Positions 1 through 64,000 of a stretch of 64,000 bases of DNA are shown here, piece after piece. Origin of the DNA: Parapedobacter pyrenivorans (GTDB lineage Bacteria > Bacteroidota > Bacteroidia > Sphingobacteriales > Sphingobacteriaceae); NCBI RefSeq assembly GCF_014636865.1, contig NZ_BMER01000001.1, forward strand, positions 2,158,718 through 2,222,717, given 5' to 3'. The notes beneath the pieces are model-generated. The model saw only the letters and a list, made by a program, of their open reading frames with translations, was not told the DNA's origin and did no database searches. The stretch's first letter is position 1, and each line of letters begins with the position of its first letter. A program made the translations under genes and the position numbers.

Positions 1-2778
1 GGAAACAATATCGTTTTTAATGTGGTCATGACGGCTTCTGCCAGTATGATGGAAGAGATTGCGGTTGTTGGATATGGCACGCAACGGAAAATTACCGTAA
101 CGGGTGCGCAGTCAACCATCTCCGTCAGGGAGATGGAACGGACTTCGACACCCTCCATGTCAAATGCGATTGCAGGGAAAATGCCCGGTATTATTACAAG
201 GCAGTCTAGCGGTGAACCAGGAGCAGATGCGGCACAGGTATTTATCCGCGGACTTTCCACGTTTGGAAACAATTCACCCCTTATTCTCATTGACGGAGTG
301 GAGCGAAATATGGATCAGATCAACGCGCAGGAAATCGAGAGCTTTACCATACTAAAAGATGCTTCGGCGACCGCAGTTTACGGTGTCCGAGGAGCCAACG
401 GTGTCATCATTATCAATACGAAGCGCGGCGTGGTGGGTAAACCGGAAATCACATTCCGTACCGAGACGGCTTCATTGACAGCGCTACGGCTGCCCGATTA
501 TATCAGTGGGGGCGAATATGCCCTCTTGATGAATGAGGCCCGCAGTTTTCAGGGCTTGGATCCGCGATGGTCGGATATAGAACTTGCCAAGTTTTTCGAT
601 CAGACGGATCCCTACCTATATCCTGATGCCGATTGGACCGAGTCCGTATTGAATAAAAAAACTTGGCAATCAATCAACAACCTCAGCGTAACGGGAGGCT
701 CTGAAATCATCAAGTATTATACGAATGTAGGCTATACCTTACAAAACGGTATTTATAAGCAGGATCCTGCAAACAAATACAATACGAATGCTAACGTTAA
801 ACGCTACAACTTCCGGAGCAATGTAGACCTCAATCTGGCAAAAAATCTGACGATGCAGCTGGGGATAGGTGGCATCATCCAAAACGGCCATTATCCCGGA
901 GCTTCCTCCGGACAGATCTTCGACATGCTAAGGGTTATTTCTCCAATTGCTTATCCGGTGTTGAATCCGGATGGCACACCGGGTGGCGCTTCCACATATA
1001 TCGGCGGCAACCCATGGGGGCTCGCAACACAGTCGGGTTATTCTACGCAAGACCATACCACGCTCCAGGCGACGTTTGGCGGCCGGTGGGATCTTTCGTC
1101 GTTGTTGTTGGAAGGGCTGTCGGTACGCGGGCTTTTTTCATACGATCGCTATGCCCTGACCAACAACGTGCGTACGAAGGAATTTGAAGTGAAACGGTAC
1201 CTGGGCAAGGATCCGGAAACTGGCGAGGACCGCTACAGTACGCCCTTCCGGGAGGAAAAGCCGTTGGGCTATGCAATAGCTAATGCGGGCAACCGTGCCA
1301 TTTACATGGAAGGTCAGCTCAACTTCGAGCGGGCATTTGATGCACATTACGTGACGGCAATGCTGTTGTACAACCAGCGCGATTATGTGGATCTCACAGC
1401 GGGCAGCTCCATCCAGAACCTGCCGTTCCGGAAGCAGGGTGTTTCGGGAAGGCTGACCTATGCCTTCCATGATCGATACCTTGCAGAGGTAAACTTTGGA
1501 TACAACGGATCGGAGAACTTTCCCAAAGGCAAGCGCTTCGGCTTCTTTCCCGCGTTTTCTGCAGGCTGGGTGGTTTCGAACGAGTCGTTCTGGAATTGGG
1601 AGTTGGTCAATCACTTCAAGATCCGCGGGTCACACGGCAAGGTGGGCAACGATCAGATCGGCCAGCGCTTCTTGTTCCTGAACACCATTAATACGGCTGG
1701 ACAGTCCTACCTATTCGGGCCTGACCAGCAGCTGTACTATGGGATGGAGGAAAATCAAATCGGGAACGACAGGATTACTTGGGAACGCGCAACGAAAAAT
1801 AATCTAGGCATCGATGTGGGGTTGCTGAATGATAAGATTACGCTGCAGGTAGACGCGTTTAATGAACATCGGTCGGGCATCCTCATGCGGCGGTCTACCG
1901 TACCGGATGTGGCCGGTTTCTTTCCATGGTCTATCCCTTATGCTAATATCGGTGTGATGAAGAATAAGGGAGTGGACGCTTTGTTGGAGGTACGTAATGC
2001 CACTACTTCAGGCTGGATGTATACATTCCGTGGCAACTTCACTTTTGCCAAAAATGAAATTGTCGAAAATGACGAGCCTGAGCGCCGTTATCCCTACTTG
2101 TCATCACGGGGGTTGGCCGTGGGCACCCACCATACGTATATTGCGGAAGGATTTTTTGAAAGTGAGGAAGATATTAAGGCTTGGCCTCGCCAAACGTTTT
2201 CAGTAGCCCGCCCAGGCGATGTTAAGTATCGCGATATAAATGGCGACGGCGTGATTGATTCGTACGATCGTGTACCGGTGGGTTATCCGCGATTGCCGCA
2301 GATGTCATTTGGTTTTGGTGGCACAGTGGCTTATAAGTGGCTGGATTTCAGTATTTATTTTACAGGGGCAGCACAATCAAGCATTTTCCTGAGTGGCTAC
2401 TCTATGTGGCCGTTCTATGATGGGGAAGGTGTGAATAACGTGCTGCGCGAATACTACGATAATCGTTGGACGCCCGGTCGTACCGATGCGCTATATCCTG
2501 CGATAGACCGCGGAAATAATCCAAATAATTTTCTCAATTCGACCACTTGGCTGCGAAATGGCAACTATCTCCGGTTGCGTAACGCCGAAATCGGCTTTAA
2601 TTTTCCGGAAAGCGTGGTTCGCAGGTTGCACGTAAAGAACTTACGTTTGTTTGTCAACGGGATGAACCTGTATACATGGGACCATGTGAAGATCATTGAC
2701 CCCGAGTCAAACGATGGGACCGGTGGGTACCCATTGCAGCGGTCCTTCAACTTCGGGGTGCAGATTAACTTTAATTAA
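1..2778 (+). CDS. SusC/RagA-family TonB-linked outer-membrane transporter (5' end missing)
   Basis: TonB-dependent porin that, with the SusD lipoprotein downstream, imports oligomers across the outer membrane. The reading frame is open from base 1 and already reads through the residues preceding the plug domain, so the signal peptide and the carboxypeptidase-D-like N-terminal domain lie outside the window; the GTG at 22 is not the real start. Visible features are the linker motif EEIAVVGYGTQ, a complete plug (MSNAIAGKMPGII, IRGLSTFGNNSPLILIDGV, LKDASATAVYGVRGANGVI), a long beta-barrel, the SusC-typical DINGDGVID segment near the C terminus and a final beta-strand ending in aromatic/Asn residues. 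It is 17 bases from susD-like and surely co-transcribed with it. The family is certain; the substrate is not predictable. Confidence 0.95.
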   Translation, partial: GNNIVFNVVMTASASMMEEIAVVGYGTQRKITVTGAQSTISVREMERTSTPSMSNAIAGKMPGIITRQSSGEPGADAAQVFIRGLSTFGNNSPLILIDGVERNMDQINAQEIESFTILKDASATAVYGVRGANGVIIINTKRGVVGKPEITFRTETASLTALRLPDYISGGEYALLMNEARSFQGLDPRWSDIELAKFFDQTDPYLYPDADWTESVLNKKTWQSINNLSVTGGSEIIKYYTNVGYTLQNGIYKQDPANKYNTNANVKRYNFRSNVDLNLAKNLTMQLGIGGIIQNGHYPGASSGQIFDMLRVISPIAYPVLNPDGTPGGASTYIGGNPWGLATQSGYSTQDHTTLQATFGGRWDLSSLLLEGLSVRGLFSYDRYALTNNVRTKEFEVKRYLGKDPETGEDRYSTPFREEKPLGYAIANAGNRAIYMEGQLNFERAFDAHYVTAMLLYNQRDYVDLTAGSSIQNLPFRKQGVSGRLTYAFHDRYLAEVNFGYNGSENFPKGKRFGFFPAFSAGWVVSNESFWNWELVNHFKIRGSHGKVGNDQIGQRFLFLNTINTAGQSYLFGPDQQLYYGMEENQIGNDRITWERATKNNLGIDVGLLNDKITLQVDAFNEHRSGILMRRSTVPDVAGFFPWSIPYANIGVMKNKGVDALLEVRNATTSGWMYTFRGNFTFAKNEIVENDEPERRYPYLSSRGLAVGTHHTYIAEGFFESEEDIKAWPRQTFSVARPGDVKYRDINGDGVIDSYDRVPVGYPRLPQMSFGFGGTVAYKWLDFSIYFTGAAQSSIFLSGYSMWPFYDGEGVNNVLREYYDNRWTPGRTDALYPAIDRGNNPNNFLNSTTWLRNGNYLRLRNAEIGFNFPESVVRRLHVKNLRLFVNGMNLYTWDHVKIIDPESNDGTGGYPLQRSFNFGVQINFN

Positions 2779-2795
2779 CCATTACCAACCAAATA

Positions 2796-4601
2796 ATGAT
2801 GAAGAAGCTTGTTACACTTGGGTTTGCTGCCATTGTTCAATTGATGATTGCATCCTGTCAAAAAGGTTTTTTGGACAAAGCACCAGAGGAAGATATTACC
2901 ATCGAAGAGGCTTTCCTGCAACGTCGGTATGCAGAAGCTTTCTTGACAGATATTTATGCCGGAGTTCCGAATGAAATTTATTTTACCGACATGGCCGAAA
3001 TCCAGCCGTTTGTCATCGCTTCCGACGAGTTAAACGTACCATGGCCCGAGAAGTTTGCCAAGTTGGTCAACCGCGGCTCGTGGAATGCATTTAATGTGGC
3101 GGGGCAGATATGGAAAAACATGTACGAGGGCATACGGAAGGCTAATATATTTCTGAAATATATCGAGCTCACACCGCTGGATAACACCTTTACTCAAGTG
3201 GATAAGGACCGTTGGGTTGGTGAAGCATTGTTTTTACGGGCGTTTTATCATTTCATGCTGATGCGGATATACGGACCTGTGCCCATCATGGATTACGCTG
3301 CAGATTTGGATGAAGATTTTCTTCAGATCAAACGCCGTCCATTGGATGAATGCGTGACGTTTGTAGTCAGCCAATGTGACGAAGCTATCCGTCGGCTGCC
3401 CATGAAGGTTGTAGAAAGTCGCCACCTCGGCCGGCCTACCGCCGCCTCGGCACTGGCTTTGAAGGCTAGGGTTCTGCTTTATCATGCTAGTCCGTTATGG
3501 AACGGGAATCCCGACTATGCTGGTTTTACCGACAATGACGGAACGCCATTGTTTTCCTCATCGCATGCACCTGAGCGGTGGGCAATCGCTGCCGAAGCAA
3601 ACAAGCTATGCATCGATCAATGTGAAGAGGCCGGCTATCGTTTATTCCGGTCGGCAAGTAATGACCCCATCGCAAATTACCAGCAACTTTTCATCACGAA
3701 CCATAATGATGAAGTGCTATTTGCCCGTAACAGTGGCCGCGATGCATGGATGGAGCGGTGTGCTTTCCCTGGTAGTCTGGGTGGGTGGAACGGTTGGAAC
3801 CCGACACAGTACATCGTCGATGCATACGAGATGGCCAATGGCGAAATTCCAATAGCCAGCTACACAGGCAGTGGCAGCCCTGTTATCAATGGTGCATCAG
3901 GGTATCTGGAAACTGGCTATGCGGCGGCGGACGATCCGCAGGGAAGATGGCAGGCGGGTGTGCGCAACATGTATGTAAACCGTGATCCGCGCTTCTATGC
4001 AACGATTAACTTTAACGGAGCAACGTTCGCTGGTCACCGAATGGAGTTCTGGCAGACGGGTGCCGACGGCCGGGGCAATGCTGGCCGGGATTACAACACC
4101 ACCGGCTACCTGCTGAAGAAGTTTCTGGACCCTTCGGTAAACCTTTCGAAAGGTGAAATTTCGCTGAAGACTTGGATTTTTTTCCGATTGGGTGAAATTT
4201 ACCTCAACTATGCCGAGGCGTTGAATGAGGCAAGCGGCCCGGTAGACGATGTATACCGGTATGTAAATGCCATTCGCGAACGGGCTGGTATGCCGACCCT
4301 GCCTACGGGACTATCCAAGGAGCAGATGCGGGAACGCATCCGGCATGAGCGGCGCATCGAGCTGGCTTTTGAAACACATCGTTACTTTGATTGCCATCGC
4401 TGGAAAATTGCTGATCAAACAGAAAGTGGATCGTTTTATGGAATGAATGTAGCCGCTGGTACACACCTGCAGGACGATGCTTTTTATCAACGGACTGAGT
4501 TTGAAAAGCGCGTGTTTCAAGCTCCTAAGCATTACCTGTTCCCGATACCGCAGGCGGAAATCGACAAAAACCCCAGTTTCGTCCAGAATCCGGGATGGTA
4601 A
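2796..4601 (+). CDS. SusD/RagB-family nutrient-binding outer-membrane lipoprotein
   Basis: Surface lipoprotein that caps the SusC porin and captures substrate. The N terminus has two Met codons, a hydrophobic stretch and a lipobox ending IASC (Cys at about residue 21), followed by the FLDKAPEEDIT segment typical of SusD proteins. Further family signatures are the alpha-helical TPR-like core (WKNMYEGIRKANIFL, GEALFLRAFYHFMLMRIYGPVPI), the RLGEIYLNYAEALNEA motif and the C-terminal IRHERRIELAFETHRYFDCHRWK and YLFPIPQAEIDKNP segments. The 601-residue length is normal. The gene sits between SusC and a second lipoprotein, in one apparent operon. Confidence 0.95.
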   Translation: MMKKLVTLGFAAIVQLMIASCQKGFLDKAPEEDITIEEAFLQRRYAEAFLTDIYAGVPNEIYFTDMAEIQPFVIASDELNVPWPEKFAKLVNRGSWNAFNVAGQIWKNMYEGIRKANIFLKYIELTPLDNTFTQVDKDRWVGEALFLRAFYHFMLMRIYGPVPIMDYAADLDEDFLQIKRRPLDECVTFVVSQCDEAIRRLPMKVVESRHLGRPTAASALALKARVLLYHASPLWNGNPDYAGFTDNDGTPLFSSSHAPERWAIAAEANKLCIDQCEEAGYRLFRSASNDPIANYQQLFITNHNDEVLFARNSGRDAWMERCAFPGSLGGWNGWNPTQYIVDAYEMANGEIPIASYTGSGSPVINGASGYLETGYAAADDPQGRWQAGVRNMYVNRDPRFYATINFNGATFAGHRMEFWQTGADGRGNAGRDYNTTGYLLKKFLDPSVNLSKGEISLKTWIFFRLGEIYLNYAEALNEASGPVDDVYRYVNAIRERAGMPTLPTGLSKEQMRERIRHERRIELAFETHRYFDCHRWKIADQTESGSFYGMNVAAGTHLQDDAFYQRTEFEKRVFQAPKHYLFPIPQAEIDKNPSFVQNPGW

Positions 4602-4626
4602 GAATAATGGCTAAAAACTAATAAAA

Positions 4627-5820
4627 ATGAAAAGAATAAATCACTATATGGTTGGGGTCTTCCTGTTGCTGATGATGGGCTGCAGCAGTAATATCGCTAT
4701 CGATGAAGACATGGCCGCTGTAAAAGGGTTCGGCAAAGTGTACATACCACAGGCGAATTATCAGCCACTTGCTTTGGCTGTGACCCTAACAGATGAAGAT
4801 TTCCGCATCGGATATAGTGCCTATTATGCAGGTATCAAAAATGCAGAAAAGCCTATTTCGGTGTCATTTACTCCCGAGGAAGACTTGGTGGAGGCATATA
4901 ATTTGAAATACGATACGGATTACCAGTTCCTGCCGCCTGCGAGCTTTTCGCTGTCTCAGCCAACTGCTTCAATCGATCCTGGCCATCGGGCTACCCCAGT
5001 ATTTGATGTGGTAGTAAAGCCAAAGGGCCATCTGGAGCCTTTTAAGCCCTACCTCTTACCCATAAGACTAACGGCAGAGGGCGCGCCAGTAAATGAGACG
5101 CTGCAAACATTGTATGTAGAGGTAATCGCATCGTTCGGACCCGGTGAAGTACCTCGCCAAAAGGTGTTGTCACTTGGCGGTTATCATGAGGAGTTGTTAA
5201 TACCCTTTGTAGAAGGACAATTGATCGTACGAGATGCGGCGGGTTCCTTGCAGCTATACACTGCCGATGAAGGCGTCTTCGGCAATGCCAGGGCAATAGG
5301 CCAAGGCTGGGGTATTTTTAATCACATCTTCTATTTCCAGCCGAACCGAATCGTAGGGGTTGCCGCCGATGTGTTTCAATACCAAGTGGATCCGGCGGGC
5401 AATTTCGGAGATAGCCGCACAATCGGCTGGGGCTGGAACATTTTTGACCGCGTTATACCGTATCAGCATTATTTGATCGGCGTCCGGCCCGAGGGGTTGG
5501 CGACAGCTTATCCATATAGTGAGTTTGGCGATCTGGATGGTGGGAATATTCGTGATTTGGCTGCAGATTGGAATCGGTATGTACACCTGTTTGCGTATGG
5601 AAATTCACTGCTCGGCATCCAAGAAGATGGTACTTTATGGCAGATACCCATGGCAGACAACGGTATGCCGCTGCCACGCGTGCAACTTGGAAGCGGGTGG
5701 GATATGTATGAGTCAGTCATTGGATTGGGCGACGATTTGTTGGCCCTGGATGCCGCGGGTGACGTGTGGCGCTATGACTTTGAGGCTCGTGGGTTTTGGC
5801 CGCTCAAAGCAACCCAATAA
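4627..5820 (+). CDS. DUF1735 lipoprotein with C-terminal tachylectin-2-like repeats
   Basis: Predicted surface lipoprotein: a short signal sequence with lipobox MMGC (Cys19). Residues about 35-168 resemble the DUF1735 / BT_3987-N-like beta domain found in many SusCD-linked surface proteins (VSFTPEEDLVEAYNLKYDTDYQFLPPASF is split here over residues 79-107). The C-terminal half (about 195-397) contains repeated units with the pattern G-x-GW-x-hF/Y-x-hh followed by a small turn and an aromatic strand: GQGWGIFNHIF (226-235), GWGWNIFDRVI (268-277), AADWNRYVHLF and GSGWDMYESVI, with GTLWQI and GDVWRY closing strands. This repeat style is that of tachylectin-2 beta-propellers, which bind GlcNAc/GalNAc in the founding family. 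I infer a glycan-binding role for the locus substrate. Confidence 0.75.
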   Translation: MKRINHYMVGVFLLLMMGCSSNIAIDEDMAAVKGFGKVYIPQANYQPLALAVTLTDEDFRIGYSAYYAGIKNAEKPISVSFTPEEDLVEAYNLKYDTDYQFLPPASFSLSQPTASIDPGHRATPVFDVVVKPKGHLEPFKPYLLPIRLTAEGAPVNETLQTLYVEVIASFGPGEVPRQKVLSLGGYHEELLIPFVEGQLIVRDAAGSLQLYTADEGVFGNARAIGQGWGIFNHIFYFQPNRIVGVAADVFQYQVDPAGNFGDSRTIGWGWNIFDRVIPYQHYLIGVRPEGLATAYPYSEFGDLDGGNIRDLAADWNRYVHLFAYGNSLLGIQEDGTLWQIPMADNGMPLPRVQLGSGWDMYESVIGLGDDLLALDAAGDVWRYDFEARGFWPLKATQ

Positions 5821-5878
5821 TTTATCTGTAGTTTAGAATATCCGATTTTTTGGTAAGTTTAAATGTAAATATAGTCGT

Positions 5879-7225
5879 ATGAAACAGAAATTTAATAGAA
5901 GGGCATTTATTGGCATGACCGCCGCAGCCGGTGCAGGGTTGACGCTCGTTGGCCCTCAATTTGTCTGGGCGCAACAGTCAGAAAAACCCGCCATCTTGGG
6001 CGGTAGCAAAGCCTATACCAGTGGTTTTAGCGCGTGGCCTATTTATGATGAGACGGAAGAGAAAGCACTGATATCCGTATTGAAAAGTGGAAACTGGGGC
6101 CGCCTTAACGGTCCTGTAGTGGGAGGGTTTGAGCAGGCGTATGCCAAGCTGAACGGATCGGGCCATTGCTTGGGCGTATCCAGTGGTACAGCGGCACTGA
6201 CAACCATCCTGGGCGCACTGGGGATCGGTCCGGGAGACGAGGTTGTAATTCCGGTATACACGTTCATTGCCACCTATAATGTCGTAGTGCTCAACTATGC
6301 ATTGCCGATTTTGGTGGATACGGATATTGAAACGTTCCAGATTGACGCAAAAAAGGCCGAGGCTGCGGTAACCGCACAGACGAAAGCGATTATGCCGGTG
6401 CATATCGGCGGAACACCAGCCGACATCGACGCCTTCTTGGCGCTTGGCCAGAAAAAAGGTATTCCGATTATCGAAGACGCCTGCCAAGCTCATCTTGCTG
6501 AGTGGAATGGTAAAAAAGTGGGCAACTTTGGACTGGCAGGTGCCTTCAGCTTCCAGTCGTCCAAAAACCTCAACTGTGCGGAAGGCGGAGCTATTCTGAC
6601 CAACGATGCGGATTTTGCAAGTACGTGCTACACCTTCCATAACCAGGGGCAGGGCGGCACGGGTATCTCTTATGGTACCGGTTCGGGTACGCGGGCTACA
6701 AACCTGAGGCTTACCGAGTTTCAGGGCAATTTGTTACTGGCACAAATGACACGTCTGCAGCAGCAGGCGAAGACGAGGTCGGAAAATGCCAAATACCTGA
6801 CCGAACTATTGTCCGATATCCCTGGTATTGAACCGGCAAAATGGTATCCGGGTACTACACAGAGTGCATACCACTTATATATGTTTCGATACCTGAAAGA
6901 ACATTTTAATGGGTTGAGCCGCGACAAGTTTGTGGAGGCGCTGACAGCGGAGGGGATTCCATGCAGTCAAGGCTATGGTCAGATGAACCGTGATGCCTAT
7001 GTTACCGGCCTGGCGTCCAATCCGCATTACCTGCGTATTTATGGAGAAAAAACCATGCAGGAATGGTTGGAGCGTAATCAGTGCCCGCAAAATGATAAAT
7101 TGACCGGCGAGCAATCCCTTTGGTTTTTCCAGACGATGCTGCTCGGTACACGGGAGAATATGGAACAGATCGCAACGGCGATACGGAAAATCCAGCAGTA
7201 CGCTAAACAAATCGCGAAGGCATAG
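5879..7225 (+). CDS. Tat-exported DegT/DnrJ/EryC1/StrS-family PLP-dependent enzyme
   Basis: PLP fold-type-I sugar aminotransferase family. The N terminus carries a twin-arginine signal (NRRAFIGMTAAAG, then a hydrophobic core and a WAQQ cleavage-like site near residue 32), so export to the periplasm as a folded holoenzyme is predicted; most members of this family are cytoplasmic. Conserved elements are the SSGTAAL phosphate-binding segment (101-107), PVYTFIATYN, the cofactor-ring Asp in IIEDACQAH (D200), and the Schiff-base lysine in SFQSSKNLNCAEGG (K229). Length (448) is slightly above the family norm because of the leader. It lies between the lectin-like lipoprotein and murQ. Substrate is unknown; a modified amino sugar is plausible but is inference. 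Confidence 0.88.
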   Translation: MKQKFNRRAFIGMTAAAGAGLTLVGPQFVWAQQSEKPAILGGSKAYTSGFSAWPIYDETEEKALISVLKSGNWGRLNGPVVGGFEQAYAKLNGSGHCLGVSSGTAALTTILGALGIGPGDEVVIPVYTFIATYNVVVLNYALPILVDTDIETFQIDAKKAEAAVTAQTKAIMPVHIGGTPADIDAFLALGQKKGIPIIEDACQAHLAEWNGKKVGNFGLAGAFSFQSSKNLNCAEGGAILTNDADFASTCYTFHNQGQGGTGISYGTGSGTRATNLRLTEFQGNLLLAQMTRLQQQAKTRSENAKYLTELLSDIPGIEPAKWYPGTTQSAYHLYMFRYLKEHFNGLSRDKFVEALTAEGIPCSQGYGQMNRDAYVTGLASNPHYLRIYGEKTMQEWLERNQCPQNDKLTGEQSLWFFQTMLLGTRENMEQIATAIRKIQQYAKQIAKA

Positions 7226-7327
7226 TGATGTGCGCGGGGTTTGGGTACACGGTGGTTGGGACTAGCCGTGTTTACCTGTTAAAAGCCTCGTACAATGATA
7301 TATTAAATTGAGCAAAAAGGAGAATGC

Positions 7328-8146
7328 ATGAATTTGAGAATTACGGAAAGCCCGTCTGTGCACAGGCATTTAGAAAAAAAATCAGTTGACGAGCTTATCG
7401 GGTTGATTAATCAGGAAGACCAATCGGTCGCGACCCAGATAAAGGGAGCCCTGCCCCAGCTTAGCAGGCTGATCAACGCGATTGTGGAGAAAACCAGTGC
7501 TGGTGGCCGCCTATTTTACGTGGGTGCTGGCAGCGGCGGCAGGCTTTCCGTATTGGACGTTATCGAGCTCCCAACTACCTATGGAGTACCCAAGGGAATA
7601 TTCAACGTCATTTTGGCTGGCGGAGCCGACCGGTTGGTGGATGCATTGGAAGAAAAGGAGGATGATACCGAAGAAGCATGGGCGAAGTTGCAAGAAGCCA
7701 CGGTAACCCCCAATGATATCGTTGTGGGTATTTCGGCAAGCGGCACCACCCCCTTTGTATTGGCGGCCCTGCATCAATGCGAGCAGCATGGCATTGCCAC
7801 GGGATGTATCGTCAGCAATCCGGATTCGCCCATTGCCGCAGCGTCGACATTCCCGGTAGAGGTTATAACCGGACCGGAGTTTGTTACGGGCAGTACCCGG
7901 ATGAAATGTGGTACGGCCCAGAAGATGATTTTTGACATGATCAGTACCACAACCATGATCCAACTGGGCCGAGTGGAGGATAACAGCATGGTTAACGTTG
8001 CGTTGATTAATGATAAAATCACCGACCGCGCCGTACGGATGCTCATGGAAAAAACTGGAATTGCTGACTATGAAGCAGCAAAATCAATTCTATTAGCGCA
8101 CGGCAGTGTAAAACAAGCATTAGAACATGTGTCGAGAACTAGTTAA
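7328..8146 (+). CDS. murQ: N-acetylmuramic acid 6-phosphate etherase
   Basis: Cytoplasmic lyase that removes D-lactate from MurNAc-6-phosphate to give GlcNAc-6-phosphate, a step in using or recycling cell-wall amino sugar. The protein matches MurQ along its whole length: N-terminal TESPSVHRHLEKKS, the SIS-domain sugar-phosphate loop GRLFYVGAGSGGRLSVLD, GISASGTTPFVLAAL, the FVTGSTRMKCGTAQKMIFDMIST signature and NVALINDKI. It is slightly short (272 residues). One family position is unusual: Cys replaces the usual Ala in TRMKAGTAQK. A good Shine-Dalgarno (AAGGAG) sits just upstream of the ATG at 7328. Its 3' end overlaps the next gene by 20 bases, so they are translationally linked. Confidence 0.93.
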   Translation: MNLRITESPSVHRHLEKKSVDELIGLINQEDQSVATQIKGALPQLSRLINAIVEKTSAGGRLFYVGAGSGGRLSVLDVIELPTTYGVPKGIFNVILAGGADRLVDALEEKEDDTEEAWAKLQEATVTPNDIVVGISASGTTPFVLAALHQCEQHGIATGCIVSNPDSPIAAASTFPVEVITGPEFVTGSTRMKCGTAQKMIFDMISTTTMIQLGRVEDNSMVNVALINDKITDRAVRMLMEKTGIADYEAAKSILLAHGSVKQALEHVSRTS

Positions 8147-10100
8147 ACGGATAAGCCCGAGGTGGTTGAGTCCTTTTTTCTGCCTGATTTGGCTTTCCGG
8201 ACTAGGCGTAATCCCTCTGGCAGCATTCGCACAGTATGAATACAGTGTCGGCAAGGGGCAGGCATCCATCGAACCAGACCAGCAAATTCTTTCCGTGGCG
8301 CTGGCCGGTTACGGTGCACCCCGGGAAGGGCGTTTTTCCCTCGAATGGGTAGCGCGTGCAAGCTTGGATAAAGCAGACGACGCCGCAACGGTGGCAGACA
8401 AGCTGTACATGCTGCGGGGAGGTTCGGTTTGGCAGCTTGCGTCGAATGATTTGAAAGGTGAAGCGATTGCCCTTAGGCAGTCGGCAAACATCAGCCTGCT
8501 CGCTGCAAACGGGAACCGCTTGCTGGCGGTGAGTGCCGATAACGAATTGCTGGAAGCTGTGGTAGCTGGCAAACGTGAGTTGCGCTGGAGGCGAAAAGGT
8601 GTATTGCAACAAACACCGACGTCTTTGTCGTATTGGAAGGGCCGGTTTGTCATGGTGGATACCGCCGGAATGCTTTGGACCGCGGAAGACCGTCGCGGCC
8701 AGTTAACTTGGGAGCCCCTGGCGGCATGCGATGATGTGATCGATATCATGGGGGATCGGCATCACCTGTATGTACTTACGGCCAAGCAGGAAATCCTTCG
8801 GTATGAAGGACCGGAAGGCTGGCTCCGCGTAGCCATACATAACGGGATTACTTACAACCACGACATGCGGTTCCTGATGGCGTCCGGCGAGGGGTTCTGG
8901 GCCATGGATGGCGCAGGTGTGTTGTATCAAGGGCAGCATGCCAGCACGCACCAGCTCGCGGTGAATGCGTTGGTGATTCAGCAAGGGAAAGGCAAGGTTG
9001 CCATATTGGGAGCGGATGTCTGTGGGTTTGATACCAGCTTTGTAAACACCATGAAGCACGATATCGAGCAGGCATTCGGGATACCGCCCGATGCAGTGAT
9101 GGTGAATGCATCACATACCCATTTTGGGCCTGTTACCCAAAATTGGCCCGCATGGGGTCCGCATTGCCAAAAGCCGGATAGTGCATACCTCAATACGGTG
9201 GTCAGAGGCGCTATTATGGATGCGGTACGGAATGCTACGAAGTCGCTACAACCCGCAAACCTATATGTCGGAAAATCGGAAGTGGAAATTGGTCATAACC
9301 GGAATCTGCCGGGCACTGACTTGCCGTATGACAAAGCGCTCGATGTGATCCGGGTGGATTACGAGCACCTCAATAAGGACGATATCGTATTTCTGGCGGG
9401 ATGCCACCCTGTATTCCAAAACGCTGGACTGGAAGGTGTAACCATCAGTCCGAATTACCCGGGCGTGGCCCGCGAAATGTTGCTGCATCAGTCGAATGTA
9501 CGATCTGCCATGTTCTTGCAGGGTTGTGGCGGCGATATTAACCCCGTCGATGCCGACCATCGGCTGACCGCTAAAAAAGTAGCATCGGCGGTGACCGATA
9601 TGCTCGATCGGGGAACAATGCAGCAAATCAAGGGGGAAATTGACTTTTTCCTGGATACCGTGGCGTTTAATACGCATCCTTGGCCAGAAGCTAAACTCAG
9701 GGAATTCCGGGCGGCCAATGAAGGGCAGGAAGGCAACGTCGGTGCAGAAAAAAATGTGAGGTGGGCCGATTTGATGCTGCAATATATTAAAAATGACGAT
9801 ATGCCTGCTACCATGCCGGTGTTTATCCAGACATTTAATGTCGGAAACTGGAAGTTGGTGGGGATTTCAAGGGAAACAACGACCGAGTATAGCTTGGGTG
9901 TTAAGGCCCTGTGGCCAGACAAATTGGTTACCGTAGCGGGTTATTGCAACGATGTATCCAGCTATCTGCCCACTAGCAGACACATTAAGGCTGGTATTTA
10001 TGAAGGATATGATTCATTTTTTTGGTATGGCCAGCCGAATATCTTCCCCGAGAATGTCTACGAAACGATCATTGAATCCATTCAATCAAAAAACCGGTAA
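8127..10100 (+). CDS. Secreted neutral/alkaline ceramidase-like hydrolase with an inserted repeat propeller
   Basis: Signal peptide at residues 1-36 (hydrophobic stretch, AAFAQ). Residues about 41-78 (GKGQASIEPD... VALAGYGAPREGR... EWVARA) match the first strands of the neutral ceramidase N-terminal domain. The domain then breaks off and resumes at about 273 (LAVNALVIQQGKGKVAILGAD), followed by the zinc-site motif NASHTHFGP (327-335), FLAGCHPVF and FLQGCGGDINP (463-473). The roughly 190-residue insertion holds five repeats of an aromatic strand-turn-strand unit (LYMLRGGSVWQL, LLAVSADNELLEA, FVMVDTAGMLWTA, LYVLTAKQEILRY, FWAMDGAGVLYQG), suggesting a five-bladed propeller. The fold family is clear. 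Whether it cleaves N-acyl sphingolipid or another amide is unknown. Confidence 0.85.
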   Translation: MCRELVKRISPRWLSPFFCLIWLSGLGVIPLAAFAQYEYSVGKGQASIEPDQQILSVALAGYGAPREGRFSLEWVARASLDKADDAATVADKLYMLRGGSVWQLASNDLKGEAIALRQSANISLLAANGNRLLAVSADNELLEAVVAGKRELRWRRKGVLQQTPTSLSYWKGRFVMVDTAGMLWTAEDRRGQLTWEPLAACDDVIDIMGDRHHLYVLTAKQEILRYEGPEGWLRVAIHNGITYNHDMRFLMASGEGFWAMDGAGVLYQGQHASTHQLAVNALVIQQGKGKVAILGADVCGFDTSFVNTMKHDIEQAFGIPPDAVMVNASHTHFGPVTQNWPAWGPHCQKPDSAYLNTVVRGAIMDAVRNATKSLQPANLYVGKSEVEIGHNRNLPGTDLPYDKALDVIRVDYEHLNKDDIVFLAGCHPVFQNAGLEGVTISPNYPGVAREMLLHQSNVRSAMFLQGCGGDINPVDADHRLTAKKVASAVTDMLDRGTMQQIKGEIDFFLDTVAFNTHPWPEAKLREFRAANEGQEGNVGAEKNVRWADLMLQYIKNDDMPATMPVFIQTFNVGNWKLVGISRETTTEYSLGVKALWPDKLVTVAGYCNDVSSYLPTSRHIKAGIYEGYDSFFWYGQPNIFPENVYETIIESIQSKNR

Positions 10101-10106
10101 TAGCTA

Positions 10107-11411
10107 ATGAAGGAACTTCTTCATGTCGCAACGCAGAAAAAAAAGGGTACGCTCCATCCGCTGCTCATCATAGGCGCTTTATTCTTCATCTTCGGTTTTA
10201 TCACCTGGCTGAGTTCGGTACTGATCCCTTATTTGCAGCTTGCCTGCGAACTGAATAATTTCCAGTCCTATCTGGTGGCGTTTGCGTTTTACATCTCCTA
10301 TTTTGTGATGGCTGTGCCTTCCGGATGGTTATTGAAAATAACCGGTTTCAAGAAGGGGATGTCGGCAGGATTAGTTTTCGTGGCGGCTGGCTCTCTCGTG
10401 TTTGTACCAGCGGCCAGTTATCGGGAATACACGTTGTTCTTGTTGGGACTGTTTATCCAGGGCGCCGGACTTGCCGTGTTGCAGACCGCGTCAAATCCTT
10501 ATGTCACGATTCTGGGGCCCATAGACAGTGCCGCCAGGCGTATCAGTGTCATGGGGATTTGTAACGGTGTTGCAGGTATTTTAGCTCCCGCAATTCTTGG
10601 CGCGATTATTTTGAGTGATGCAGACGGTATCAAAGATCAGTTGCAGATGCTGAGCGGCTTCGAAAAGACAGCGTTGTTGGATGGGCTAGCCGGAAAAGTT
10701 ATCCTCCCTTATCTCGTCATTACGGCCACACTAGTATTGCTCGCGGTATTCGTCTATCGTTCGGAACTGCCGGAAATTGACGAGACAGAGTTGGAAGAAG
10801 GGAATCCGGCTGAAAAGGCAGAAACCTCCAAAACCAGTGTTTTCCAATTCGCTCACCTGCTACTGGGTGTACTCACCCTCTTTGTGTATACGGGTGTGGA
10901 AGTGATAGCTGGCAATACCATCATCAGTTATGGCGCATTTTTGGGTATCCCATTGTCCACAGCGAAGTTTTTCACTTCCTTCACCCTTGTCGGGATGCTT
11001 GTCGGTTATTTGATTGGTATTATCTGCATCCCGAGATTTATGAGTCAACGCACCGCGCTGAAGGTGTGTGCAATCTCCGGAGTCTTGTTCGGTTTGGGCG
11101 CCTTGGCAACCGATGGTGTCGTATCGGTCGTTTTTATCGCGCTATTGGGGTTGGCCAATTCCCTGGTATGGCCTTCGGTGTGGCCGTTGGCGCTTGAAGG
11201 GTTGGGCAAATTTACCAAGATGGGATCTTCGTTGTTGGTGATGGCCATTTCGGGGGCGGCGGTCATCCCGTTGCTTTATGGCTGGCTGGCCGACCGGTTT
11301 GATGCCCATCAGGCGTATTGGCTGGTCATCCCTTGCTATTTAATGATTGGTTGGTATGCCGTATACGGTTACCGGATAGGCGTGCAGGCGAAAGGAGTGG
11401 CAAAACAATAA
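10107..11411 (+). CDS. FucP/GlcP-type sugar:H+ symporter (MFS)
   Basis: Inner-membrane major-facilitator permease of the fucose/glucose-galactose/N-acetylglucosamine family. The 434 residues contain about twelve membrane segments and family signatures: PLLIIGALFFIFGFITWLSS at the first helix, the SNPYVTILGP motif after helix 4 and SAARRISVMGICNGVAGILAP in helix 5. The central cytoplasmic loop is acidic (ELPEIDETELEEGNP). It begins 6 bases after the ceramidase-like gene and closes the operon, so it most likely carries the monosaccharide or amino sugar released in the periplasm into the cell for processing. Substrate assignment is by context only. Confidence 0.87.
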   Translation: MKELLHVATQKKKGTLHPLLIIGALFFIFGFITWLSSVLIPYLQLACELNNFQSYLVAFAFYISYFVMAVPSGWLLKITGFKKGMSAGLVFVAAGSLVFVPAASYREYTLFLLGLFIQGAGLAVLQTASNPYVTILGPIDSAARRISVMGICNGVAGILAPAILGAIILSDADGIKDQLQMLSGFEKTALLDGLAGKVILPYLVITATLVLLAVFVYRSELPEIDETELEEGNPAEKAETSKTSVFQFAHLLLGVLTLFVYTGVEVIAGNTIISYGAFLGIPLSTAKFFTSFTLVGMLVGYLIGIICIPRFMSQRTALKVCAISGVLFGLGALATDGVVSVVFIALLGLANSLVWPSVWPLALEGLGKFTKMGSSLLVMAISGAAVIPLLYGWLADRFDAHQAYWLVIPCYLMIGWYAVYGYRIGVQAKGVAKQ

Positions 11412-11502
11412 GTTAAAATAGTCTGATGAAATTCTAGCTCACAGGATTTGCAATTCCCCATGGAAGTATGTAGTTTTCCCCTTATTTTCTAGTACATACG
11501 TT

Positions 11503-13047
11503 ATGGGAGACCAATCCAAGTTTGCAGAAAAAATAGCAGCCTCCTACAATCCGAAGGGACCATTTATTTTCTTGGGTGCGGGTTTGCTGGATGGCGAGGT
11601 CGTAGCGCAGGCTAAGGTCAACCTTGCCCTTAAAATGATGAATCGCCACGGCTTGATCGCGGGGGCTACAGGCACCGGGAAAACCCGTACCTTGCAACTG
11701 ATCGCTGAACAGCTCTCGGATGCTGGCGTACCGGTATTCCTCTTGGATGTGAAGGGTGACCTTTCCGGATTGGACCAACCGGGTGAATCGAACCCGGCAC
11801 TGGTGGAACGCGGTGAGGCATTGGAGTGGCCGTTTGTACCATCCGGATTTCCGGTAGAACTTTTTTCGCTTACTGGAAAAGTGGGTAATCCCATGCGGCT
11901 CACTGTCGAGGATTTCGGTCCGGTAATGCTGGGCCGTATCTTGGATCTCAATGACACACAGACGGGGGTACTTGCTGCCGTCTTTAAGTATGCCGAAGAT
12001 ACCCAATTGCCGTTGGTGGATTTTGCGGATCTGAAGAAATTGCTCACCTACCTCACCGATGGGCCGGGTGCTGAGGAGATCAAGGATAGTTACGGCCGCA
12101 TCAGCGGCAGCACGTCAGGGACAATGCTACGTAAACTGGTCGCATTGGAACAACAAGACGTGTCGGATATTTTCGGTGAACGGGAATTCGATATTAACGA
12201 CCTGTTTGGACGCGTGGATGGAAAAGGGGTAATCAGCTTGCTGAATATCTCGGACATCCAGGATCAGCCTATCTTGTTCTCTACGTTTCTATTGAGTCTC
12301 TTGGCGCAGCTGTTTAAAAGTCTGCCCGAAGTCGGTGATCTGGATAAGCCTAAGCTGGTATTTTTCTTTGAGGAGGCGCACCTCTTGTTCAAGGATGCGC
12401 CGAAAGCCTTTCTCACCCAGGTGGAGCAGATCGTGCGGCTTATCCGTTCGAAGGGTGTAGGCGTTTTCTTCTGCACACAGGCACCCACCGATATTCCCGA
12501 AAGTGTATTGGGGCAACTGGGCAACCGGGTGCAGCATGCACTGAGGGCTTTTACACCCAACGATGCCGAGGCGCTGCGCAAAACGGTAAAGACTTATCCT
12601 CGCTCCGACTTTTATGAAATCGACAGGGTGCTTACCTCGTTGGGTACGGGGCAAGCACTGATCACCGTGCTTAATGACAAAGGTATTCCTACGGAAGTGG
12701 TGGCCACCCACCTGATACCGCCACGTGCGGTGATGGGGCCCGTGGATGCGCAGCGCTATAGTCAATTGGTCAATGCCTCGCCTTTCTATACCAAGTATCA
12801 CGAAGCAGTAGACCGGCGGAGCGCCGCTGAAATCCTCGACGAGAAGATGCAGGCCCATGCTGCAGAAACTGCCAAGGCGCAAGTTGAGAAGCAAAATACG
12901 AAAACCATCGGCCGGAGAAGCACCCGGCAGACACCATTGGAGGCGGCGCAGAAAGCGGCGACAACAACATTGGCACGAGAAGGGACCAAATTGCTGGCTA
13001 AACTTGCCAATGGCTTGTTGGCGGCTATGTTTCGGCGGAAACGTTGA
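11503..13047 (+). CDS. HerA/YjgR-like ATPase (DUF853 family)
   Basis: P-loop ATPase of the FtsK-HerA superfamily, similar to E. coli YjgR. Walker A is GATGTGKT (54-61) and Walker B is the KLVFFFEEAHLLF segment, followed by the sensor-like RSKGVGVFFCTQAPTDIPESVLGQLGNRVQHALRAFT, all diagnostic for DUF853. The C terminus is Ala/Lys-rich and low-complexity, ending in basic RRKR. The 514-residue length is typical. Cellular role in this family is not established; DNA translocation or processing is suggested by homology to HerA. It stands 90 bases after the sugar permease and probably has its own promoter. Confidence 0.9.
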   Translation: MGDQSKFAEKIAASYNPKGPFIFLGAGLLDGEVVAQAKVNLALKMMNRHGLIAGATGTGKTRTLQLIAEQLSDAGVPVFLLDVKGDLSGLDQPGESNPALVERGEALEWPFVPSGFPVELFSLTGKVGNPMRLTVEDFGPVMLGRILDLNDTQTGVLAAVFKYAEDTQLPLVDFADLKKLLTYLTDGPGAEEIKDSYGRISGSTSGTMLRKLVALEQQDVSDIFGEREFDINDLFGRVDGKGVISLLNISDIQDQPILFSTFLLSLLAQLFKSLPEVGDLDKPKLVFFFEEAHLLFKDAPKAFLTQVEQIVRLIRSKGVGVFFCTQAPTDIPESVLGQLGNRVQHALRAFTPNDAEALRKTVKTYPRSDFYEIDRVLTSLGTGQALITVLNDKGIPTEVVATHLIPPRAVMGPVDAQRYSQLVNASPFYTKYHEAVDRRSAAEILDEKMQAHAAETAKAQVEKQNTKTIGRRSTRQTPLEAAQKAATTTLAREGTKLLAKLANGLLAAMFRRKR

Positions 13048-13127
13048 GATTATATTTCATATCAAGCGGATTTTAGCTAAGTTTGGCTGTTTCAAGAACG
13101 TTAATTTGATAACTTTAATTTTCAGTA

Positions 13128-14039
13128 ATGAGTAAACCCACCTTGTTGATTCTTGCGGCCGGAATGGCCAGTCGTTACGGTAGCATGAAGCAGATAGATC
13201 CCTTCGGTCCGAATGGCGAAACGATTATCGATTATTCCATCTATGACGCGATAAGAGCCGGATTCGGAAAAGTAAGCTTTATCATCCGGGAAGAATTTGC
13301 GGACAAGTTCAAGGAGATTTTTGAGCCGAAACTGGCGGGTAAAATCGAAACGGACTATGTGTACCAGAGCTACGACTTGACGCCGTTTGGTATCGATAAG
13401 CAGATTGAGCGCTCCAAGCCCTGGGGTACCGCTCATGCCGTCCTTTCGGCACGGAATCAGGTCAATGAGCCTTTCTGCGTAATCAATGCGGATGATTTCT
13501 ACGGCTATGAGGCATTTGAGAAAATGGCGAAATTCCTGACCCATGAAGTAACGGACAGCAAGTTTTCGCTGATGGGCTATCAGATAGACAAGACCCTTTC
13601 TGACTACGGATCGGTATCACGCGGGGTATGTAAGGTAGATGATGAGGGGAACATGACAGAGATCAACGAACGGTTAAAGGTGTACTTTAAGGAAGTGGAC
13701 GGGGAAAGTCGAATCTTTTTCGAGGAAGATGGGGTTGAAACCGAACTGCCGAGAAGCAGCAGGGTTTCGATGAATTTCTGGGGTTTTACTCCAGCGATTT
13801 TTGAAGTGAGTGAAGAACTGTTTAAGGCGTTTGTGCCGGCCAATGAAACCAATCCAAAATCAGAGTTTTTGATTCCCAAAGTGGCTGACGAATTGATTAA
13901 GCTCGGTAAGGCGACGTTTAAGGTCCTACCCACTTCGCAAAAATGGTTTGGGGTTACTTATCCGGAGGATAAACCCATCGTGCAAGCCAGTATCGCCAAA
14001 TTGGTCGGCGACGGGGTATATCCCGAAAAGCTGTTTTAG
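13128..14039 (+). CDS. Sugar nucleotidyltransferase-family protein
   Basis: NTP-transferase (GT-A-like Rossmann) family. The N-terminal nucleotide-binding loop LILAAGMASRYGSMKQIDPFG (residues 6-26) is a close match to the LAAGxGxRxG signature; WGTAHAVLSAR and VINADDFYGYEAF supply the second nucleotide contact and the metal-binding Asp pair. The C-terminal part (KWFGVTYPEDKPIVQASIAKL) is also found in Bacteroidota homologues annotated only as nucleotidyltransferase. The activating nucleotide and sugar are unknown. A TAAGTTTG -7-like box lies at 13078-13085, 42 bases before the ATG. A strong hairpin terminator follows the stop. Confidence 0.85.
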   Translation: MSKPTLLILAAGMASRYGSMKQIDPFGPNGETIIDYSIYDAIRAGFGKVSFIIREEFADKFKEIFEPKLAGKIETDYVYQSYDLTPFGIDKQIERSKPWGTAHAVLSARNQVNEPFCVINADDFYGYEAFEKMAKFLTHEVTDSKFSLMGYQIDKTLSDYGSVSRGVCKVDDEGNMTEINERLKVYFKEVDGESRIFFEEDGVETELPRSSRVSMNFWGFTPAIFEVSEELFKAFVPANETNPKSEFLIPKVADELIKLGKATFKVLPTSQKWFGVTYPEDKPIVQASIAKLVGDGVYPEKLF

Positions 14040-14050
14040 AAAGCGATATA

Positions 14051-14096
14051 ACATAAAAAAACCTCGCTGGATTTACCCAGCGAGGTTTTTTTATGT
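14051..14096. terminator. Bidirectional rho-independent terminator
   Basis: Perfect 20-bp inverted repeat: left arm 14051-14070 (acat, six A, acctcgctgg), loop atttac at 14071-14076, right arm 14077-14096 (ccagcgaggt, six T, atgt). GC-rich core with a T-run on both strands. It lies between the convergent nucleotidyltransferase and dnaK genes, so it serves both. Confidence 0.95.
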
Positions 14097-14114
14097 AGAT
14101 CAACGACCTAGACC

Positions 14115-16034
14115 TTACTTTTTGTCGTCGTCTTTCACTTCCTCAAACTCAACGTCGGTCACGTCATCGGCAGCGTTGCCAGCTGGCTGGCCAGCTTCGC
14201 CTTCGGGCTGGCCGTTGGCTGCCGCCTCTTGAGACGCTTTGTACATATCCTCTGATGCCACATTCCAGGCGTTTTGCAATTCGGTTTGGGCGGCATCGAT
14301 GGCCGTGAAGTCTTTGGCTGCATAGGCATCCTTCAATTTCTTCAATCCATCTTCGATGGGCGCTTTTTTATCGGCACCGATCTTGTCGCCGTATTCCTTC
14401 AATTGCTTTTCCGTAGAAAAAATCAAGGCGTCCGCTGCATTCAGCTTGTCCACTTCTTCCTTGGCTTTTTTGTCCGATTCGGCATTGGCTTCGGCTTCTT
14501 GTTTCATCTTTTGGATTTCGTCGTCTGTCAAGCCGGAAGACGCTTCAATCCGTATTTTCTGCTCCTTACCAGTAGCTTTATCTTTCGCCGAAACATGCAA
14601 TATGCCATTGGCATCGATGTCGAACGTTACTTCGATTTGTGGTACGCCGCGCGGAGCAGGTGGGATGCCATCCAAATGGAATCGACCTATGGTGCGGTTT
14701 TGCGCAGCCATGGGGCGCTCACCTTGCAAGATGTGGATTTCCACAGAAGGCTGACTGTCCGAAGCGGTGGAGAATACTTCCGATTTCTTGCTCGGGATGG
14801 TCGTGTTCGATTCGATGAGCTTGGTCATTACGCCGCCCATGGTTTCGATACCCAATGAAAGCGGGGTTACATCCAGCAATAACACGTCTTTCACCTCGCC
14901 GGTTAACACGCCGCCTTGGATGGCAGCACCGAGGGCTACTACCTCATCGGGGTTTACACCTTTCGAAGGCTCTTTGCCGAAAAATTTCTTTACGGCTTCC
15001 TGGATGGCCGGGATACGGGTGGAACCACCCACGAGGATGATTTCATCGATATCAGCAGGCGAGTAACCAGCGTTTTTCAATGCGGATTTGCAAGGCTCGA
15101 TGGTCCGCTTGATGAGGCTATCTGCCAATTGCTCGAACTTAGCGCGACTCAACGTGCGCACCAAGTGCTTGGGGCCGGTTTGGTCTGCCGTGATATAGGG
15201 CAGGTTAATCTCGGTGGATGAGGCGCTCGAAAGCTCGACTTTGGCTTTTTCAGCCGCTTCCTTCAGGCGTTGCAATGCCATCGGATCTTTGCTTAAATCA
15301 AAGCCATTGTTGTCATTCTTGAACTCGTCATTCAACCAATCGATAATCACTTGGTCAAAATCGTCGCCACCTAAGTGCGTATCGCCATCGGTGGATTTTA
15401 CTTCAAACACCCCGTCGCCCAACTCCAATACGGATACGTCATGCGTACCACCACCACAGTCAAATACGGCAATTTTCATATCCTTGCTGGATTTGTCCAA
15501 TCCATAGGCAAGCGCCGCCGCAGTAGGCTCGTTGATGATTCGTTTTACGTTCAATCCGGCAATTTCCCCAGCCTCTTTCGTGGCTTGGCGCTGTGCGTCG
15601 TTGAAGTAAGCAGGCACCGTGATCACGGCTTCTGTCACTTCATGACCAAGGAAATCCTCCGCGGTTTTTTTCATCTTTTGCAAGACCATTGCGGAAATTT
15701 CCTGTGGGGTATATTTGCGATCATCTATTTCGACACGTGGGGTATTGTTGTCGCCCTTCACGATGCTATAAGGCACGCGCTTAGCCTCTTTCGCCGCTTC
15801 GTCATAGGTGGTGCCCATAAACCGCTTGATGGAGGAGACGGTTTTTTGGGGGTTGGTGATGGCTTGGCGTTTGGCAGGATCACCTACCTTGCGCTCGCCA
15901 TTTTCCACAAAAGCCACAATCGAAGGTGTAGTGCGCTTCCCTTCGTTGTTGGTGATGACTACCGGCTCATTACCCTCCATCACAGCTACGCAAGAGTTGG
16001 TAGTCCCTAAGTCAATTCCAATAATTTTTGCCAT
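14115..16034 (-). CDS. dnaK: Chaperone protein DnaK (Hsp70)
   Basis: ATP-dependent Hsp70 chaperone. It starts [21 protein letters not shown] and carries the other Hsp70 signatures: [35 protein letters not shown], the [13 protein letters not shown] loop, the interdomain linker with [18 protein letters not shown], and an alpha-helical lid ending in an acidic tail ([12 protein letters not shown]). The 639 residues are full length. It is a single-gene unit here, with no grpE or dnaJ beside it. No CIRCE element (TTAGCACTC-N9-GAGTGCTAA) is visible upstream; instead two adjacent palindromes lie at 16155-16181. Confidence 0.98.
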
Positions 16035-16154
16035 ATCTATATTTCCTTTTCTACGTTGATGATAAAATCAATTGCTTTATTCAATGTAACAAGCCTTATG
16101 CCAATCGCGGGTTTGATGCCAATTCTAGCTGGAATAGGAAAAAGGGGCGGTTAC

Positions 16155-16181
16155 TGATGACGTCATCATGACAATGTGTCA
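16155..16181. promoter_or_regulatory. Adjacent palindromes between dnaK and the yjbR-like gene
   Basis: A perfect 14-bp palindrome TGATGACGTCATCA (16155-16168) is followed immediately by TGACAATGTGTCA (16169-16181), a 5-3-5 inverted repeat. They lie in the divergent 190-bp region between dnaK (starts 16034, minus) and the YjbR-like gene (starts 16225, plus). The TGAC/GTCA half-sites resemble those of the putative Crp/Fnr sites elsewhere in the window, but the spacings differ (0 and 5 instead of 4), so a different factor is possible. Function is inferred from position only. Confidence 0.5.
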
Positions 16182-16224
16182 TTTTTCATTTCCAATTCTC
16201 CGTTTTCCGTGATACCTTTATCCC

Positions 16225-16581
16225 ATGCATATCGAACAATTACGAGACTATTGCCTCAGTAAACCCGCAGTATCGGAGAGCTGCCCCTTCGGGCCAGACA
16301 CCTTGGTATTCAAGGTGGCGGATAAGATGTTTCTGCTTACCGGATTGGATAGCCTACCCCTGTCATTCAGCGCGAAATGCGACCCTGAACGCGCCGTGGC
16401 TTTGCGCGATCAGTACCCCCATTCGGTAAAGGGGGCCTACCACATGAATAAGCGCCATTGGAACGAAGTGATCTGCAAGGGGGAGCTGGCTGATCAACAA
16501 CTTCAGGAACTTATCGATCACAGTTATGAGTTGGTGGTGGCTGGATTGCCAAAGCGTGTGCGGAGCACCTTTTCAATTTAG
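16225..16581 (+). CDS. MmcQ/YjbR-family protein
   Basis: Small protein of the MmcQ/YjbR family (CyaY-like fold, proposed nucleic-acid binding). Family motifs visible: the N-terminal helix IEQLRDYCLSKP, SCPFGPDTLVFKVADKMFLL, LSFSAKCDPERAVALRDQYP and KGAYHMNKRHWNEVI, then a helix DQQLQELIDHSYELVVAGLPKR. The 118-residue length is standard. A near-consensus -7 element (TACCTTTA) lies at 16213-16220, immediately before the ATG. Biological role in the family is unclear. Confidence 0.88.
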   Translation: MHIEQLRDYCLSKPAVSESCPFGPDTLVFKVADKMFLLTGLDSLPLSFSAKCDPERAVALRDQYPHSVKGAYHMNKRHWNEVICKGELADQQLQELIDHSYELVVAGLPKRVRSTFSI

Positions 16582-16645
16582 AATGTTCAAAAACAGCTGC
16601 CGTTATTTATGATTTCTGCCATGCAGACGTGTTTGAGTAAATGCT

Positions 16646-16936
16646 CTATTTAGCCCATACATCAGCATATTCCTGGGGATGGCGCTTGAATTGCGTATGC
16701 ACATACGGGCAAAGAGGAACAATCATGAGTCGGTTTTCCCGGGCGTAGGATACCAGCTTATTCAGCAGCAACTTCGCGAAGCCGCGCCCCTCATATGCCG
16801 TGTCCACTTCCGTATGATACACGGTCAACTTATCTCCTGAAACCGATATGTCCATTTTTCCTGCCTTTCTCTCATCGGAAAAGAGTTCAACTTCTCCGCG
16901 GTGCCTGCCGGTTAATACGACGTTTGTTGTTTCCAT
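16646..16936 (-). CDS. Small GNAT-family N-acetyltransferase (YjdJ-like)
   Basis: A 96-residue minimal acetyltransferase domain. It shows the compact GNAT core: GEVELFSDERKAGKMDISVSG strands, the HTEVDTAYEGRGFAKLLLNKLVSYARENRL segment that forms the acetyl-CoA pyrophosphate loop (G-R-G-F-A at about 51-55), and the terminal IVPLCPYVHTQFKRHPQEYADVW motif shared with YjdJ and the NATD1-type group. Substrate is unknown in this family. It stands alone, convergent with the YjbR gene. Confidence 0.85.
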   Translation of the reverse strand: METTNVVLTGRHRGEVELFSDERKAGKMDISVSGDKLTVYHTEVDTAYEGRGFAKLLLNKLVSYARENRLMIVPLCPYVHTQFKRHPQEYADVWAK

Positions 16937-17265
16937 ATTTTTAATTTTGAGTTATCAAATTCGGATTGACAACGATCCATCAAATAGTCTCAATTGCCTC
17001 ACTTTCGCTCAATCAATCCTAACAAAATTAAATAGGATTCTTCAAAAGAAAATTAACCTAGATCAAGAAGTTAATGAGGTATGCTTTCCGGAAGACCTGT
17101 ATGTAAAAGAAGGTGCCGTCGAAAGATCAGACCCAAAAAAGGCCGAAATGCATACTGGTGATCGCTGACCCGTTTCCACCGGTATTGCCCACGGAATCGG
17201 AATAAAGGGAAAAGCGCCATATGAACCGATAAAGGACATATGACGCTTTTTCTGATGATATGGCA
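16937..17265. other. Intergenic region without a recognisable gene
   Basis: This 329-bp stretch separates the small GNAT gene from the multicopper oxidase. Short open frames on both strands have no recognisable family, no credible start and, in one case, cover a hairpin. The only structure I see is the hairpin at 17211-17249. The GNAT promoter should lie near 16937-16990, but no consensus box is evident. Confidence 0.6.
17211..17249. terminator. Candidate terminator hairpin after the multicopper oxidase gene
   Basis: Stem aaagcgccatatg (17211-17223) pairs with catatgacgcttt (17237-17249) with one C/A mismatch and a 13-base loop. The T-run is better on the plus strand, but the element sits 17 bases after the stop codon of the minus-strand oxidase gene and an A-rich left flank gives a weaker U-run for that direction. 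Confidence 0.5.
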
Positions 17266-19539
17266 TTAGTAAGTCAGCGCAAGCCCCCCACCAAAACCCA
17301 TATCGCTATCGTAGTGGGCACGGATACCGATGTTTTTGGTGATGATATACCGAAGCTCGCCCATATACTCCAGATCCGTATTGGCCATGAACCCGGCCCT
17401 TAACCGTTTTGAGATGGGGATATCCTCACGCATCAACGACAGCCTGACGATGCCGTCGTGATAGACTTCAGCCTGGAAATTGACCAGCATCGGCAACGTG
17501 TACATAAAACCCAAGCTAACGGCCCGACGGGTATCTTTTTCATTCTTTTGCCCGAACAAGTTGGTTTCGTGTTCGTCAATTCCCATTTTCCGGTATCGCC
17601 AGTCAAAACCAACAAACGGCATGAACCACTGCATCTTTCCGATAAATCTTCCCAGGTGGGTCTCTATTTCATACCCGTGCATCGCATTATAGCCCAAGCG
17701 CCACTCGGTACCCAACGACCACCGGGCATTCTGGAGCATGGCTTCACCGTCATTCCCGTTGGTGGCAAAATCATTCTGGATCATGAAATGCGGCATGTTG
17801 CTTTCCATCTGCAGGGCGTTATAGGCTTTCGCCTTGTCGGGCAGATAGGGGTTTTGATAATCACCTACTGCAAACACCCGGTTCATGCCCGCCATCATGT
17901 GATACAGGATGTGGCAATGAAAGAACCAGTCGCCCTCCTCATTTGCCAAAAACTCAATGGTGTTGGTCTCCATGGGCATAATATCCATCACGTTTTTCAG
18001 CGGTGCATTTTCCCCTTGATCATTGATGATCCTGAAATCAAACCCGTGCAGGTGCATCGGGTGACGCATCATGGAATTATTGTAGAGGGTGATGCGTAAT
18101 ATTTCGCCTTTCTTAACCGGTATTTTATCGGTTTCGGACAGGATCTTATTGTCCATGCTCCATACATAGCGGTTCATGTTCCCCGTGAGGGTGAATTTCA
18201 GCTCTTTTACTGGGGCATCTTTGGGAAGTGTGGTGTTATGTGGTGATTTGAGCATGGCATAATTCAAGGTAACGATATCGCCCAGTGCGTTTGCATCATA
18301 CCGATTAGCATCGTTATTCGTGTCCATGCCGTGCTTGCTATGATCCACTTTCTCCCCCGCTTCCCCCGTAATCTCGGGATACATTACCACATTCATGTCC
18401 ATCCGGTTCAAGCTCATGTTCATTCCCATATCATCCAGGTCGCCGTTCATTTTCATCATATCGTTCATCATCTTCATGCCTTCGAAATACTTCAATCTGG
18501 GAAGCGGCGAAATGAGCTGCTTGATGCCGTTACCGATAAAATAGCTTGCGGATTGCGTCCGGTCTTCCGTCGTGGCCAGGAACTCGTACGCCACCCCGCC
18601 TTCCGGAATTGTAACGACCACGTCGTAGGTCTCCGATACGGCAATGATCAGCCTGTCCACCTCAACCGGTTCTACGTCGTTACCATCGCTCGCAACAACG
18701 GTCATTTTACCCCCCGCGTAGCGCAACCAGAAGTAGGACGACGCACCGCCATTGGATATGCGGAACCGTACGCGATCCCCTGCCTTTAGTGTTTGACCAT
18801 CAACCGTTTTCAGCTCTAGCGCATTTTCACCGTTGATCAGGATTTTATCGTAATACACATCGCTGACGTCCATCGCCAGCATCCGTTTCCATTCATTCGT
18901 TACCTTGGTGTGGAACTGGCCTTCCCTAATGGCCTCAACGTAGGACTGCGTGGCGCCCTTCTTGATGGCGGCCCAATCGTTGGCATTGTGCAGCATCCGG
19001 TTGATGTTGTTGGGGTTGAGGTTTGTCCACTCGCTTAGCATCAGGGGTACGGTGGGCAGATCATCAATTCCTTTTCTGAAGGTTTTATCTTCGTCTCGTT
19101 TTTTCATGACGAAATTGCCGTACATCCCGATCTGTTCCTGGAACCCCGAATGGGAGTGGTACCAGTGCGTGCCATGTTGGATAATGGGAAAACGGTACGT
19201 ATAGGTTTCTCCGGGTTTGATGGGCTGTTGGGTAAGGTGGGGTACACCGTCTTCTTTATTGGGCAGGAATACACCGTGCCAATGCAGCGATGTACTTTCG
19301 TTAAGCTGGTTGTGTACGACGATTTCGGCGGTATCACCCTCCGTAAAGGTAAGTGTAGGCATGGGGATTTGCCCGTTTACGGCAATCGCCCGTTTTTCTT
19401 TACCTGCGTAATTGACGAGTGTATCGCTAACGTATAAATCGTAGCGTACCACCTTTTGTGCAAATAGAGCTGGTGTGCAGAGGAGCAGCAGCAGTGCGGC
19501 TTGTGCCAGTTTTAAGCAAATATTTTTATATCTGTTCAT
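17266..19539 (-). CDS. CopA-type multicopper oxidase with a CopB-like C-terminal barrel
   Basis: Exported copper oxidase, probably Cu(I) detoxifying. The start at 19539 is preferred over a GTG at 19569 because it has an AGAAAGG ribosome site and gives a clean signal peptide (to about residue 28). Copper ligands are complete: SLHWHG (85-89), HWYHSHSG (125-131), HPMHLHGF (493-499) and HCHILYHMMAGM (541-552). A Met/His-rich segment (about 353-405: MKMMNDMMKMNGD, MGMNMSLNRMDMN, DHSKHGMD) lies between domains. After the oxidase, residues about 575-757 change to amphipathic strands (WRLGYNAMHGYEIETHLGR, FVGFDWRYRKMG, ending GGGLALTY) resembling the CopB outer-membrane barrel. This looks like a CopA-CopB fusion. 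It is 29 bases downstream of the HMA gene. Confidence 0.9.
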   Translation of the reverse strand: MNRYKNICLKLAQAALLLLLCTPALFAQKVVRYDLYVSDTLVNYAGKEKRAIAVNGQIPMPTLTFTEGDTAEIVVHNQLNESTSLHWHGVFLPNKEDGVPHLTQQPIKPGETYTYRFPIIQHGTHWYHSHSGFQEQIGMYGNFVMKKRDEDKTFRKGIDDLPTVPLMLSEWTNLNPNNINRMLHNANDWAAIKKGATQSYVEAIREGQFHTKVTNEWKRMLAMDVSDVYYDKILINGENALELKTVDGQTLKAGDRVRFRISNGGASSYFWLRYAGGKMTVVASDGNDVEPVEVDRLIIAVSETYDVVVTIPEGGVAYEFLATTEDRTQSASYFIGNGIKQLISPLPRLKYFEGMKMMNDMMKMNGDLDDMGMNMSLNRMDMNVVMYPEITGEAGEKVDHSKHGMDTNNDANRYDANALGDIVTLNYAMLKSPHNTTLPKDAPVKELKFTLTGNMNRYVWSMDNKILSETDKIPVKKGEILRITLYNNSMMRHPMHLHGFDFRIINDQGENAPLKNVMDIMPMETNTIEFLANEEGDWFFHCHILYHMMAGMNRVFAVGDYQNPYLPDKAKAYNALQMESNMPHFMIQNDFATNGNDGEAMLQNARWSLGTEWRLGYNAMHGYEIETHLGRFIGKMQWFMPFVGFDWRYRKMGIDEHETNLFGQKNEKDTRRAVSLGFMYTLPMLVNFQAEVYHDGIVRLSLMREDIPISKRLRAGFMANTDLEYMGELRYIITKNIGIRAHYDSDMGFGGGLALTY

Positions 19540-19568
19540 AGACCCTTTCTTGATTTGCTCGCGTAGCA

Positions 19569-20417
19569 CTATTTAATAATTTCAACCGTTTCGCCACACG
19601 TAAGCATTTGGGCACCGTAATAGGGGTTTTTAACCGCATTTTCCTTGCTCAACCAGTTTGCTCCTTTGCCATTGCTATACATCGGGCAATGTTGATGATA
19701 GACAGCAATATCTTGCTTGGATACCTTGGCCAGTTCATAGAGTTGAGTGGAAAGTGCGGCAAAGGCCTCCCGTTGTTTTGCAATGTCCTTTGATGTAGAG
19801 ACTCGTTCCGCATTAGCCGTCAAGCCTTTCAACACATTCATCCACGCGGTATGTTCGGCTGTGGTGAGCTTATCCATTTCCACGGCACCGATTGCCGCAA
19901 CCAATTCAGCAGCCTTTGCGGATGCGGTAGGAGCATCTGTTTTTACCAATGCGTCTTTTATCGAAAAGTAATAGTCAAATACCGGCTGCAGCTGCGATGC
20001 GTTTTCTACTGCTGTATTTGCAGGTGAAGCTGCTTGGTGATGTGCGTGTGCCGCTTCGGCTTGGCCGGTTGGTTTCAAAGCGCGGTTATACTGGCAACAT
20101 TCCGGCAATTTGGCATATACGTCATCGGGTGCCAGGAAGTTTTCACTGTCGTAGCCTGCCAAGGCAATCCGTTTCAGGATTTCGTCTGGATCGGTCTTGC
20201 CACTATTATAGGTAAGGGTAGCTACTTTGGTCTTTTGATCCCATTGTACATTCGCCTCCCTTTTTACATTCCCGGCTTCCTCGATGGTCGCTTTGCACAT
20301 CTCGCAATTGCCATAGATCGTTACGGTAGCTGTTTCCGCATCTTTGATTTGTGCGAAACTGTTTATGGATGATAGTGATACGGCGATCACCATCACTAGT
20401 TTTGATATTGATTTCAT
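19569..20417 (-). CDS. HMA-domain plus DUF3347 periplasmic copper-binding protein
   Basis: Secreted protein, first gene of the copper pair. The ATG at 20417 gives a signal peptide (MKSISKLVMVIAVSLSSINSFAQ); an in-frame TTG at 20447 is unlikely. Residues about 27-95 form a heavy-metal-associated domain with the CxxC motif GNCEMC. A His/Ala-rich linker (EAAHAHHQAA) leads into a DUF3347 domain (about 125-220: VFDYYFSIKDALVKTDA, AAELVAAIG), and the C terminus has the HQHCPMYSNGKGANWLS and NPYYGAQMLTCGE segment typical of CusB-linked DUF3347 proteins. Likely a copper carrier feeding the oxidase or an efflux pump. A long inverted repeat lies 44 bases upstream. Confidence 0.88.
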   Translation of the reverse strand: MKSISKLVMVIAVSLSSINSFAQIKDAETATVTIYGNCEMCKATIEEAGNVKREANVQWDQKTKVATLTYNSGKTDPDEILKRIALAGYDSENFLAPDDVYAKLPECCQYNRALKPTGQAEAAHAHHQAASPANTAVENASQLQPVFDYYFSIKDALVKTDAPTASAKAAELVAAIGAVEMDKLTTAEHTAWMNVLKGLTANAERVSTSKDIAKQREAFAALSTQLYELAKVSKQDIAVYHQHCPMYSNGKGANWLSKENAVKNPYYGAQMLTCGETVEIIK

Positions 20418-20460
20418 CTGTTTATTTTTTTGTTTTTCAGCTGCCAAATGGAGCCTTTGA

Positions 20461-20507
20461 TGATCAAGATAATCATTGCCCTGTGTGCTTAATGATTATC
20501 TTAATCA
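20461..20507. repeat. Long AT-rich inverted repeat upstream of the copper genes
   Basis: Arms TGATCAAGATAATCATT (20461-20477) and AATGATTATCTTAATCA (20491-20507) pair over 17 bp with a single mismatch around a 13-base loop. It lies 44 bp upstream of the HMA-DUF3347 start and 110 bp past the stop of the small Cys-rich gene. No T-run follows, so an operator for a metal-responsive regulator is more likely than a terminator. Regulator not identified. Confidence 0.6.
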
Positions 20508-20616
20508 TGTCGGGTTCATTTGAAAGTAATTTTAAATAAATAAGTTTGAATAACGGATTCCCGAAAGCTGGATATCGCTTTCGACAAGACACACGTATGG
20601 CTAGTCAGCCAACTAT

Positions 20617-21006
20617 TTAGCTTATTTTAGGCGGTAGCCAAATGGAGCAAAAGCCTGAGGAATAATAGGCGGATTTTAAATCGAATTGTTTCTTTTCAGC
20701 GTCAGCAAACTGATCATTTTCTTTGGATTCGATGACCATTGCCAAGCTGGAAGAACAGGTTGATGTGCTGCATCTGCAAGCGCTGTGCGCACAGTTATCC
20801 CCGCAATCGTGGTGACGATTGTCTTTCTCGTTGGAGCTGGTTGTGCAACAATCGGTATGTGCTGATTTTTTGGGCTGTTCTGATGAACAGGACGCATGCT
20901 CGGTTTTGGTTGGTTTTTCGGCACAGGCACGGCTTTGCGTGGGTGTCAAAAAGATTCCCAAGCAAACTAAGGTAATCAAGCCGATATGTGCGCTCAAATT
21001 TCTCAA
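20617..21006 (-). CDS. Small secreted His/Cys-rich protein, copper-locus associated
   Basis: A 129-residue protein with an N-terminal hydrophobic signal (IGLITLVCLGIFLTPTQSRAC). The middle is strongly enriched in Cys and His (HASCSSEQ, HTDCCTTSS, RHHDCGDNCAHSACRCSTSTC) and the C terminus ends SIWLPPKIS. Bacteroidota carry small secreted proteins with a Cys/His cluster and an IWQPPK-like end beside heavy-metal efflux genes; this resembles them (possibly DUF6660). Metal binding in the periplasm is inferred from composition. A TAGCTTTG -7 box lies at 21012-21019 on the minus strand, very close to the start. It precedes the HMA and oxidase genes on the same strand. Confidence 0.7.
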   Translation of the reverse strand: MRNLSAHIGLITLVCLGIFLTPTQSRACAEKPTKTEHASCSSEQPKKSAHTDCCTTSSNEKDNRHHDCGDNCAHSACRCSTSTCSSSLAMVIESKENDQFADAEKKQFDLKSAYYSSGFCSIWLPPKIS

Positions 21007-21115
21007 CGTAACAAAGCTATAAACAAAAATTGTTTTTTAGTTGTTTTAAAAAAAATTGAATTCCTTTTCGCTTCTTATTTGACATTCTGCCGACCCATTC
21101 ATTGGGTTGGAGCTG

Positions 21116-21123
21116 TACCTTTG
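21116..21123 (+). promoter_or_regulatory. -7 promoter box for the thioredoxin-like gene
   Basis: TACCTTTG matches the Bacteroidota -7 consensus TAnnTTTG and lies 26 bp before the ATG at 21150. No TTTG is found at the usual distance upstream, so this is supported only by the -7 element and its position. Confidence 0.5.
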
Positions 21124-21149
21124 TGGCCGATTACTAAAAGAAGGTATAT

Positions 21150-21707
21150 ATGGATTTTCAGTCATATTTGGATATATTCGGGCGGATACTGAATAATACG
21201 GTTCCCCAGGCCCCCTATGACAATGCTGCCTATCTCGACTACACCAAGCTCAATTGGTCGCGGATGAATCGGTGGTTGAAGAAAGGGGAGTTGTCCGAAC
21301 AACTGATGGATGCAGTAAAAAAGATTTCACAACCGCAGCAATGGACGGTGATCACCGAGCCCTGGTGTGGGGATGCTGCGCATTCCATTCCGTTTATACA
21401 GTTGGCTGCTCAGCAAAACCCATTGATTTCGGTAGTGTATGAGCTGCGTGATAGTGAGCCGTTCCGTATCAACGAATACCTGACCAAAGGAAGCAAGTCG
21501 ATTCCGAAATTGATTATACGGGATGCCGAGGGCAATGACCTGGCAACTTGGGGGCCACGGCCGGTTGAATGTCAAAAATTGTTTGATCAGCTAAAAGCAG
21601 ACGAAGCAGACTTTGAAACCCAGAAAATTGCGCTTCAAAATTGGTACAATGCCGATAAGGGACAATCCGTACAGCAGGAACTCGGCGACTTAATCGCGCG
21701 GACCTAA
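21150..21707 (+). CDS. Thioredoxin-family protein with a single active-site cysteine
   Basis: A 185-residue cytoplasmic thioredoxin-fold protein (Thioredoxin_9-like). The segment VITEPWCGDAAHSIPFIQLAAQQ occupies the active-site position, with WCGD replacing the usual WCxxC, so only one Cys is left. The cis-Pro loop SKSIPKLII follows, then GNDLATWGPRP. There is no signal peptide. Bacteroidota have many such proteins annotated only as thioredoxin family. A monothiol or bacillithiol-type role is possible but is inference. Transcribed alone from a box at 21116. Confidence 0.82.
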   Translation: MDFQSYLDIFGRILNNTVPQAPYDNAAYLDYTKLNWSRMNRWLKKGELSEQLMDAVKKISQPQQWTVITEPWCGDAAHSIPFIQLAAQQNPLISVVYELRDSEPFRINEYLTKGSKSIPKLIIRDAEGNDLATWGPRPVECQKLFDQLKADEADFETQKIALQNWYNADKGQSVQQELGDLIART

Positions 21708-21746
21708 CGCATGTTGGATTTTAAATAGCGAATCTGAATATCCAAG

Positions 21747-21777
21747 TTGTATTATCTTTTCCTTTTTGCTAATTTTG
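21747..21777 (+). promoter_or_regulatory. Promoter of the radical-SAM/DUF4130 operon
   Basis: TTG (21747-21749), 20-bp spacer, TAATTTTG (21770-21777): a near-consensus Bacteroidota promoter. The expected transcript start is near 21782, 13 bases before the ATG at 21795, which rules out the upstream TTG at 21747 as a start codon. Confidence 0.7.
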
Positions 21778-21794
21778 TTAGTAAAAAGAAAGAG

Positions 21795-23036
21795 ATGCGA
21801 ATAGAAGAAAAGTTAGCTATACTGGCCGATGCAGCCAAATATGATGTTTCATGTTCGTCGAGCGGAGGTACCCGCAAGAATGTCGGAAAAGGACTGGGAA
21901 ATAGCCATGTGTCTGGGATTTGCCATAGTTATACCGAAGACGGTCGCTGTGTATCGTTGCTGAAGATCTTACTGACCAATCATTGTATTTATGACTGTGC
22001 CTTTTGTGTATCGCGCCGGAGTAACGATATCCGTCGGGCTGCCTTCAAGGTGCAGGAAGTGGTCGATCTAACCCTTAATTTCTATAGGCGCAATTATATT
22101 GAGGGGCTGTTCTTGAGTTCGGGTATTTTCAAAAGTGCCGACTACACCATGGAGCGGCTTTTGCAGATTGTTAAGAAACTCCGAACAGAAGAGCGCTTTC
22201 ATGGATATATTCACTTAAAAACAATTCCCGGAGCGAGTGAGCAGTTGGTTAGGGAAGCGGGTCTGTATGCCGACCGGATGAGCATCAATCTGGAATTGCC
22301 CACGGAGGCAGGACTAAAATTGCTGGCACCAGAAAAGTCGCACGATGAAGTAAAAAGGCCGTTGGACTGGGTGAATAAATCCATGATCCAATTGAATGAA
22401 GAGCGCCGGGTGATGCGTCATGTGCCCAAATTTGTGCCGGCCGGGCAAAGTACGCAACTTGTGGTCGGAGCTTCCGAAGAAAGTGACAAAGATATCTTGT
22501 ATACAGCTGATCGCTTTTACCGCGATTACGGATTAAAACGGGTGTATTATTCCGGTTATATTCCCGTCAGCAAAGACAGCCGGTTACCTGGGATCGGGAG
22601 CCCTCCGCCGTTGTTGCGTGAAAATCGGCTGTATCAAACGGATTGGCTGATGCGGTTTTATGGTTTTGAGGTATCGGAACTCCTCGATGATGCGCATCCT
22701 TTTCTTGATACAGCGATCGATCCCAAACTGAGTTGGGCGCTCCGTCATCCACAGGAATTCCCCATAGACGTTAATAGCGCAGACTACCGTATGATTCTGA
22801 GGGTCCCGGGCATTGGCGTCGGCTCCGCACAGAAAATCGTGCAGGCTCGCAAGTTTGGCAAACTGCGTTTCGATCAGTTGCGGAAAATCGGCGTCGCACT
22901 TAACCGGGCACGTCATTTTATCAGGTGTCCCGACAGCGTTGTGACTATGCGTGAGATTTCACCAAACGAGATTAGGCAACATATCTTATCTGCACAGGCC
23001 CGCCGATTTTCTCCGACGCAACTGACGTTATTTTAG
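21795..23036 (+). CDS. Putative DNA modification/repair radical SAM protein (TIGR03916-like)
   Basis: Radical SAM enzyme linked in many genomes to a uracil-DNA-glycosylase-type protein. The cluster motif is CIYDCAFCVSRRSNDIRR (CxxxCxxC), preceded by the family start EEKLAILADAAKYDVSCSSSG. Mid-protein segments GLFLSSGIFKSADYTMERLL and HGYIHLKTIPGAS match the group, and the C terminus carries a helix-hairpin-helix DNA-binding unit (YRMILRVPGIGVGSAQKIVQAR) around residue 320-345. The start at 21795 has an AAAGAAAGAG ribosome site. It is followed after one base by its partner gene. Reaction unknown. Confidence 0.9.
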   Translation: MRIEEKLAILADAAKYDVSCSSSGGTRKNVGKGLGNSHVSGICHSYTEDGRCVSLLKILLTNHCIYDCAFCVSRRSNDIRRAAFKVQEVVDLTLNFYRRNYIEGLFLSSGIFKSADYTMERLLQIVKKLRTEERFHGYIHLKTIPGASEQLVREAGLYADRMSINLELPTEAGLKLLAPEKSHDEVKRPLDWVNKSMIQLNEERRVMRHVPKFVPAGQSTQLVVGASEESDKDILYTADRFYRDYGLKRVYYSGYIPVSKDSRLPGIGSPPPLLRENRLYQTDWLMRFYGFEVSELLDDAHPFLDTAIDPKLSWALRHPQEFPIDVNSADYRMILRVPGIGVGSAQKIVQARKFGKLRFDQLRKIGVALNRARHFIRCPDSVVTMREISPNEIRQHILSAQARRFSPTQLTLF

Positions 23037-23037
23037 T

Positions 23038-23820
23038 ATGGAAATCTATGTGTTTGATGGTTCGTTAGTGGGGTTGCTTTCCGCCGTCTTTACTTTCTAT
23101 GAGCGAAAATCAGCTGTCGTGAAACTGATGAGGGAGGATGACTACCAACCGGATTTATTGGGTGGCAAAGTGGAAGTACATTCGGATCACGGAAAGGCGG
23201 CCCGGGTTTGGAAAGGGTTGGTAAAACATATTGGGATGGAGGGGTTGAACAGGTTCTACGCTGCGTTCCTTGGCGAGGACGCGGCTGGCTATCAGTGTTT
23301 GTTTGACCTTTCGAGATACGTTTTCGAGCGCGGCGGTGATGTAATGGAAGATTTTGGCAATGCGCATGTGTTGTTCGTTTCCCAATTGGCGCGGAAGGTA
23401 CACCGCGAAAAACATCGCATGGAGGCCTTTGTCCGTTTTCAAAAGATGGCAGACGGATTGTTTGCTGCGACCATGGAGCCCGATTACAACGTTTTACCGT
23501 TGATCCGGAAACACTTTACAGACCGGTATGCCGACCAGCGTTGGCTCATTTATGATCGTAGACGTAAGTACGGACTCTATTACAATGGAGACTGCACTGA
23601 AGAAGTAGCGGTTGAGCTTGCTGAGCGGGTAGAAAAGGGAGATGGGGTATCGTTGCCCCAAAATCTACTCGCAGCGGATGAGGTGCTGTATCAACGCCTT
23701 TGGAAGGGGTATTTTAACCACACCAACATTCCAGCCCGTAAAAATACCCAACTCCATATCCGCCATATCCCCAAACGGTATTGGCGGTATTTGACCGAAA
23801 AGTTTGATTTACATCTTTAA
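23038..23820 (+). CDS. TIGR03915-type DNA metabolism protein (DUF4130), without a UDG domain
   Basis: Partner of the radical SAM protein in a conserved two-gene module. It starts MEIYVFDGSLVGLLSAVFTFYE and includes the DUF4130 core (GLVKHIGMEGLNRFYAAFLGED, VHREKHRMEAFVRFQKMADGLFAATMEPDYNVLPLIRKHFTDRY split over residues 121-165) and the end RHIPKRYWRYLTEKF. At 260 residues it has only the DUF4130 part; in many bacteria it is fused to a UdgX-like uracil-DNA glycosylase domain, which is absent here. It overlaps the convergent oxygenase gene by 12 bases. Confidence 0.88.
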   Translation: MEIYVFDGSLVGLLSAVFTFYERKSAVVKLMREDDYQPDLLGGKVEVHSDHGKAARVWKGLVKHIGMEGLNRFYAAFLGEDAAGYQCLFDLSRYVFERGGDVMEDFGNAHVLFVSQLARKVHREKHRMEAFVRFQKMADGLFAATMEPDYNVLPLIRKHFTDRYADQRWLIYDRRRKYGLYYNGDCTEEVAVELAERVEKGDGVSLPQNLLAADEVLYQRLWKGYFNHTNIPARKNTQLHIRHIPKRYWRYLTEKFDLHL

Positions 23821-24735
23821 ACCAATCTCACGCAGCCGCTCATCGAGGTATTCCCCAGCGGCGACATCCGGATAAGCTTTGGGATGTTCGGCATCGATAC
23901 AGGATTCCAGCGCGGCCAGGCTCATGTCGGCTTTCGGATGGAGGAAGAACGGTACGGAGAACCGGGATTTTTTCATCAACTCCCGTGGAGGATTGACCAC
24001 GCGATGGGTGGTCGATTTCAGCTTACTGTTGGTAAGCCGCTGCAGCATGTCGCCGACATTGACTACGATATCCTCACCGTGAGCTTTAACCGGATACCAG
24101 GTGCCATCGCGGGTGAGTACCTCCAGTCCGTCGGCACTGGCGCCGATGAGCAAGGTGATGAGGTTGATGTCTTCATGGGCACCGGCCCTTACGGCATCTG
24201 CGGGAAGGCTATCCGGATCTTCGATGGGAAAGTAGTGGATGGCCCGTAGGATAGAGTTGCCTTGGACGACCTTTGACTCGAAATAATCTTCGGCTAAGCC
24301 CAAGTAAACAGCAATCGCTTTGAGTAACTCACGTCCAGCAGTTTCCAGTCGCCGGAATACTTCCCCGGTCACCTGATCGAAACGGGGCAATTCATCCACA
24401 ACGGGATTATCATCCTGTCCGCGCTGCCAAAATTCCTTCAGGTCGGGGACCTTTGCATCTTTCGCCTTTTCCTTTCCTTTGGAGGTATACCCCCGTTGCC
24501 CGGCTAGACCGGGGATTTCATAGGTCGATTTTACCGCCTCCGGTAAGGTGAAGAAGGCTTGCACAACCTGATAGAGCTCTTCGATCAGTCCGCTGTCCAT
24601 GCCATGATTGGCAATGGTCACAAAACCTGTTTCGTGGAACGCTTTGCCAATGGCTGCTGAAAACCGGTGGCGCTGCTCCGTTGATCCTTGGGTATAATCG
24701 TGCAAATCTAAGCGGGGGATGTTTATTGCAGACAT
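23809..24735 (-). CDS. Isopenicillin N synthase-like 2-oxoglutarate/Fe(II) oxygenase
   Basis: Non-heme iron dioxygenase of the plant-type 2OG/isopenicillin N synthase family. The N-terminal DIOX_N part has the ETGFVTIANHGMD signature; the jelly-roll core carries the iron facial triad H-x-D (GAHEDINLITLLIG) and distal His (STTHRVVNPP), followed by the 2OG-binding R-x-S (KSRFSVPFFLHP). The 308-residue length is normal. Substrate is not predictable from sequence. It is a single gene facing the repair pair. Confidence 0.9.
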   Translation of the reverse strand: MSAINIPRLDLHDYTQGSTEQRHRFSAAIGKAFHETGFVTIANHGMDSGLIEELYQVVQAFFTLPEAVKSTYEIPGLAGQRGYTSKGKEKAKDAKVPDLKEFWQRGQDDNPVVDELPRFDQVTGEVFRRLETAGRELLKAIAVYLGLAEDYFESKVVQGNSILRAIHYFPIEDPDSLPADAVRAGAHEDINLITLLIGASADGLEVLTRDGTWYPVKAHGEDIVVNVGDMLQRLTNSKLKSTTHRVVNPPRELMKKSRFSVPFFLHPKADMSLAALESCIDAEHPKAYPDVAAGEYLDERLREIGLKM

Positions 24736-24798
24736 TTTTTTTTAAGTAAAGATAGCGGCTTTTGGGAAAACTGCAAAACCAAAAAATACACTCCAAAA

Positions 24799-24843
24799 TT
24801 TGCATACTCAAATTATTACACTTAAATTTGCTATGCATGCATA
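24799..24843 (+). promoter_or_regulatory. Promoter and candidate operator of the marR-fad operon
   Basis: TTTG (24799-24802), 20-bp spacer, TAAATTTG (24823-24830): an excellent match to the Bacteroidota TTTG-N19-21-TAnnTTTG promoter. The perfect palindrome TATGCATGCATA (24832-24843) falls at the expected transcript start, where a MarR-type repressor would block initiation; further GCAT repeats flank it on both sides. Autoregulation by the MarR protein encoded 25 bp downstream is inferred. Confidence 0.75.
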
Positions 24844-24867
24844 ATAAATTGCATGTAGCCCCTGGGT

Positions 24868-25302
24868 ATGAGTGACGACAATACGATAGACTATTATTTG
24901 AAAACGGCTTGGCAGTCGGCTGCCAATAAATATAACCAAATCGCCGGTCGCTTTGGGATAACCCAGGCCACGGGTTATGTGCTCATCAACATCCATAGGG
25001 AGGGTACACCAGTCTCGCAGATTGCCAACCTCTTGGGCGTAAAAACCACAAGCCTCTCCCGAATACTCAACAATCTGGAAGGATTGGGGTTGATTTATCG
25101 GGAGACTAATAGTGCCGATAAGCGCTCCGTAAAAGTTTTTTTGACGGAACTGGGGAAGGAAAAGCGCGAACGGGCTAAGGACGTGGTTCGGAAATTCAAC
25201 GCGTACCTGGACGAGCACCTATCTGACGAAGAACGTGCAGCGACTATCCATACGCTGAAGCGTATCAATCAATTGGCGACACAGTATAAACCAGAACAAT
25301 AG
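24868..25302 (+). CDS. MarR-family regulator of the beta-oxidation operon
   Basis: A 144-residue winged-helix regulator. Helices 1 and 6 for dimerisation flank the DNA-binding part: ITQATGYVLINIHREGTPVSQIANLLGVKTTSLSRILNNLEGLGLIYRE, then the wing NSADKRSVKVFLTELGK, all in MarR order. It lies 2 bases before the fadN-type gene and in the same transcription unit, so its target is very likely this operon, perhaps with an acyl-CoA or fatty acid as inducer (inference). The operator candidate is at 24832-24843. Confidence 0.92.
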   Translation: MSDDNTIDYYLKTAWQSAANKYNQIAGRFGITQATGYVLINIHREGTPVSQIANLLGVKTTSLSRILNNLEGLGLIYRETNSADKRSVKVFLTELGKEKRERAKDVVRKFNAYLDEHLSDEERAATIHTLKRINQLATQYKPEQ

Positions 25303-25304
25303 AC

Positions 25305-27734
25305 ATGACAAACAGACACATCACAAAAGTAGCGGTATTGGGTTCGGGCGTGATGGGTTCGCGCATTGCCTGCCACTTTGCCAATGTAGGCGTGGACGTG
25401 TTGCTACTCGACATCGTTCCCCGTGAATTACTGCCTGCTGAAGAGGCAAAAGGATTGACGCTGGAAAGCAGGGCTGTTCGGAATCGCGTCGTCAACCAGT
25501 CACTCGAAACTGCGATCAAAAGCAATCCTTCTCCGGTATTCAGTAAACGTGTTGTCAAACTGATCAGAACGGGGAATTTCGATGATAACATGGCCGACAT
25601 TGCATCCGCGGATTGGATTATCGAAGTGGTGGTGGAACGGCTGGATATCAAGAAGCAGGTTTTTGATCAAGTAGAACAATATCGCAAAGCCGGTACGCTT
25701 GTCACGTCCAATACGTCGGGCATTCCCATCCACTTGATGGCGGAAGGACGCAGCGATGATTTCAAGGCACACTTCTGTGGAACACATTTTTTCAATCCGC
25801 CACGTTACCTGCGTTTGCTCGAAATTATCCCCACCGCGCATACCAAGCAGGAAATCGTCGATTTCCTCATGCACTACGGCGATAAAATCCTGGGCAAGAC
25901 GACTGTACTTTGCAAAGACACGCCCGCATTTATCGGTAATCGTATTGGCGTATATTCCATGTTGGCGCTTACCCATTTGGTAGAGCAACTTGGACTCACG
26001 GTTGAAGAGGTCGATAAATTTACCGGTCCGGCGATGGGCCACCCCAAGTCGGCTACGTTCCGTACTGCCGATGTGGTGGGGTTGGATACGTTGGTCAATG
26101 TCGCCAACGGATTGGCGGAAAATGCAAAAGACGATGAGGCCGCGGGTGTATTCCAATTGCCCAGCTATATCCAGCAGATGGTGGAAAAAAAATGGTTGGG
26201 TGAGAAATCCGGACAGGGTTTTTATAAGAAAATAAAAAACGACAAGGGCGATAGTGAAATATTGGCGCTCGACTTGAAGACGTTGGAGTACCGTAAGCAG
26301 GATAAAGTAAAGGCAGCAACGCTGGAAGCCACGAAAGGGGTGGATGACATCCGTAAACGGATGAAGGTCTATGCGGAAGGGACAGACAAGGCCGGTGCAT
26401 TTTTCCGAGCGATGCATTATCCGTTGTTCGAATATGTCGCCAGACGGGTACCGGAAATCACCGACGAATTTTTCCGCATCGATGATGCCATGCGCGCTGG
26501 CTTTGGCTGGGAGCTTGGCCCCTTCGAAGTATGGGACGCATTGGGGGTGAAGGAAACGCTTGGGAAAATCGAGGCCGAGGAAAAGCGCATACCCGGCCAC
26601 AGCGGTGAGGTTGCCAACTGGGTACACGAAATGCTGGCCAGCGGCCATGACTCGTTCTACAAGATCGAACGGGGCATAAAGCATTACTACGATATCCAAA
26701 GCAAATCATACAAGCCCATTCCCGGTACCGATGGCTTTATCATTCTTGACAATATCCGTAGTGAAAAGACCGTCTGGAAGAATAGTGGCGTAACGATAAC
26801 AGACCTTGGCGATGGCATCCTCAATGCGGAGTTCCATACCAAAATGAATACAATAGGGGGCGACGTCATTCAAGGTATTCACAAGGCAATCGATCTGGCG
26901 GAAAAGGATTTCCGGGGCTTGGTCATCGGAAACGACGGTGCTAATTTCTCGGCAGGTGCGAATATCGGTATGATTTTCATGATGGCCGTAGAGCAGGACT
27001 ATGACGAGCTGAATACCGCCGTTAAGACCTTTCAGAACACGTCCATGCGGCTGCGTTATTCGGCTATCCCGGTCGTGGCAGCCCCTTTCAACCTCGCTTT
27101 GGGCGGTGGTTGTGAGTTTTCCATGCATGCCGACTTCGTGCAACTCCATGCCGAAACGTATATGGGATTGGTGGAATTCGGGGTGGGGGTTATCCCGGGA
27201 GGAGGTGGATCCAAAGAGTTTGCGCTCCGCGCATCGGATGAATTCCGCGAAGGGCAGATTGTGCAACAGGTGCTACGCGATCGCTTCCTCACCATTGGAC
27301 AGGCCAAAGTATCCACTTCGGCAGTGGAAGCGTTTGAACTGGGGTACTTGGAGGCGGGTAAGTATGCCGTAAGCATGAACAGGAGCCGCCTGCTCGCAGA
27401 TGCCAAGGCCAAGGCGATGGAGCTAGCGGAAGCTGGTTACACGCAGCCGGTACAACGCACAGACATTACCGTGTTGGGCAAACAAGGGCTCGGTATCGTT
27501 TATGCCGGAGCCAATTCCATGCGGGCGGGTAACTACATTTCCGAACACGACCAGAAAATCTCCGAGAAGTTGGGATGGGTGATGTGCGGCGGGGATCTGT
27601 CGTCGCCCACAGATGTTTCCGAACAGTATCTGTTGGATTTGGAACGCGAGGCCTTCCTGTCTTTGTGCGGGGAGCGTAAGACGTTGGAAAGAATCCAACA
27701 CATGTTGACTACAGGTAAACCCTTACGAAATTAA
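25305..27734 (+). CDS. fadN: 3-hydroxyacyl-CoA dehydrogenase / enoyl-CoA hydratase fusion
   Basis: Bifunctional enzyme for the hydration and oxidation steps of fatty-acid beta-oxidation. Domain order is dehydrogenase first (NAD-binding loop VAVLGSGVMGSRIACHFA at residues 8-25; HFFNPPRYLRLLEIIP; a second dehydrogenase C-domain around 400-460) and hydratase last (about 500-700: GLVIGNDGANFSAGANIGM and GGGCEFSMHADFVQLHAETYMGLVEFGVGVIPGGGG, split over residues 600-640). This is the FadN order, opposite to E. coli FadB. The 809-residue length fits. It is followed by the thiolase and acyl-CoA dehydrogenase, as in fadNAE operons of other phyla. Confidence 0.94.
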   Translation: MTNRHITKVAVLGSGVMGSRIACHFANVGVDVLLLDIVPRELLPAEEAKGLTLESRAVRNRVVNQSLETAIKSNPSPVFSKRVVKLIRTGNFDDNMADIASADWIIEVVVERLDIKKQVFDQVEQYRKAGTLVTSNTSGIPIHLMAEGRSDDFKAHFCGTHFFNPPRYLRLLEIIPTAHTKQEIVDFLMHYGDKILGKTTVLCKDTPAFIGNRIGVYSMLALTHLVEQLGLTVEEVDKFTGPAMGHPKSATFRTADVVGLDTLVNVANGLAENAKDDEAAGVFQLPSYIQQMVEKKWLGEKSGQGFYKKIKNDKGDSEILALDLKTLEYRKQDKVKAATLEATKGVDDIRKRMKVYAEGTDKAGAFFRAMHYPLFEYVARRVPEITDEFFRIDDAMRAGFGWELGPFEVWDALGVKETLGKIEAEEKRIPGHSGEVANWVHEMLASGHDSFYKIERGIKHYYDIQSKSYKPIPGTDGFIILDNIRSEKTVWKNSGVTITDLGDGILNAEFHTKMNTIGGDVIQGIHKAIDLAEKDFRGLVIGNDGANFSAGANIGMIFMMAVEQDYDELNTAVKTFQNTSMRLRYSAIPVVAAPFNLALGGGCEFSMHADFVQLHAETYMGLVEFGVGVIPGGGGSKEFALRASDEFREGQIVQQVLRDRFLTIGQAKVSTSAVEAFELGYLEAGKYAVSMNRSRLLADAKAKAMELAEAGYTQPVQRTDITVLGKQGLGIVYAGANSMRAGNYISEHDQKISEKLGWVMCGGDLSSPTDVSEQYLLDLEREAFLSLCGERKTLERIQHMLTTGKPLRN

Positions 27735-27738
27735 TATC

Positions 27739-28959
27739 ATGGAAGCATATATCATAGCAGGATACAGAACGGCGGTAGGTAAAGCCCCACGGGGCGTATT
27801 CCGCTTCACCAGGGCGGACGATTTGGCGACAGACGTAATTAGGCAGCTCGTGGCCTCCGTGCCCAATTTGGATAAAGAGCAGATCGACGACGTGATCGTG
27901 GGTAATGCCACCCCCGAAGCGGAGCAAGGGCTTAATATCGGCCGGATGATTTCTCTGATGGGACTGGATACCGAGAAAGTGCCCGGAGTGACTGTAAACC
28001 GGTATTGTGCCTCGGGCTTGGAAACGATTGCTACTGCTGTGGCCAAGATCAAAGCGGGCATGGCGGATGTGATTATCGCCGGGGGAGTTGAAGTGATGTC
28101 GGGCATGCCCTTCGGTGGGTGGAAATTGGTTCCCAATCCGGAAGTGGCGAAGCGGCATCCCGACTGGTATTGGGGCATGGGCCTTACGGCGGAGGCCGTG
28201 GCCAAGGAATACAAGGTTAGCCGTGAGGATCAGGATGAGTTTGCGTTGAAGTCGCATCAAAAGGCGGTGGCGGCAATCAAAAATGGTCATCTTAAAGATG
28301 GCGTGGTGCCCATCACTGTAAGGGAAAACTATCTCGATGCGGCCGTAAATGCGGGGCAGTGGGGCGCATCAAACTATCCTGGAAATGGTAAAAAAATAAA
28401 AACCCGTGAGTATGTCGTAGATACTGACGAGGGTCCGCGGGCAGACACGAACTTAGATGTATTGGCCAAATTGAAGCCGGTATTTGCTGCCGGTGGCAGC
28501 GTCACGGCAGGCAATTCATCGCAAACATCAGACGGAGCGGCTTTTGTATTGATCGTTTCTGAAAAGAAACTGAAGGAGCTGAATGTTGAGCCCATTGCCC
28601 GCTTGGTGAGTTATGGCGTGGCTGGTGTGCCGCCGCGCATTATGGGCATTGGCCCCATTGAAGCGATTCCGAAGGCATTGAGGATGGCCGGAATGAAACT
28701 GGAAGACCTGAGTTTAATCGAATTGAACGAGGCATTTGCGTCGCAGTCGCTGGCTGTTATACGTGAGCTGGGTGTTAATCCCGATGTCTTGAACGTAAAC
28801 GGAGGCGCCATCGCGCTCGGTCATCCGCTGGGCTGTACCGGTGCCAAGCTTTCGGTGCAGCTCTTCAATGAGCTAAAGCGTAGGAAGCAAAAATACGGCA
28901 TGGTAACCATGTGCGTCGGCACCGGACAGGGTGCGGCAGGTATCTTTGAGCTATTATAA
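27739..28959 (+). CDS. fadA: Acetyl-CoA C-acyltransferase (thiolase)
   Basis: Thiolytic enzyme completing each beta-oxidation cycle. Catalytic residues are in place: the nucleophile Cys near residue 90 (VNRYCASGLETIATA), the NGGAIALGHPLGCTGA His motif and the C-terminal CVGTGQGAAGIFELL Cys. Also typical are GGVEVMSGMPFGG and NSSQTSDGAAFVLI. Length 406 is standard for the acyl-CoA thiolase I type. It begins 4 bases after the fadN-type stop codon. Confidence 0.95.
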   Translation: MEAYIIAGYRTAVGKAPRGVFRFTRADDLATDVIRQLVASVPNLDKEQIDDVIVGNATPEAEQGLNIGRMISLMGLDTEKVPGVTVNRYCASGLETIATAVAKIKAGMADVIIAGGVEVMSGMPFGGWKLVPNPEVAKRHPDWYWGMGLTAEAVAKEYKVSREDQDEFALKSHQKAVAAIKNGHLKDGVVPITVRENYLDAAVNAGQWGASNYPGNGKKIKTREYVVDTDEGPRADTNLDVLAKLKPVFAAGGSVTAGNSSQTSDGAAFVLIVSEKKLKELNVEPIARLVSYGVAGVPPRIMGIGPIEAIPKALRMAGMKLEDLSLIELNEAFASQSLAVIRELGVNPDVLNVNGGAIALGHPLGCTGAKLSVQLFNELKRRKQKYGMVTMCVGTGQGAAGIFELL

Positions 28960-28988
28960 ATGGAAGAAGACAGTTGAATAGGTTGATC

Positions 28989-30779
28989 ATGGAAACGAGA
29001 AATAAATCGGCAATAAAAGGTGGAGAGTTTGTGGTTAGGGAAACGTCCTACGAGGATGTATTCATCCCGGAGGAATTCGATGAGGAACAGGTGATGATCC
29101 GGCAGACATGCGAGGACTTCTTGAAAGCCGAGGTATTCGGGAACCTCGACCGGATTGATGCGCAGGAGGAGGGCCTGATGCAAAGCCTGCTCGACAAAGC
29201 CGGTGAATTGGGACTGCTGAGTGTATCCATCCCGGAAGAATACGGTGGATTCGGTAAAAATTTCAATACGTCGATGCTGGTGGCTGATGCCGTTGGAGCA
29301 GGTCATTCGTTTGCAGTTGCACTTTCTGCTCACACGGGTATCGGTACGCTGCCGATTCTCTACTATGGTAACGCCGCACAAAAGGAAAAATACATTCCGA
29401 AATTGGCTACCGGCGAATGGAAGGCCGCCTACTGCCTTACGGAGCCCAACTCGGGGTCTGATGCCAACTCCGGGCGCACCAGTGCTAAACTCAATGATGA
29501 AGGCACACACTACCTTCTCAATGGGCAGAAGATGTGGATCACCAACGGTGGGTTTGCCGACGTATTCATCGTGTTTGCCAAGATTGCGGACGACAAGAAC
29601 CTGACTGCGTTCATTGTGGAGCGCGAATTTGGGGGCATTACCATGAATCCCGAGGAACACAAATTGGGTATCAAGGGATCGTCTACCCGGCAAGTGTTTT
29701 TCAACGACTGCCCTGTGCCGGTTGAGAACATGCTTTCCGAACGGGAAAATGGGTTCAAAATTGCCGTGAATATCCTCAACGTGGGGCGTATCAAGCTGGG
29801 GGCAGCGACAATTGGTTCTTCCCGGCGGGTAGTCAACCAGGCTGTGGGTTACGCCAATGAACGCGTGCAATTCGGCCTATCCATTTCTAAATTCGGGGCC
29901 ATCCGTTATAAACTCGCCGAGATGGCCACACGGAATTTCGCCATAGAAAGTGCGGCCTACCGGGCAGGGCAAAATATCGACGATGCGTATGAGGCACTGG
30001 TGGCTGGCGGGATGGATGCTGCAAAGGCTAAATTGAAATCAACTGAAGCGTTTGCGATCGAATGTGCGATATTGAAGGTATGGGGATCGGAAATGCTCGA
30101 CTATGTGGTCGATGAGGGCGTACAGATATATGGTGGGATGGGATATTCCGCTGATGCTCCGATGGAGCGCGCCTACCGCGACTCACGGATCAATCGCATA
30201 TTTGAAGGTACGAATGAGGTAAATCGACTCCTCATCGTGGATATGTTGCTGAAACGTGCCCTTAAAGGCGAACTCGACCTGATGGGACCTGCCCAAGCCG
30301 TGGCCAGTGAGCTGATGGCCATCCCTGATTTCGGAGAACCGGACGATAAGCCCTTCGCCTACGAAAAACAGCTCATCGCCAACCTCAAGAAAGCAGGTTT
30401 GTTGGTGGCGGGGGCGGCTGTGCAGAAATTGATGATGACCCTACAGAAAGAACAAGAGATCCTGATGAATATTGCAGATATGATCGGTTATGTTTATATC
30501 GCTGAATCGATCCTATTGCGCGCGGAAAAATTAGTAAAGCTGCGTGGTGAGGGCGCCGTGCAGGGGCAGCTTGATGCGGCACGGATTTACTTGCATACCG
30601 CGATTGATAACGTATATCTGGCGGGTAAAGAAGCACTTCATTCCTTTGCACAGGGGGATGAATTGAAAATGATGCTCGTGGGGCTCCGGCGTTTTACAAA
30701 AGCCGAACCCTACAACATCAAAGATGCCCGGCAACGGGTAGCCAAACAGCTAATCGAAGCAAATGGCTGGTGTTTTTAA
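28989..30779 (+). CDS. fadE: Acyl-CoA dehydrogenase, long FadE/VLCAD-like form
   Basis: FAD enzyme for the first beta-oxidation step. The ATG at 28989 is chosen over an in-frame TTG at 28974. Signatures: the N-terminal helical region, AYCLTEPNSGSDANSGRT (FAD/substrate loop), the MWITNGGFADVFIVFAK strand, and YGGMGYSADAPMERAYRDSRINRIFEGTNEVNR, where the Glu of FEGTNE is the likely catalytic base (split over residues 377-409). A C-terminal extension of about 180 residues after the core is of the VLCAD/long-chain kind, which suggests long-chain substrates. Last gene of the operon; a hairpin terminator follows. Confidence 0.94.
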   Translation: METRNKSAIKGGEFVVRETSYEDVFIPEEFDEEQVMIRQTCEDFLKAEVFGNLDRIDAQEEGLMQSLLDKAGELGLLSVSIPEEYGGFGKNFNTSMLVADAVGAGHSFAVALSAHTGIGTLPILYYGNAAQKEKYIPKLATGEWKAAYCLTEPNSGSDANSGRTSAKLNDEGTHYLLNGQKMWITNGGFADVFIVFAKIADDKNLTAFIVEREFGGITMNPEEHKLGIKGSSTRQVFFNDCPVPVENMLSERENGFKIAVNILNVGRIKLGAATIGSSRRVVNQAVGYANERVQFGLSISKFGAIRYKLAEMATRNFAIESAAYRAGQNIDDAYEALVAGGMDAAKAKLKSTEAFAIECAILKVWGSEMLDYVVDEGVQIYGGMGYSADAPMERAYRDSRINRIFEGTNEVNRLLIVDMLLKRALKGELDLMGPAQAVASELMAIPDFGEPDDKPFAYEKQLIANLKKAGLLVAGAAVQKLMMTLQKEQEILMNIADMIGYVYIAESILLRAEKLVKLRGEGAVQGQLDAARIYLHTAIDNVYLAGKEALHSFAQGDELKMMLVGLRRFTKAEPYNIKDARQRVAKQLIEANGWCF

Positions 30780-30814
30780 GCGTTCAGCTGAAATTCACAA
30801 ACACACATGAAGGC

Positions 30815-30851
30815 GGAGCCGGGGCGGGGAAACTCGTCCCGGCTCTTTGTT
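30815..30851 (+). terminator. Terminator of the fatty-acid oxidation operon
   Basis: Stem gagccggg (30815-30822) pairs with cccggctc (30838-30845), with a 15-base loop and a short tttgtt tail. It lies 35 bases after the acyl-CoA dehydrogenase stop. Confidence 0.8.
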
Positions 30852-30925
30852 AACGTTAGACATTATGGAAACGGATTGGCGGTTGCATCTTCATAGAACA
30901 AGGTGGGTAATTTGGGCTTGGAAAA

Positions 30926-30955
30926 TTGCAATCAAAAGTAAATTTTGTATGTTTG
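30926..30955 (+). promoter_or_regulatory. Promoter of the ECF sigma factor gene
   Basis: TTG (30926-30928), 19-bp spacer, TATGTTTG (30948-30955): consensus-like Bacteroidota housekeeping promoter, 44 bp before the GTG start at 31000. Confidence 0.65.
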
Positions 30956-30999
30956 GTTGGAGGCAGTAACATAGTACCGAATTTTAAATCCGGCGATCC

Positions 31000-31548
31000 G
31001 TGCAGTCAGAGCAACAATTAGTACAGGAATACAGAAAGACTGGCAATTTGCAGCTCTTGGGCAGGTTGTACGAACCGTATATGCCGCTTGTCTATGGGCT
31101 GTGCTTCAAATATTACAAAGACGAGGCAAAGAGTGAAGACGCAGTGATGCAGATTTTCGAATCACTTATCACCAAACTGCGTATCCATGAGGTCAGTAAT
31201 TTCAAGAGCTGGCTGTATTCATTGGCGAGAAACCATTGCTTGATGGATTTACGGATAGGCAATCGTATCAGTGTGGTCGATATTGATGAACACCTTGTGG
31301 AAAGTGATCTATTTCTGCATCAACATGATAGTGGGGAGCGTATTCCCGAGGAGCGGCTCGTGCTGATGGAGTCTTGCCTGGGTGAGCTCAATGCCGAGCA
31401 GCAAACATGTGTGCGGCTATTTTATCTGGAACAGAAATGCTATCGGGAGGTGGCCGAAATTACCGGCTATGATCTTAACAAGGTGAAAAGCCATATTCAG
31501 AATGGTAAACGTAACCTGAAAATCTGTATGGAGAAAAAACAAGGATGA
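31000..31548 (+). CDS. ECF-type RNA polymerase sigma factor
   Basis: Sigma-70 family, group 4. Region 2 is seen in RLYEPYMPLVYGLCFKYYKDEAKSEDAVMQIFESL with the FKSWLYSLARNHCLMDLR helix; region 4 in ERLVLMESCLGELNAEQQTCVRLFYLEQKCYREVAEITGYDLNKVKSHIQNGKRNLK (both split by position). The GTG at 31000 is the only start that keeps the full region 2; no clear Shine-Dalgarno. It overlaps the next gene by 4 bases (ATGA), so the pair is translationally coupled, as for sigma/anti-sigma pairs. Confidence 0.9.
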   Translation: MQSEQQLVQEYRKTGNLQLLGRLYEPYMPLVYGLCFKYYKDEAKSEDAVMQIFESLITKLRIHEVSNFKSWLYSLARNHCLMDLRIGNRISVVDIDEHLVESDLFLHQHDSGERIPEERLVLMESCLGELNAEQQTCVRLFYLEQKCYREVAEITGYDLNKVKSHIQNGKRNLKICMEKKQG

Positions 31549-32198
31549 ACGAAAACTACCACGTAATTCGCATACAACAGTACCTCAATGGCAAACTGAG
31601 CCGTGAAGAGATGTATCAACTTGAGCGGGAAGCACTGGACGACCCGTTGCTTCAGGACGCCCTTGATGGGTATGGAATGCAAGATGAGGTGAGCCATCGC
31701 CGGTTGAGCCTGTTACAACAACGCTTGGCTGCCCGCATTGCCGTGCAGGCGAAAGAACGCAATGCGTTTTATTTCGGTTGGCAGCGCTTAGGCGTGGCGG
31801 CTACTGCCTGCGTGCTGATGGTGCTCGTACTGGTGCTGTTGTGGATACGCCGTCATCCCGAGACGTCTCGGGCTACCGAGAAAGAAGTGCATGTGGAGTT
31901 GGCATCCCCTGGAAGCAGGGTGGCGATTCACGCAGCTGCCGTGGAGGGCGACGGGCTGGATGCGTTGCCGGAAGGCGGATGGGAGAAGTTCAACGCCTAC
32001 CTTGCAAGCGCCGGAAGCGGTACCGGCGCAACAGGAAAAGTAACCTTAGCCTTTGATATTGATGCGCAGGGAAAGCCGACTTCCATTCGAGAAACCGGAA
32101 ATGTAGATGACCGGCTCTCGGGCGCCGCGCGGCGATTATTGGTGGGGGGGCCTTTGTGGAGCGGGACGAGGGGAGTGGTGGCGATCACGTTTGAATAA
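31545..32198 (+). CDS. Single-pass membrane partner of the sigma factor with a TonB-C-like domain
   Basis: Likely anti-sigma factor. The cytoplasmic N terminus (IQQYLNGKLSREEMYQLEREALDDPLLQDALDGYG) is a Bacteroidota motif found in proteins co-encoded with ECF sigma factors. One transmembrane segment (about 80-103: LGVAATACVLMVLVLVLLWIRR) follows. The periplasmic part (about 145-217: GGWEKFNAYLASAG, GKVTLAFDIDAQGKPTSI, VVAITFE) resembles the TonB C-terminal fold rather than FecR. It could sense the cell envelope or interact with an outer-membrane protein; this is inference. ATGA overlap with the sigma gene. Confidence 0.75.
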   Translation: MNENYHVIRIQQYLNGKLSREEMYQLEREALDDPLLQDALDGYGMQDEVSHRRLSLLQQRLAARIAVQAKERNAFYFGWQRLGVAATACVLMVLVLVLLWIRRHPETSRATEKEVHVELASPGSRVAIHAAAVEGDGLDALPEGGWEKFNAYLASAGSGTGATGKVTLAFDIDAQGKPTSIRETGNVDDRLSGAARRLLVGGPLWSGTRGVVAITFE

Positions 32199-32201
32199 GT
32201 G

Positions 32202-32777
32202 TCAACCCTCCCATGTTATTTTTTTAGCAATTGGTTTGCGGGTCGGCTTCCGTGGCGATTCGTCATGATAACCCATGTAAAAGAAACCAAGGCATTCCTC
32301 ATTATTGGCCAATCTTAAGAAATCGCCTAGATGCTTTATTGTACCGGGACTGCTCCAATAGCCCCCAATACCCGCGGCCGCCGTGGCAAGCCATAGGTTC
32401 TGCACGGCGCATGCCGTGGCAGCAAGCTCTTCCCACCGGGGTACGGTGTCACTGTAGGATACAACAATAGCGATGACTGCACCCGACCGAAGCACTTTTT
32501 CGCGTGTATTCTCCTGTTTTTTTTGCAGGAATTGCTCAGCAGGCGTATGCCTTTGATATAACGCGGCCAGCTGATCCGCTAGCCTGGTCAATCCGCTTTC
32601 GCGGAATACGACGAATCGCCAGGGCTGGGTGAGTTTATGCGTAGGCGCTGCATTGGCACAATCCAGTAACTCAATCAGTAATTCGGCTGGTATTGCCTGA
32701 TCAGTGTAACTAGGAGGAAATACCGAGCGCCGGTAGGTGATTAGCTTTTTGATTGTTTCGAAATCGCTTGAGGGCAT
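32202..32777 (-). CDS. Nitroreductase-family protein
   Basis: FMN-dependent oxidoreductase fold of 191 residues. N terminus ITYRRSVFPPSYTDQAIPAELLIELLDCANAAPTHKLTQPWRFVVF holds the FMN-contacting Arg-Arg-Ser and the Pro-Trp-Arg segment (split over residues 13-58); NLWLATAAAGIGGYWSSPGTIKHLGDFL and LGFFYMGYHD complete the family pattern (YdjA/NfnB-like short members). Substrate unknown; quinones or nitro compounds are typical. It converges with the anti-sigma-like gene (3-base gap). Confidence 0.9.
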   Translation of the reverse strand: MPSSDFETIKKLITYRRSVFPPSYTDQAIPAELLIELLDCANAAPTHKLTQPWRFVVFRESGLTRLADQLAALYQRHTPAEQFLQKKQENTREKVLRSGAVIAIVVSYSDTVPRWEELAATACAVQNLWLATAAAGIGGYWSSPGTIKHLGDFLRLANNEECLGFFYMGYHDESPRKPTRKPIAKKITWEG

Positions 32778-32808
32778 ATGTTCCGTTATTAGTCCGTATT
32801 TGAAGATT

Positions 32809-34071
32809 TTATGATCTTTCCTCCCACAATAGCGTGATATGTAAAATCGTCCGTATGGCCTTTTCCATATCCTGTATAGTCACCCATTCTTGCCTGCCAT
32901 GGAAGGCGTGGCCGCCTGCGAAAATGTTGGGACAGGGGAGGCCCATGAATGAAAGCCTCGAACCGTCGGTGCCCCCGCGTATACTTCGCCGAAGTGGTTG
33001 CATCCCTGCGCGACGGATGGCTTCCAATCCGATTTCCATGATTTGTGGATGGCTATCGAGTACCTGTTTCATGTTTCGGTATTGTTCGCTGACCCGGAAT
33101 TGATAGGTACAGCCCGGGTATCGGGCAATCGCGGCTTTCACGATGTCTTCCAGTTCCTGTTCGTGGGCCTGTAGGTTTTCATCGATAAAATCACGCACAA
33201 TGAAATCCAGTGTAACTTGTTCTACGCCGCCATTGATGGATACCGGATGCACGAAACCTGCTCGGCCGCTGGTGCTTTCCGGTGAAAGCCGCTCTTGGGG
33301 TAATTTGCTGACGATTTCCGATGCAATCTTGACGGCACTTTGGAGCTTACCTTTGGCAAATCCCGGATGGACGCTGATGCCGTTAATCGTGACAGTAACC
33401 CCGTCCGCGGAAAACGTTTCATCTTCAATGGAACCTGCCGTTTCGCCATCTACGGTATAGGCAAAGTCGGCACCCAGTTTAGCTAAATCCACCCTGTCCA
33501 CGCCACGACCGATTTCCTCGTCGGGCGTAAAGAGAATTTTGATGGTGCCGTGTTTGATTTCGGGATGAGCCATCAGCAATTCAGCAGCAGTCATGATTTC
33601 CGCAATGCCTGCCTTGTCATCTGCACCCAAAAGCGTCGTGCCGCTTGCCGTGATGATGTCGTTGCCGAGTTGGTTTGATAAATCGGGATGTTCGTCGTAT
33701 TTGATAATGACTGAAGGGTCGTCAGGCAAGACCAGGTCGTCGCCCTGATAGTTTCGATGCACAATGGGCTTCACGTCTGTTCCGGAGGAATCCGGGGAGG
33801 TGTCCATATGCGAGCAGAAGCAGATGGTGGGAACCTTTTTATCGCTGGTTGCCGGAATGGTCGCATAGACATAGCCGTAATCATCCATATGAGCGTCAGT
33901 GATGCCCATCGCCAATAATTCGCTTGCCAGCAGCCTCCCGAGGTTCTTCTGCTTCTCGGTGGAAGGATAAGTTTGTGATGAAGGGTCTGATTGGGTATCT
34001 ACCTGAACGTATCGGATGAACCGGTCAGATACGGTTGATGTAGCCAGTGTATTTATTGTCGAATCATTCAT
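32809..34071 (-). CDS. pepT: Peptidase T (tripeptidase)
   Basis: Zinc aminotripeptidase of the M20B family. The ATG at 34071 gives 420 residues and places a TATCTTTG -7 box just upstream; the frame continues to 34128 but that start would lie before the promoter. Zinc and catalytic motifs: ICFCSHMDTSPDSSG (His and Asp), LLGADDKAGIAEIMTAAE (bridging Asp), TPDEEIGRGVDRVDL (general base Glu and Glu ligand), YTVDGE, and FAGGHAFHGRQEWV (C-terminal His). GTDGSRLSFMGLPCPN is also typical. Cytoplasmic peptide degradation. Confidence 0.95.
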   Translation of the reverse strand: MNDSTINTLATSTVSDRFIRYVQVDTQSDPSSQTYPSTEKQKNLGRLLASELLAMGITDAHMDDYGYVYATIPATSDKKVPTICFCSHMDTSPDSSGTDVKPIVHRNYQGDDLVLPDDPSVIIKYDEHPDLSNQLGNDIITASGTTLLGADDKAGIAEIMTAAELLMAHPEIKHGTIKILFTPDEEIGRGVDRVDLAKLGADFAYTVDGETAGSIEDETFSADGVTVTINGISVHPGFAKGKLQSAVKIASEIVSKLPQERLSPESTSGRAGFVHPVSINGGVEQVTLDFIVRDFIDENLQAHEQELEDIVKAAIARYPGCTYQFRVSEQYRNMKQVLDSHPQIMEIGLEAIRRAGMQPLRRSIRGGTDGSRLSFMGLPCPNIFAGGHAFHGRQEWVTIQDMEKAIRTILHITLLWEERS

Positions 34072-34079
34072 GGTGGTGC

Positions 34080-34087
34080 CAAAGATA
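34080..34087 (-). promoter_or_regulatory. -7 promoter box of pepT
   Basis: CAAAGATA on the plus strand reads TATCTTTG on the minus strand, matching TAnnTTTG. It ends 9 bases before the ATG at 34071, so the leader would be only a few bases long. Short leaders after this box recur in the window (see 40591-40598). Confidence 0.5.
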
Positions 34088-34230
34088 GGAAATATCCGCT
34101 GTGTAAATCGATTCTTCGCTATCACCAATTACATGCCGAAATGGAGTTTAACTTGACCGTTTTTATACGTTTACCGGGAATTCTGAAAAACTTTATGTAA
34201 TTTGAGCGGTAGTTCAGCTAAAAAATCCGA

Positions 34231-35508
34231 ATGAAAGATAATACCAAACACGTCATTGTCATCGGCGGCGGATTTGCAGGGATCAATTTTGTTAAGCAAT
34301 TGGAAAAAGATAAGCGGTTTTTGATCACGTTGGTAGACCGAAATAATTATCACTTTTTCCCACCATTGATTTATCAGGTTTCCACGGCGTTTATCGAGTC
34401 GTCCAATATTTCCTATCCGTTTCGACGATTGTTTCAGGAAAAGCCCCATGTCCGGTTTCATATGGGTGAATTGAAACGCATCGATCCGATGGCGAAACAG
34501 GTAGAGACTACGACGGGTACGCTAGTATACGACTATCTGGTGTTGGCTATGGGAACCGCGACAAATTATTTTGGTTTTGAAAATATCGCCAGGTATGCCA
34601 TGCCGATGAAGACGCTTGATGATGCGATGAACCTGCGGAATCACATCCTATTACGCATGGAGTGTGCCGTACGGACTACCGATCTGGCCGAACGGAATAA
34701 AGCGATGAATGTTGTCATTGCCGGAGGCGGTCCTACAGGGGTGGAGTTAGCAGGTATTCTCGCCGAAATGGGCAGGGAAATTTTAGCTAAGGAGTACCCC
34801 GAGTTAAGCGATCTCAAATCCCATCTGTATATCGTCAACTCCGCACCGGTATTACTACCACCAATGAGCACAAAGGCACAACAGGAGGCTTACAAGGTGC
34901 TCGAAAAATTGGGTGCCCGGATTATCCTAAATACCAAGGTTGTTGATTACGTGTCCAACAATGTCGTATTGAGCAATGGTGAGACCATTCCCGCAGATAC
35001 CCTGGTTTGGACATCCGGCGTGACCGCCGTCCGTGTTGAGGGGATTGCTCCAGAAGTCGTTATATCTGGTGGGCGTATTAAAGTGGATGCCTTCAATCGG
35101 ATGGCGGAAACCGATACGGTGTTTGCCTTGGGCGACCAATGCCTTTCGATGCATGATGCCAATTATCCGGAAGGCCACCCGCAGGTAGCCCAGGTAGCGA
35201 TTCAGCAAGGAACATTGCTGGGCAAAAACCTGTCGCGCTTGATTGACGGTAAGCCCATGAAGCCGTTCGTATACCACAACAAGGGAACAATGGCTATCAT
35301 TTCGAAATACCGGGCTGTCGTCGATTTGCCCACCGGATTTCTAAGCGGATGGATTGCGTGGGTCAGTTGGTTGTTCGTCCACATCATTCCATTGATCGGT
35401 TTCCGCAATAAGTTTGTGCTGGCCACGAATTGGGCATGGTCATTTATTACCAACGACCCGACATTGCGACTGATTTTACGGCCGGACAAAAAGGAACGGA
35501 CTCCATAA
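34231..35508 (+). CDS. ndh: Type II NADH:quinone dehydrogenase (NDH-2)
   Basis: Single-subunit, non-proton-pumping NADH dehydrogenase. FAD Rossmann motif VIVIGGGFAGINFVKQL at residues 9-23; NADH-binding motif VIAGGGPTGVELAGILAEMG at about 165-184; ALGDQC near 310 for FAD. The quinone-site segment HPQVAQVAIQQGTLLGKNL follows, and the C-terminal amphipathic/membrane anchor is GWIAWVSWLFVHIIPLIGF, as in NDH-2. 425 residues. Single gene, convergent with the stress protein. Confidence 0.9.
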   Translation: MKDNTKHVIVIGGGFAGINFVKQLEKDKRFLITLVDRNNYHFFPPLIYQVSTAFIESSNISYPFRRLFQEKPHVRFHMGELKRIDPMAKQVETTTGTLVYDYLVLAMGTATNYFGFENIARYAMPMKTLDDAMNLRNHILLRMECAVRTTDLAERNKAMNVVIAGGGPTGVELAGILAEMGREILAKEYPELSDLKSHLYIVNSAPVLLPPMSTKAQQEAYKVLEKLGARIILNTKVVDYVSNNVVLSNGETIPADTLVWTSGVTAVRVEGIAPEVVISGGRIKVDAFNRMAETDTVFALGDQCLSMHDANYPEGHPQVAQVAIQQGTLLGKNLSRLIDGKPMKPFVYHNKGTMAIISKYRAVVDLPTGFLSGWIAWVSWLFVHIIPLIGFRNKFVLATNWAWSFITNDPTLRLILRPDKKERTP

Positions 35509-35529
35509 CATCGTGCACCCGTAGTTGTG

Positions 35530-36360
35530 TCAAGCCACGGGTTTATTCTTCAGCAATACAACAGGTACATCGGCAATATTCAGGAGTTTTTTGCTTACGC
35601 TGCTATGGAAAAGCCGTTGAAAAAAGCCGTAGTTCCGTGATGCCATCAAGATAAGATCGATCTGGTGTTTTTTTACGTAGTCAAAAATGCCTTCAGCCTT
35701 GTCCATGTGTTCACTGATAACTTCAAAGATGGGGTGGAGGGATTCCAGCATGTTGAGGATTTCCTGCTTACCCAGGATTTTATCGGGTGTCTGCCCTTGC
35801 GTTGCCGCATCCACATGCACCACATGCGTTTCGGCGTGAAGTTGGCTGGCCAAGCGGATAATACTTGCTGACGGGGTAACATACGCTACGTTTTTTAAAT
35901 CGGTCGCATAGACCACCTTATTAACTGGCCTGAAAACATGGTTACGTGGTACGATGAGCAAGGGTGCAGCTCCGGATTCGGCTACGGCCATCGTATTGCG
36001 GCCAATCAGCGTATTTTCGATGTCGGATAATCCGGCGATGCCCATCACGATCATGGACACCGCATGTTGTTCGACAATGGCCGCTACACCTGCCGCGACG
36101 GATTTGTCGTCGGCCAAAAATACAAAGCGCTCCATTGATCGCGCAGTTGGTAGGTGCAGCTTTATCGGTATTTTTTCAAGGTGCTTAATGGTCGACTGCT
36201 GGTATCCCGTATGTTCATCATAGCCATCAGAAGGCCTATGGGCATAGGAATGGTAAAAAATCACCTTTGTTGCATCAAGGTGTGCGGCCATATCCACGGC
36301 ATATTGCGCTGCCGTATAGGACACATCCGAAAAATCCATGGGAATCAAAAACGTCTTCAT
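35530..36360 (-). CDS. Tandem universal stress protein (two Usp domains)
   Basis: 276 residues from the ATG at 36360 (upstream in-frame codons are ignored because MKTFLIPMDFSD is the canonical Usp start). Two UspA-like domains: residues 1-142, with the ATP-loop-like MGIAGLSDIENTLIGRNTMAV and VAESGAAPLLIVP, and residues 150-276, beginning VVYATDLKNVAY. The second domain lacks a clear G-x2-G-x9-G loop. Cytoplasmic stress role, likely nucleotide-binding. It lies 10 bases downstream of the DUF4197 gene. Confidence 0.9.
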   Translation of the reverse strand: MKTFLIPMDFSDVSYTAAQYAVDMAAHLDATKVIFYHSYAHRPSDGYDEHTGYQQSTIKHLEKIPIKLHLPTARSMERFVFLADDKSVAAGVAAIVEQHAVSMIVMGIAGLSDIENTLIGRNTMAVAESGAAPLLIVPRNHVFRPVNKVVYATDLKNVAYVTPSASIIRLASQLHAETHVVHVDAATQGQTPDKILGKQEILNMLESLHPIFEVISEHMDKAEGIFDYVKKHQIDLILMASRNYGFFQRLFHSSVSKKLLNIADVPVVLLKNKPVA

Positions 36361-36370
36361 AGGCAAAGGT

Positions 36371-37138
36371 TTATTTTTTTTGCTTATCGGCATATCCAAA
36401 TACCTTTTGCAGTAATGGCGTGGTGCGTGCACCCCCGAGGTTGTCGCGTATTTTCAACTCTTCCTGCGCGACCTGGTAAAACAGGCCAGCTATCGCTTTC
36501 TGGGTGACATACTTGTTCAGATCGGTTTCTATTTTATCGCTTACCAGGGGAATCTGATTGTAACGCGTTACCACGGCACTCCAGTATTGGGCAACGTTAT
36601 GCTTGCCAAGGGCACCCTCCACAATGGGGCTGAACCGCTTTGCAAGCTCATTGGTAGTGGTTCGTTTAAAAAAATCAGTGGCGGCATCCTGCTGTCCGCT
36701 GAGCAGGATATTCGTCGCGTCGCGGATAGTCAGTTGCGAAAGTGCCGACACAAAAACCGGGGCTGCTTCCTTTACTGCACTTTCTGCAGCCCGGTTGAGG
36801 CTTTGGATAAGGTTGTCGCAAAGCGAGCCTAAACCGATACTCCGGAGGGTGCTTTCTACTTTCTGTGCTTCAGGAGGCATCAGTATCTTCACGGCAGCGT
36901 TACCCAAAAAACCGTCTTGAACAGCTAACGATTTGATGCTGCGGTCCAGCCCCTGGCTCAATGCCTGCTTGATACCCGATGCAGCCTCACTGGAGCTAAC
37001 GGATGTGGTGGGGTTGCCGGATGGCGTGGAACTACCGGTTCCGCTGGCGCTACCGAGCTGGTTAAGGGTATCACACTGGGTAAACACCAACAGCAGGAAA
37101 GACGTGGAAATGCATGTTTTTAAGCTGCTCCTGTTCAT
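36371..37138 (-). CDS. DUF4197 domain protein (lipoprotein-like leader)
   Basis: Exported protein of 255 residues. Signal with a lipobox-like FTQC (Cys about 22), a Gly/Ser-rich linker, then a helical DUF4197 domain: ASGIKQALSQGLDRSIKSL, GFLGNAAVKILMPPEAQKV, LIQSLNRAAESAVKEAAPVF, IRDATNILLSGQQDAATDFFKRTT and QKAIAGLFYQVAQEELKIRDN, which is diagnostic. Function of the family is unknown. Probably co-transcribed with the Usp gene 10 bases downstream. Confidence 0.88.
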   Translation of the reverse strand: MNRSSLKTCISTSFLLLVFTQCDTLNQLGSASGTGSSTPSGNPTTSVSSSEAASGIKQALSQGLDRSIKSLAVQDGFLGNAAVKILMPPEAQKVESTLRSIGLGSLCDNLIQSLNRAAESAVKEAAPVFVSALSQLTIRDATNILLSGQQDAATDFFKRTTTNELAKRFSPIVEGALGKHNVAQYWSAVVTRYNQIPLVSDKIETDLNKYVTQKAIAGLFYQVAQEELKIRDNLGGARTTPLLQKVFGYADKQKK

Positions 37139-37165
37139 CGGGTAGTTCCTCCTTATTCTAGTTCT

Positions 37166-37954
37166 TTAATCTTTACTATGCCGCTCAATGACATCAAGCA
37201 ATAAGGCCGGTTCGTCTGTCGTGATGAATTCGACCCTTTGATGCAGTAGGTTGCGCATTTCATCTTCGGTATTCACGGTCCACGCGTTGATGGCGAGGCC
37301 AAGGTCGTGCGATTCTTTTATCCAAGTAGGGTTTTTCTTGAATACACTGAAATGGTAATCCAACCCGGTGAGACCATCCTTTTTAGCCTGCGCCGGCGTC
37401 ACGTCGCCATTAAGGTAATACACTTTGGCATCCGGATCAAGCTCAATGATGCGTTTGCAGGCGTCATAGTCAAAGGCGATATATTCCACCCGCTCTTCGG
37501 CGCCCAGACTTTTCACGAGCTGCACGGCCAAATCAGCGGAATGCAGCGTACGTTCCTTGCCCAGTTCGGAAGACTTGAGTTCATAGATCAGCTTGGTCTT
37601 TTTCTGTTTCATCCCTTCGCGCAGATAGGCTTCCGCTGTGGGGATGGCTTCTCCGTTGGGATGTTTCTTGGCTAACAATTCCGCATAGGTAGCGGTAGCG
37701 ATGTCAATATCATAAAAATCCTTGTCGTGGTTTACCACCAACACATCATCTTTCGTGAGGTGTACATCAAATTCGGTGCCAGCACATCCCAATTCGATGG
37801 CACGGTGCAGGGAGGCAATGGAGTTTTGGGGTAGGCCTTCCACTTTCCACGCCCCCCGATGGGCGATGACGTGGGTTTGAATGGATTGTGCAGTAGATAC
37901 GTGCCACATGGTACACACGATTAATGTCAAAAAAATACGGATTGCAGTTTTCAT
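37166..37954 (-). CDS. Secreted glycerophosphodiester phosphodiesterase
   Basis: Signal peptide MKTAIRIFLTLIVCTMWHVSTAQS, then a GDPD TIM barrel: VIAHRGAWKVEGLPQNSIASLHRAIELGCAGTEFDVHLTKDDVLVVNHD holds the HRG, the metal Glu/Asp (E-x-D) and the second catalytic His (split over residues 30-75). LIYELKSSELG and NAWTVNTEDEMRNLL finish the family pattern. 262 residues. It releases glycerol-3-phosphate from periplasmic glycerophosphodiesters. Upstream of the DUF4197 gene on the same strand, 27 bases apart. Confidence 0.93.
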   Translation of the reverse strand: MKTAIRIFLTLIVCTMWHVSTAQSIQTHVIAHRGAWKVEGLPQNSIASLHRAIELGCAGTEFDVHLTKDDVLVVNHDKDFYDIDIATATYAELLAKKHPNGEAIPTAEAYLREGMKQKKTKLIYELKSSELGKERTLHSADLAVQLVKSLGAEERVEYIAFDYDACKRIIELDPDAKVYYLNGDVTPAQAKKDGLTGLDYHFSVFKKNPTWIKESHDLGLAINAWTVNTEDEMRNLLHQRVEFITTDEPALLLDVIERHSKD

Positions 37955-38091
37955 GTTTCTAAATTTTCACGAATTGCGTACATTTATGTTAGCGTAAGAT
38001 GGGTAAAGGTAATCATTTTATTAAACGAGTGAAATTGGGCTTGTGATAATTTGGAAATCTATTGTAACTTTATAACCAATCGAGCATCATA

Positions 38092-38415
38092 ATGGAAATG
38101 TACAGCAAGCTATCGTTTTCGAACCTGCCCATCGAATGGGCCTGTTGGATGTCGGCGCTTATCTTGCTTTACTTTTCCAATCCGCATAGCCACCATTTTA
38201 CGTTATGCCCGTTGGAAAATGCAGGGATAGACTGGTGCCCTGGATGCGGATTGGGACGTTCGATTTCGTTATTTATGCACGGGGAAATACAAGCATCGTT
38301 CCGTATGCATTGGTTGGGAATACCGGCATTTTTCGTCATCGCACACCGGATATACAGGTTATCACAAAGAACATATAGTAGTTGGACAAAACATAATCAC
38401 GATGAACAACCGTAA
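38092..38415 (+). CDS. DUF2752 membrane protein
   Basis: 107 residues with two membrane segments. The diagnostic DUF2752 motif is CPLENAGIDWCPGCGLGRSISLFMHGE (residues 41-67, with C-P-x-C-G-L-x-R-S), followed by SFRMHWLGIPAFFVIAHRIYRL. Family function unknown. It overlaps the TM2 gene by 14 bases; these two are often neighbours in Bacteroidota. Confidence 0.88.
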   Translation: MEMYSKLSFSNLPIEWACWMSALILLYFSNPHSHHFTLCPLENAGIDWCPGCGLGRSISLFMHGEIQASFRMHWLGIPAFFVIAHRIYRLSQRTYSSWTKHNHDEQP

Positions 38416-38761
38416 TATATTGATGAGCATCCAGGGGATTACCCCCGAAGAATTGATGTATCTTCAGCACGCCACCGCCACGTTAAGTGAGGAACAACTG
38501 AAAAGTTTCGTGTTTCTATACAGTGGGAAACGGAAAAACGCACAGGATATCATGCTATTTACACTGATCGGATTCCTCGGATTTGCCGGTATCCAACGTT
38601 TCGTACTCAACCAAGTAGCGATGGGTGTTATTTATTTTCTCACTTTAGGTTTTTGCTGGATCGGTACCATCGTTGACATCATCAATCATAAAAGCATGAC
38701 CGATGAGTATAATCAACGAATGGCGAGAGAGAGCCTGAACATGGTAATGGGTGGCTTTTAA
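38402..38761 (+). CDS. TM2-domain membrane protein
   Basis: 119 residues: an N-terminal cytoplasmic helix (ITPEELMYLQHATATLSEEQLKSFVFLYSGKRK) and a TM2 domain with two membrane helices (DIMLFTLIGFLGFAGIQRFVLNQVAMGVIYFLTLGFCWIGTIVDIINH, split over residues 49-96). The G-x-x-R-F turn and ID-x-I-N end are typical. Overlaps the DUF2752 gene (upstream) by 14 bases and the convergent HD gene by 4. Confidence 0.9.
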   Translation: MNNRNILMSIQGITPEELMYLQHATATLSEEQLKSFVFLYSGKRKNAQDIMLFTLIGFLGFAGIQRFVLNQVAMGVIYFLTLGFCWIGTIVDIINHKSMTDEYNQRMARESLNMVMGGF

Positions 38762-39402
38762 TTGCCTTCCCATTCCTTGTAGAATTGCGTGAGGTATTGC
38801 TCCATGAATACATGTCGTTCCTCAGCCATCCGCCGTGCCGTTGCGGTATTCATCTTGCCTTTCAATAGCAGTAACTTTTCATAAAAATGGTTGAGGGTGG
38901 GAGCCGTACTGTTTTTGTAGGCTTCTTTATCCTGGTGGACATGAGGTGGGATGTTGGGATTATATAACTCCCTGTTTTTAAATCCGCCATAATGGAAGGC
39001 ACGGGCAATGCCGATTGCTCCCATGGCGTCCAGACGGTCGGCATCCTGAACAATTTCGAGTTCTTTGGAGTGAAAAGACACGATGCCCAGACTCGCTTTA
39101 TAAGACATGTTGCTGATAATAGCCTGCACGTGCGTCACTACCTCGGTGGCTACATTGATATTAGCCAGAAACTCCCCCGCTATGCTGGGGCCAATGGATT
39201 CATCGCCATCATGGAATTTGCTGTCAGCAATATCGTGGAGCAGGGCGGCCAGTTCGCATGTCATCCGGTCGGCTTGCTCGTGGAGCAGGATGAACTTTAC
39301 ATTATTCCACACCCGGAGGATATGCCACCAATCATGGCCGGCTTCCGCATGGGTAAGCTGCCTGCGTACGAAATCGGCCGTTTGATCAATGTAAGGTTGC
39401 AT
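38758..39402 (-). CDS. HD-domain phosphohydrolase
   Basis: Metal-dependent hydrolase of the HD superfamily (YedJ/PF01966 type), 214 residues from the ATG at 39402. Ligand motifs: HAEAGHDWWHILRVWNN (first His), LAALLHDIADSKFHDGDE (HD), and IVQDADRLDAMGAIGIARAF (Asp). The start codon overlaps the stop of the methyltransferase gene upstream (TGATG), so the two are coupled. Substrate, probably a nucleotide, is unknown. Confidence 0.9.
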   Translation of the reverse strand: MQPYIDQTADFVRRQLTHAEAGHDWWHILRVWNNVKFILLHEQADRMTCELAALLHDIADSKFHDGDESIGPSIAGEFLANINVATEVVTHVQAIISNMSYKASLGIVSFHSKELEIVQDADRLDAMGAIGIARAFHYGGFKNRELYNPNIPPHVHQDKEAYKNSTAPTLNHFYEKLLLLKGKMNTATARRMAEERHVFMEQYLTQFYKEWEGN

Positions 39403-40580
39403 CAATCGGTGTTTTCTTCCCTTGCCCGGCGGCTTCCCGCATAAATTTCGTATTCCAATAGGCGGCAATCTAGTTTGCCATTGTAAAATTCGACCCGCCG
39501 CGAAGTGTGGAGGCCAATTTTCTTGGCAAGATCAGGATTGCCTGTAAACACATAGCCACGTTTGCCACCACATTGTTGCTTCAGGAAGTCGCCGATGCGG
39601 CTATACGTGGCTTCAAGTTTCGTGTGGACGCCCAGACGCTCCCCGTATTCGGGGTTGAACACCACCAAACCCGTACCCGCCGGTAATGGCGTGTCGGCAA
39701 AATCGCAGACATGGAAGTCGATCAGTTGATCCACACCCGCCGTCTTGGCATTCATCAAGGCAATGTCAATGGCGTCCTTGGACAAGTCTGATGCGATGAT
39801 TTTGGCTGCCGTCTTTTTGTTTACCTGCTCTTTCAGCTTTCGCCGTTCGGCAAAGAAAACCTGTTCGTCATACCCTATAATGTGCATAAAAGCGTAGTTC
39901 ATGCGGAATAGACCGGGCTTGCGGTTGGTTGCGATAAGTGCCGCTTCGATGGCCAGTGTGCCCGATCCGCACATGGGGTTGACGAAAGCCGACTGCCCGT
40001 CCCATGCGGTCGCATAGACCACCCCAGCGGCCAATGCTTCCAGCATCGGTGCTTTGCCGGGATGTTTGCGGTAGCCATGTTTAGCAAGCGTTTCACCCGA
40101 TGTGTCGAGAAAGACTTCGGCCTGGTCGTCCTGCCAGTAAAGGTGTACGACGGTTTTGTGCAAATCGGGGCCACTATTTGGCCTCAGTCCTTTCTTGCTC
40201 TTTATACGATCGGCAATGGCGTCTTTTACCTTTAGATTGGCAAATAATGGCGTGGATATCGTGGGGTTGTTTACGTTGGATGTTACGGAAACGTATCCGT
40301 CGAACGCGATAAGGTCCTCCCACGGAATTGCCGATAGGGCTTCATAAAGTTCATCCGGATTGCTGGCGGTAAATGAATGAAGGGAATAAAGTACTTGGCT
40401 GGCGCAATGCAGGTTGAGATTGAGCCGGATACAATCGTTTACTGTCGCCGACAGCTCAACTCCCGTTGCGAAACCACGCTTGATTTCGAATCCCAATTGG
40501 CGGATTTCACCCTGCAGATAGGGTGAGAGCCTTCTGTTGCAGGTAATGATGATTTTACTGGGGGTGTTGAAAACTTCCAT
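39402..40580 (-). CDS. THUMP-domain class I RNA methyltransferase (RlmL-like)
   Basis: Probable 23S rRNA guanine-N2 methyltransferase. THUMP domain in residues 45-150 (NLHCASQVLYSLHSF); the segment HLYWQDDQAEVFLDTSGETLAKHGYRKHPGKAPM and SAM motif FVNPMCGSGTLAIEAALIAT follow. The catalytic NPPY motif reads NPEYGERLG here, a variant seen in Bacteroidota homologues. The C terminus (FTGNPDLAKKIGLHTSRRVEFYNGKLDCRLLEYEIY) is canonical (residues 340-380). It leads the pair with the HD hydrolase. Confidence 0.9.
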   Translation of the reverse strand: MEVFNTPSKIIITCNRRLSPYLQGEIRQLGFEIKRGFATGVELSATVNDCIRLNLNLHCASQVLYSLHSFTASNPDELYEALSAIPWEDLIAFDGYVSVTSNVNNPTISTPLFANLKVKDAIADRIKSKKGLRPNSGPDLHKTVVHLYWQDDQAEVFLDTSGETLAKHGYRKHPGKAPMLEALAAGVVYATAWDGQSAFVNPMCGSGTLAIEAALIATNRKPGLFRMNYAFMHIIGYDEQVFFAERRKLKEQVNKKTAAKIIASDLSKDAIDIALMNAKTAGVDQLIDFHVCDFADTPLPAGTGLVVFNPEYGERLGVHTKLEATYSRIGDFLKQQCGGKRGYVFTGNPDLAKKIGLHTSRRVEFYNGKLDCRLLEYEIYAGSRRAREENTD

Positions 40581-40590
40581 AAGATTTTGG

Positions 40591-40598
40591 CAAAGGTA
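40591..40598 (-). promoter_or_regulatory. -7 promoter box of the methyltransferase gene
   Basis: Minus-strand TACCTTTG (plus-strand CAAAGGTA), 11 bases before the ATG at 40580. It matches TAnnTTTG and gives a very short leader, as at pepT. Confidence 0.5.
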
Positions 40599-40728
40599 CT
40601 TATTATCGTAAGTAAAAAATATGTAATTTTACCGTTTCATTAAGAACATGTAATTTGTAGTAAACGGAACGGCGGGCTTGGGTCGGTGATTGCTTACTAA
40701 CCTGGGTTTCGACAAAAAGAAAGAAGTA

Positions 40729-41121
40729 ATGGAAATACGAGGAAAAGTACACGAAATTGGTGATGTTCAGCAAGTTACCGATACTTTTAAGAAACGGGAT
40801 CTGGTTGTGCAGTATGCGGAGAATCCACAGTTCGTTGAGTATATCAAGTTTGAAGCGACCCAAGATCGGACGGCGATATTTGATAACTTGAATGTGGGTG
40901 ATGAGGTGGAAGTTTCATTCAATCTGCGTGGGCGTCCTTGGACCAATAGGGATGGATTAACCAGCTACTTCAATTCATTGGTAGCCTGGCGTGTGTCTAA
41001 GGTCACTGGTTCACCTGTAGGAGCAGGAGGGCAGTCTGCTCCCGGCCCGCAGTCGTTTGATGCGCCGCCTACTGTGGATATCGCCGCTGACAATGGGAAA
41101 GACGATGATTTGCCATTTTAA
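40729..41121 (+). CDS. DUF3127 OB-fold protein with an SSB-like acidic tail
   Basis: 130 residues from the ATG at 40729. The DUF3127 domain (MEIRGKVHEIGDVQQVTDTFKKRDLVVQY, NLNVGDEVEVSFNLRGRPW, YFNSLVAWRVSKV) is a predicted single OB fold of Bacteroidota. After a Gly/Pro-rich linker it ends DDDLPF, nearly identical to the DDDIPF tip by which single-stranded DNA-binding proteins recruit partner enzymes. A DNA-metabolism role is inferred from fold and tail. Followed by a hairpin terminator. Confidence 0.88.
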   Translation: MEIRGKVHEIGDVQQVTDTFKKRDLVVQYAENPQFVEYIKFEATQDRTAIFDNLNVGDEVEVSFNLRGRPWTNRDGLTSYFNSLVAWRVSKVTGSPVGAGGQSAPGPQSFDAPPTVDIAADNGKDDDLPF

Positions 41122-41154
41122 CCGAATATAGTTTTAGTTGATTGTAAATTAAAA

Positions 41155-41187
41155 AGTGTCCTGACAGCTGTCAGGACGCTTTTTTTG
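41155..41187 (+). terminator. Terminator after the DUF3127 gene
   Basis: Self-complementary gtcctgacag/ctgtcaggac (41158-41177), extended by one outer pair, followed by seven T residues from 41180. 34 bases after the stop. Confidence 0.85.
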
Positions 41188-41288
41188 TATACGTTTAGTT
41201 TTTGTGACCTATGGATGTGCAGCCATTTGCGGTTCAGAATTTAAAAGTCAACCCCACAGCGAGGATTGAAATCTCATATCCCAAATAG

Positions 41289-42029
41289 TCAATTGGCCTT
41301 CTTGTAGCGGTATTCATGGGTTTCCACCACCTCGTTGGATTCCCGGTTGTAAACCTTGGCGCTTACCGGATAGCCGGCGTCGTTGTAGGTGTATTCCCAG
41401 ATTTGGTCGACCACACCGGCTATTTTCACAGACCGAGGGTTGTTTACGTAGTGAATTTTCCACGCCCAGGGGTAACTGGTATGCGTGCTTTTCTTGTCGT
41501 CAAAATCGCCGTATTCCTGAAGCGCTTGCCCAATCAGGGCCGTTGCCAGGTTTCCCCTGGTATCAAAGGTGTACGTGGACGTCTGTGTCGCCTCTTCGAT
41601 AAAAAATGTTTCGGTAACCGTATTCTCGGTGTAGGTGTATTGTATGGGAATAACTACATCGCTATCATCGGTCCAGACTCCCGCTGTCGGCCTATCATTA
41701 TCCCCCTCGTAGGTATACGATTCCCTCAAATAAACTTTGTCAGCCTTCCTTTCTAGCGCAATGAGCCGATCCCGGCTGTCGTAGGTGAATGTAACGGTAT
41801 GCAGGTCACCGCTGTTTTCGGTCATTAGGTAATGGACGGTTGCGCGATTTCGCTCGTCATATTCGAATTTGGATAGCGTTTGTCCGTTTTTCTTTTGCTC
41901 GATCAGTAATAAGTCGCCAGACAGTTCTTTATCGGGGCCGGTGTCTTCACCGCCGTCATTTTTGGAACAGGAAGTAAACACTCCTGCAATCAGTAGCAGC
42001 CACAGGGTTTTTCGAATGGTCATCTTCAT
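41289..42029 (-). CDS. Lipoprotein with YD/RHS-like strand repeats (DUF4595-like)
   Basis: Signal and lipobox FTSC (Cys about 21), then an acidic linker (SKNDGGEDTGPDKELSG). The mature part consists of repeated beta strands with Y-D/N turns: FEYDERNRAT, FTYDSRDRLIAL, YTYEGDN, YTFDTRGNLATA, YTYNDAGYPVSAKVYN, like YD/RHS repeats and DUF4595 proteins. It lacks an RHS toxin core. Surface or periplasmic location is likely; function unknown. Confidence 0.78.
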   Translation of the reverse strand: MKMTIRKTLWLLLIAGVFTSCSKNDGGEDTGPDKELSGDLLLIEQKKNGQTLSKFEYDERNRATVHYLMTENSGDLHTVTFTYDSRDRLIALERKADKVYLRESYTYEGDNDRPTAGVWTDDSDVVIPIQYTYTENTVTETFFIEEATQTSTYTFDTRGNLATALIGQALQEYGDFDDKKSTHTSYPWAWKIHYVNNPRSVKIAGVVDQIWEYTYNDAGYPVSAKVYNRESNEVVETHEYRYKKAN

Positions 42030-42096
42030 GGTGTTTGTTAATTAGTTTTTGATATTATTACAAGACAAAAGTACGCGGTTACCGGGCACCGTACTT

Positions 42097-42142
42097 ACCC
42101 CCCAAAGGGGGTTTTTAATTGGGTATAAACAACCTACCTTTG
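42097..42142 (+). promoter_or_regulatory. Candidate operator and promoter of the two-component genes
   Basis: The inverted repeat ACCCCCCAAAGGGGGT (42097-42112) is centred 37.5 bp upstream of the end of a TACCTTTG box (42135-42142). No TTTG lies at the normal distance. This placement fits an activator site near -41, perhaps for the NarL-type regulator encoded downstream. A run of T after the repeat makes a small hairpin possible, but no upstream plus-strand gene would need a terminator here. Confidence 0.55.
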
Positions 42143-42190
42143 CTATCGTAATAACTAACGCAACTGGATAACCCCTTTATAAAAAAGCTG

Positions 42191-44140
42191 ATGGAAAAAC
42201 ATGAACGACGAGATATCCCGTGGCTGCGACTGTTGCTTATCTGCCTAGCGTTTGGCATTGCTGCCCCGGTGCTGGGGCAGTCGCTGGATTCGTTGGAGCA
42301 GGCGTTGGCAACAGCGGAGTTGACGAATGCGGAAAAAATAGACGTATATAAAGAGCTCGCGCTGGGGTATATCAATGACCATCCCAGCCGGTCCAGGTTG
42401 TTTAGCGCGGAGGGGCTGAGCATAGCGAAAAAGGAAGGCGATCAAAAATCCGAGTCGGCATTTCTGTATTACCTCGGGTCTTCCTATTACGTGAGCACCA
42501 TGTATGATTCCGCTGCCGTTTATTTAGACAAAGCGTTGGCGTTGGCGCGGCAAAACGGAGATGAAGATAGCGAGGTGTCTACCCTTAAGATGTACGGTCA
42601 ACTGTATCGACGGCAAGGGCAATACGAAAAAGCGCTGGCACGGTATCTCGAAGCGGTGAAAATCGGCGAACAACTCGAAGATGACCAACAATTGTGCGAT
42701 GTTTATATGGGTATCGGTGGAACCTATCACCTGATGCAGAATAATACGCAAGCGTTGTATTATTACGGCAAGGCAGAAAAAATTGCGTTGAAGCATGAAA
42801 ACGGTCAAAACTTGGGCGACATCTATCTCTCATTGAGCAGTGTCTATAAGTACGAAGAGGGCGGCAAAGAAAAAGCCATACATTATGCGGAGGAATCACT
42901 TAAAATCCATCGGCAATCAGGTAGTCGTTCTAACGAAATCAGTGCGTTGCAAACACTTTGCGGGGCTTATTTTCAGTATGACGACTACCTCAATGCGATG
43001 AAATATGCGGAAGAAGGTCTTCATCTGGCAAAAGAGACTGGCAATACAAACCTCATTGCCCATTCGTATGCGGATATCTCCAGTATCAGCTATTACATGC
43101 AACAATATGAAAGATCTGCCGAAGCTGCATTGGTGGCGCTGGAAACTGATTCGACAGATCATCATCTGAAACTAACGGTATTTTCCAACCTACCGTTGAT
43201 ATATGCCCATTTGGGAAAGCTAGATGCGATGGAGGAGTATTTTGCACGATACAAATCGGCTGTAGACAATTATAGCAATGAAACGTATCAAAACTCCCTG
43301 ACCGAAATGGAGGTAAAGTACGAAACCGAAAAAAAAGAACTCAAGATAGGTGCTTTAGAAAAACAACGGCAATTGCATGGCTGGCTAGGTGTTGCAGGGG
43401 CAACCGTATTACTTATCGCACTGGCATTCGCCTTCATACGGTACCGGTTGGCGGTGAGCCGGAGGAAATTGGCAGAAGCCGAAACCCGACGCTTGGAGCA
43501 GGAACAGCAATTGGTTGCGGTACAGGCCACGCTGGATGGTGAAGCGGCCGAACGGTCGCGCCTAGCCAAGGACCTGCACGACGGACTGGGCAGCATGCTG
43601 TCTGCAGTGAAAATCAATTTGCCACGGGTGAAGGGCGATGCGTTGCTGGAAGCGGTTGATGTATCCCGCTTTCAGACAGCGTTGGGTATGCTTGATGATT
43701 CCATTCAGGAGCTTCGCCGCGTGGCGCACCACATGATGCCGGAGTCACTCCTGCGGTATGGCTTGAAGATTTCCCTCTCGGATTTCTGTGACGCCATCCC
43801 GATCGCCCAATTCCATTATTTTGGGGATGAGGCACGCCTGCCTGAGAAACTGGAAATCATGGTTTACCGATGTATCCACGAGCTGGTCAATAATGCGCTG
43901 AAACACGCCGAGGGTACGCAGATTAATGTGCAATTGATTCAGGAGCCCGAGCGACTATCCTTCACCGTACAGGATGATGGCAAAGGCTTTGATGAGCATA
44001 CGGTATCGGAAGGGATGGGATTGCAGAATATCCGCCAGCGTGTGGCGGCTTTTCAGGGTAAAATGGCGATTTATTCATCCGGACATGGGACGGAAATCCA
44101 CGTGGAATTGCAATTGACAAATAAAGACAGCAATGATTAG
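42191..44140 (+). CDS. TPR-type sensor histidine kinase (HisKA_3)
   Basis: 649 residues. Signal/anchor at the N terminus (LRLLLICLAFGIAAPVLGQ), then about eight TPR units (residues 25-370: DKALALARQNGDEDSEVSTLKMYGQLYRRQGQYEKALARYLEAVKIG is a good pair, at 118-163). A transmembrane helix at about 397-417 (WLGVAGATVLLIALAFAFIRY) and a coiled coil lead to HisKA_3, with the phosphorylated His in AKDLHDGLGSML (about 461), and a HATPase_c domain (ELVNNALKHA, DDGKGFDEHT, GMGLQNIRQRVAAF). Periplasmic TPRs probably sense a protein or peptide ligand. It overlaps the response regulator by 8 bases. Confidence 0.93.
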   Translation: MEKHERRDIPWLRLLLICLAFGIAAPVLGQSLDSLEQALATAELTNAEKIDVYKELALGYINDHPSRSRLFSAEGLSIAKKEGDQKSESAFLYYLGSSYYVSTMYDSAAVYLDKALALARQNGDEDSEVSTLKMYGQLYRRQGQYEKALARYLEAVKIGEQLEDDQQLCDVYMGIGGTYHLMQNNTQALYYYGKAEKIALKHENGQNLGDIYLSLSSVYKYEEGGKEKAIHYAEESLKIHRQSGSRSNEISALQTLCGAYFQYDDYLNAMKYAEEGLHLAKETGNTNLIAHSYADISSISYYMQQYERSAEAALVALETDSTDHHLKLTVFSNLPLIYAHLGKLDAMEEYFARYKSAVDNYSNETYQNSLTEMEVKYETEKKELKIGALEKQRQLHGWLGVAGATVLLIALAFAFIRYRLAVSRRKLAEAETRRLEQEQQLVAVQATLDGEAAERSRLAKDLHDGLGSMLSAVKINLPRVKGDALLEAVDVSRFQTALGMLDDSIQELRRVAHHMMPESLLRYGLKISLSDFCDAIPIAQFHYFGDEARLPEKLEIMVYRCIHELVNNALKHAEGTQINVQLIQEPERLSFTVQDDGKGFDEHTVSEGMGLQNIRQRVAAFQGKMAIYSSGHGTEIHVELQLTNKDSND

Positions 44141-44744
44141 CGTAGCCATCATAGATGATCATAAAATTCTTACCGAGGGATTGGCGAACCTGATTGATGA
44201 ATCGGGTATTGCGACCGTTATCGGTGTAGCACACAGCGCTGCGGATTGCCGGCTTTCCCTCGGCTTCTGGAGGCCGGATGTATTGCTCCTCGATGTCGGC
44301 TTACCGGACGTCAGCGGAGTGGATTTCTGCAGGGAAGTGAAAGCGCAGTTTCCGGAAATCAACGTGTTGGCACTGACGACGCACAACGAATATGCGATTG
44401 TACGACAGATGTTGGACAATGGTGCTTCGGGCTACTTGGTCAAGAATGCCATGGCCGATGAGGTATTGGCCGGCATAGCGGCGGTGGCCGCTGGTAGGAC
44501 ATTCCTCTGCCATGAAATCGACCTCTTGATGAAGAAGCCATCATCGAAGAATATCTGGCTGAGCCCGCGGGAACGCGAGTTGCTCCGCTTGATTTCGGAG
44601 GGACTAACCAACGGTGAAATTGCCGAACAGATTTTTTTGAGCCCTGAGACCATCAAGGGTTATCGTAAGAACCTGTTACTCAAGCTGGGTGCAAAAAATA
44701 CAGCAGTGCTGGTGAAAATGGCACTGGAGCAAAAATTGATTTGA
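44133..44744 (+). CDS. NarL/LuxR-type response regulator
   Basis: Receiver domain (1-120) with phospho-acceptor Asp near residue 53 in VLLLDVGLPDVSGVDF, acidic pair IIDDHKIL at the start and Lys in GYLVKNAMADEVL. C-terminal LuxR helix-turn-helix at about 143-200: LSPRERELLRLISEGLTNGEIAEQIFLSPETIKGYRKNLLLKLGAKN. It is coupled to the kinase (8-base overlap), so the two are a cognate pair. Target genes unknown; its own promoter (42097) is a candidate. Confidence 0.94.
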   Translation: MISVAIIDDHKILTEGLANLIDESGIATVIGVAHSAADCRLSLGFWRPDVLLLDVGLPDVSGVDFCREVKAQFPEINVLALTTHNEYAIVRQMLDNGASGYLVKNAMADEVLAGIAAVAAGRTFLCHEIDLLMKKPSSKNIWLSPRERELLRLISEGLTNGEIAEQIFLSPETIKGYRKNLLLKLGAKNTAVLVKMALEQKLI

Positions 44745-44753
44745 TCGGCCTGG

Positions 44754-45254
44754 TCATTCCCAGCGTTTCCTGGGTACACAAGTAATATCGGCCGTTTTAC
44801 GCAACAGGAGCGGCCGTTGGTCATAACGGTTTTCCAGCATCAACGAGTCGGCCGTATAGCGGACGATTTTGAAACGGGGCAGGTATTGTCCGATGCGGTA
44901 GCAACCCGAGATTTTCTGGCGCCAATCGGCTTTGGTGTATAGTCCATCCACAATCAAACTATCACCCCTTACCACATAGATTCCTTTGGCATATTCTGTC
45001 CATTGCCCTTCATTATAGCAGGAATCAGCGATATTTTTGGCTTTGGAGGTAACGTGCATGGTGGCGTAGACGGAGTCGCAGGTGAATTTCAGCTCATGCA
45101 GCGTATACCGCAACAACGCGTGCTGCATGGGAATGCTGTCTTGCTTCCATACTCCTTGCAAATAATCAGCGCCTTCGTATTGGATATCAGGATTGAAGCG
45201 GCAGCTTCCTGCCAGCAAAAGGAACGCAACGGCTAAAAATAACCGGCAACTCAT
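44754..45254 (-). CDS. Hypothetical lipoprotein downstream of fumarase
   Basis: 166 residues from the ATG at 45254, with a lipobox LAGSC (Cys about 18). The mature part is beta-rich with alternating strands ([58 protein letters not shown]) in the style of small lipocalin-like or META-like Bacteroidota lipoproteins. No family recognised with certainty. The start overlaps the fumC stop (ATGA), so it is translated with fumC. Confidence 0.75.
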
Positions 45255-46648
45255 TTCAACCCACCGATCATGTCTTCTGGCCGTACCCACTCGTCAAACT
45301 GTTCGTTGGTGAGTAATCCCAGTTCAAGCGCGGCTTCCCGTAGCGATTTGCTTTCTTTGTGTGCTTTTTTGGCGATTTTGGCCGCGTTCTCGTAACCGAT
45401 GTGCGGATTAAGTGCCGTAACAAGCATCAGCGAATTTTCTACATGCTTTTTGATGCCTTCATCATTCGGTTCAATGCCGATGGCGCAGTGATCGTTGAAG
45501 GATACACAGGCATCGCCGATCAGTTGGGCAGATTGCAAGAAATTGGCGGCCATGACGGGTTTGAATACATTGAGTTCATAGTGCCCATTGGCGCCGCCGA
45601 ATGCGATGGTCACATCGTTGCCGATAACCTGCGCGGCCACCATCGTGAGCGCTTCGCATTGCGTGGGGTTTACCTTGCCCGGCATGATGGATGAACCCGG
45701 TTCGTTTTCCGGAATATGGATTTCGCCGATGCCGGAACGCGGGCCGGAAGCTAGCATCCGGATGTCGTTGGCGATTTTATGCAACGATACAGCAAGCTGT
45801 TTCAATGCACCATGGCTTTCCACGATGGCATCGTGGGAAGCGAGCGCCTCGAATTTGTTGGGTGCCGTGCGGAAAGGCAGTCCAGTAAAGTCAGCAATAT
45901 ATTGGGCCACGTTTTCGGCATAGCCCTTTGGCGTATTGATGCCAGTTCCTACGGCAGTGCCGCCCAATGCCAACTCCGCGAGATGTGCCAACGTATTGTT
46001 AAGCGCTTTGAGGCCGTAATTGAGTTGCGCTACGTACCCCGAAAACTCCTGTCCGAGTGTCAGCGGTGTGGCATCCATCAAATGCGTACGGCCGATTTTT
46101 ACGACGTTGGCGAATGCTTCCGATTTTGCTTTCAGTGTATCGCGCAGTTTTTCAACACCGGGTATAGTCGTTTCCACCAATCGTTTATATGCCGCGATAT
46201 GCATGGCCGTGGGATAGGTGTCGTTCGATGATTGTGATTTGTTGACATCGTCATTGGGGTGAATAAAGGGTTTCCCTTCACCCAGTTTATGGCCCTGCAG
46301 CACATGCGCCCGGTTGGATACGACTTCATTGACGTTCATGTTAGATTGGGTACCCGATCCGGTTTGCCAGATTACCAAAGGGAATTGGTCATCCAACTGG
46401 CCCGCCAGGATTTCATCACACGCTTGCGCAATCAGATCGCGTTTTTCCGTAGGTAATATACCCGCGTCCATATTGGTGTAAGCCGCGGCCTTTTTAAGGT
46501 AGGCAAATGCTTCGATGATTTCCCGGGGCATGGAAGCTGCGGGACCGATCTTGAAATTGTTGCGCGAACGCTCGGTTTGTGCGCCCCAATATTTGTCGGC
46601 AGGTACTTGTACCTCACCCATGGTATCGTGTTCTATTCGATATGACAT
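45251..46648 (-). CDS. fumC: Fumarate hydratase, class II
   Basis: Iron-independent TCA-cycle enzyme, 465 residues. Diagnostic segments: [26 protein letters not shown] at the N terminus, [44 protein letters not shown] and the fumarase signature [16 protein letters not shown] with its catalytic Ser loop. A minus-strand TAACTTTG -7 box (46674-46681) sits 25 bases before the ATG. Followed by a lipoprotein gene in an ATGA overlap. Confidence 0.97.
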
Positions 46649-46673
46649 GAAATCGTTGTTTTTGATTACAAGG

Positions 46674-46681
46674 CAAAGTTA
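46674..46681 (-). promoter_or_regulatory. -7 promoter box of fumC
   Basis: CAAAGTTA on the plus strand reads TAACTTTG on the minus strand, a TAnnTTTG match 25 bases before the fumC ATG. No -33 TTTG visible. Confidence 0.55.
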
Positions 46682-46727
46682 AGAAGATATGGGAGATGTA
46701 GGGAAATATAATGGAATAATAAGGGGC

Positions 46728-47957
46728 TTATTCGCTACGCTGGCTCCAAAGCAGGCCAGTCAGGCCGATCAGGATAATGGCGGCGGCGAAGGCGAGGAGT
46801 AATGGGATATGCTTGATGTAGACGTACGTCAATCCTGCAATCCCTTGTGCCATCAGCAACAGCTCATTCAATACGATGCCTGCCACCAAGATGAATGTCG
46901 AAACGAAGGCTGGCCGATTGCTTGTCAGCGACCGGTTCAGATAGGCATAAGCGATGATAAATAGACTGATGATAACCAACAGTACCAGGTGCAAATAACC
47001 GATGACAATGGGGCGAAAACCGTAACTCAACTGACTCAGGGATGGAATGACCGAAAGCCCTTGGAGCGTGAATTTGATGGTCGCTGCGGTAACGACTCCG
47101 AGAAACAGCCATTTGGAAACCATCGGGATGTGGTGCCGGAATAAAGGCAATTTAATCGCCCAAGCACGTATCCAGGCAATCCATGCGGTGCCTTGCCCAA
47201 CTACCGCGGCCACGGCAATCGCGTACAACCAGCCGGGCATATCCCACCAAAGTATGGAAAGCAGGTAGGTGACGGGACAAGTCCATGCAAACAGCCAGTA
47301 TACCATCCTCGTATGGGTTAGGGTTACTTTCTTTTGAATAAGCCAATGCTGTATCAACCCCATACACGCGAAGAAGAACCAGCCATTGTACTGGAAATGC
47401 AGGTAAAAGTATACCGAGGCAAGCTGTAACCGGGAATCCGTATTGTTGGACGCCATTAAGTAGGCCAGAAAAAAGGTGCCGATTGATGAGAGCACAAGAA
47501 AGACTAGCGCTGCCCGAAACCAACGATAGCCGCTTGATTTGCGATCGGCCTTTGTCATATCCCGCCACGATAAGACCGCGAAACCATACGAGATTACAAC
47601 CGAAACAGATGAGGTGAAGATGGAAAATGGGCCGTAGCCCTGAAAAAAGAAGCCAACCAGCATGCCGTAGCTCGCGAGCAGGTTGGCTACGAGAAAGACT
47701 TGGTACTTCAAGGAAAGGTTTTCATGGCTTTTACGGTTAGCAATAACGGCGGCCATCAATACCATCAGCGCATGGGATACCCAGCCTGAAAAGGCAAAGT
47801 GGGAATGCGCGTGAAGTAGAAATTTTTGATTGATCGCGGGTAGGGGAAGCAGCATTTTCAGCCGCATCAACATGCCCAGTGCGGCAACCAATAAGAGGTT
47901 GGATAACGCCAATATCATCCATTGCCGTACCGTGATATGTCGGAGCCTGGCAATCAT
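46728..47957 (-). CDS. Polytopic membrane protein with heme-copper-oxidase-like His motif
   Basis: 409 residues from the ATG at 47957, with about twelve hydrophobic segments and no signal peptide. Paired His in the second helix (FLLHAHSHFAFSGWVSHALMVLMAA), a HFQYNGWFFFACMGLIQHWLI segment and HLVLLVIISLFIIAYAYLNR recall the low-spin heme ligand region of heme-copper oxidase/NO reductase subunit I, but the full CuB/active-site histidine set is not evident. Similar proteins occur in Bacteroidota denitrification loci without assigned function. The ATGA overlap with the Crp/Fnr gene upstream makes the two one unit. Confidence 0.7.
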   Translation of the reverse strand: MIARLRHITVRQWMILALSNLLLVAALGMLMRLKMLLPLPAINQKFLLHAHSHFAFSGWVSHALMVLMAAVIANRKSHENLSLKYQVFLVANLLASYGMLVGFFFQGYGPFSIFTSSVSVVISYGFAVLSWRDMTKADRKSSGYRWFRAALVFLVLSSIGTFFLAYLMASNNTDSRLQLASVYFYLHFQYNGWFFFACMGLIQHWLIQKKVTLTHTRMVYWLFAWTCPVTYLLSILWWDMPGWLYAIAVAAVVGQGTAWIAWIRAWAIKLPLFRHHIPMVSKWLFLGVVTAATIKFTLQGLSVIPSLSQLSYGFRPIVIGYLHLVLLVIISLFIIAYAYLNRSLTSNRPAFVSTFILVAGIVLNELLLMAQGIAGLTYVYIKHIPLLLAFAAAIILIGLTGLLWSQRSE

Positions 47958-48562
47958 ATGCCATCGGCCGGAATAAAAACTTTCCCTTTCACGATACATA
48001 ATTTGTCTTCCTGTTGCATCTGCTTGATTGCCCGAATAACGGTTTCTACCCGCAGGCCGGCCATATTGGCCAGCTGTTGGCGGGTAACCATCAGCCGGTT
48101 GCAGTCCTTGCAGATGAGTTTACCCTGCCGATTGAAGTAATCGATGAGGGCTGAAAGAACGGCCTGTGGATGGTTTTTGGACAGGGCGTGAAGCACGAAG
48201 AATTTGAAGCGCAGGTGTGCAACCAGCGCCTTGGTGAATGCGAGGTGGATATCAGGCCGTTCGGTCAATAATTCATGGAAGGATGCGGTGCATAACCGTA
48301 ATATCGTACAAGGTGAGTCGGCCACGGCACTGGCTGCGTAGGGCTCCCCATCGAAGAGGGGAAATTCACCGAAACTTTCGCCGGGTTCGACAATCTTGTG
48401 GAGTATTTCCTTTCCATTATCGTCGAAATTTGACCACCTGACCCTACCCGCAACCAATTGATAGTAGAATGCCGCCGGTGCACCTTCGTTGAAGATGGTT
48501 TCGCCTGCTTCGGCATGTCGGTAAGTCGCCCCTTTTTTCAGCAGTAGATTGATGTCGATCAT
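47954..48562 (-). CDS. Crp/Fnr-family transcriptional regulator (DNR/NnrR-like)
   Basis: 202 residues: cyclic-nucleotide-binding-like beta roll (about 12-100, GETIFNEGAPAAFYYQLVAGRVRW, EPGESFGEFPLFDGEPY), dimer helix, then a Crp-type helix-turn-helix (about 158-182: VTRQQLANMAGLRVETVIRAIKQM). The N-terminal Cys cluster of the oxygen sensor Fnr is absent, so a 4Fe-4S Fnr mechanism is unlikely; Cys are at 85, 91, 151, 154 and 189. In the recognition helix E173 and R177 are kept while Ile replaces the Ser/Gly at the specificity position, consistent with a non-standard site such as TGAC-N4-GTCA. NO or redox sensing for the nos genes is inferred from location. Confidence 0.9.
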   Translation of the reverse strand: MIDINLLLKKGATYRHAEAGETIFNEGAPAAFYYQLVAGRVRWSNFDDNGKEILHKIVEPGESFGEFPLFDGEPYAASAVADSPCTILRLCTASFHELLTERPDIHLAFTKALVAHLRFKFFVLHALSKNHPQAVLSALIDYFNRQGKLICKDCNRLMVTRQQLANMAGLRVETVIRAIKQMQQEDKLCIVKGKVFIPADGI

Positions 48563-48612
48563 GACTTATCAAGATAGCAGTGACAATATATTGATTGTAA
48601 ACCAATTCTTCA

Positions 48613-48677
48613 CAAAGGTAGCGGCCTAAGGGCAGGCGTCGTATGATCCTGGTCATCCTTACAGGTGACGACGATCA
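48613..48677 (-). promoter_or_regulatory. Crp/Fnr gene promoter with two tandem operator-like sites
   Basis: Minus-strand -7 box TACCTTTG (48613-48620). Upstream of it lie TGATCCTGGTCA (48644-48655, centre 48649.5) and TGACGACGATCA (48666-48677, centre 48671.5): one-mismatch matches to TGAC-N4-GTCA, exactly 22 bp apart. The proximal centre is 36.5 bp from the end of the -7 box, the place of a class II activator site near -41. No -33 element is present. Autoactivation by the adjacent Crp/Fnr protein is inferred. Confidence 0.65.
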
Positions 48678-48765
48678 TAAATTCATATATTGCTATTTAA
48701 CTAGTTGCAAGTCAGAGTGATTTATTTCTTCGGGACGACCGTAGGCAAAGGCGCATGTGACTTTG

Positions 48766-48808
48766 TGACTACACGCATAAAATCGACGCTCCGTACCGGG
48801 TAGTTTTG
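48766..48808 (+). promoter_or_regulatory. Candidate promoter of the cytochrome c-nosZ operon
   Basis: TAGTTTTG (48801-48808) fits TAnnTTTG, 47 bp before the cytochrome ATG. TGACTACACGCA (48766-48777) is centred 36.5 bp from its end and has one exact TGAC half-site but a poor second half (CGCA). The matching distance suggests the same regulator; the sequence evidence alone is weak. Confidence 0.4.
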
Positions 48809-48855
48809 CCTAGGATGAAAATCAACGACATATCAAACAAAATGGGCAAACAAAA

Positions 48856-49320
48856 ATGAAAAAGTTACTGGTTTTACTTACGCTGGGGATAGCGCTGTAT
48901 GCATGCTCCCAAAGCGGAAAGCAAGGTTCGGAAAATAATTCAAGGGCTTCGATTGAGCAACAACCGTCGGATTATGATCCTAATCGTGGGTTGGGAAAGT
49001 TTGACAACGTGGAAGTAGGAGACAAGTTGGATGTCGCGATGGCTAAGGATGGAAAGGTGATCGCTGACCTGAAATGCGCAAGCTGCCATAAATATACCGA
49101 TGAACGCTTGGTTGGACCGGGTTGGTCCGGTGTGACCGCGAAACACCAACCGGCATGGATCATGAACTTCATTACCAACCCCGATCCCATGATTGACAAG
49201 GATCCTGAATTGCAGGCCCAGCTTGAAATCTGTTTGGTGCGTATGCCAAATCAGAACCTTTCGGACGAGGATGCTCGCAAGATCCTCGAATTCATGCGTG
49301 AGAACGATGGTGTTAAATAG
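48856..49320 (+). CDS. Mono-heme c-type cytochrome lipoprotein
   Basis: 154 residues with lipobox LYAC (Cys about 17). A single heme motif CASCHK at about 75-80, and a downstream Met (VRMPNQNLSDEDARKILEFMREN) gives the sixth ligand, typical of cytochrome c class I. It lies 38 bases before nosZ in the same direction and is the likely electron donor to it, as in clade II nos clusters where membrane-bound cytochromes c serve this role. Confidence 0.9.
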   Translation: MKKLLVLLTLGIALYACSQSGKQGSENNSRASIEQQPSDYDPNRGLGKFDNVEVGDKLDVAMAKDGKVIADLKCASCHKYTDERLVGPGWSGVTAKHQPAWIMNFITNPDPMIDKDPELQAQLEICLVRMPNQNLSDEDARKILEFMRENDGVK

Positions 49321-49358
49321 CGATACTTTTTTATTAATTACCTTCAATATATCGTATA

Positions 49359-51329
49359 ATGAAACCAAAACAATATCTCCTATGGATGGCTGCCGCAACC
49401 GCGGTATCGCTATCCTTCAGTGCATGTAGACCCAAAGGTGCGGGAAGCGCTGTCTCTGGAAATGCGGCACAACGGACGTATGTACCTCCCGGGCAGTATG
49501 ACGAATTTTATACGTTCACCTCGGGCGGATTCAGCGGGCAGATGAGTGTGTATGGACTGCCCAGTGGTCGCCTGTTCCGCGTGATTCCCGTCTTCTCGGT
49601 AGATCCCGAGAAAGCATGGGGATTCAGCGAGGAAACGAAACCTATGTTGATGACATCCCATGGTTTCGTTCCTTGGGATGACCTGCACCACATCGAATCA
49701 TCTTTTACCGACGGAATGCCCGATGGCAAGTGGATATTTGCCAATTCCAACAATACCCCACGTTTGGCGAGGATAGACCTCACAACTTACCGGACATCTG
49801 AGATTATTGAGATTCCCAACACGGGCGGTAATCACTGTTCACCATTTACCACTGAAAATTCGGAATATGTCATTGCGGCAACTCGCTTCAGTGTTCCACC
49901 GGATGGACCAGCCAGTGATGTGCCGATCGACTCCTACAAGGAAAATTTTAAGGGACATATTAGTTTTGTGAGCGTGGATAAAGAGACAGGCGAGTTTGAT
50001 ATCGCTTTCCAGTTAAAAACCCCAGGGCTGAACTTCGACTTGTCCAGTGCCGGAAAAGGCGTGTCCAATGGCTGGCTCTTTATCAGCTGCTACAACTCGG
50101 AGCAGTCCCACACGTTGTTGGAAGTCAACGCATCTCAGAATGACAAGGACTTCATCATGGCTATCAACTGGAAAAAAGCCGAAGAATATTTCAAAGCCGG
50201 AAAAGGTACAAAGCAAACCAATGTACGTTACGCACACAATAAGTATGACGAACATACCCACACAGCTACCCATGAAATCAAAACCGAAGTCACCGTACTG
50301 GACGTCGCCGATTTTGATGACTTGGCGTATTTGATACCTTGCCCGAAATCACCCCATGGCGCTGACGTGAGTCCAACAGGCGAGTATATCGTAGGTAGTG
50401 GGAAATTAGCAGCGTTGATTCCGGTATTTAGCTTTGAGAAACTGCAGAACGCCATCGGCAATAGTGACTTTGAAAGCGAGCGCTACGATGGCATTCCGGT
50501 TATGAAGTACGAATCTGCCTTGCACGGTGAAGTGGAAAAACCCGGGTTGGGCCCGTTGCACACGGAGTTTGACGACAAAGGAAACGCCTATACCTCGTTC
50601 TTCGTCTCTTCAGAAGTGGTGAAATGGGACATCAAAACACTGGAAGTCCTCGATAGGCAGCCCACCTACTATTCCGTTGGTCACCTGATGGTAGCTGGAG
50701 GAAATTCGAAAAAACCTTATGGCAAGTATTTGGTTGCTTACAACAAAATCACCAAAGACCGATTCCTGCCTACCGGACCGGAGCTCGCCCACAGTGCGCA
50801 ACTGTTTGATATCAGTGGTGACAAAATGGAGCTGTTGCTCGACTTCCCGACCATCGGCGAGCCACATTATGCACAGTCATTACCAGCTGATTTGATTAAG
50901 GATAAATCGTTGAAGATATACGATATCAATAACAACAACCACCCCTTCAAGACGAATGGTGAGGCTGAGGCGCGTGTAGAGCGTGATGGAAATATTGTAC
51001 GTGTATACATGACGACAATCCGTTCTCACTTGACTCCCGATGTCATCGAAGGTATACACCAGGGCGATGAGGTGTACTTCCATATAACCAATATTGAGCA
51101 AGATTGGGATATGCCACACGGATTTGCGATCAAAGGTGCGGGTAATTCGGAATTGCTGGTTATGCCCGGTGAAACGCAAACAATCAAATGGGTACCTGAC
51201 CGGGTAGGCATTTTCCCATTCTATTGTACTGATTTCTGTTCGGCCTTACACCAAGAGATGTCGGGATATGTTAGGGTATCGCCCAAAGGAAGTAACGTAG
51301 CCCTTACATCCTACACAGGTAATAAATAG
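49359..51329 (+). CDS. nosZ: Nitrous-oxide reductase, clade II type
   Basis: Copper enzyme that reduces N2O to N2 as a terminal electron acceptor. 656 residues. The leader is Sec/lipoprotein-like (MAAATAVSLSFSACRPK, Cys about 23) rather than the Tat signal of clade I proteins, which marks the clade II form common in Bacteroidota. The seven-bladed CuZ domain includes WDDLHHIESSFTDG, NTGGNHCSPFTTENSEY, PKSPHGADVSPTGEYIVGSGKL and LGPLHTEFDDKGNAYTSFF. The C-terminal CuA domain has FYCTDFCSALHQEMSGY near residues 620-636, and its Trp/His partners (DWDMPHGFAI). It is followed by nosL, nosD, nosF and nosY. Confidence 0.97.
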   Translation: MKPKQYLLWMAAATAVSLSFSACRPKGAGSAVSGNAAQRTYVPPGQYDEFYTFTSGGFSGQMSVYGLPSGRLFRVIPVFSVDPEKAWGFSEETKPMLMTSHGFVPWDDLHHIESSFTDGMPDGKWIFANSNNTPRLARIDLTTYRTSEIIEIPNTGGNHCSPFTTENSEYVIAATRFSVPPDGPASDVPIDSYKENFKGHISFVSVDKETGEFDIAFQLKTPGLNFDLSSAGKGVSNGWLFISCYNSEQSHTLLEVNASQNDKDFIMAINWKKAEEYFKAGKGTKQTNVRYAHNKYDEHTHTATHEIKTEVTVLDVADFDDLAYLIPCPKSPHGADVSPTGEYIVGSGKLAALIPVFSFEKLQNAIGNSDFESERYDGIPVMKYESALHGEVEKPGLGPLHTEFDDKGNAYTSFFVSSEVVKWDIKTLEVLDRQPTYYSVGHLMVAGGNSKKPYGKYLVAYNKITKDRFLPTGPELAHSAQLFDISGDKMELLLDFPTIGEPHYAQSLPADLIKDKSLKIYDINNNNHPFKTNGEAEARVERDGNIVRVYMTTIRSHLTPDVIEGIHQGDEVYFHITNIEQDWDMPHGFAIKGAGNSELLVMPGETQTIKWVPDRVGIFPFYCTDFCSALHQEMSGYVRVSPKGSNVALTSYTGNK

Positions 51330-51359
51330 GGCTTTATTGCCTTAGTAAAAGTTGTTCTA

Positions 51360-51956
51360 ATGGAGAATCATCAGCGCATAAAGTCATTGCACAGGGCCAT
51401 ACTCCTCATCGGTGGTATGGCGCTGCTTGCCGTCATCGCATTGCCGATATGGCGCATTGAGCTGGATGCGGCACAGTACCCCGAAGGTCTAGAATTGTTG
51501 ATTTACAGCTATAAACTGGATGGGCAGGTCGATGTAATCAATGGGTTGAACCATTACATTGGGATGAAAACGCTTCATGCCGAAGATTTCATCGAATTCA
51601 CGGTGCTACCCTATCTCATCGGAATTTACGGGTTGGCATTCATTGCCGTAGGACTCTTGGGCCGGCGGAAATGGCTGTATGTGTTGCTTGGGGCATTCCT
51701 GCTTTTCGGGATCGTATCCATGGTCGATTTCTGGCAGTGGTTATACAACTACGGCCACGACTTGGATCCTTCGGCACCGATCAAGGTGCCTGGTATGGCC
51801 TATCAACCGCCGATGATTGGATTCAAGCAGCTCCTCAATTTCGGTGCGTTTTCAATACCGGATATCGGAGGGTGGGTATTCATTGCCTGCGGCTTGTTAT
51901 TGGCATACTGTTCGGTCACTGAATGGCGCATCGGAAACGTAAAACAAGGATCATGA
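51360..51956 (+). CDS. Conserved membrane protein of clade II nos clusters
   Basis: 198 residues with about four transmembrane segments (AILLIGGMALLAVIALPIW, FTVLPYLIGIYGLAFIAVG, WLYVLLGAFLLFGIVSMVDFW, PDIGGWVFIACGLLLAYC). A soluble loop (YPEGLELLIYSYKLDGQVDVINGLNHYIGMKTLHAEDF) lies after the first. Such proteins sit between nosZ and nosL/nosD in clade II operons; a role in copper-site assembly or electron transfer to NosZ is proposed there but not proven. Its stop overlaps the nosL start (ATGA). Confidence 0.72.
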   Translation: MENHQRIKSLHRAILLIGGMALLAVIALPIWRIELDAAQYPEGLELLIYSYKLDGQVDVINGLNHYIGMKTLHAEDFIEFTVLPYLIGIYGLAFIAVGLLGRRKWLYVLLGAFLLFGIVSMVDFWQWLYNYGHDLDPSAPIKVPGMAYQPPMIGFKQLLNFGAFSIPDIGGWVFIACGLLLAYCSVTEWRIGNVKQGS

Positions 51957-52399
51957 AAAACATTGGATTAGTAAGGCTGCTGATTTTGGGTGTGGCGCTG
52001 GTGCTCACCATGCAAGCTTGCGGAAGTGACGGGCCAAAGCCCATCAATTACGGAAAAGATCAATGCGCTCATTGTAAAATGACCATCAGCGACGCGCGCT
52101 TCGGTAGCCAGTTGGTAACGACCAAAGGGCGTCCGTACCACTTCGACGATGTGCAATGTATGGTTGCTTTCGTAAAAGCCGGCTCGATTGCACCGGAAGA
52201 CGTGTCGCGTTATTACGTGCCGGATTACGCCAATGAAAATAAGTTGTTGCCGGCGGAAGGGCTTTTCCTGTTGAGGAGCGAATCGTTGAAAAGCCCCATG
52301 CGGGGAGATGTGGCCGCATTTGCGAATGAAGCAGATCTGGAAAAAGTATGGGAAGTCCATGGCGGCGAGCGTTTGCCCTGGGAAGATCTCTGGAAGTAA
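51953..52399 (+). CDS. nosL: NosL copper chaperone lipoprotein
   Basis: 148 residues from the ATG at 51953 (ATGA overlap with the preceding gene). Lipobox MQAC (Cys about 22), then the NosL core: NYGKDQCAHCKMTISDARFGSQLVT with Cys/Met Cu(I) ligands, RPYHFDDVQCMVAFVKAG with another Cys, and ESLKSPMRGDVAAFANEADLEKV. It delivers Cu(I) for the CuZ site of NosZ at the outer or periplasmic face. Confidence 0.93.
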   Translation: MKNIGLVRLLILGVALVLTMQACGSDGPKPINYGKDQCAHCKMTISDARFGSQLVTTKGRPYHFDDVQCMVAFVKAGSIAPEDVSRYYVPDYANENKLLPAEGLFLLRSESLKSPMRGDVAAFANEADLEKVWEVHGGERLPWEDLWK

Positions 52400-52412
52400 G
52401 TGACGGATAAAC

Positions 52413-53660
52413 ATGACCAGGTATTTTTATGTTGTTTTCTGTGTGTTTGTTTGCCTGGCGGTAAGCGGCATGTCCTATGCCGCTACCATCCAGGTGGGCG
52501 CATCGTATCACATCAAATCCATCAACCATGCGTTGGGCTTAGTCGCTGATGGGGACACTATTCGTGTGCACGCAGGTGTCTACCGTGAAGGCAATATTGC
52601 TATCCGGAAACGTGTGGTGCTTATTGGTGTGGGTAATCCGGTGATAGACGGTGAAAAGCAGCATGAGCCGTTTTCTGTTTTTGCGCCAAACGTGACAATC
52701 AGGGGATTTACGATTAAGGCATCAGGCCGATCGTCGATACGAGATATCGCCGCGATAAAAATTTACGACACCCGCCATGCAACGATTGCGGATAATATCC
52801 TCGACGACAACTTCTTTGGTATTTATATGCAGAACGCCAAACAGTGTACCGTACGCAATAACCAGCTTACAGCATATGGAGAAACCGAACAGCTGACCGG
52901 CAACGGGATACACAGCTGGAAAAGTGACAGTCTCTACATTGCCGGTAATACCATAGTTGGTCATCGGGATGGCATATACCTGGAGTTTGTGACACGTACC
53001 GAAGTGCGGGATAACCATGCATTGCATAATCGCCGTTATGGGCTTCATTTCATGTTTTCGCACGACAATGGCTACTATGCCAATACCTTCACCGGAAACG
53101 GCGCAGGGGTAGCGGTCATGTACACCAAGCACGTTCGCATGGCGCATAATACATTCAATGAAAACTGGGGTGACGCGGCATATGGGTTGTTGCTCAAGGA
53201 TATTACCGATAGTCACATCGAGCACAATGTGTTTTCCCGCAATACGACGGCGATATTGATGGAAGGCAGTAATCGGGTTCAGATGCAGCGCAACCAGTTC
53301 GAAGGGAACGGCTGGGCATTGAAGATGCAGGCCAGCTGTATGGATAACGTTGTTACGGAAAATAATTTCGTGCAGAACACCTTCGATGTCGCCACCAACG
53401 GTTCATTGGTACTCAATACGTTCGCGCGTAACTACTGGGATAAATATGAAGGCTACGATTTGGATAAGGACCACGAGGGGGATGTGCCTTTTCGGCCGGT
53501 TAGCTTGTATTCCATGGTGGTGGAGAAATTCCCGATGGCCATGTTGTTGTTCCGGAGTTTTATCGTCATGTTGCTTGATCGTACCGAGCGCGTAATACCC
53601 AGCCTCACGCCCGAAAACTTAAAGGACGATTTTCCGTTGATGAAACCCATAGACGTGTAG
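52413..53660 (+). CDS. nosD: NosD periplasmic copper-maturation protein
   Basis: 415 residues with a signal peptide (YFYVVFCVFVCLAVSGMSYA). The remainder is a right-handed parallel beta-helix (CASH/NosD family): repeated short turns such as ATIADNILDDNFFGIYMQNAKQCTVRNNQL and HNVFSRNTTAILMEGSNRVQMQRNQFEGNGWALKMQ, ending in the NosD-type NYWDKYEGYDLDKDHEGDVPFRPV segment (each quoted part is split over residues). It links the NosFY ABC transporter to NosZ copper-site maturation. Confidence 0.94.
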   Translation: MTRYFYVVFCVFVCLAVSGMSYAATIQVGASYHIKSINHALGLVADGDTIRVHAGVYREGNIAIRKRVVLIGVGNPVIDGEKQHEPFSVFAPNVTIRGFTIKASGRSSIRDIAAIKIYDTRHATIADNILDDNFFGIYMQNAKQCTVRNNQLTAYGETEQLTGNGIHSWKSDSLYIAGNTIVGHRDGIYLEFVTRTEVRDNHALHNRRYGLHFMFSHDNGYYANTFTGNGAGVAVMYTKHVRMAHNTFNENWGDAAYGLLLKDITDSHIEHNVFSRNTTAILMEGSNRVQMQRNQFEGNGWALKMQASCMDNVVTENNFVQNTFDVATNGSLVLNTFARNYWDKYEGYDLDKDHEGDVPFRPVSLYSMVVEKFPMAMLLFRSFIVMLLDRTERVIPSLTPENLKDDFPLMKPIDV

Positions 53661-53663
53661 ATT

Positions 53664-54395
53664 ATGATTACCATCCAACACATATCCAAGCGGTTTGGAA
53701 ACTTTCAGGTACTTCGCGATGTGTCGCTCAACTTGCGAGGTGGACAGTGCGTAGCGTTGATCGGACCTAACGGAAGCGGGAAGACCACCTTGATCAAAGC
53801 CATATTGGGCATGGTGATGCCGCAGTCTGGTACGGTGCTCTTCAAGGGCGAATCGGTCGGCCGGCAGTGGGAGTACCGTCGCGGAATAGGCTATATGCCA
53901 CAAATCGGTCGGTATCCGGAGAATATGACCATCGGCCAGGTATTGGACATGATGAAAGATATCCGTAAAGTTCCGGAAGAAACCTTGGACCGTGACCTGT
54001 TCGAAGTCTTCGGGCTGCAAGCGATGCTGCAAAAACGCATGGGCACGCTATCGGGGGGGACGAGGCAGAAGGTCAGTGCCTGTCTGGCATTTATGTTCAA
54101 CCCGGAGGTGCTCATCTTGGATGAGCCTACCGCAGGTCTTGATCCGGTGGCTACGGAATTATTGAAGGATAAGATCCTGGCCGAGAAAAGCAAAAACCGA
54201 TTGATCGTCATCACGTCGCATGTACTGAGCGATTTGGATGACTTGGCGACGGAAGTCATCTATATGCACGAAGGCCGGCCGCTCTTTCACAAGTCGTTGG
54301 AGACCCTCAAGGAGGAAACCGGGGCAGATCGACTAGCCAAAGCGATCGCGAAGGTCATGGCTAATCAAGAAATGATGAAAGAGGTAATCGCATGA
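53664..54395 (+). CDS. nosF: NosF ABC transporter ATPase
   Basis: 243 residues. Walker A GPNGSGKTTLIKAI (33-46), Q-loop region (MPQIGRYPENMTIGQVL), ABC signature LSGGTRQKVSACLAF, Walker B VLILDEPTAGLDP and H-loop (VITSHVLSDLDDL) are all intact. With NosY it forms the transporter that energises NosD action. ATGA overlap with nosY at 54392. Confidence 0.95.
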   Translation: MITIQHISKRFGNFQVLRDVSLNLRGGQCVALIGPNGSGKTTLIKAILGMVMPQSGTVLFKGESVGRQWEYRRGIGYMPQIGRYPENMTIGQVLDMMKDIRKVPEETLDRDLFEVFGLQAMLQKRMGTLSGGTRQKVSACLAFMFNPEVLILDEPTAGLDPVATELLKDKILAEKSKNRLIVITSHVLSDLDDLATEVIYMHEGRPLFHKSLETLKEETGADRLAKAIAKVMANQEMMKEVIA

Positions 54396-55159
54396 ACAAA
54401 ATCATGAAATATGTCATCGCTGACTTGCTCCGGAGCCGGGCAGTCTTGGTATATGCGGTGGTGCTGTTGGTGTTGTCGTTTAGCGTGTTCAATATCGAAG
54501 ACAATGCGGACAAAGGGGTGATTAGCCTGTTGAATATCATGTTGTTTGTCGTGCCCTTGGTGAGCATTGTCTTTTCCACGGTATACTTGTATAATAGTGC
54601 GGAGTTCATTGAGTTATTGGTGAGCCAGCCGTTGAAGCGAGGAATGATATGGATGAGTGTCTTCGCGGGGCTTGCCGGCGCCTTGGGATTGGCTTTTTTG
54701 ATCGGCGTAGGGATTCCCATTGTCCTGTATGCATTCACAGTTTCGGGTATGGTGCTATTGGCGTGCGGTGTCCTGCTATCGCTCGTCTTTGTATCGATAG
54801 CCATGTGGGCTGCGGTACGCATTCGCGACAAGGCGAAAGGCATCGGGCTATCGATGCTGCTGTGGTTGTATTTTGCACTGCTGTTTGATGCCTTGGTACT
54901 CTTCATCCTATTCCAGTTTTCAGACTATCCGATTGAAAATGGAATGATTGCCGTATCCATGCTCAATCCTATTGATATCAGCAGGATATTGATTTTGTTA
55001 CAGGTCGATTTATCCGCGATGATGGGATACACCGGTGCCGTATTCCGGAATTTCTTTGGCACCGGATGGGGGATGGCAATCACTGGCGTCGTCCTGCTCC
55101 TTTGGCTGGTTGCCCCGATGTGGTTTTCGCTGAGGTTTTTTGATCGACGGGACCTTTAG
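54392..55159 (+). CDS. nosY: NosY ABC transporter permease
   Basis: 255 residues with about six membrane helices (VLVYAVVLLVLSFSVF, ISLLNIMLFVVPLVSIVFSTVYLY, MIWMSVFAGLAGALGLAFLIGVGIPIVLY, MVLLACGVLLSLVFVSIAMWAAVRIRD, SMLLWLYFALLFDALVLFILF, GWGMAITGVVLLLWLVAPMWF). The EFIELLVSQPLKR coupling loop is typical of NosY/ABC-2 permeases. It ends the nosZ-nosY run; 129 bp follow before the next gene. Confidence 0.92.
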   Translation: MNKIMKYVIADLLRSRAVLVYAVVLLVLSFSVFNIEDNADKGVISLLNIMLFVVPLVSIVFSTVYLYNSAEFIELLVSQPLKRGMIWMSVFAGLAGALGLAFLIGVGIPIVLYAFTVSGMVLLACGVLLSLVFVSIAMWAAVRIRDKAKGIGLSMLLWLYFALLFDALVLFILFQFSDYPIENGMIAVSMLNPIDISRILILLQVDLSAMMGYTGAVFRNFFGTGWGMAITGVVLLLWLVAPMWFSLRFFDRRDL

Positions 55160-55288
55160 GATAAGGACAGATTATCCTCGAATCAAATTCGAATGAATTA
55201 ACAACGGAATGTCAAAAATAACGTTGATTGTAAATAAAGGACAAAAATATCCGATATTAGTAAATCATTAACAATAAACATTATAATC

Positions 55289-56236
55289 ATGATAAAAACA
55301 GCAATATTAGATGTTACCCGGATTGAACCTCGGCTGAAACATCCGACGATTTTTGAGCACTTCGACGCGTTGGAGCAAGGAGAAAGCTTCATTATCCATA
55401 ACGACCATGATCCGAAGCCGCTTTATTACCAGTTATTGGGAGAACGGGGCAATAGCTTCACATGGGAATACCTGGAGGCAGGGCCCCGGCATTGGCAAGT
55501 GCAGCTAGCCAAGCCCGCGGCCGCGGAAGAAACTGTAGGCGAGATTGCCGCCAAAGACATGCGGAAGGCTGAGGTTTTCAAGCGGCTGGGTATCGACTTT
55601 TGTTGTGGGGGTAAGCAAACCCTCAAGGAAGCAATCGATCAAGCGGGATTGACGGAGGAGCAGGTGCAAGCGGCTTTGGACCGATCGGAATCGGTGGCCG
55701 GAGGGCAAGTTACACACGATTTTGATTCCTGGGATTTGAGTTTCTTGGCGGACTACATCTACAATGTCCACCACAAGTATATCCGGGAAAGCGGGCCGAT
55801 CATCGAACAGCTTGCCGAGAAAGTCGCTTCGCGTCATGGCACTTCGCATCCCGAACTTGTTGGATTGGCAAATGGCTTAAAGGGGCTCATGGACGAATTG
55901 TATAGCCATGTACAGAAGGAAGAAGGGGTACTGTTTCCGGCAATTAAAGAGCTGGCAAGTAGCGGGAGCGGACAAACAAGTATTGACATCAAAGGCCCCA
56001 TTCACATGATGGAAGCCGAGCACGGGTCGGCCGGCGATGAGCTCAAGACGCTGCGGAAACTGACAAAAGACTACGAGCTTCCGGCCGATGCCTGCAATTC
56101 ATATACCTATCTTTTCCAGAAGATCAAGGAATTCGAAAGCGACTTGTTCCAGCATATCCACTTGGAAAACAACATCCTGTTTCCAAAAGCCTTGAAGCTT
56201 GAAAAGGAACGCTTTAGCGGTGCGGGAACCTGGTAA
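55289..56236 (+). CDS. Iron-sulfur cluster repair di-iron protein Ric with fused DUF2249
   Basis: 315 residues in three parts. Residues 8-74 are a DUF2249 domain (DVTRIEPRLKHPTIFEHFDALEQGESFIIHNDHDPKPLYYQL); residues 80-135 are the ScdA N-terminal domain with the paired Cys (IDFCCGGKQTLKEAI, C105-C106); residues 150-305 are the hemerythrin-like di-iron domain with His161/His162 in YIYNVHHKYI, Glu211, His239, and H-x2-H...E near 288-292 (HIHLENNILFP). YtfE/ScdA/DnrN proteins repair nitrosylated or oxidised Fe-S clusters and release NO. The fusion is unusual. Position after nosY fits protection during N-oxide respiration. Confidence 0.92.
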   Translation: MIKTAILDVTRIEPRLKHPTIFEHFDALEQGESFIIHNDHDPKPLYYQLLGERGNSFTWEYLEAGPRHWQVQLAKPAAAEETVGEIAAKDMRKAEVFKRLGIDFCCGGKQTLKEAIDQAGLTEEQVQAALDRSESVAGGQVTHDFDSWDLSFLADYIYNVHHKYIRESGPIIEQLAEKVASRHGTSHPELVGLANGLKGLMDELYSHVQKEEGVLFPAIKELASSGSGQTSIDIKGPIHMMEAEHGSAGDELKTLRKLTKDYELPADACNSYTYLFQKIKEFESDLFQHIHLENNILFPKALKLEKERFSGAGTW

Positions 56237-56248
56237 GGAGGAAAAGCA

Positions 56249-57085
56249 ATGGTGATCAACAAAAACACCCGGGTCGCTGAAGTCATCAGGGCGAACGCAG
56301 ATAGCATCGCGGCAATTGCAGCGCTGGCGAAACCCTTACGCAAATTGAAGAATCCGTTGTTGCGCCGGGTGATGGCCCCGCGGGTCACGTTGGCTGAAGC
56401 AGCTGCGATTGGCGGCTGCTCCCTGGCAGCGATCCGGGCAGCGTTGGAGCCTTTGGGCTTTCAGTTTGTAGAGGAGGAATTAGCCGATAACCGTAAGGAG
56501 GAGGGAAAAGAGCAGCGTCCGGACTGGTTGGCTGCGGGGGATGAAGCTTCGGTTGCTGTTTTTGATGTACGTGAGCTGATTGAATCGGGCAATGATCCAT
56601 TGAAGGCGATTGTGCAGCGTTACCGCGCATTGCCGATGGGTAACCTGCTGTGCATCATCAACACGTTTATTCCCTATCCCTTGATTAATTTGCTGGGAAA
56701 GCAAGGGGCTGAAACATTCGTGGAAACCGTGGCTGATCAGGTGTATCATACATGGTTTTTCAAGCAGGGTGTATCGGAGAGGAAGTTGGAAGCGCCTCAA
56801 TCGGATCGCGTAATGATGCACGACAGCCCATCGTTCGGCCGGGTACTGGCAGCGTATAACGAGACACAACTTGTTTGGCTCGATGTCCGACACCTGTCGA
56901 TGCCGCAACCGATGGAGACTATCCTCGAGACATTGCCTACGCTGGTGGCCGGCCAAGCGCTCTATGTGCTGCATAAGCGGGTACCGCTGCACCTGTTGGA
57001 AGAACTTACCGATATGGCTTATCGGACGCATATCCACGAAGCGGGGGAGGGAGACGTAAAACTGCTGATTGTAAGGCGTAGCTAG
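56249..57085 (+). CDS. DUF1858-DUF2249-DUF2249 protein
   Basis: 278 residues. The N terminus (1-75: VINKNTRVAEVIRANADSIAAI and VTLAEAAAIGGCSLAAIRAALEPLGF) is DUF1858-like, with a lone Cys near 57. Two DUF2249 repeats follow: about 97-180 (VAVFDVRELIESGNDPLKAIVQRYRALPMGNLLCIINTFIPYPL) and 205-278 (LVWLDVRHLSMPQPMETILETLPTLVAGQALYVLHKRVPLHLLEEL). A strong Shine-Dalgarno (AAGGAGG) precedes the ATG. It starts 12 bases after the Ric gene and shares DUF2249 with it. These domains cluster with nitrogen-oxide metabolism genes in other bacteria; biochemistry is unknown. Confidence 0.85.
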   Translation: MVINKNTRVAEVIRANADSIAAIAALAKPLRKLKNPLLRRVMAPRVTLAEAAAIGGCSLAAIRAALEPLGFQFVEEELADNRKEEGKEQRPDWLAAGDEASVAVFDVRELIESGNDPLKAIVQRYRALPMGNLLCIINTFIPYPLINLLGKQGAETFVETVADQVYHTWFFKQGVSERKLEAPQSDRVMMHDSPSFGRVLAAYNETQLVWLDVRHLSMPQPMETILETLPTLVAGQALYVLHKRVPLHLLEELTDMAYRTHIHEAGEGDVKLLIVRRS

Positions 57086-57118
57086 CCTTTAGTACGGGAT
57101 CGTTAATCACACATCGAC

Positions 57119-58399
57119 ATGGTAGCGCTCAATATCGGAAGGGCCCCTCACCGCGTGGCTGTATTGCCGTTTTATGGCACGGGAGCCTTGTTTTTTGCCT
57201 TGCTGACCGTGCTGCTTTTCGTGGCTGCCGGTGAATTGACCGGGCATCACTTCAGTCCCCATTTGCTGGCGATTGTCCACGCCGCAGCATTGGGTTGGGG
57301 TACCATGATCATCTTCGGGGCAGCCTATCAGTTACTGCCAGTTATCTGCGAACGTGATTTGTATAGCGTACCGTTTGCTGTCGCTTCGTACGTCATGCTC
57401 ACCGTTGGTGCCCTGCTGTTAGTCTGGTCATTTTGGGTATTTGAAGTCGGCGTATTGATGATTACCGGTGGTGCACTGGTCGTAGTTGCCGCCGTGCTCT
57501 ATGCCATCAATACCTGTGCGACCGCAGCGCGGCAACAACGGGTCAACGTCCAGCAGGTATTCCTGGTGAGTTCGGCTTTGTGGCTGTTTATTACCGTCAT
57601 CATCGGGCTGTTACTGACTATCAACCTAAGCCATACGTTCATTCCGCGCAATCACCTCGATATGCTGAAACTTCATGCGCATGCAGGGCTTGCAGGGTGG
57701 TTCCTTCAGTTGATAACCGGCGTGAGTACCAAGTTGGTACCGATGTTCCTATTGGGTAAGTCGAAACGGGAATGGCTACTTTATACCGCATTGGTACTAC
57801 AGAATATCGGATTGATCTTGTTCCTCGCCGATGGTTACTTCAATCCCATCACGGCAAAAATGCTGATTTATGCAGGTATTGTCGCGTTGGGTACGTTGGC
57901 GTGGCTGATTTACCTGGCCGACGTGTACCGCAACCGCCTGCGTCGGAAAATAGAGCCGTTGATGAAGCATACGGCTATATCGTTCCTCAACTTGGCGGTG
58001 GGGTTTGTGCTACTACCGGTGGCCTTCTACTTCTCGGATAGCCGTTGGGTATCGCTGTATGGTACGTTCCTGTTCTTAGGTTGGATCACGGCCATTATCT
58101 TGGGCACGACCTTCAAAACATTGCCCTTCATTGTTTGGACCAGCCATTACCGGCACCTCACGGGCAAAGTGATCGTACCCCTGCCGAAGCAATTGTATAA
58201 TGAGCGGCTTATCGGCTACCAGTTTTACCTGTATCTATCGGCATTCGTATCGCTGATTATCGGGCTGATCGCCGACTGTGCGCCGGTAGTCCGCGTTGCG
58301 CTGATTTTGTGGATGATTTTGGCGGCGGTGTATGTCGCTAATGTGGCCAAGACAATTTTTCACAAACCCATGATTACAGATGGAAATAAAACTCAATGA
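57119..58399 (+). CDS. Second polytopic membrane protein, cytochrome-oxidase-subunit-I-like
   Basis: 426 residues, about twelve membrane helices. His-rich segments HLLAIVHAAALGWGTMIIFGAAYQLLPVI (helix 2) and NHLDMLKLHAHAGLAGWFLQLITGVSTKLVPMF (helix 6) look like repeated H-x-H-x-G-W heme-ligand motifs. Homologues in Bacteroidota are labelled cytochrome C oxidase subunit I or NnrS-like; I see no complete CuB center, so oxidase or NO reductase activity is not claimed. It resembles the 46728-47957 protein in general layout. It overlaps the DUF59 gene by 20 bases. Confidence 0.7.
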   Translation: MVALNIGRAPHRVAVLPFYGTGALFFALLTVLLFVAAGELTGHHFSPHLLAIVHAAALGWGTMIIFGAAYQLLPVICERDLYSVPFAVASYVMLTVGALLLVWSFWVFEVGVLMITGGALVVVAAVLYAINTCATAARQQRVNVQQVFLVSSALWLFITVIIGLLLTINLSHTFIPRNHLDMLKLHAHAGLAGWFLQLITGVSTKLVPMFLLGKSKREWLLYTALVLQNIGLILFLADGYFNPITAKMLIYAGIVALGTLAWLIYLADVYRNRLRRKIEPLMKHTAISFLNLAVGFVLLPVAFYFSDSRWVSLYGTFLFLGWITAIILGTTFKTLPFIVWTSHYRHLTGKVIVPLPKQLYNERLIGYQFYLYLSAFVSLIIGLIADCAPVVRVALILWMILAAVYVANVAKTIFHKPMITDGNKTQ

Positions 58400-58709
58400 T
58401 CCGTTTGCTGCGGAATTGGTTAAAGCGCAGACGGCACTGATGCAGGTGATTGACCCCGAACTGTACGTCAACGTCGTCGACCTGGGCTTGGTCTATGGCG
58501 TCGATTTTACCGATGCAACGAAGGTGAAGGTGACAATGACCCTATCTACGCCGGGCTGCCCCATGGGAGAAGCGATTACCGGCGGCGTGAAAAATGCGCT
58601 CACGGCCGCCTTCTCCGACCGCGAAACGGAGGTCGAGGTCGTGTGGGAGCCTCGGTGGAACTACCACATGATTACCGATGAAGGAAAAGCGCAATTGGGA
58701 CTGGAATAG
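58380..58709 (+). CDS. DUF59/MIP18-family metal-sulfur cluster assembly factor
   Basis: 109 residues. DUF59 core: LMQVIDPELYVNVVDLGLVYGVDFTDATKVKVTMTLSTPGCPMGEAI with the conserved Cys (residue about 60) and EVEVVWEPRWNYHMITDEGK, as in SufT/PaaD-like proteins. It probably helps build or insert Fe-S clusters, in keeping with the Ric repair protein three genes upstream. Starts inside the 3' end of the membrane protein gene. Confidence 0.9.
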   Translation: MEIKLNDPFAAELVKAQTALMQVIDPELYVNVVDLGLVYGVDFTDATKVKVTMTLSTPGCPMGEAITGGVKNALTAAFSDRETEVEVVWEPRWNYHMITDEGKAQLGLE

Positions 58710-58728
58710 GGTCCGGTTTTTCGATTTA

Positions 58729-58792
58729 TGACGTCCGTCATTTCTGCTGATGACCAACGTCATCTTGCCTGGGTATGGAACCGCTAAATTTG
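58729..58792 (+). promoter_or_regulatory. Promoter with two perfect TGAC-N4-GTCA sites
   Basis: TGACGTCCGTCA (58729-58740, within the perfect palindrome ATGACGTCCGTCAT) and TGACCAACGTCA (58751-58762, within GATGAC-CAAC-GTCATC) are exactly 22 bp apart centre to centre. The -7 box TAAATTTG is at 58785-58792, with TTG at 58765-58767. The proximal site centre is 35.5 bp from the end of the box, equal within 1 bp to the promoter of the Crp/Fnr gene at 48613. Two perfect sites with this layout strongly suggest Crp/Fnr control of the gene that follows. Confidence 0.75.
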
Positions 58793-58845
58793 TACGGACG
58801 CATCGAATCGAATGCATGACGGAGTCAACTATTGAAAAAACACAA

Positions 58846-60681
58846 ATGAATACAGCCAATCAACATACCTTTCATATACCCGTAATGGGGTTGGGATTCA
58901 CGATCGATACGCCTTTGAAAGTGGCGCGGTTTGGGATATCGTCCGCGCTGTCCTTGGCGGACGACCACTTGGTGGAACAGATGCGTGAATGCCACGCAAG
59001 GGCATTCGATCGTCCCTTTAGTCCCATTTCACCTAAATCCGAAGACTATCGGGCTAAGCGGATCACGGCATACCTCAACCTGCTATACGATATTGTGGAT
59101 CAGCAGGTGTGCCAGCTACGTAGCAACCGATTTGAGGCGGGTAGCGATCTCACCCGCTATTTCGAATTGCTACCGGAAGGATCGCCATTGAGAAGCGAAT
59201 ACCTTACCATGTGCGCCAGCAGCGGCGAAGCGCGCGACCGACTAGCCATGGGCCTTCGCGCCGCTGTGAGGGCTGGGGCGATCGATGTGAATATCATGAC
59301 TAAGGTAGACAAAACCAATTACGCTCCGGATGGTACACCATTGCCGCCAGCGTATTCGGATGCATCGGCCGCATTGCGGGGGTTCGCCAGGAGCAGGCTT
59401 CGCTCGGCCGTCATTTTGTCGGCAGGATTGAATCCCCGGCTGTACAGTTATTTTGAAAATTTCGACGATTTCTTTCCGGATGAAGACGGCAGGCTTGCCA
59501 AGCGGATCATTTTGAAGGTCAGTGATTACCGATCGGCATTGATCCAAGGTAAACTGTTGGCGAAAAAGGGGCTCTGGGTGTCGGAATTCCGGATCGAGTC
59601 TGGCCTAAACTGTGGCGGGCATGCGTTCGTTAGCGACGGCGTATTGTTGGGACCAATCATGGAGGCGTTCAAAACGCAGCGTGATGCCCTGTATGGAGAA
59701 TTAAAGCGGCTATGCGAGGCTGCGCTTGCCGGTAAAAGCCGGCCGGGGTTCAAAACGGATCCCCAACAGCGCATCACGGTGCAGGGCGGAATCGGTACAG
59801 CTGGCGAAGACCGCTTCTTGTTGGATTATTATCAGTTGGATGGGACCGGCTGGGGTAGCCCCTTCCTGTTGGTGCCCGAGGCCACCAATGTCGATGAAGA
59901 TACGCTCCAGCAGTTAGCGAATGCGCAGCCCAGTGATTTTTACCTCAGTAATGCCTCACCGTTGGGCGTGCCGTTCCATAACTTCCGGCCGAGCAGTTCC
60001 GAGGAGCAGCGTAAATTTCGGATCGCCAAAAACCGCCCCGGCAGCCCGTGCCATAAGAAGTTCCTGTCTTTCAATACAGAGTTTACCGACAGGCCTATCT
60101 GCACAGCTTCCCGGCAGTATCAAAACCTGAAGCTCAACGAAGCGCGGATTAACAGTACCGATGAGCAGGCGTACCAAGAAGCCGCTGCCGCTATTGTGGA
60201 AAAAGACTGCCTATGTGAGGGGCTCGCTGCGCCGGCGGTGCTCGTCAACGATATGCCACCCAAGCACAACCTTAGGGCGGTAACGATATGCCCGGGCCCC
60301 AACTTGGCCTACTTCTCGAAAATAGTATCCCTGAAGGAAATGGTAGGGCATATCTATGGCAAAATCAATCTCTTGAACAATCGTTTCCGTTCAAACCTGT
60401 TCGTCAATGAGTTGCGGTTGTACATCACGTACCTAAAAAAGGAAATCGAGAAGCACCAGCACGACTTTACCGAAAAGCGAGATGCTTACTTCCGGACGTT
60501 CCGGGATAATCTCCTGCTCGGCATCGAATACTACCGATCCATCATGCCTTCGATGCAACCGTATGCCGAAACGAACATAGACGACATGAAGGCGGCCATT
60601 GCCGACGCGGAGCGCATCTTGCTTCAGCTGCCTGTTTTTTACGTTAAAAGCCAATCGTGCAGCCGCAAACCTGTCCGATAG
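58846..60681 (+). CDS. Uncharacterised protein with nitronate-monooxygenase-like barrel motifs
   Basis: 611 residues from 58846; 58816 is an alternative, but 58750 lies inside the second operator and is unlikely. No signal peptide or membrane segment. The start HIPVMGLGFTIDTPLKVARFGISSALSLADD, ESGLNCGGHAF (about 251-261) and ITVQGGIGTAGEDRFLLDYY (about 310-329) resemble the N-terminal strand, the AGGH motif and the FMN-phosphate GGI motif of nitronate monooxygenase/2-nitropropane dioxygenase TIM barrels. The region after it has conserved-looking Cys (402, 419, 455, 457, 482) in PGSPCHKKF, RPICTASRQYQ, KDCLCEG and TICPGPN, which could bind metal. The last 100 residues are helical. Reaction unknown. 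Confidence 0.8.
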   Translation: MNTANQHTFHIPVMGLGFTIDTPLKVARFGISSALSLADDHLVEQMRECHARAFDRPFSPISPKSEDYRAKRITAYLNLLYDIVDQQVCQLRSNRFEAGSDLTRYFELLPEGSPLRSEYLTMCASSGEARDRLAMGLRAAVRAGAIDVNIMTKVDKTNYAPDGTPLPPAYSDASAALRGFARSRLRSAVILSAGLNPRLYSYFENFDDFFPDEDGRLAKRIILKVSDYRSALIQGKLLAKKGLWVSEFRIESGLNCGGHAFVSDGVLLGPIMEAFKTQRDALYGELKRLCEAALAGKSRPGFKTDPQQRITVQGGIGTAGEDRFLLDYYQLDGTGWGSPFLLVPEATNVDEDTLQQLANAQPSDFYLSNASPLGVPFHNFRPSSSEEQRKFRIAKNRPGSPCHKKFLSFNTEFTDRPICTASRQYQNLKLNEARINSTDEQAYQEAAAAIVEKDCLCEGLAAPAVLVNDMPPKHNLRAVTICPGPNLAYFSKIVSLKEMVGHIYGKINLLNNRFRSNLFVNELRLYITYLKKEIEKHQHDFTEKRDAYFRTFRDNLLLGIEYYRSIMPSMQPYAETNIDDMKAAIADAERILLQLPVFYVKSQSCSRKPVR

Positions 60682-60715
60682 ATACAACTTCGGCCAGCTG
60701 AACCTGATCTATCGG
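60675..60715. repeat. Inverted repeat between convergent genes
   Basis: CCGATAGAT (60675-60683) and ATCTATCGG (60707-60715) pair perfectly over 9 bp around a 23-base loop, spanning the stop codon of the large protein and ending just before the permease stop. No T-run, so termination is uncertain. Confidence 0.35.
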
Positions 60716-60718
60716 TTC

Positions 60719-61924
60719 CTAACCCGTGATGATTTGTGGTTTGGTAATTTTCATGCCTGTGATATGCAAGATCAGCGTAGTTGCAACAAGTAGAAAGAAA
60801 GGTGTTTCCCAATCTCCAGCCCAGTCGTGCAATGCGCCGAATAGCGGCGGACCCGCGGCAGCGAGCGCGTATCCGAAGGATTGGGCCATGCCCGATATCC
60901 GAGCGGCATCCCGCGTGGTTCCCGTGCGGAGTACGAACCACATCATCACCAGACTGAACGCAAGGCCCGTGCCCAGGCCAAAGAGGATGACGGCCGGTAT
61001 GATGAACTGCGTCCGCCACCCGATGATCAGCAATAGACTGAGAGCCAGCGTGCCCCCGACAAACCAAAGTAGGGGGGTGTGGTTCTTTAATCGCCCCGCA
61101 ACGATAGGTGCTATAAAGACAACGGGGAGCTGGGTAAACTGGATGAACGAGAGCACCCAACCCGATGTTTCGGAGGCCATACCCCAATCTTGCAGTACGA
61201 CTGGCAGCCACGCTACGGCGCAGTAGAAGAGTAGCGATTGAAGCCCCATGAACACGGTGATATGCCAAGCAAGCCTAGACCGCAGCATGGAGGTGTCCTT
61301 TTGGCGCTGGGCCGCGGTCTCGTCGCTCCGTGATTTTGCCTTGCTCCGCATCAGCTGTGGGATCCAAATGATGATGGCGATGAGCGCGAAAACCAACCAT
61401 ACACCGATGGAGCCCTGCCAACCCATACCGGTCCAATGACCAATTGCTATGCTAAAGCCCGAAGCCAATGATGCTGTAATGTTCATCGCTACGCTGTATA
61501 GGCCGGTGACCAATCCGATTTTTTGAGGAAACCATTTCTTGATAAATGGGGGAACAAGGACGTTGCCGAAGGCAATGCCGCCGCCTACGAGTGCGGTTCC
61601 GCCAAATAGCAACGCAATTGTGGATGACATCCTAACCAGTAGCCCGATGGCAATGGCCCAAATAGCTACCCAAAGTACGATTTCGATATTCCACTTTTCC
61701 GCCAGCTTGGGCGCAATCGGGGAGAGCACCGCGAAAGCCAATAGCGGGATGGTAGTGATCAGGCCGGTCAGCGTATTGGAAAGATGAAGTGCGCCCTGAA
61801 TCTGCGGAACCACGGGACCTACGCTGGTAATGGGCGCTCGTAGGTTGGTTGCCAGGAAGACAATGCCAGTAAGCAAAATAAACTTACCCAAACGTGTCGT
61901 CCCTGCTGTTTCTTCTTTCGTCAT
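60719..61924 (-). CDS. CynX/NimT-family MFS transporter
   Basis: 401 residues, twelve membrane helices. The first helix and loop (LGKFILLTGIVFLATNLRAPITSVGPVVPQIQGALHLSNTLTGLITTIPLLAFAVLSPIAP, residues 12-72) are typical of the CynX/NimT group, which exports or imports cyanate or 2-nitroimidazole in some members. The central loop is basic and polar (RSKAKSRSDETAAQRQKD). Convergent with the large uncharacterised gene and divergent from nrdD; substrate unknown. Confidence 0.85.
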   Translation of the reverse strand: MTKEETAGTTRLGKFILLTGIVFLATNLRAPITSVGPVVPQIQGALHLSNTLTGLITTIPLLAFAVLSPIAPKLAEKWNIEIVLWVAIWAIAIGLLVRMSSTIALLFGGTALVGGGIAFGNVLVPPFIKKWFPQKIGLVTGLYSVAMNITASLASGFSIAIGHWTGMGWQGSIGVWLVFALIAIIIWIPQLMRSKAKSRSDETAAQRQKDTSMLRSRLAWHITVFMGLQSLLFYCAVAWLPVVLQDWGMASETSGWVLSFIQFTQLPVVFIAPIVAGRLKNHTPLLWFVGGTLALSLLLIIGWRTQFIIPAVILFGLGTGLAFSLVMMWFVLRTGTTRDAARISGMAQSFGYALAAAGPPLFGALHDWAGDWETPFFLLVATTLILHITGMKITKPQIITG

Positions 61925-62077
61925 ATCACATATCTCCCGATGCTGTGCCGGCGAAAGTAGTGTTAATTCGCTTGATGTTAATGGCGAATGCGCATTTTGA
62001 CAATGGTATTATCGATCGGTCCACCATAAGTTATTCACACGGCGGCTGTATTGTGGATATCTATTCCTTGCGGATTG

Positions 62078-62120
62078 TGCGTATGGTCATAACGCCTAGC
62101 GAAGATGGGAGCTAGTTTTG
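62078..62120 (+). promoter_or_regulatory. nrdD promoter with a half-conserved operator-like site
   Basis: TAGTTTTG (62113-62120) lies 20 bp before the nrdD ATG. TGCGTATGGTCA (62078-62089) is centred 36.5 bp from its end and has one exact GTCA half-site; the other half is TGCG rather than TGAC. No TTTG at the -33 position, which fits an activator-dependent promoter. Only geometry and a half-site support this. Confidence 0.4.
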
Positions 62121-62140
62121 TATATGCAAATGTTTTATAT

Positions 62141-64000
62141 ATGGAAAAATATGTCATCAAACGAAGCGGGGCCTATGAGTCGTTCAAGCCTTACAAGATA
62201 AGCGATGCCATAAAAAAGGCATTCGAAAGTGTATCCCAGCAGCCGGAGGGAGCGGTGTACAACGCCGTGATGGAGTTGCTGGCACATCAAGATACGTGGG
62301 CCGTGGAGGAAATACAGGATTATATCGAGAAAGTGCTCCACCATCGGCAGCACTTTGAAGTGATGCGTTCCTTCATGCTGTATCGGCATACGCGGAAACT
62401 CCAGCGCGAACACCTGTATGGGTTAAGTGAAGCCACGACGTATATCGATAGCTCGCAAACCATTGAAGAGTATATCGGCAGGACCGATTGGCGCATCAAT
62501 GCTAACGCGAACGTTTCTTACTCCAGTGCCGGGCTCGTGAACAATACCGCGGGAAAAGTAATAGCCAATTATTGGTTAGACAAGGTGTATAGCAAGGAGG
62601 AGGGGTATGCACATCGGAATGGCGATATCCATATCCACGATTTGGATTGCCTGACGGGCTATTGTGCCGGATGGAGCCTGCGCGTATTGCTCAATGAGGG
62701 TTTCAACGGCGTACGCGGACGGGTAGAAAGCCGGCCGCCATCCCATTTTCGCGCGGCATTGGGGCAGCTAGCTAATTTCCTAGGCATCTTACAGAGTGAA
62801 TGGGCCGGGGCACAGGCATTTAGTTCGTTTGATACGTACTTGGCGCCCTACGTGTTTAAGGATCAATTACCCTTTCGCGAGGTATTGAAGGCCATCCGCA
62901 GTTTCGTATATAATGTCAATGTGCCGGCGCGCTGGGGCCAGTCGCCATTCACGAATATTACGCTGGATTGGAATGTGCCGGAGGATCTGAAGGAACAGGT
63001 ACCGACAAAAGGGGATGCCCACCTCTTCACGGGTTTGAAGGACGAGGAATTGATCCAACTTGCCCAACAGCGCGGCGTGACTGCGTTGGAAGACCTATGC
63101 TATAAACATTTTCAGCCGGAAATGGACATGATAAACAAGGCGTATTATATCGTCATGACAGAAGGCGACGCCAACGGGCAACCGTTTACGTTTCCCATTC
63201 CAACAGTCAACATTACCGAAGATTTCGACTGGGAGAGTGAAAATGCGCTGTTGCTCTTTGAGAATACGGCCAAAATCGGGTCTTCTTATTTCCAGAACTT
63301 CGTCGGAAGCCAGTATTTGCTGGACGCGTCGGGCAACCGAGTGGAAAATCCCGAGGCGTATAAGCCCAACGCAGTACGAAGCATGTGCTGTCGGTTGCAG
63401 CTCGATTTGCGGGAATTGTTGAAGCGGGGAAACGGATTGTTCGGCAGTGCTGAAATGACTGGAAGCATCGGCGTTGTGACGATCAATATGGCGCGTCTGG
63501 GCTACCTGTACAAAGGCGATGAGACCGGATTGTACCGGCGATTGGACCATTGGTTGGCTATCGCGAAATCGACGTTGGAGAAGAAGCGGAAATTTGTCCA
63601 GGATTTGTATGATCGTGGCTTGTATCCCTATACCAAGCGTTATTTGTCGCATTTCCGTAACCATTTCTCCACGATCGGTGTCAATGGTACGAATGAAATG
63701 ATCCGGAATTTTTCAGCGGATCGCGCCGATATTGTCTCCGAAGGCGGAATCACTTTCGCCACTGCCATCCTCGAACATATCCGCATGCGCATGCGGGAAT
63801 TCCAGGAAGATACGGGCAATCTGTATAACCTGGAGGCCACGCCAGCCGAAGGCACAACATACCGTTTTGCCAAGGAAGACAAGAAGCGCTTTCGGGAGAT
63901 CCTGCAAGCGGGGCAAGGCGAGAACATTTACTATACCAATAGTTCGCAGTTGCCCGTAGACTATACCGAAGACCCGTTTGAAGCCCTGCTTTTGCAGGAC
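62141..64000 (+). CDS. nrdD: Anaerobic ribonucleoside-triphosphate reductase (3' end missing)
   Basis: Glycyl-radical class III ribonucleotide reductase that makes deoxynucleotides without oxygen. The frame from the ATG at 62141 stays open to the end of the window (620 residues); the glycyl-radical C terminus is beyond it. Residues about 3-90 are an ATP-cone (YVIKRSGAYESFKPYKISDAI). NrdD motifs follow: INANANVSYSSAGL, NGDIHIHDLDCLTGYCAGWSL, QAFSSFDTYLAPYV, PARWGQSPFTNITLDW, PFTFPIPTVNIT, SMCCRLQLDL and HFSTIGVNGTNEMIRNFSAD. The activase NrdG is not in the window and is probably downstream. Confidence 0.96.
   Translation, partial: MEKYVIKRSGAYESFKPYKISDAIKKAFESVSQQPEGAVYNAVMELLAHQDTWAVEEIQDYIEKVLHHRQHFEVMRSFMLYRHTRKLQREHLYGLSEATTYIDSSQTIEEYIGRTDWRINANANVSYSSAGLVNNTAGKVIANYWLDKVYSKEEGYAHRNGDIHIHDLDCLTGYCAGWSLRVLLNEGFNGVRGRVESRPPSHFRAALGQLANFLGILQSEWAGAQAFSSFDTYLAPYVFKDQLPFREVLKAIRSFVYNVNVPARWGQSPFTNITLDWNVPEDLKEQVPTKGDAHLFTGLKDEELIQLAQQRGVTALEDLCYKHFQPEMDMINKAYYIVMTEGDANGQPFTFPIPTVNITEDFDWESENALLLFENTAKIGSSYFQNFVGSQYLLDASGNRVENPEAYKPNAVRSMCCRLQLDLRELLKRGNGLFGSAEMTGSIGVVTINMARLGYLYKGDETGLYRRLDHWLAIAKSTLEKKRKFVQDLYDRGLYPYTKRYLSHFRNHFSTIGVNGTNEMIRNFSADRADIVSEGGITFATAILEHIRMRMREFQEDTGNLYNLEATPAEGTTYRFAKEDKKRFREILQAGQGENIYYTNSSQLPVDYTEDPFEALLLQD

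Follow-up and report, generated by a model that had tools for sequence, protein, structure and literature searches.

Conserved tandem TGAY-N4-RTCA sites upstream of a predicted FMN enzyme gene near the nos cluster of Parapedobacter pyrenivorans and their candidate low-oxygen regulators

Two palindromes arranged in tandem upstream of P0002, a gene for a predicted FMN enzyme in Parapedobacter pyrenivorans, are conserved predicted sites for an Fnr-like activator, as judged from their sequence. Among the regulators encoded in the genome, we consider a system composed of a FixL-type haem-PAS kinase and a receiver-Crp fusion protein the probable main owner of this promoter at low oxygen, with some overlap by a Crp-type protein linked to the nos genes. 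Unless another contig or locus is named, positions below refer to the 64-kb window, i.e., the whole stretch of 64,000 nucleotides that was analysed.

Results

Tandem sites and promoter of P0002

The intergenic region between the gene for a SufT/PaaD-like Fe-S assembly protein (58380..58709, plus strand; PF01883), which is the last gene 5' of the sites, and P0002 (58846..60681, plus strand) contains two plus-strand palindromes, the distal TGACGTCCGTCA at 58729..58740 and the proximal TGACCAACGTCA at 58751..58762, which follow each other at 22 bp from start to start. Read directly from the sequence, they are the two perfect TGAC-N4-GTCA repeats that had been described in a first-pass annotation of this DNA. 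Both have the palindromic TGA-N6-TCA core with a fixed spacer that is expected of Crp/Fnr operators. Further downstream, TAAATTTG at 58785..58792 (plus strand) represents a -7 box of the Bacteroidota sigma-A type, TAnnTTTG. In Flavobacterium psychrophilum, this box occupies positions -12 to -5 (PMC9723704), which places the predicted transcription start of P0002 near 58797 and the centres of the two sites at about -40.5 and -62.5. By this convention, with a start that is predicted rather than mapped, the proximal site falls at a class II position (about -41.5), and the earlier estimate of -41, recomputed from the position of TAAATTTG, was right. The mechanically called open reading frame of 643 aa begins at an ATG within the proximal site; homologs of P0002 start at 58846, which gives a protein of 611 aa.

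The genome was scanned by pattern searches, with the reversed pattern as a control. TGACN4GTCA is found three times in the window versus 0.74 expected and 55 times genome-wide versus 33 for the reversed pattern, and because of this small difference a lone site constitutes weak evidence. The third perfect site of the window, TGACAGCTGTCA (41162-41173), is located in the gap ahead of 41289. The tandem TGACN4GTCA-N(8-12)-TGACN4GTCA has a single occurrence in the 5.9-Mb genome, in agreement with the initial view that a chance origin of the pair is unlikely. The relaxed pattern TGAYN4RTCA-N10-TGAYN4RTCA has exactly two perfect matches in the genome, both within the window, and none for its reversed control; four further places appear when one mismatch is allowed in the 22-bp pair pattern. 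The second perfect pair, which was first picked up with one mismatch allowed, lies about 10 kb away and consists of the distal site TGATCCTGGTCA (48644..48655), kept in relatives, and the proximal site TGACGACGATCA (48666..48677), both on the plus strand and with the same 22-bp spacing. It is situated in a divergent promoter between a Crp/Fnr-family gene (47954-48562) and the cytochrome c and nosZ genes. A regulon defined by strict TGACN4GTCA was dropped, since the genome-wide excess is small and the orthologs use TGAY-N4-RTCA. The motif proposed in the first-pass annotation is perfect at both P0002 sites but too narrow, the true motif being TGAY-N4-RTCA.

Conservation of the sites

The first-pass annotation had suggested comparing the promoter among related genomes. 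In five Parapedobacter species, an 84-bp stretch of the P0002 promoter can be aligned with no gaps, and conserved blocks within it are confined to the two TGA-N6-TCA cores and the -7 box: the half-sites of the distal operator are retained, the core of the proximal operator is invariant, and so is TAAnTTTG, at the same ungapped distance. Perfect sites are absent at two Parapedobacter homologs of P0002 with 56% identity (L027, L028). Among the 77 Bacteroidota orthologs of P0002 with enough upstream sequence, TGAYN4RTCA is present within 250 bp upstream in 57, compared with a mean of 1.5 and a maximum of 6 after shuffling. Other inner spacers gave 0-4 and scrambled half-sites 0-3 occurrences in the same orthologs, only the 4-bp spacer being enriched. 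Where a -7 box could be recognised, it is mostly found 34-35 bp or 57 bp (35+22) past the site start, so single sites correspond in position to one or the other member of the tandem.

These observations bear on the possibility that two TGACN4GTCA palindromes simply fell together, by chance or through coding constraint. Lone sites do exceed the reversed control mildly, but the pair is intergenic, its cores are conserved against diverged flanks in five species, a footprint that already contradicts chance, and the frequency of the motif ahead of orthologs is far beyond that obtained by shuffling; coincidence is thus extremely improbable.

Across 201 genomes of the family, counts added up by hand give about 206 perfect 22-bp pairs, compared with 2 matches to the reversed pattern. 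When any spacer from 0 to 30 was allowed, the 22-bp arrangement accounted for 55 of the 115 listed pairs, followed by 21 bp with 12; a single repeat array or a single coding sequence is the source of several of these 12. A TGAC-N4-GTCA array with 21-bp steps (G026:C15:285055-285402), likely a coding tandem repeat, inflates the latter count. Three genomes of one genus (g14: G164, G188 and G021), probably Mucilaginibacter, contain 12-19 perfect 22-bp tandem pairs, far above their relatives, perhaps reflecting a much expanded regulon with the same grammar.

Comparison with known operators

The tandem sites resemble the boxes of Fnr, FixK and FnrN (TTGAT-N4-ATCAA; TTGANCNNGATCAANG) in their spacing, TGA/TCA core and class II position, and the low-oxygen gene set is also alike (cbb3 oxidase, hemN). 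In contrast to the strict Fnr box, the sites described here read ATGAC-N4-GTCAT; the leading T is missing, the first flanking base of P0002 promoter sites being T in 2%. The fourth base is C or T about equally, and the TAnnTTTG promoter and the recurring 22-bp tandem are further differences. With respect to the DNR/NnrR and HcpR operators (CTTGATnnnnATCAAG; wyTTGACnnnnGTCAArw; PMC1274295), both P0002 sites are exact matches to the HcpR core TGACnnnnGTCA, and DNR boxes precede nos genes; however, the outer T/A are not retained and P0002 is a gene other than hcp. The sequence read by HcpR2 of Bacteroides, GTAACnnnnGTTAC, differs from the present sites. Crp/Fnr-type recognition, as first proposed from the form of the half-sites, agrees with the class II operators seen ahead of nos and microaerobic genes, both in this genome and in its relatives. 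That proposal had been made to depend on the presence of the motif at nos and anaerobic genes, and there it is indeed found, both here and in relatives.

The nos-linked Crp/Fnr protein

The regulator adjacent to the second tandem pair, P0001 (47954..48562, minus strand), is a Crp/Fnr-family protein of 202 aa with the recognition helix GLRVETVIR; the FNR-type N-terminal cysteine cluster is absent from it. On the other side of the pair, the first gene 3' encodes a cytochrome c (48856..49320, plus strand) and is followed by nosZ (49359..51329, plus strand; TIGR04246, 906.9 bits) for the Sec-dependent (clade II) nitrous oxide reductase. Most P0001 orthologs have a CxxC motif (C151/C154) just ahead of the DNA-binding domain, a possible metal or redox site. 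The nos cluster also includes, at 55289-57085, genes for an iron-sulfur repair protein of the RIC/YtfE type (TIGR03652) and then a DUF1858/DUF2249 protein, which suggests that NO stress is handled within the operon.

The first-pass annotation assigned the P0002 sites to P0001. As their sole owner, P0001 would include P0002 in the nos regulon and activate it in response to low oxygen, NO or N2O. Several facts speak for this scenario: the one perfect 22-bp tandem found elsewhere in the genome lies in the divergent promoter of P0001, an exact pair of this kind occupies the nos/regulator gap of 17 of the 30 P0001 orthologs, the recognition helix is VETVIR or VETIIR across all 30, and P0002 lies about 10 kb from the regulator gene in several relatives. 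The phylogenetic distribution argues against it. P0001 was detected in 30 of the 201 family genomes (E<=1e-30), whereas P0002 is far more widespread, being found in 246 of 300 genomes of the order, and tracks another regulator (see below). P. lycopersici has neither nosZ nor an ortholog of P0001, yet its P0002 (78% identity) is preceded by a perfect 22-bp pair and TAATTTTG. Outside the genus, the motif is present in the P0002 promoter in six of seven genomes with P0001 and in 21 of 33 without it. Since the sites do not vanish along with the regulator, P0001 is not required, the original assignment is not borne out, and exclusive control by P0001 appears unlikely. Nevertheless, P0001 may bind at the P0002 sites alongside the main owner.

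The receiver-Crp fusion and the FixL-type kinase

The gene for a receiver-cNMP-HTH_Crp fusion (C1:2833333-2834394; L180:7334-8398) neighbours that of a FixL-type haem-PAS kinase in a region (L180; C1:2826000-2845000) that also contains hemN and genes for a CcoI-like ATPase and the cbb3 oxidase. FNR-like sites at C1:2834409 and C1:2839246 (L180:8410 and 13247), each with a 22-bp partner at one mismatch, occupy two gaps of this receiver-Crp/hemN/ccoI/ccoN region and represent two of the four additional places obtained with the relaxed pair pattern. The fusion is present in 276 of 300 genomes of the order, and 18 of the 20 listed genomes that lack it are also devoid of P0002 (Fisher p 1e-10 to 1e-16, a range set by four unlisted genomes and uncorrected for phylogeny). 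Among 80 loci, the neighbourhood within 10 kb of P0002 includes the receiver-Crp gene in 27 cases, the kinase gene in 28, ccoNO in 18 and nosZ in eight. P0002 therefore both co-occurs with and is linked to the fusion, as expected for a member of its regulon. The TGAY-N4-RTCA motif was also found in the promoters of ccoN (7/13), ccoI (7/10), hemN (4/15) and the kinase gene (5/15).

The PAS domain of the kinase matches FixL (E 6.5e-31) and retains the SRHDxY stretch, which in FixL holds the haem-binding histidine. By its sequence, the kinase is a FixL-type sensor, a haem-PAS protein with the proximal histidine, and is predicted to bind haem. The recognition helix of the fusion is NETISR, and that of Fnr is VETISR. 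The E and R of this helix contact TGA/TCA in Crp and Fnr, and both residues are present in the fusion as well as in P0001. The FNR cysteine cluster is absent from the fusion, which has cysteines only at positions 55 and 301. The arrangement resembles the FixL-FixJ-FixK cascade of Rhizobiales in the FixL haem-PAS kinase, the receiver domain, the Crp-type DNA binding and the cbb3 target. It differs in that receiver and Crp domains are combined on one protein with no separate FixJ output domain, suggesting that the FixJ and FixK steps have merged. Within the open-access literature, of which our coverage was incomplete, we found no account of this sensor-regulator pair in Bacteroidota.

In total, 15 cNMP-domain proteins are encoded in the genome, 12 of which were set aside as owners after inspection of their C-termini. 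Besides the fusion and P0001, a third Crp/Fnr paralog with the helix REVISR, encoded in a TauE/YeeE/MBL-rhodanese sulfur cluster (L181:2477-6693; in the same genome, C1:2864000-2878000), was retained as a weak candidate. TGAC-type sites are found ahead of three genes of this cluster (5052, 5935 and 6693), which may form a sulfur regulon of its own that shares the core motif. Assignment of an owner by base preference was abandoned, as sequence logos did not distinguish the nos, P0002 and cco promoters from one another.

Some observations count against ownership by the receiver-Crp fusion. Both perfect 22-bp pairs of the genome map to the nos region and one adjoins P0001, which leaves P0001 a place among the possible owners; P. 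lycopersici has further Crp-like proteins besides the fusion; and the paralog near the sulfur cluster has TGAC-N4-GTCA sites of its own. A related scenario, which overlaps with the one we favour, is that the fusion and the nos-linked Crp bind the P0002 operators equally, so that P0002 would be induced by low oxygen generally, with an additional increase upon activation of the nos operon. The same core motif and spacing occur near both regulators, and overlapping recognition by FixK and FnrN is known in Alphaproteobacteria (PMC4999443). On the other hand, equal sharing is superfluous for explaining the data and the helix residues differ (VIR versus ISR); we regard it, and the two-level induction that it entails, as a serious but somewhat doubtful possibility.

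The product of P0002

No family in Pfam or NCBIfam matched P0002, and a comparison of its sequence with solved structures returned chance helical matches only. Its structure was predicted with a mean pLDDT of 72.6; residues 337-426 are unreliable, and the C-terminal half is poorly modelled. A fold search with this model retrieved the FMN TIM barrels of FabX, PfaD, FabK and nitronate monooxygenase, including 9jsy (VIA-align Z 16.4, rmsd 4.0, 293 aligned residues) and PfaD (Foldseek E 5e-6). P0002 is thus predicted from the model to share the fold of these enzymes. It also shares the GGH motif with Helicobacter pylori FabX, PfaD, FabK and nitronate monooxygenases, at about 16% identity. Within P0002 homologs the motif reads CGGH and H259 is invariant; from the motif, H259 would be the counterpart of the catalytic histidine of the family. 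Five C-terminal cysteines are invariant (C402/C419/C455/C457/C482) and may hold an Fe-S cluster. Their pattern does not reproduce the spacing of the [4Fe-4S] ligands in FabX, namely C300/C304/C308/C320 (PMC8626469).

Discussion

We propose the following mechanism for the P0002 promoter. At low oxygen, the FixL-type haem-PAS kinase would phosphorylate the receiver-Crp fusion, the most likely main owner, which would also serve the cbb3 oxidase and hemN. The two TGAY-N4-RTCA sites would each be occupied by a Crp-type dimer, with both dimers on the same side of the helix; the proximal one would adjoin RNA polymerase from its class II position and the other would lie two turns upstream. Together they would activate the sigma-A promoter with its TAnnTTTG box, leading to expression of P0002. 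The nos-linked Crp would read the same type of site at the divergent nos promoter and could share those of P0002.

On a broader scale, the data point, with a likelihood that we would place just short of even, to a phylum-wide low-oxygen regulon in Bacteroidota in which the FixL-type haem kinase and the fused receiver-Crp exert control at TGAY-N4-RTCA sites, frequently arranged as 22-bp tandems. A regular member of this regulon would be the P0002-type FMN enzyme, possibly responsible for an oxygen-independent lipid or redox step and placed beside the nos cluster in Parapedobacter. Clade II N2O reducers, P. pyrenivorans among them, occur in Bacteroidota, yet low-oxygen control is little described in this phylum. 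The candidate pair would unite the functions of FixL, FixJ and FixK in two proteins, and the motif, its spacing and this sensor-regulator pair make the regulon directly testable. The proposal also flags P0002, a widespread and conserved uncharacterised enzyme, as a possible part of the low-oxygen response.
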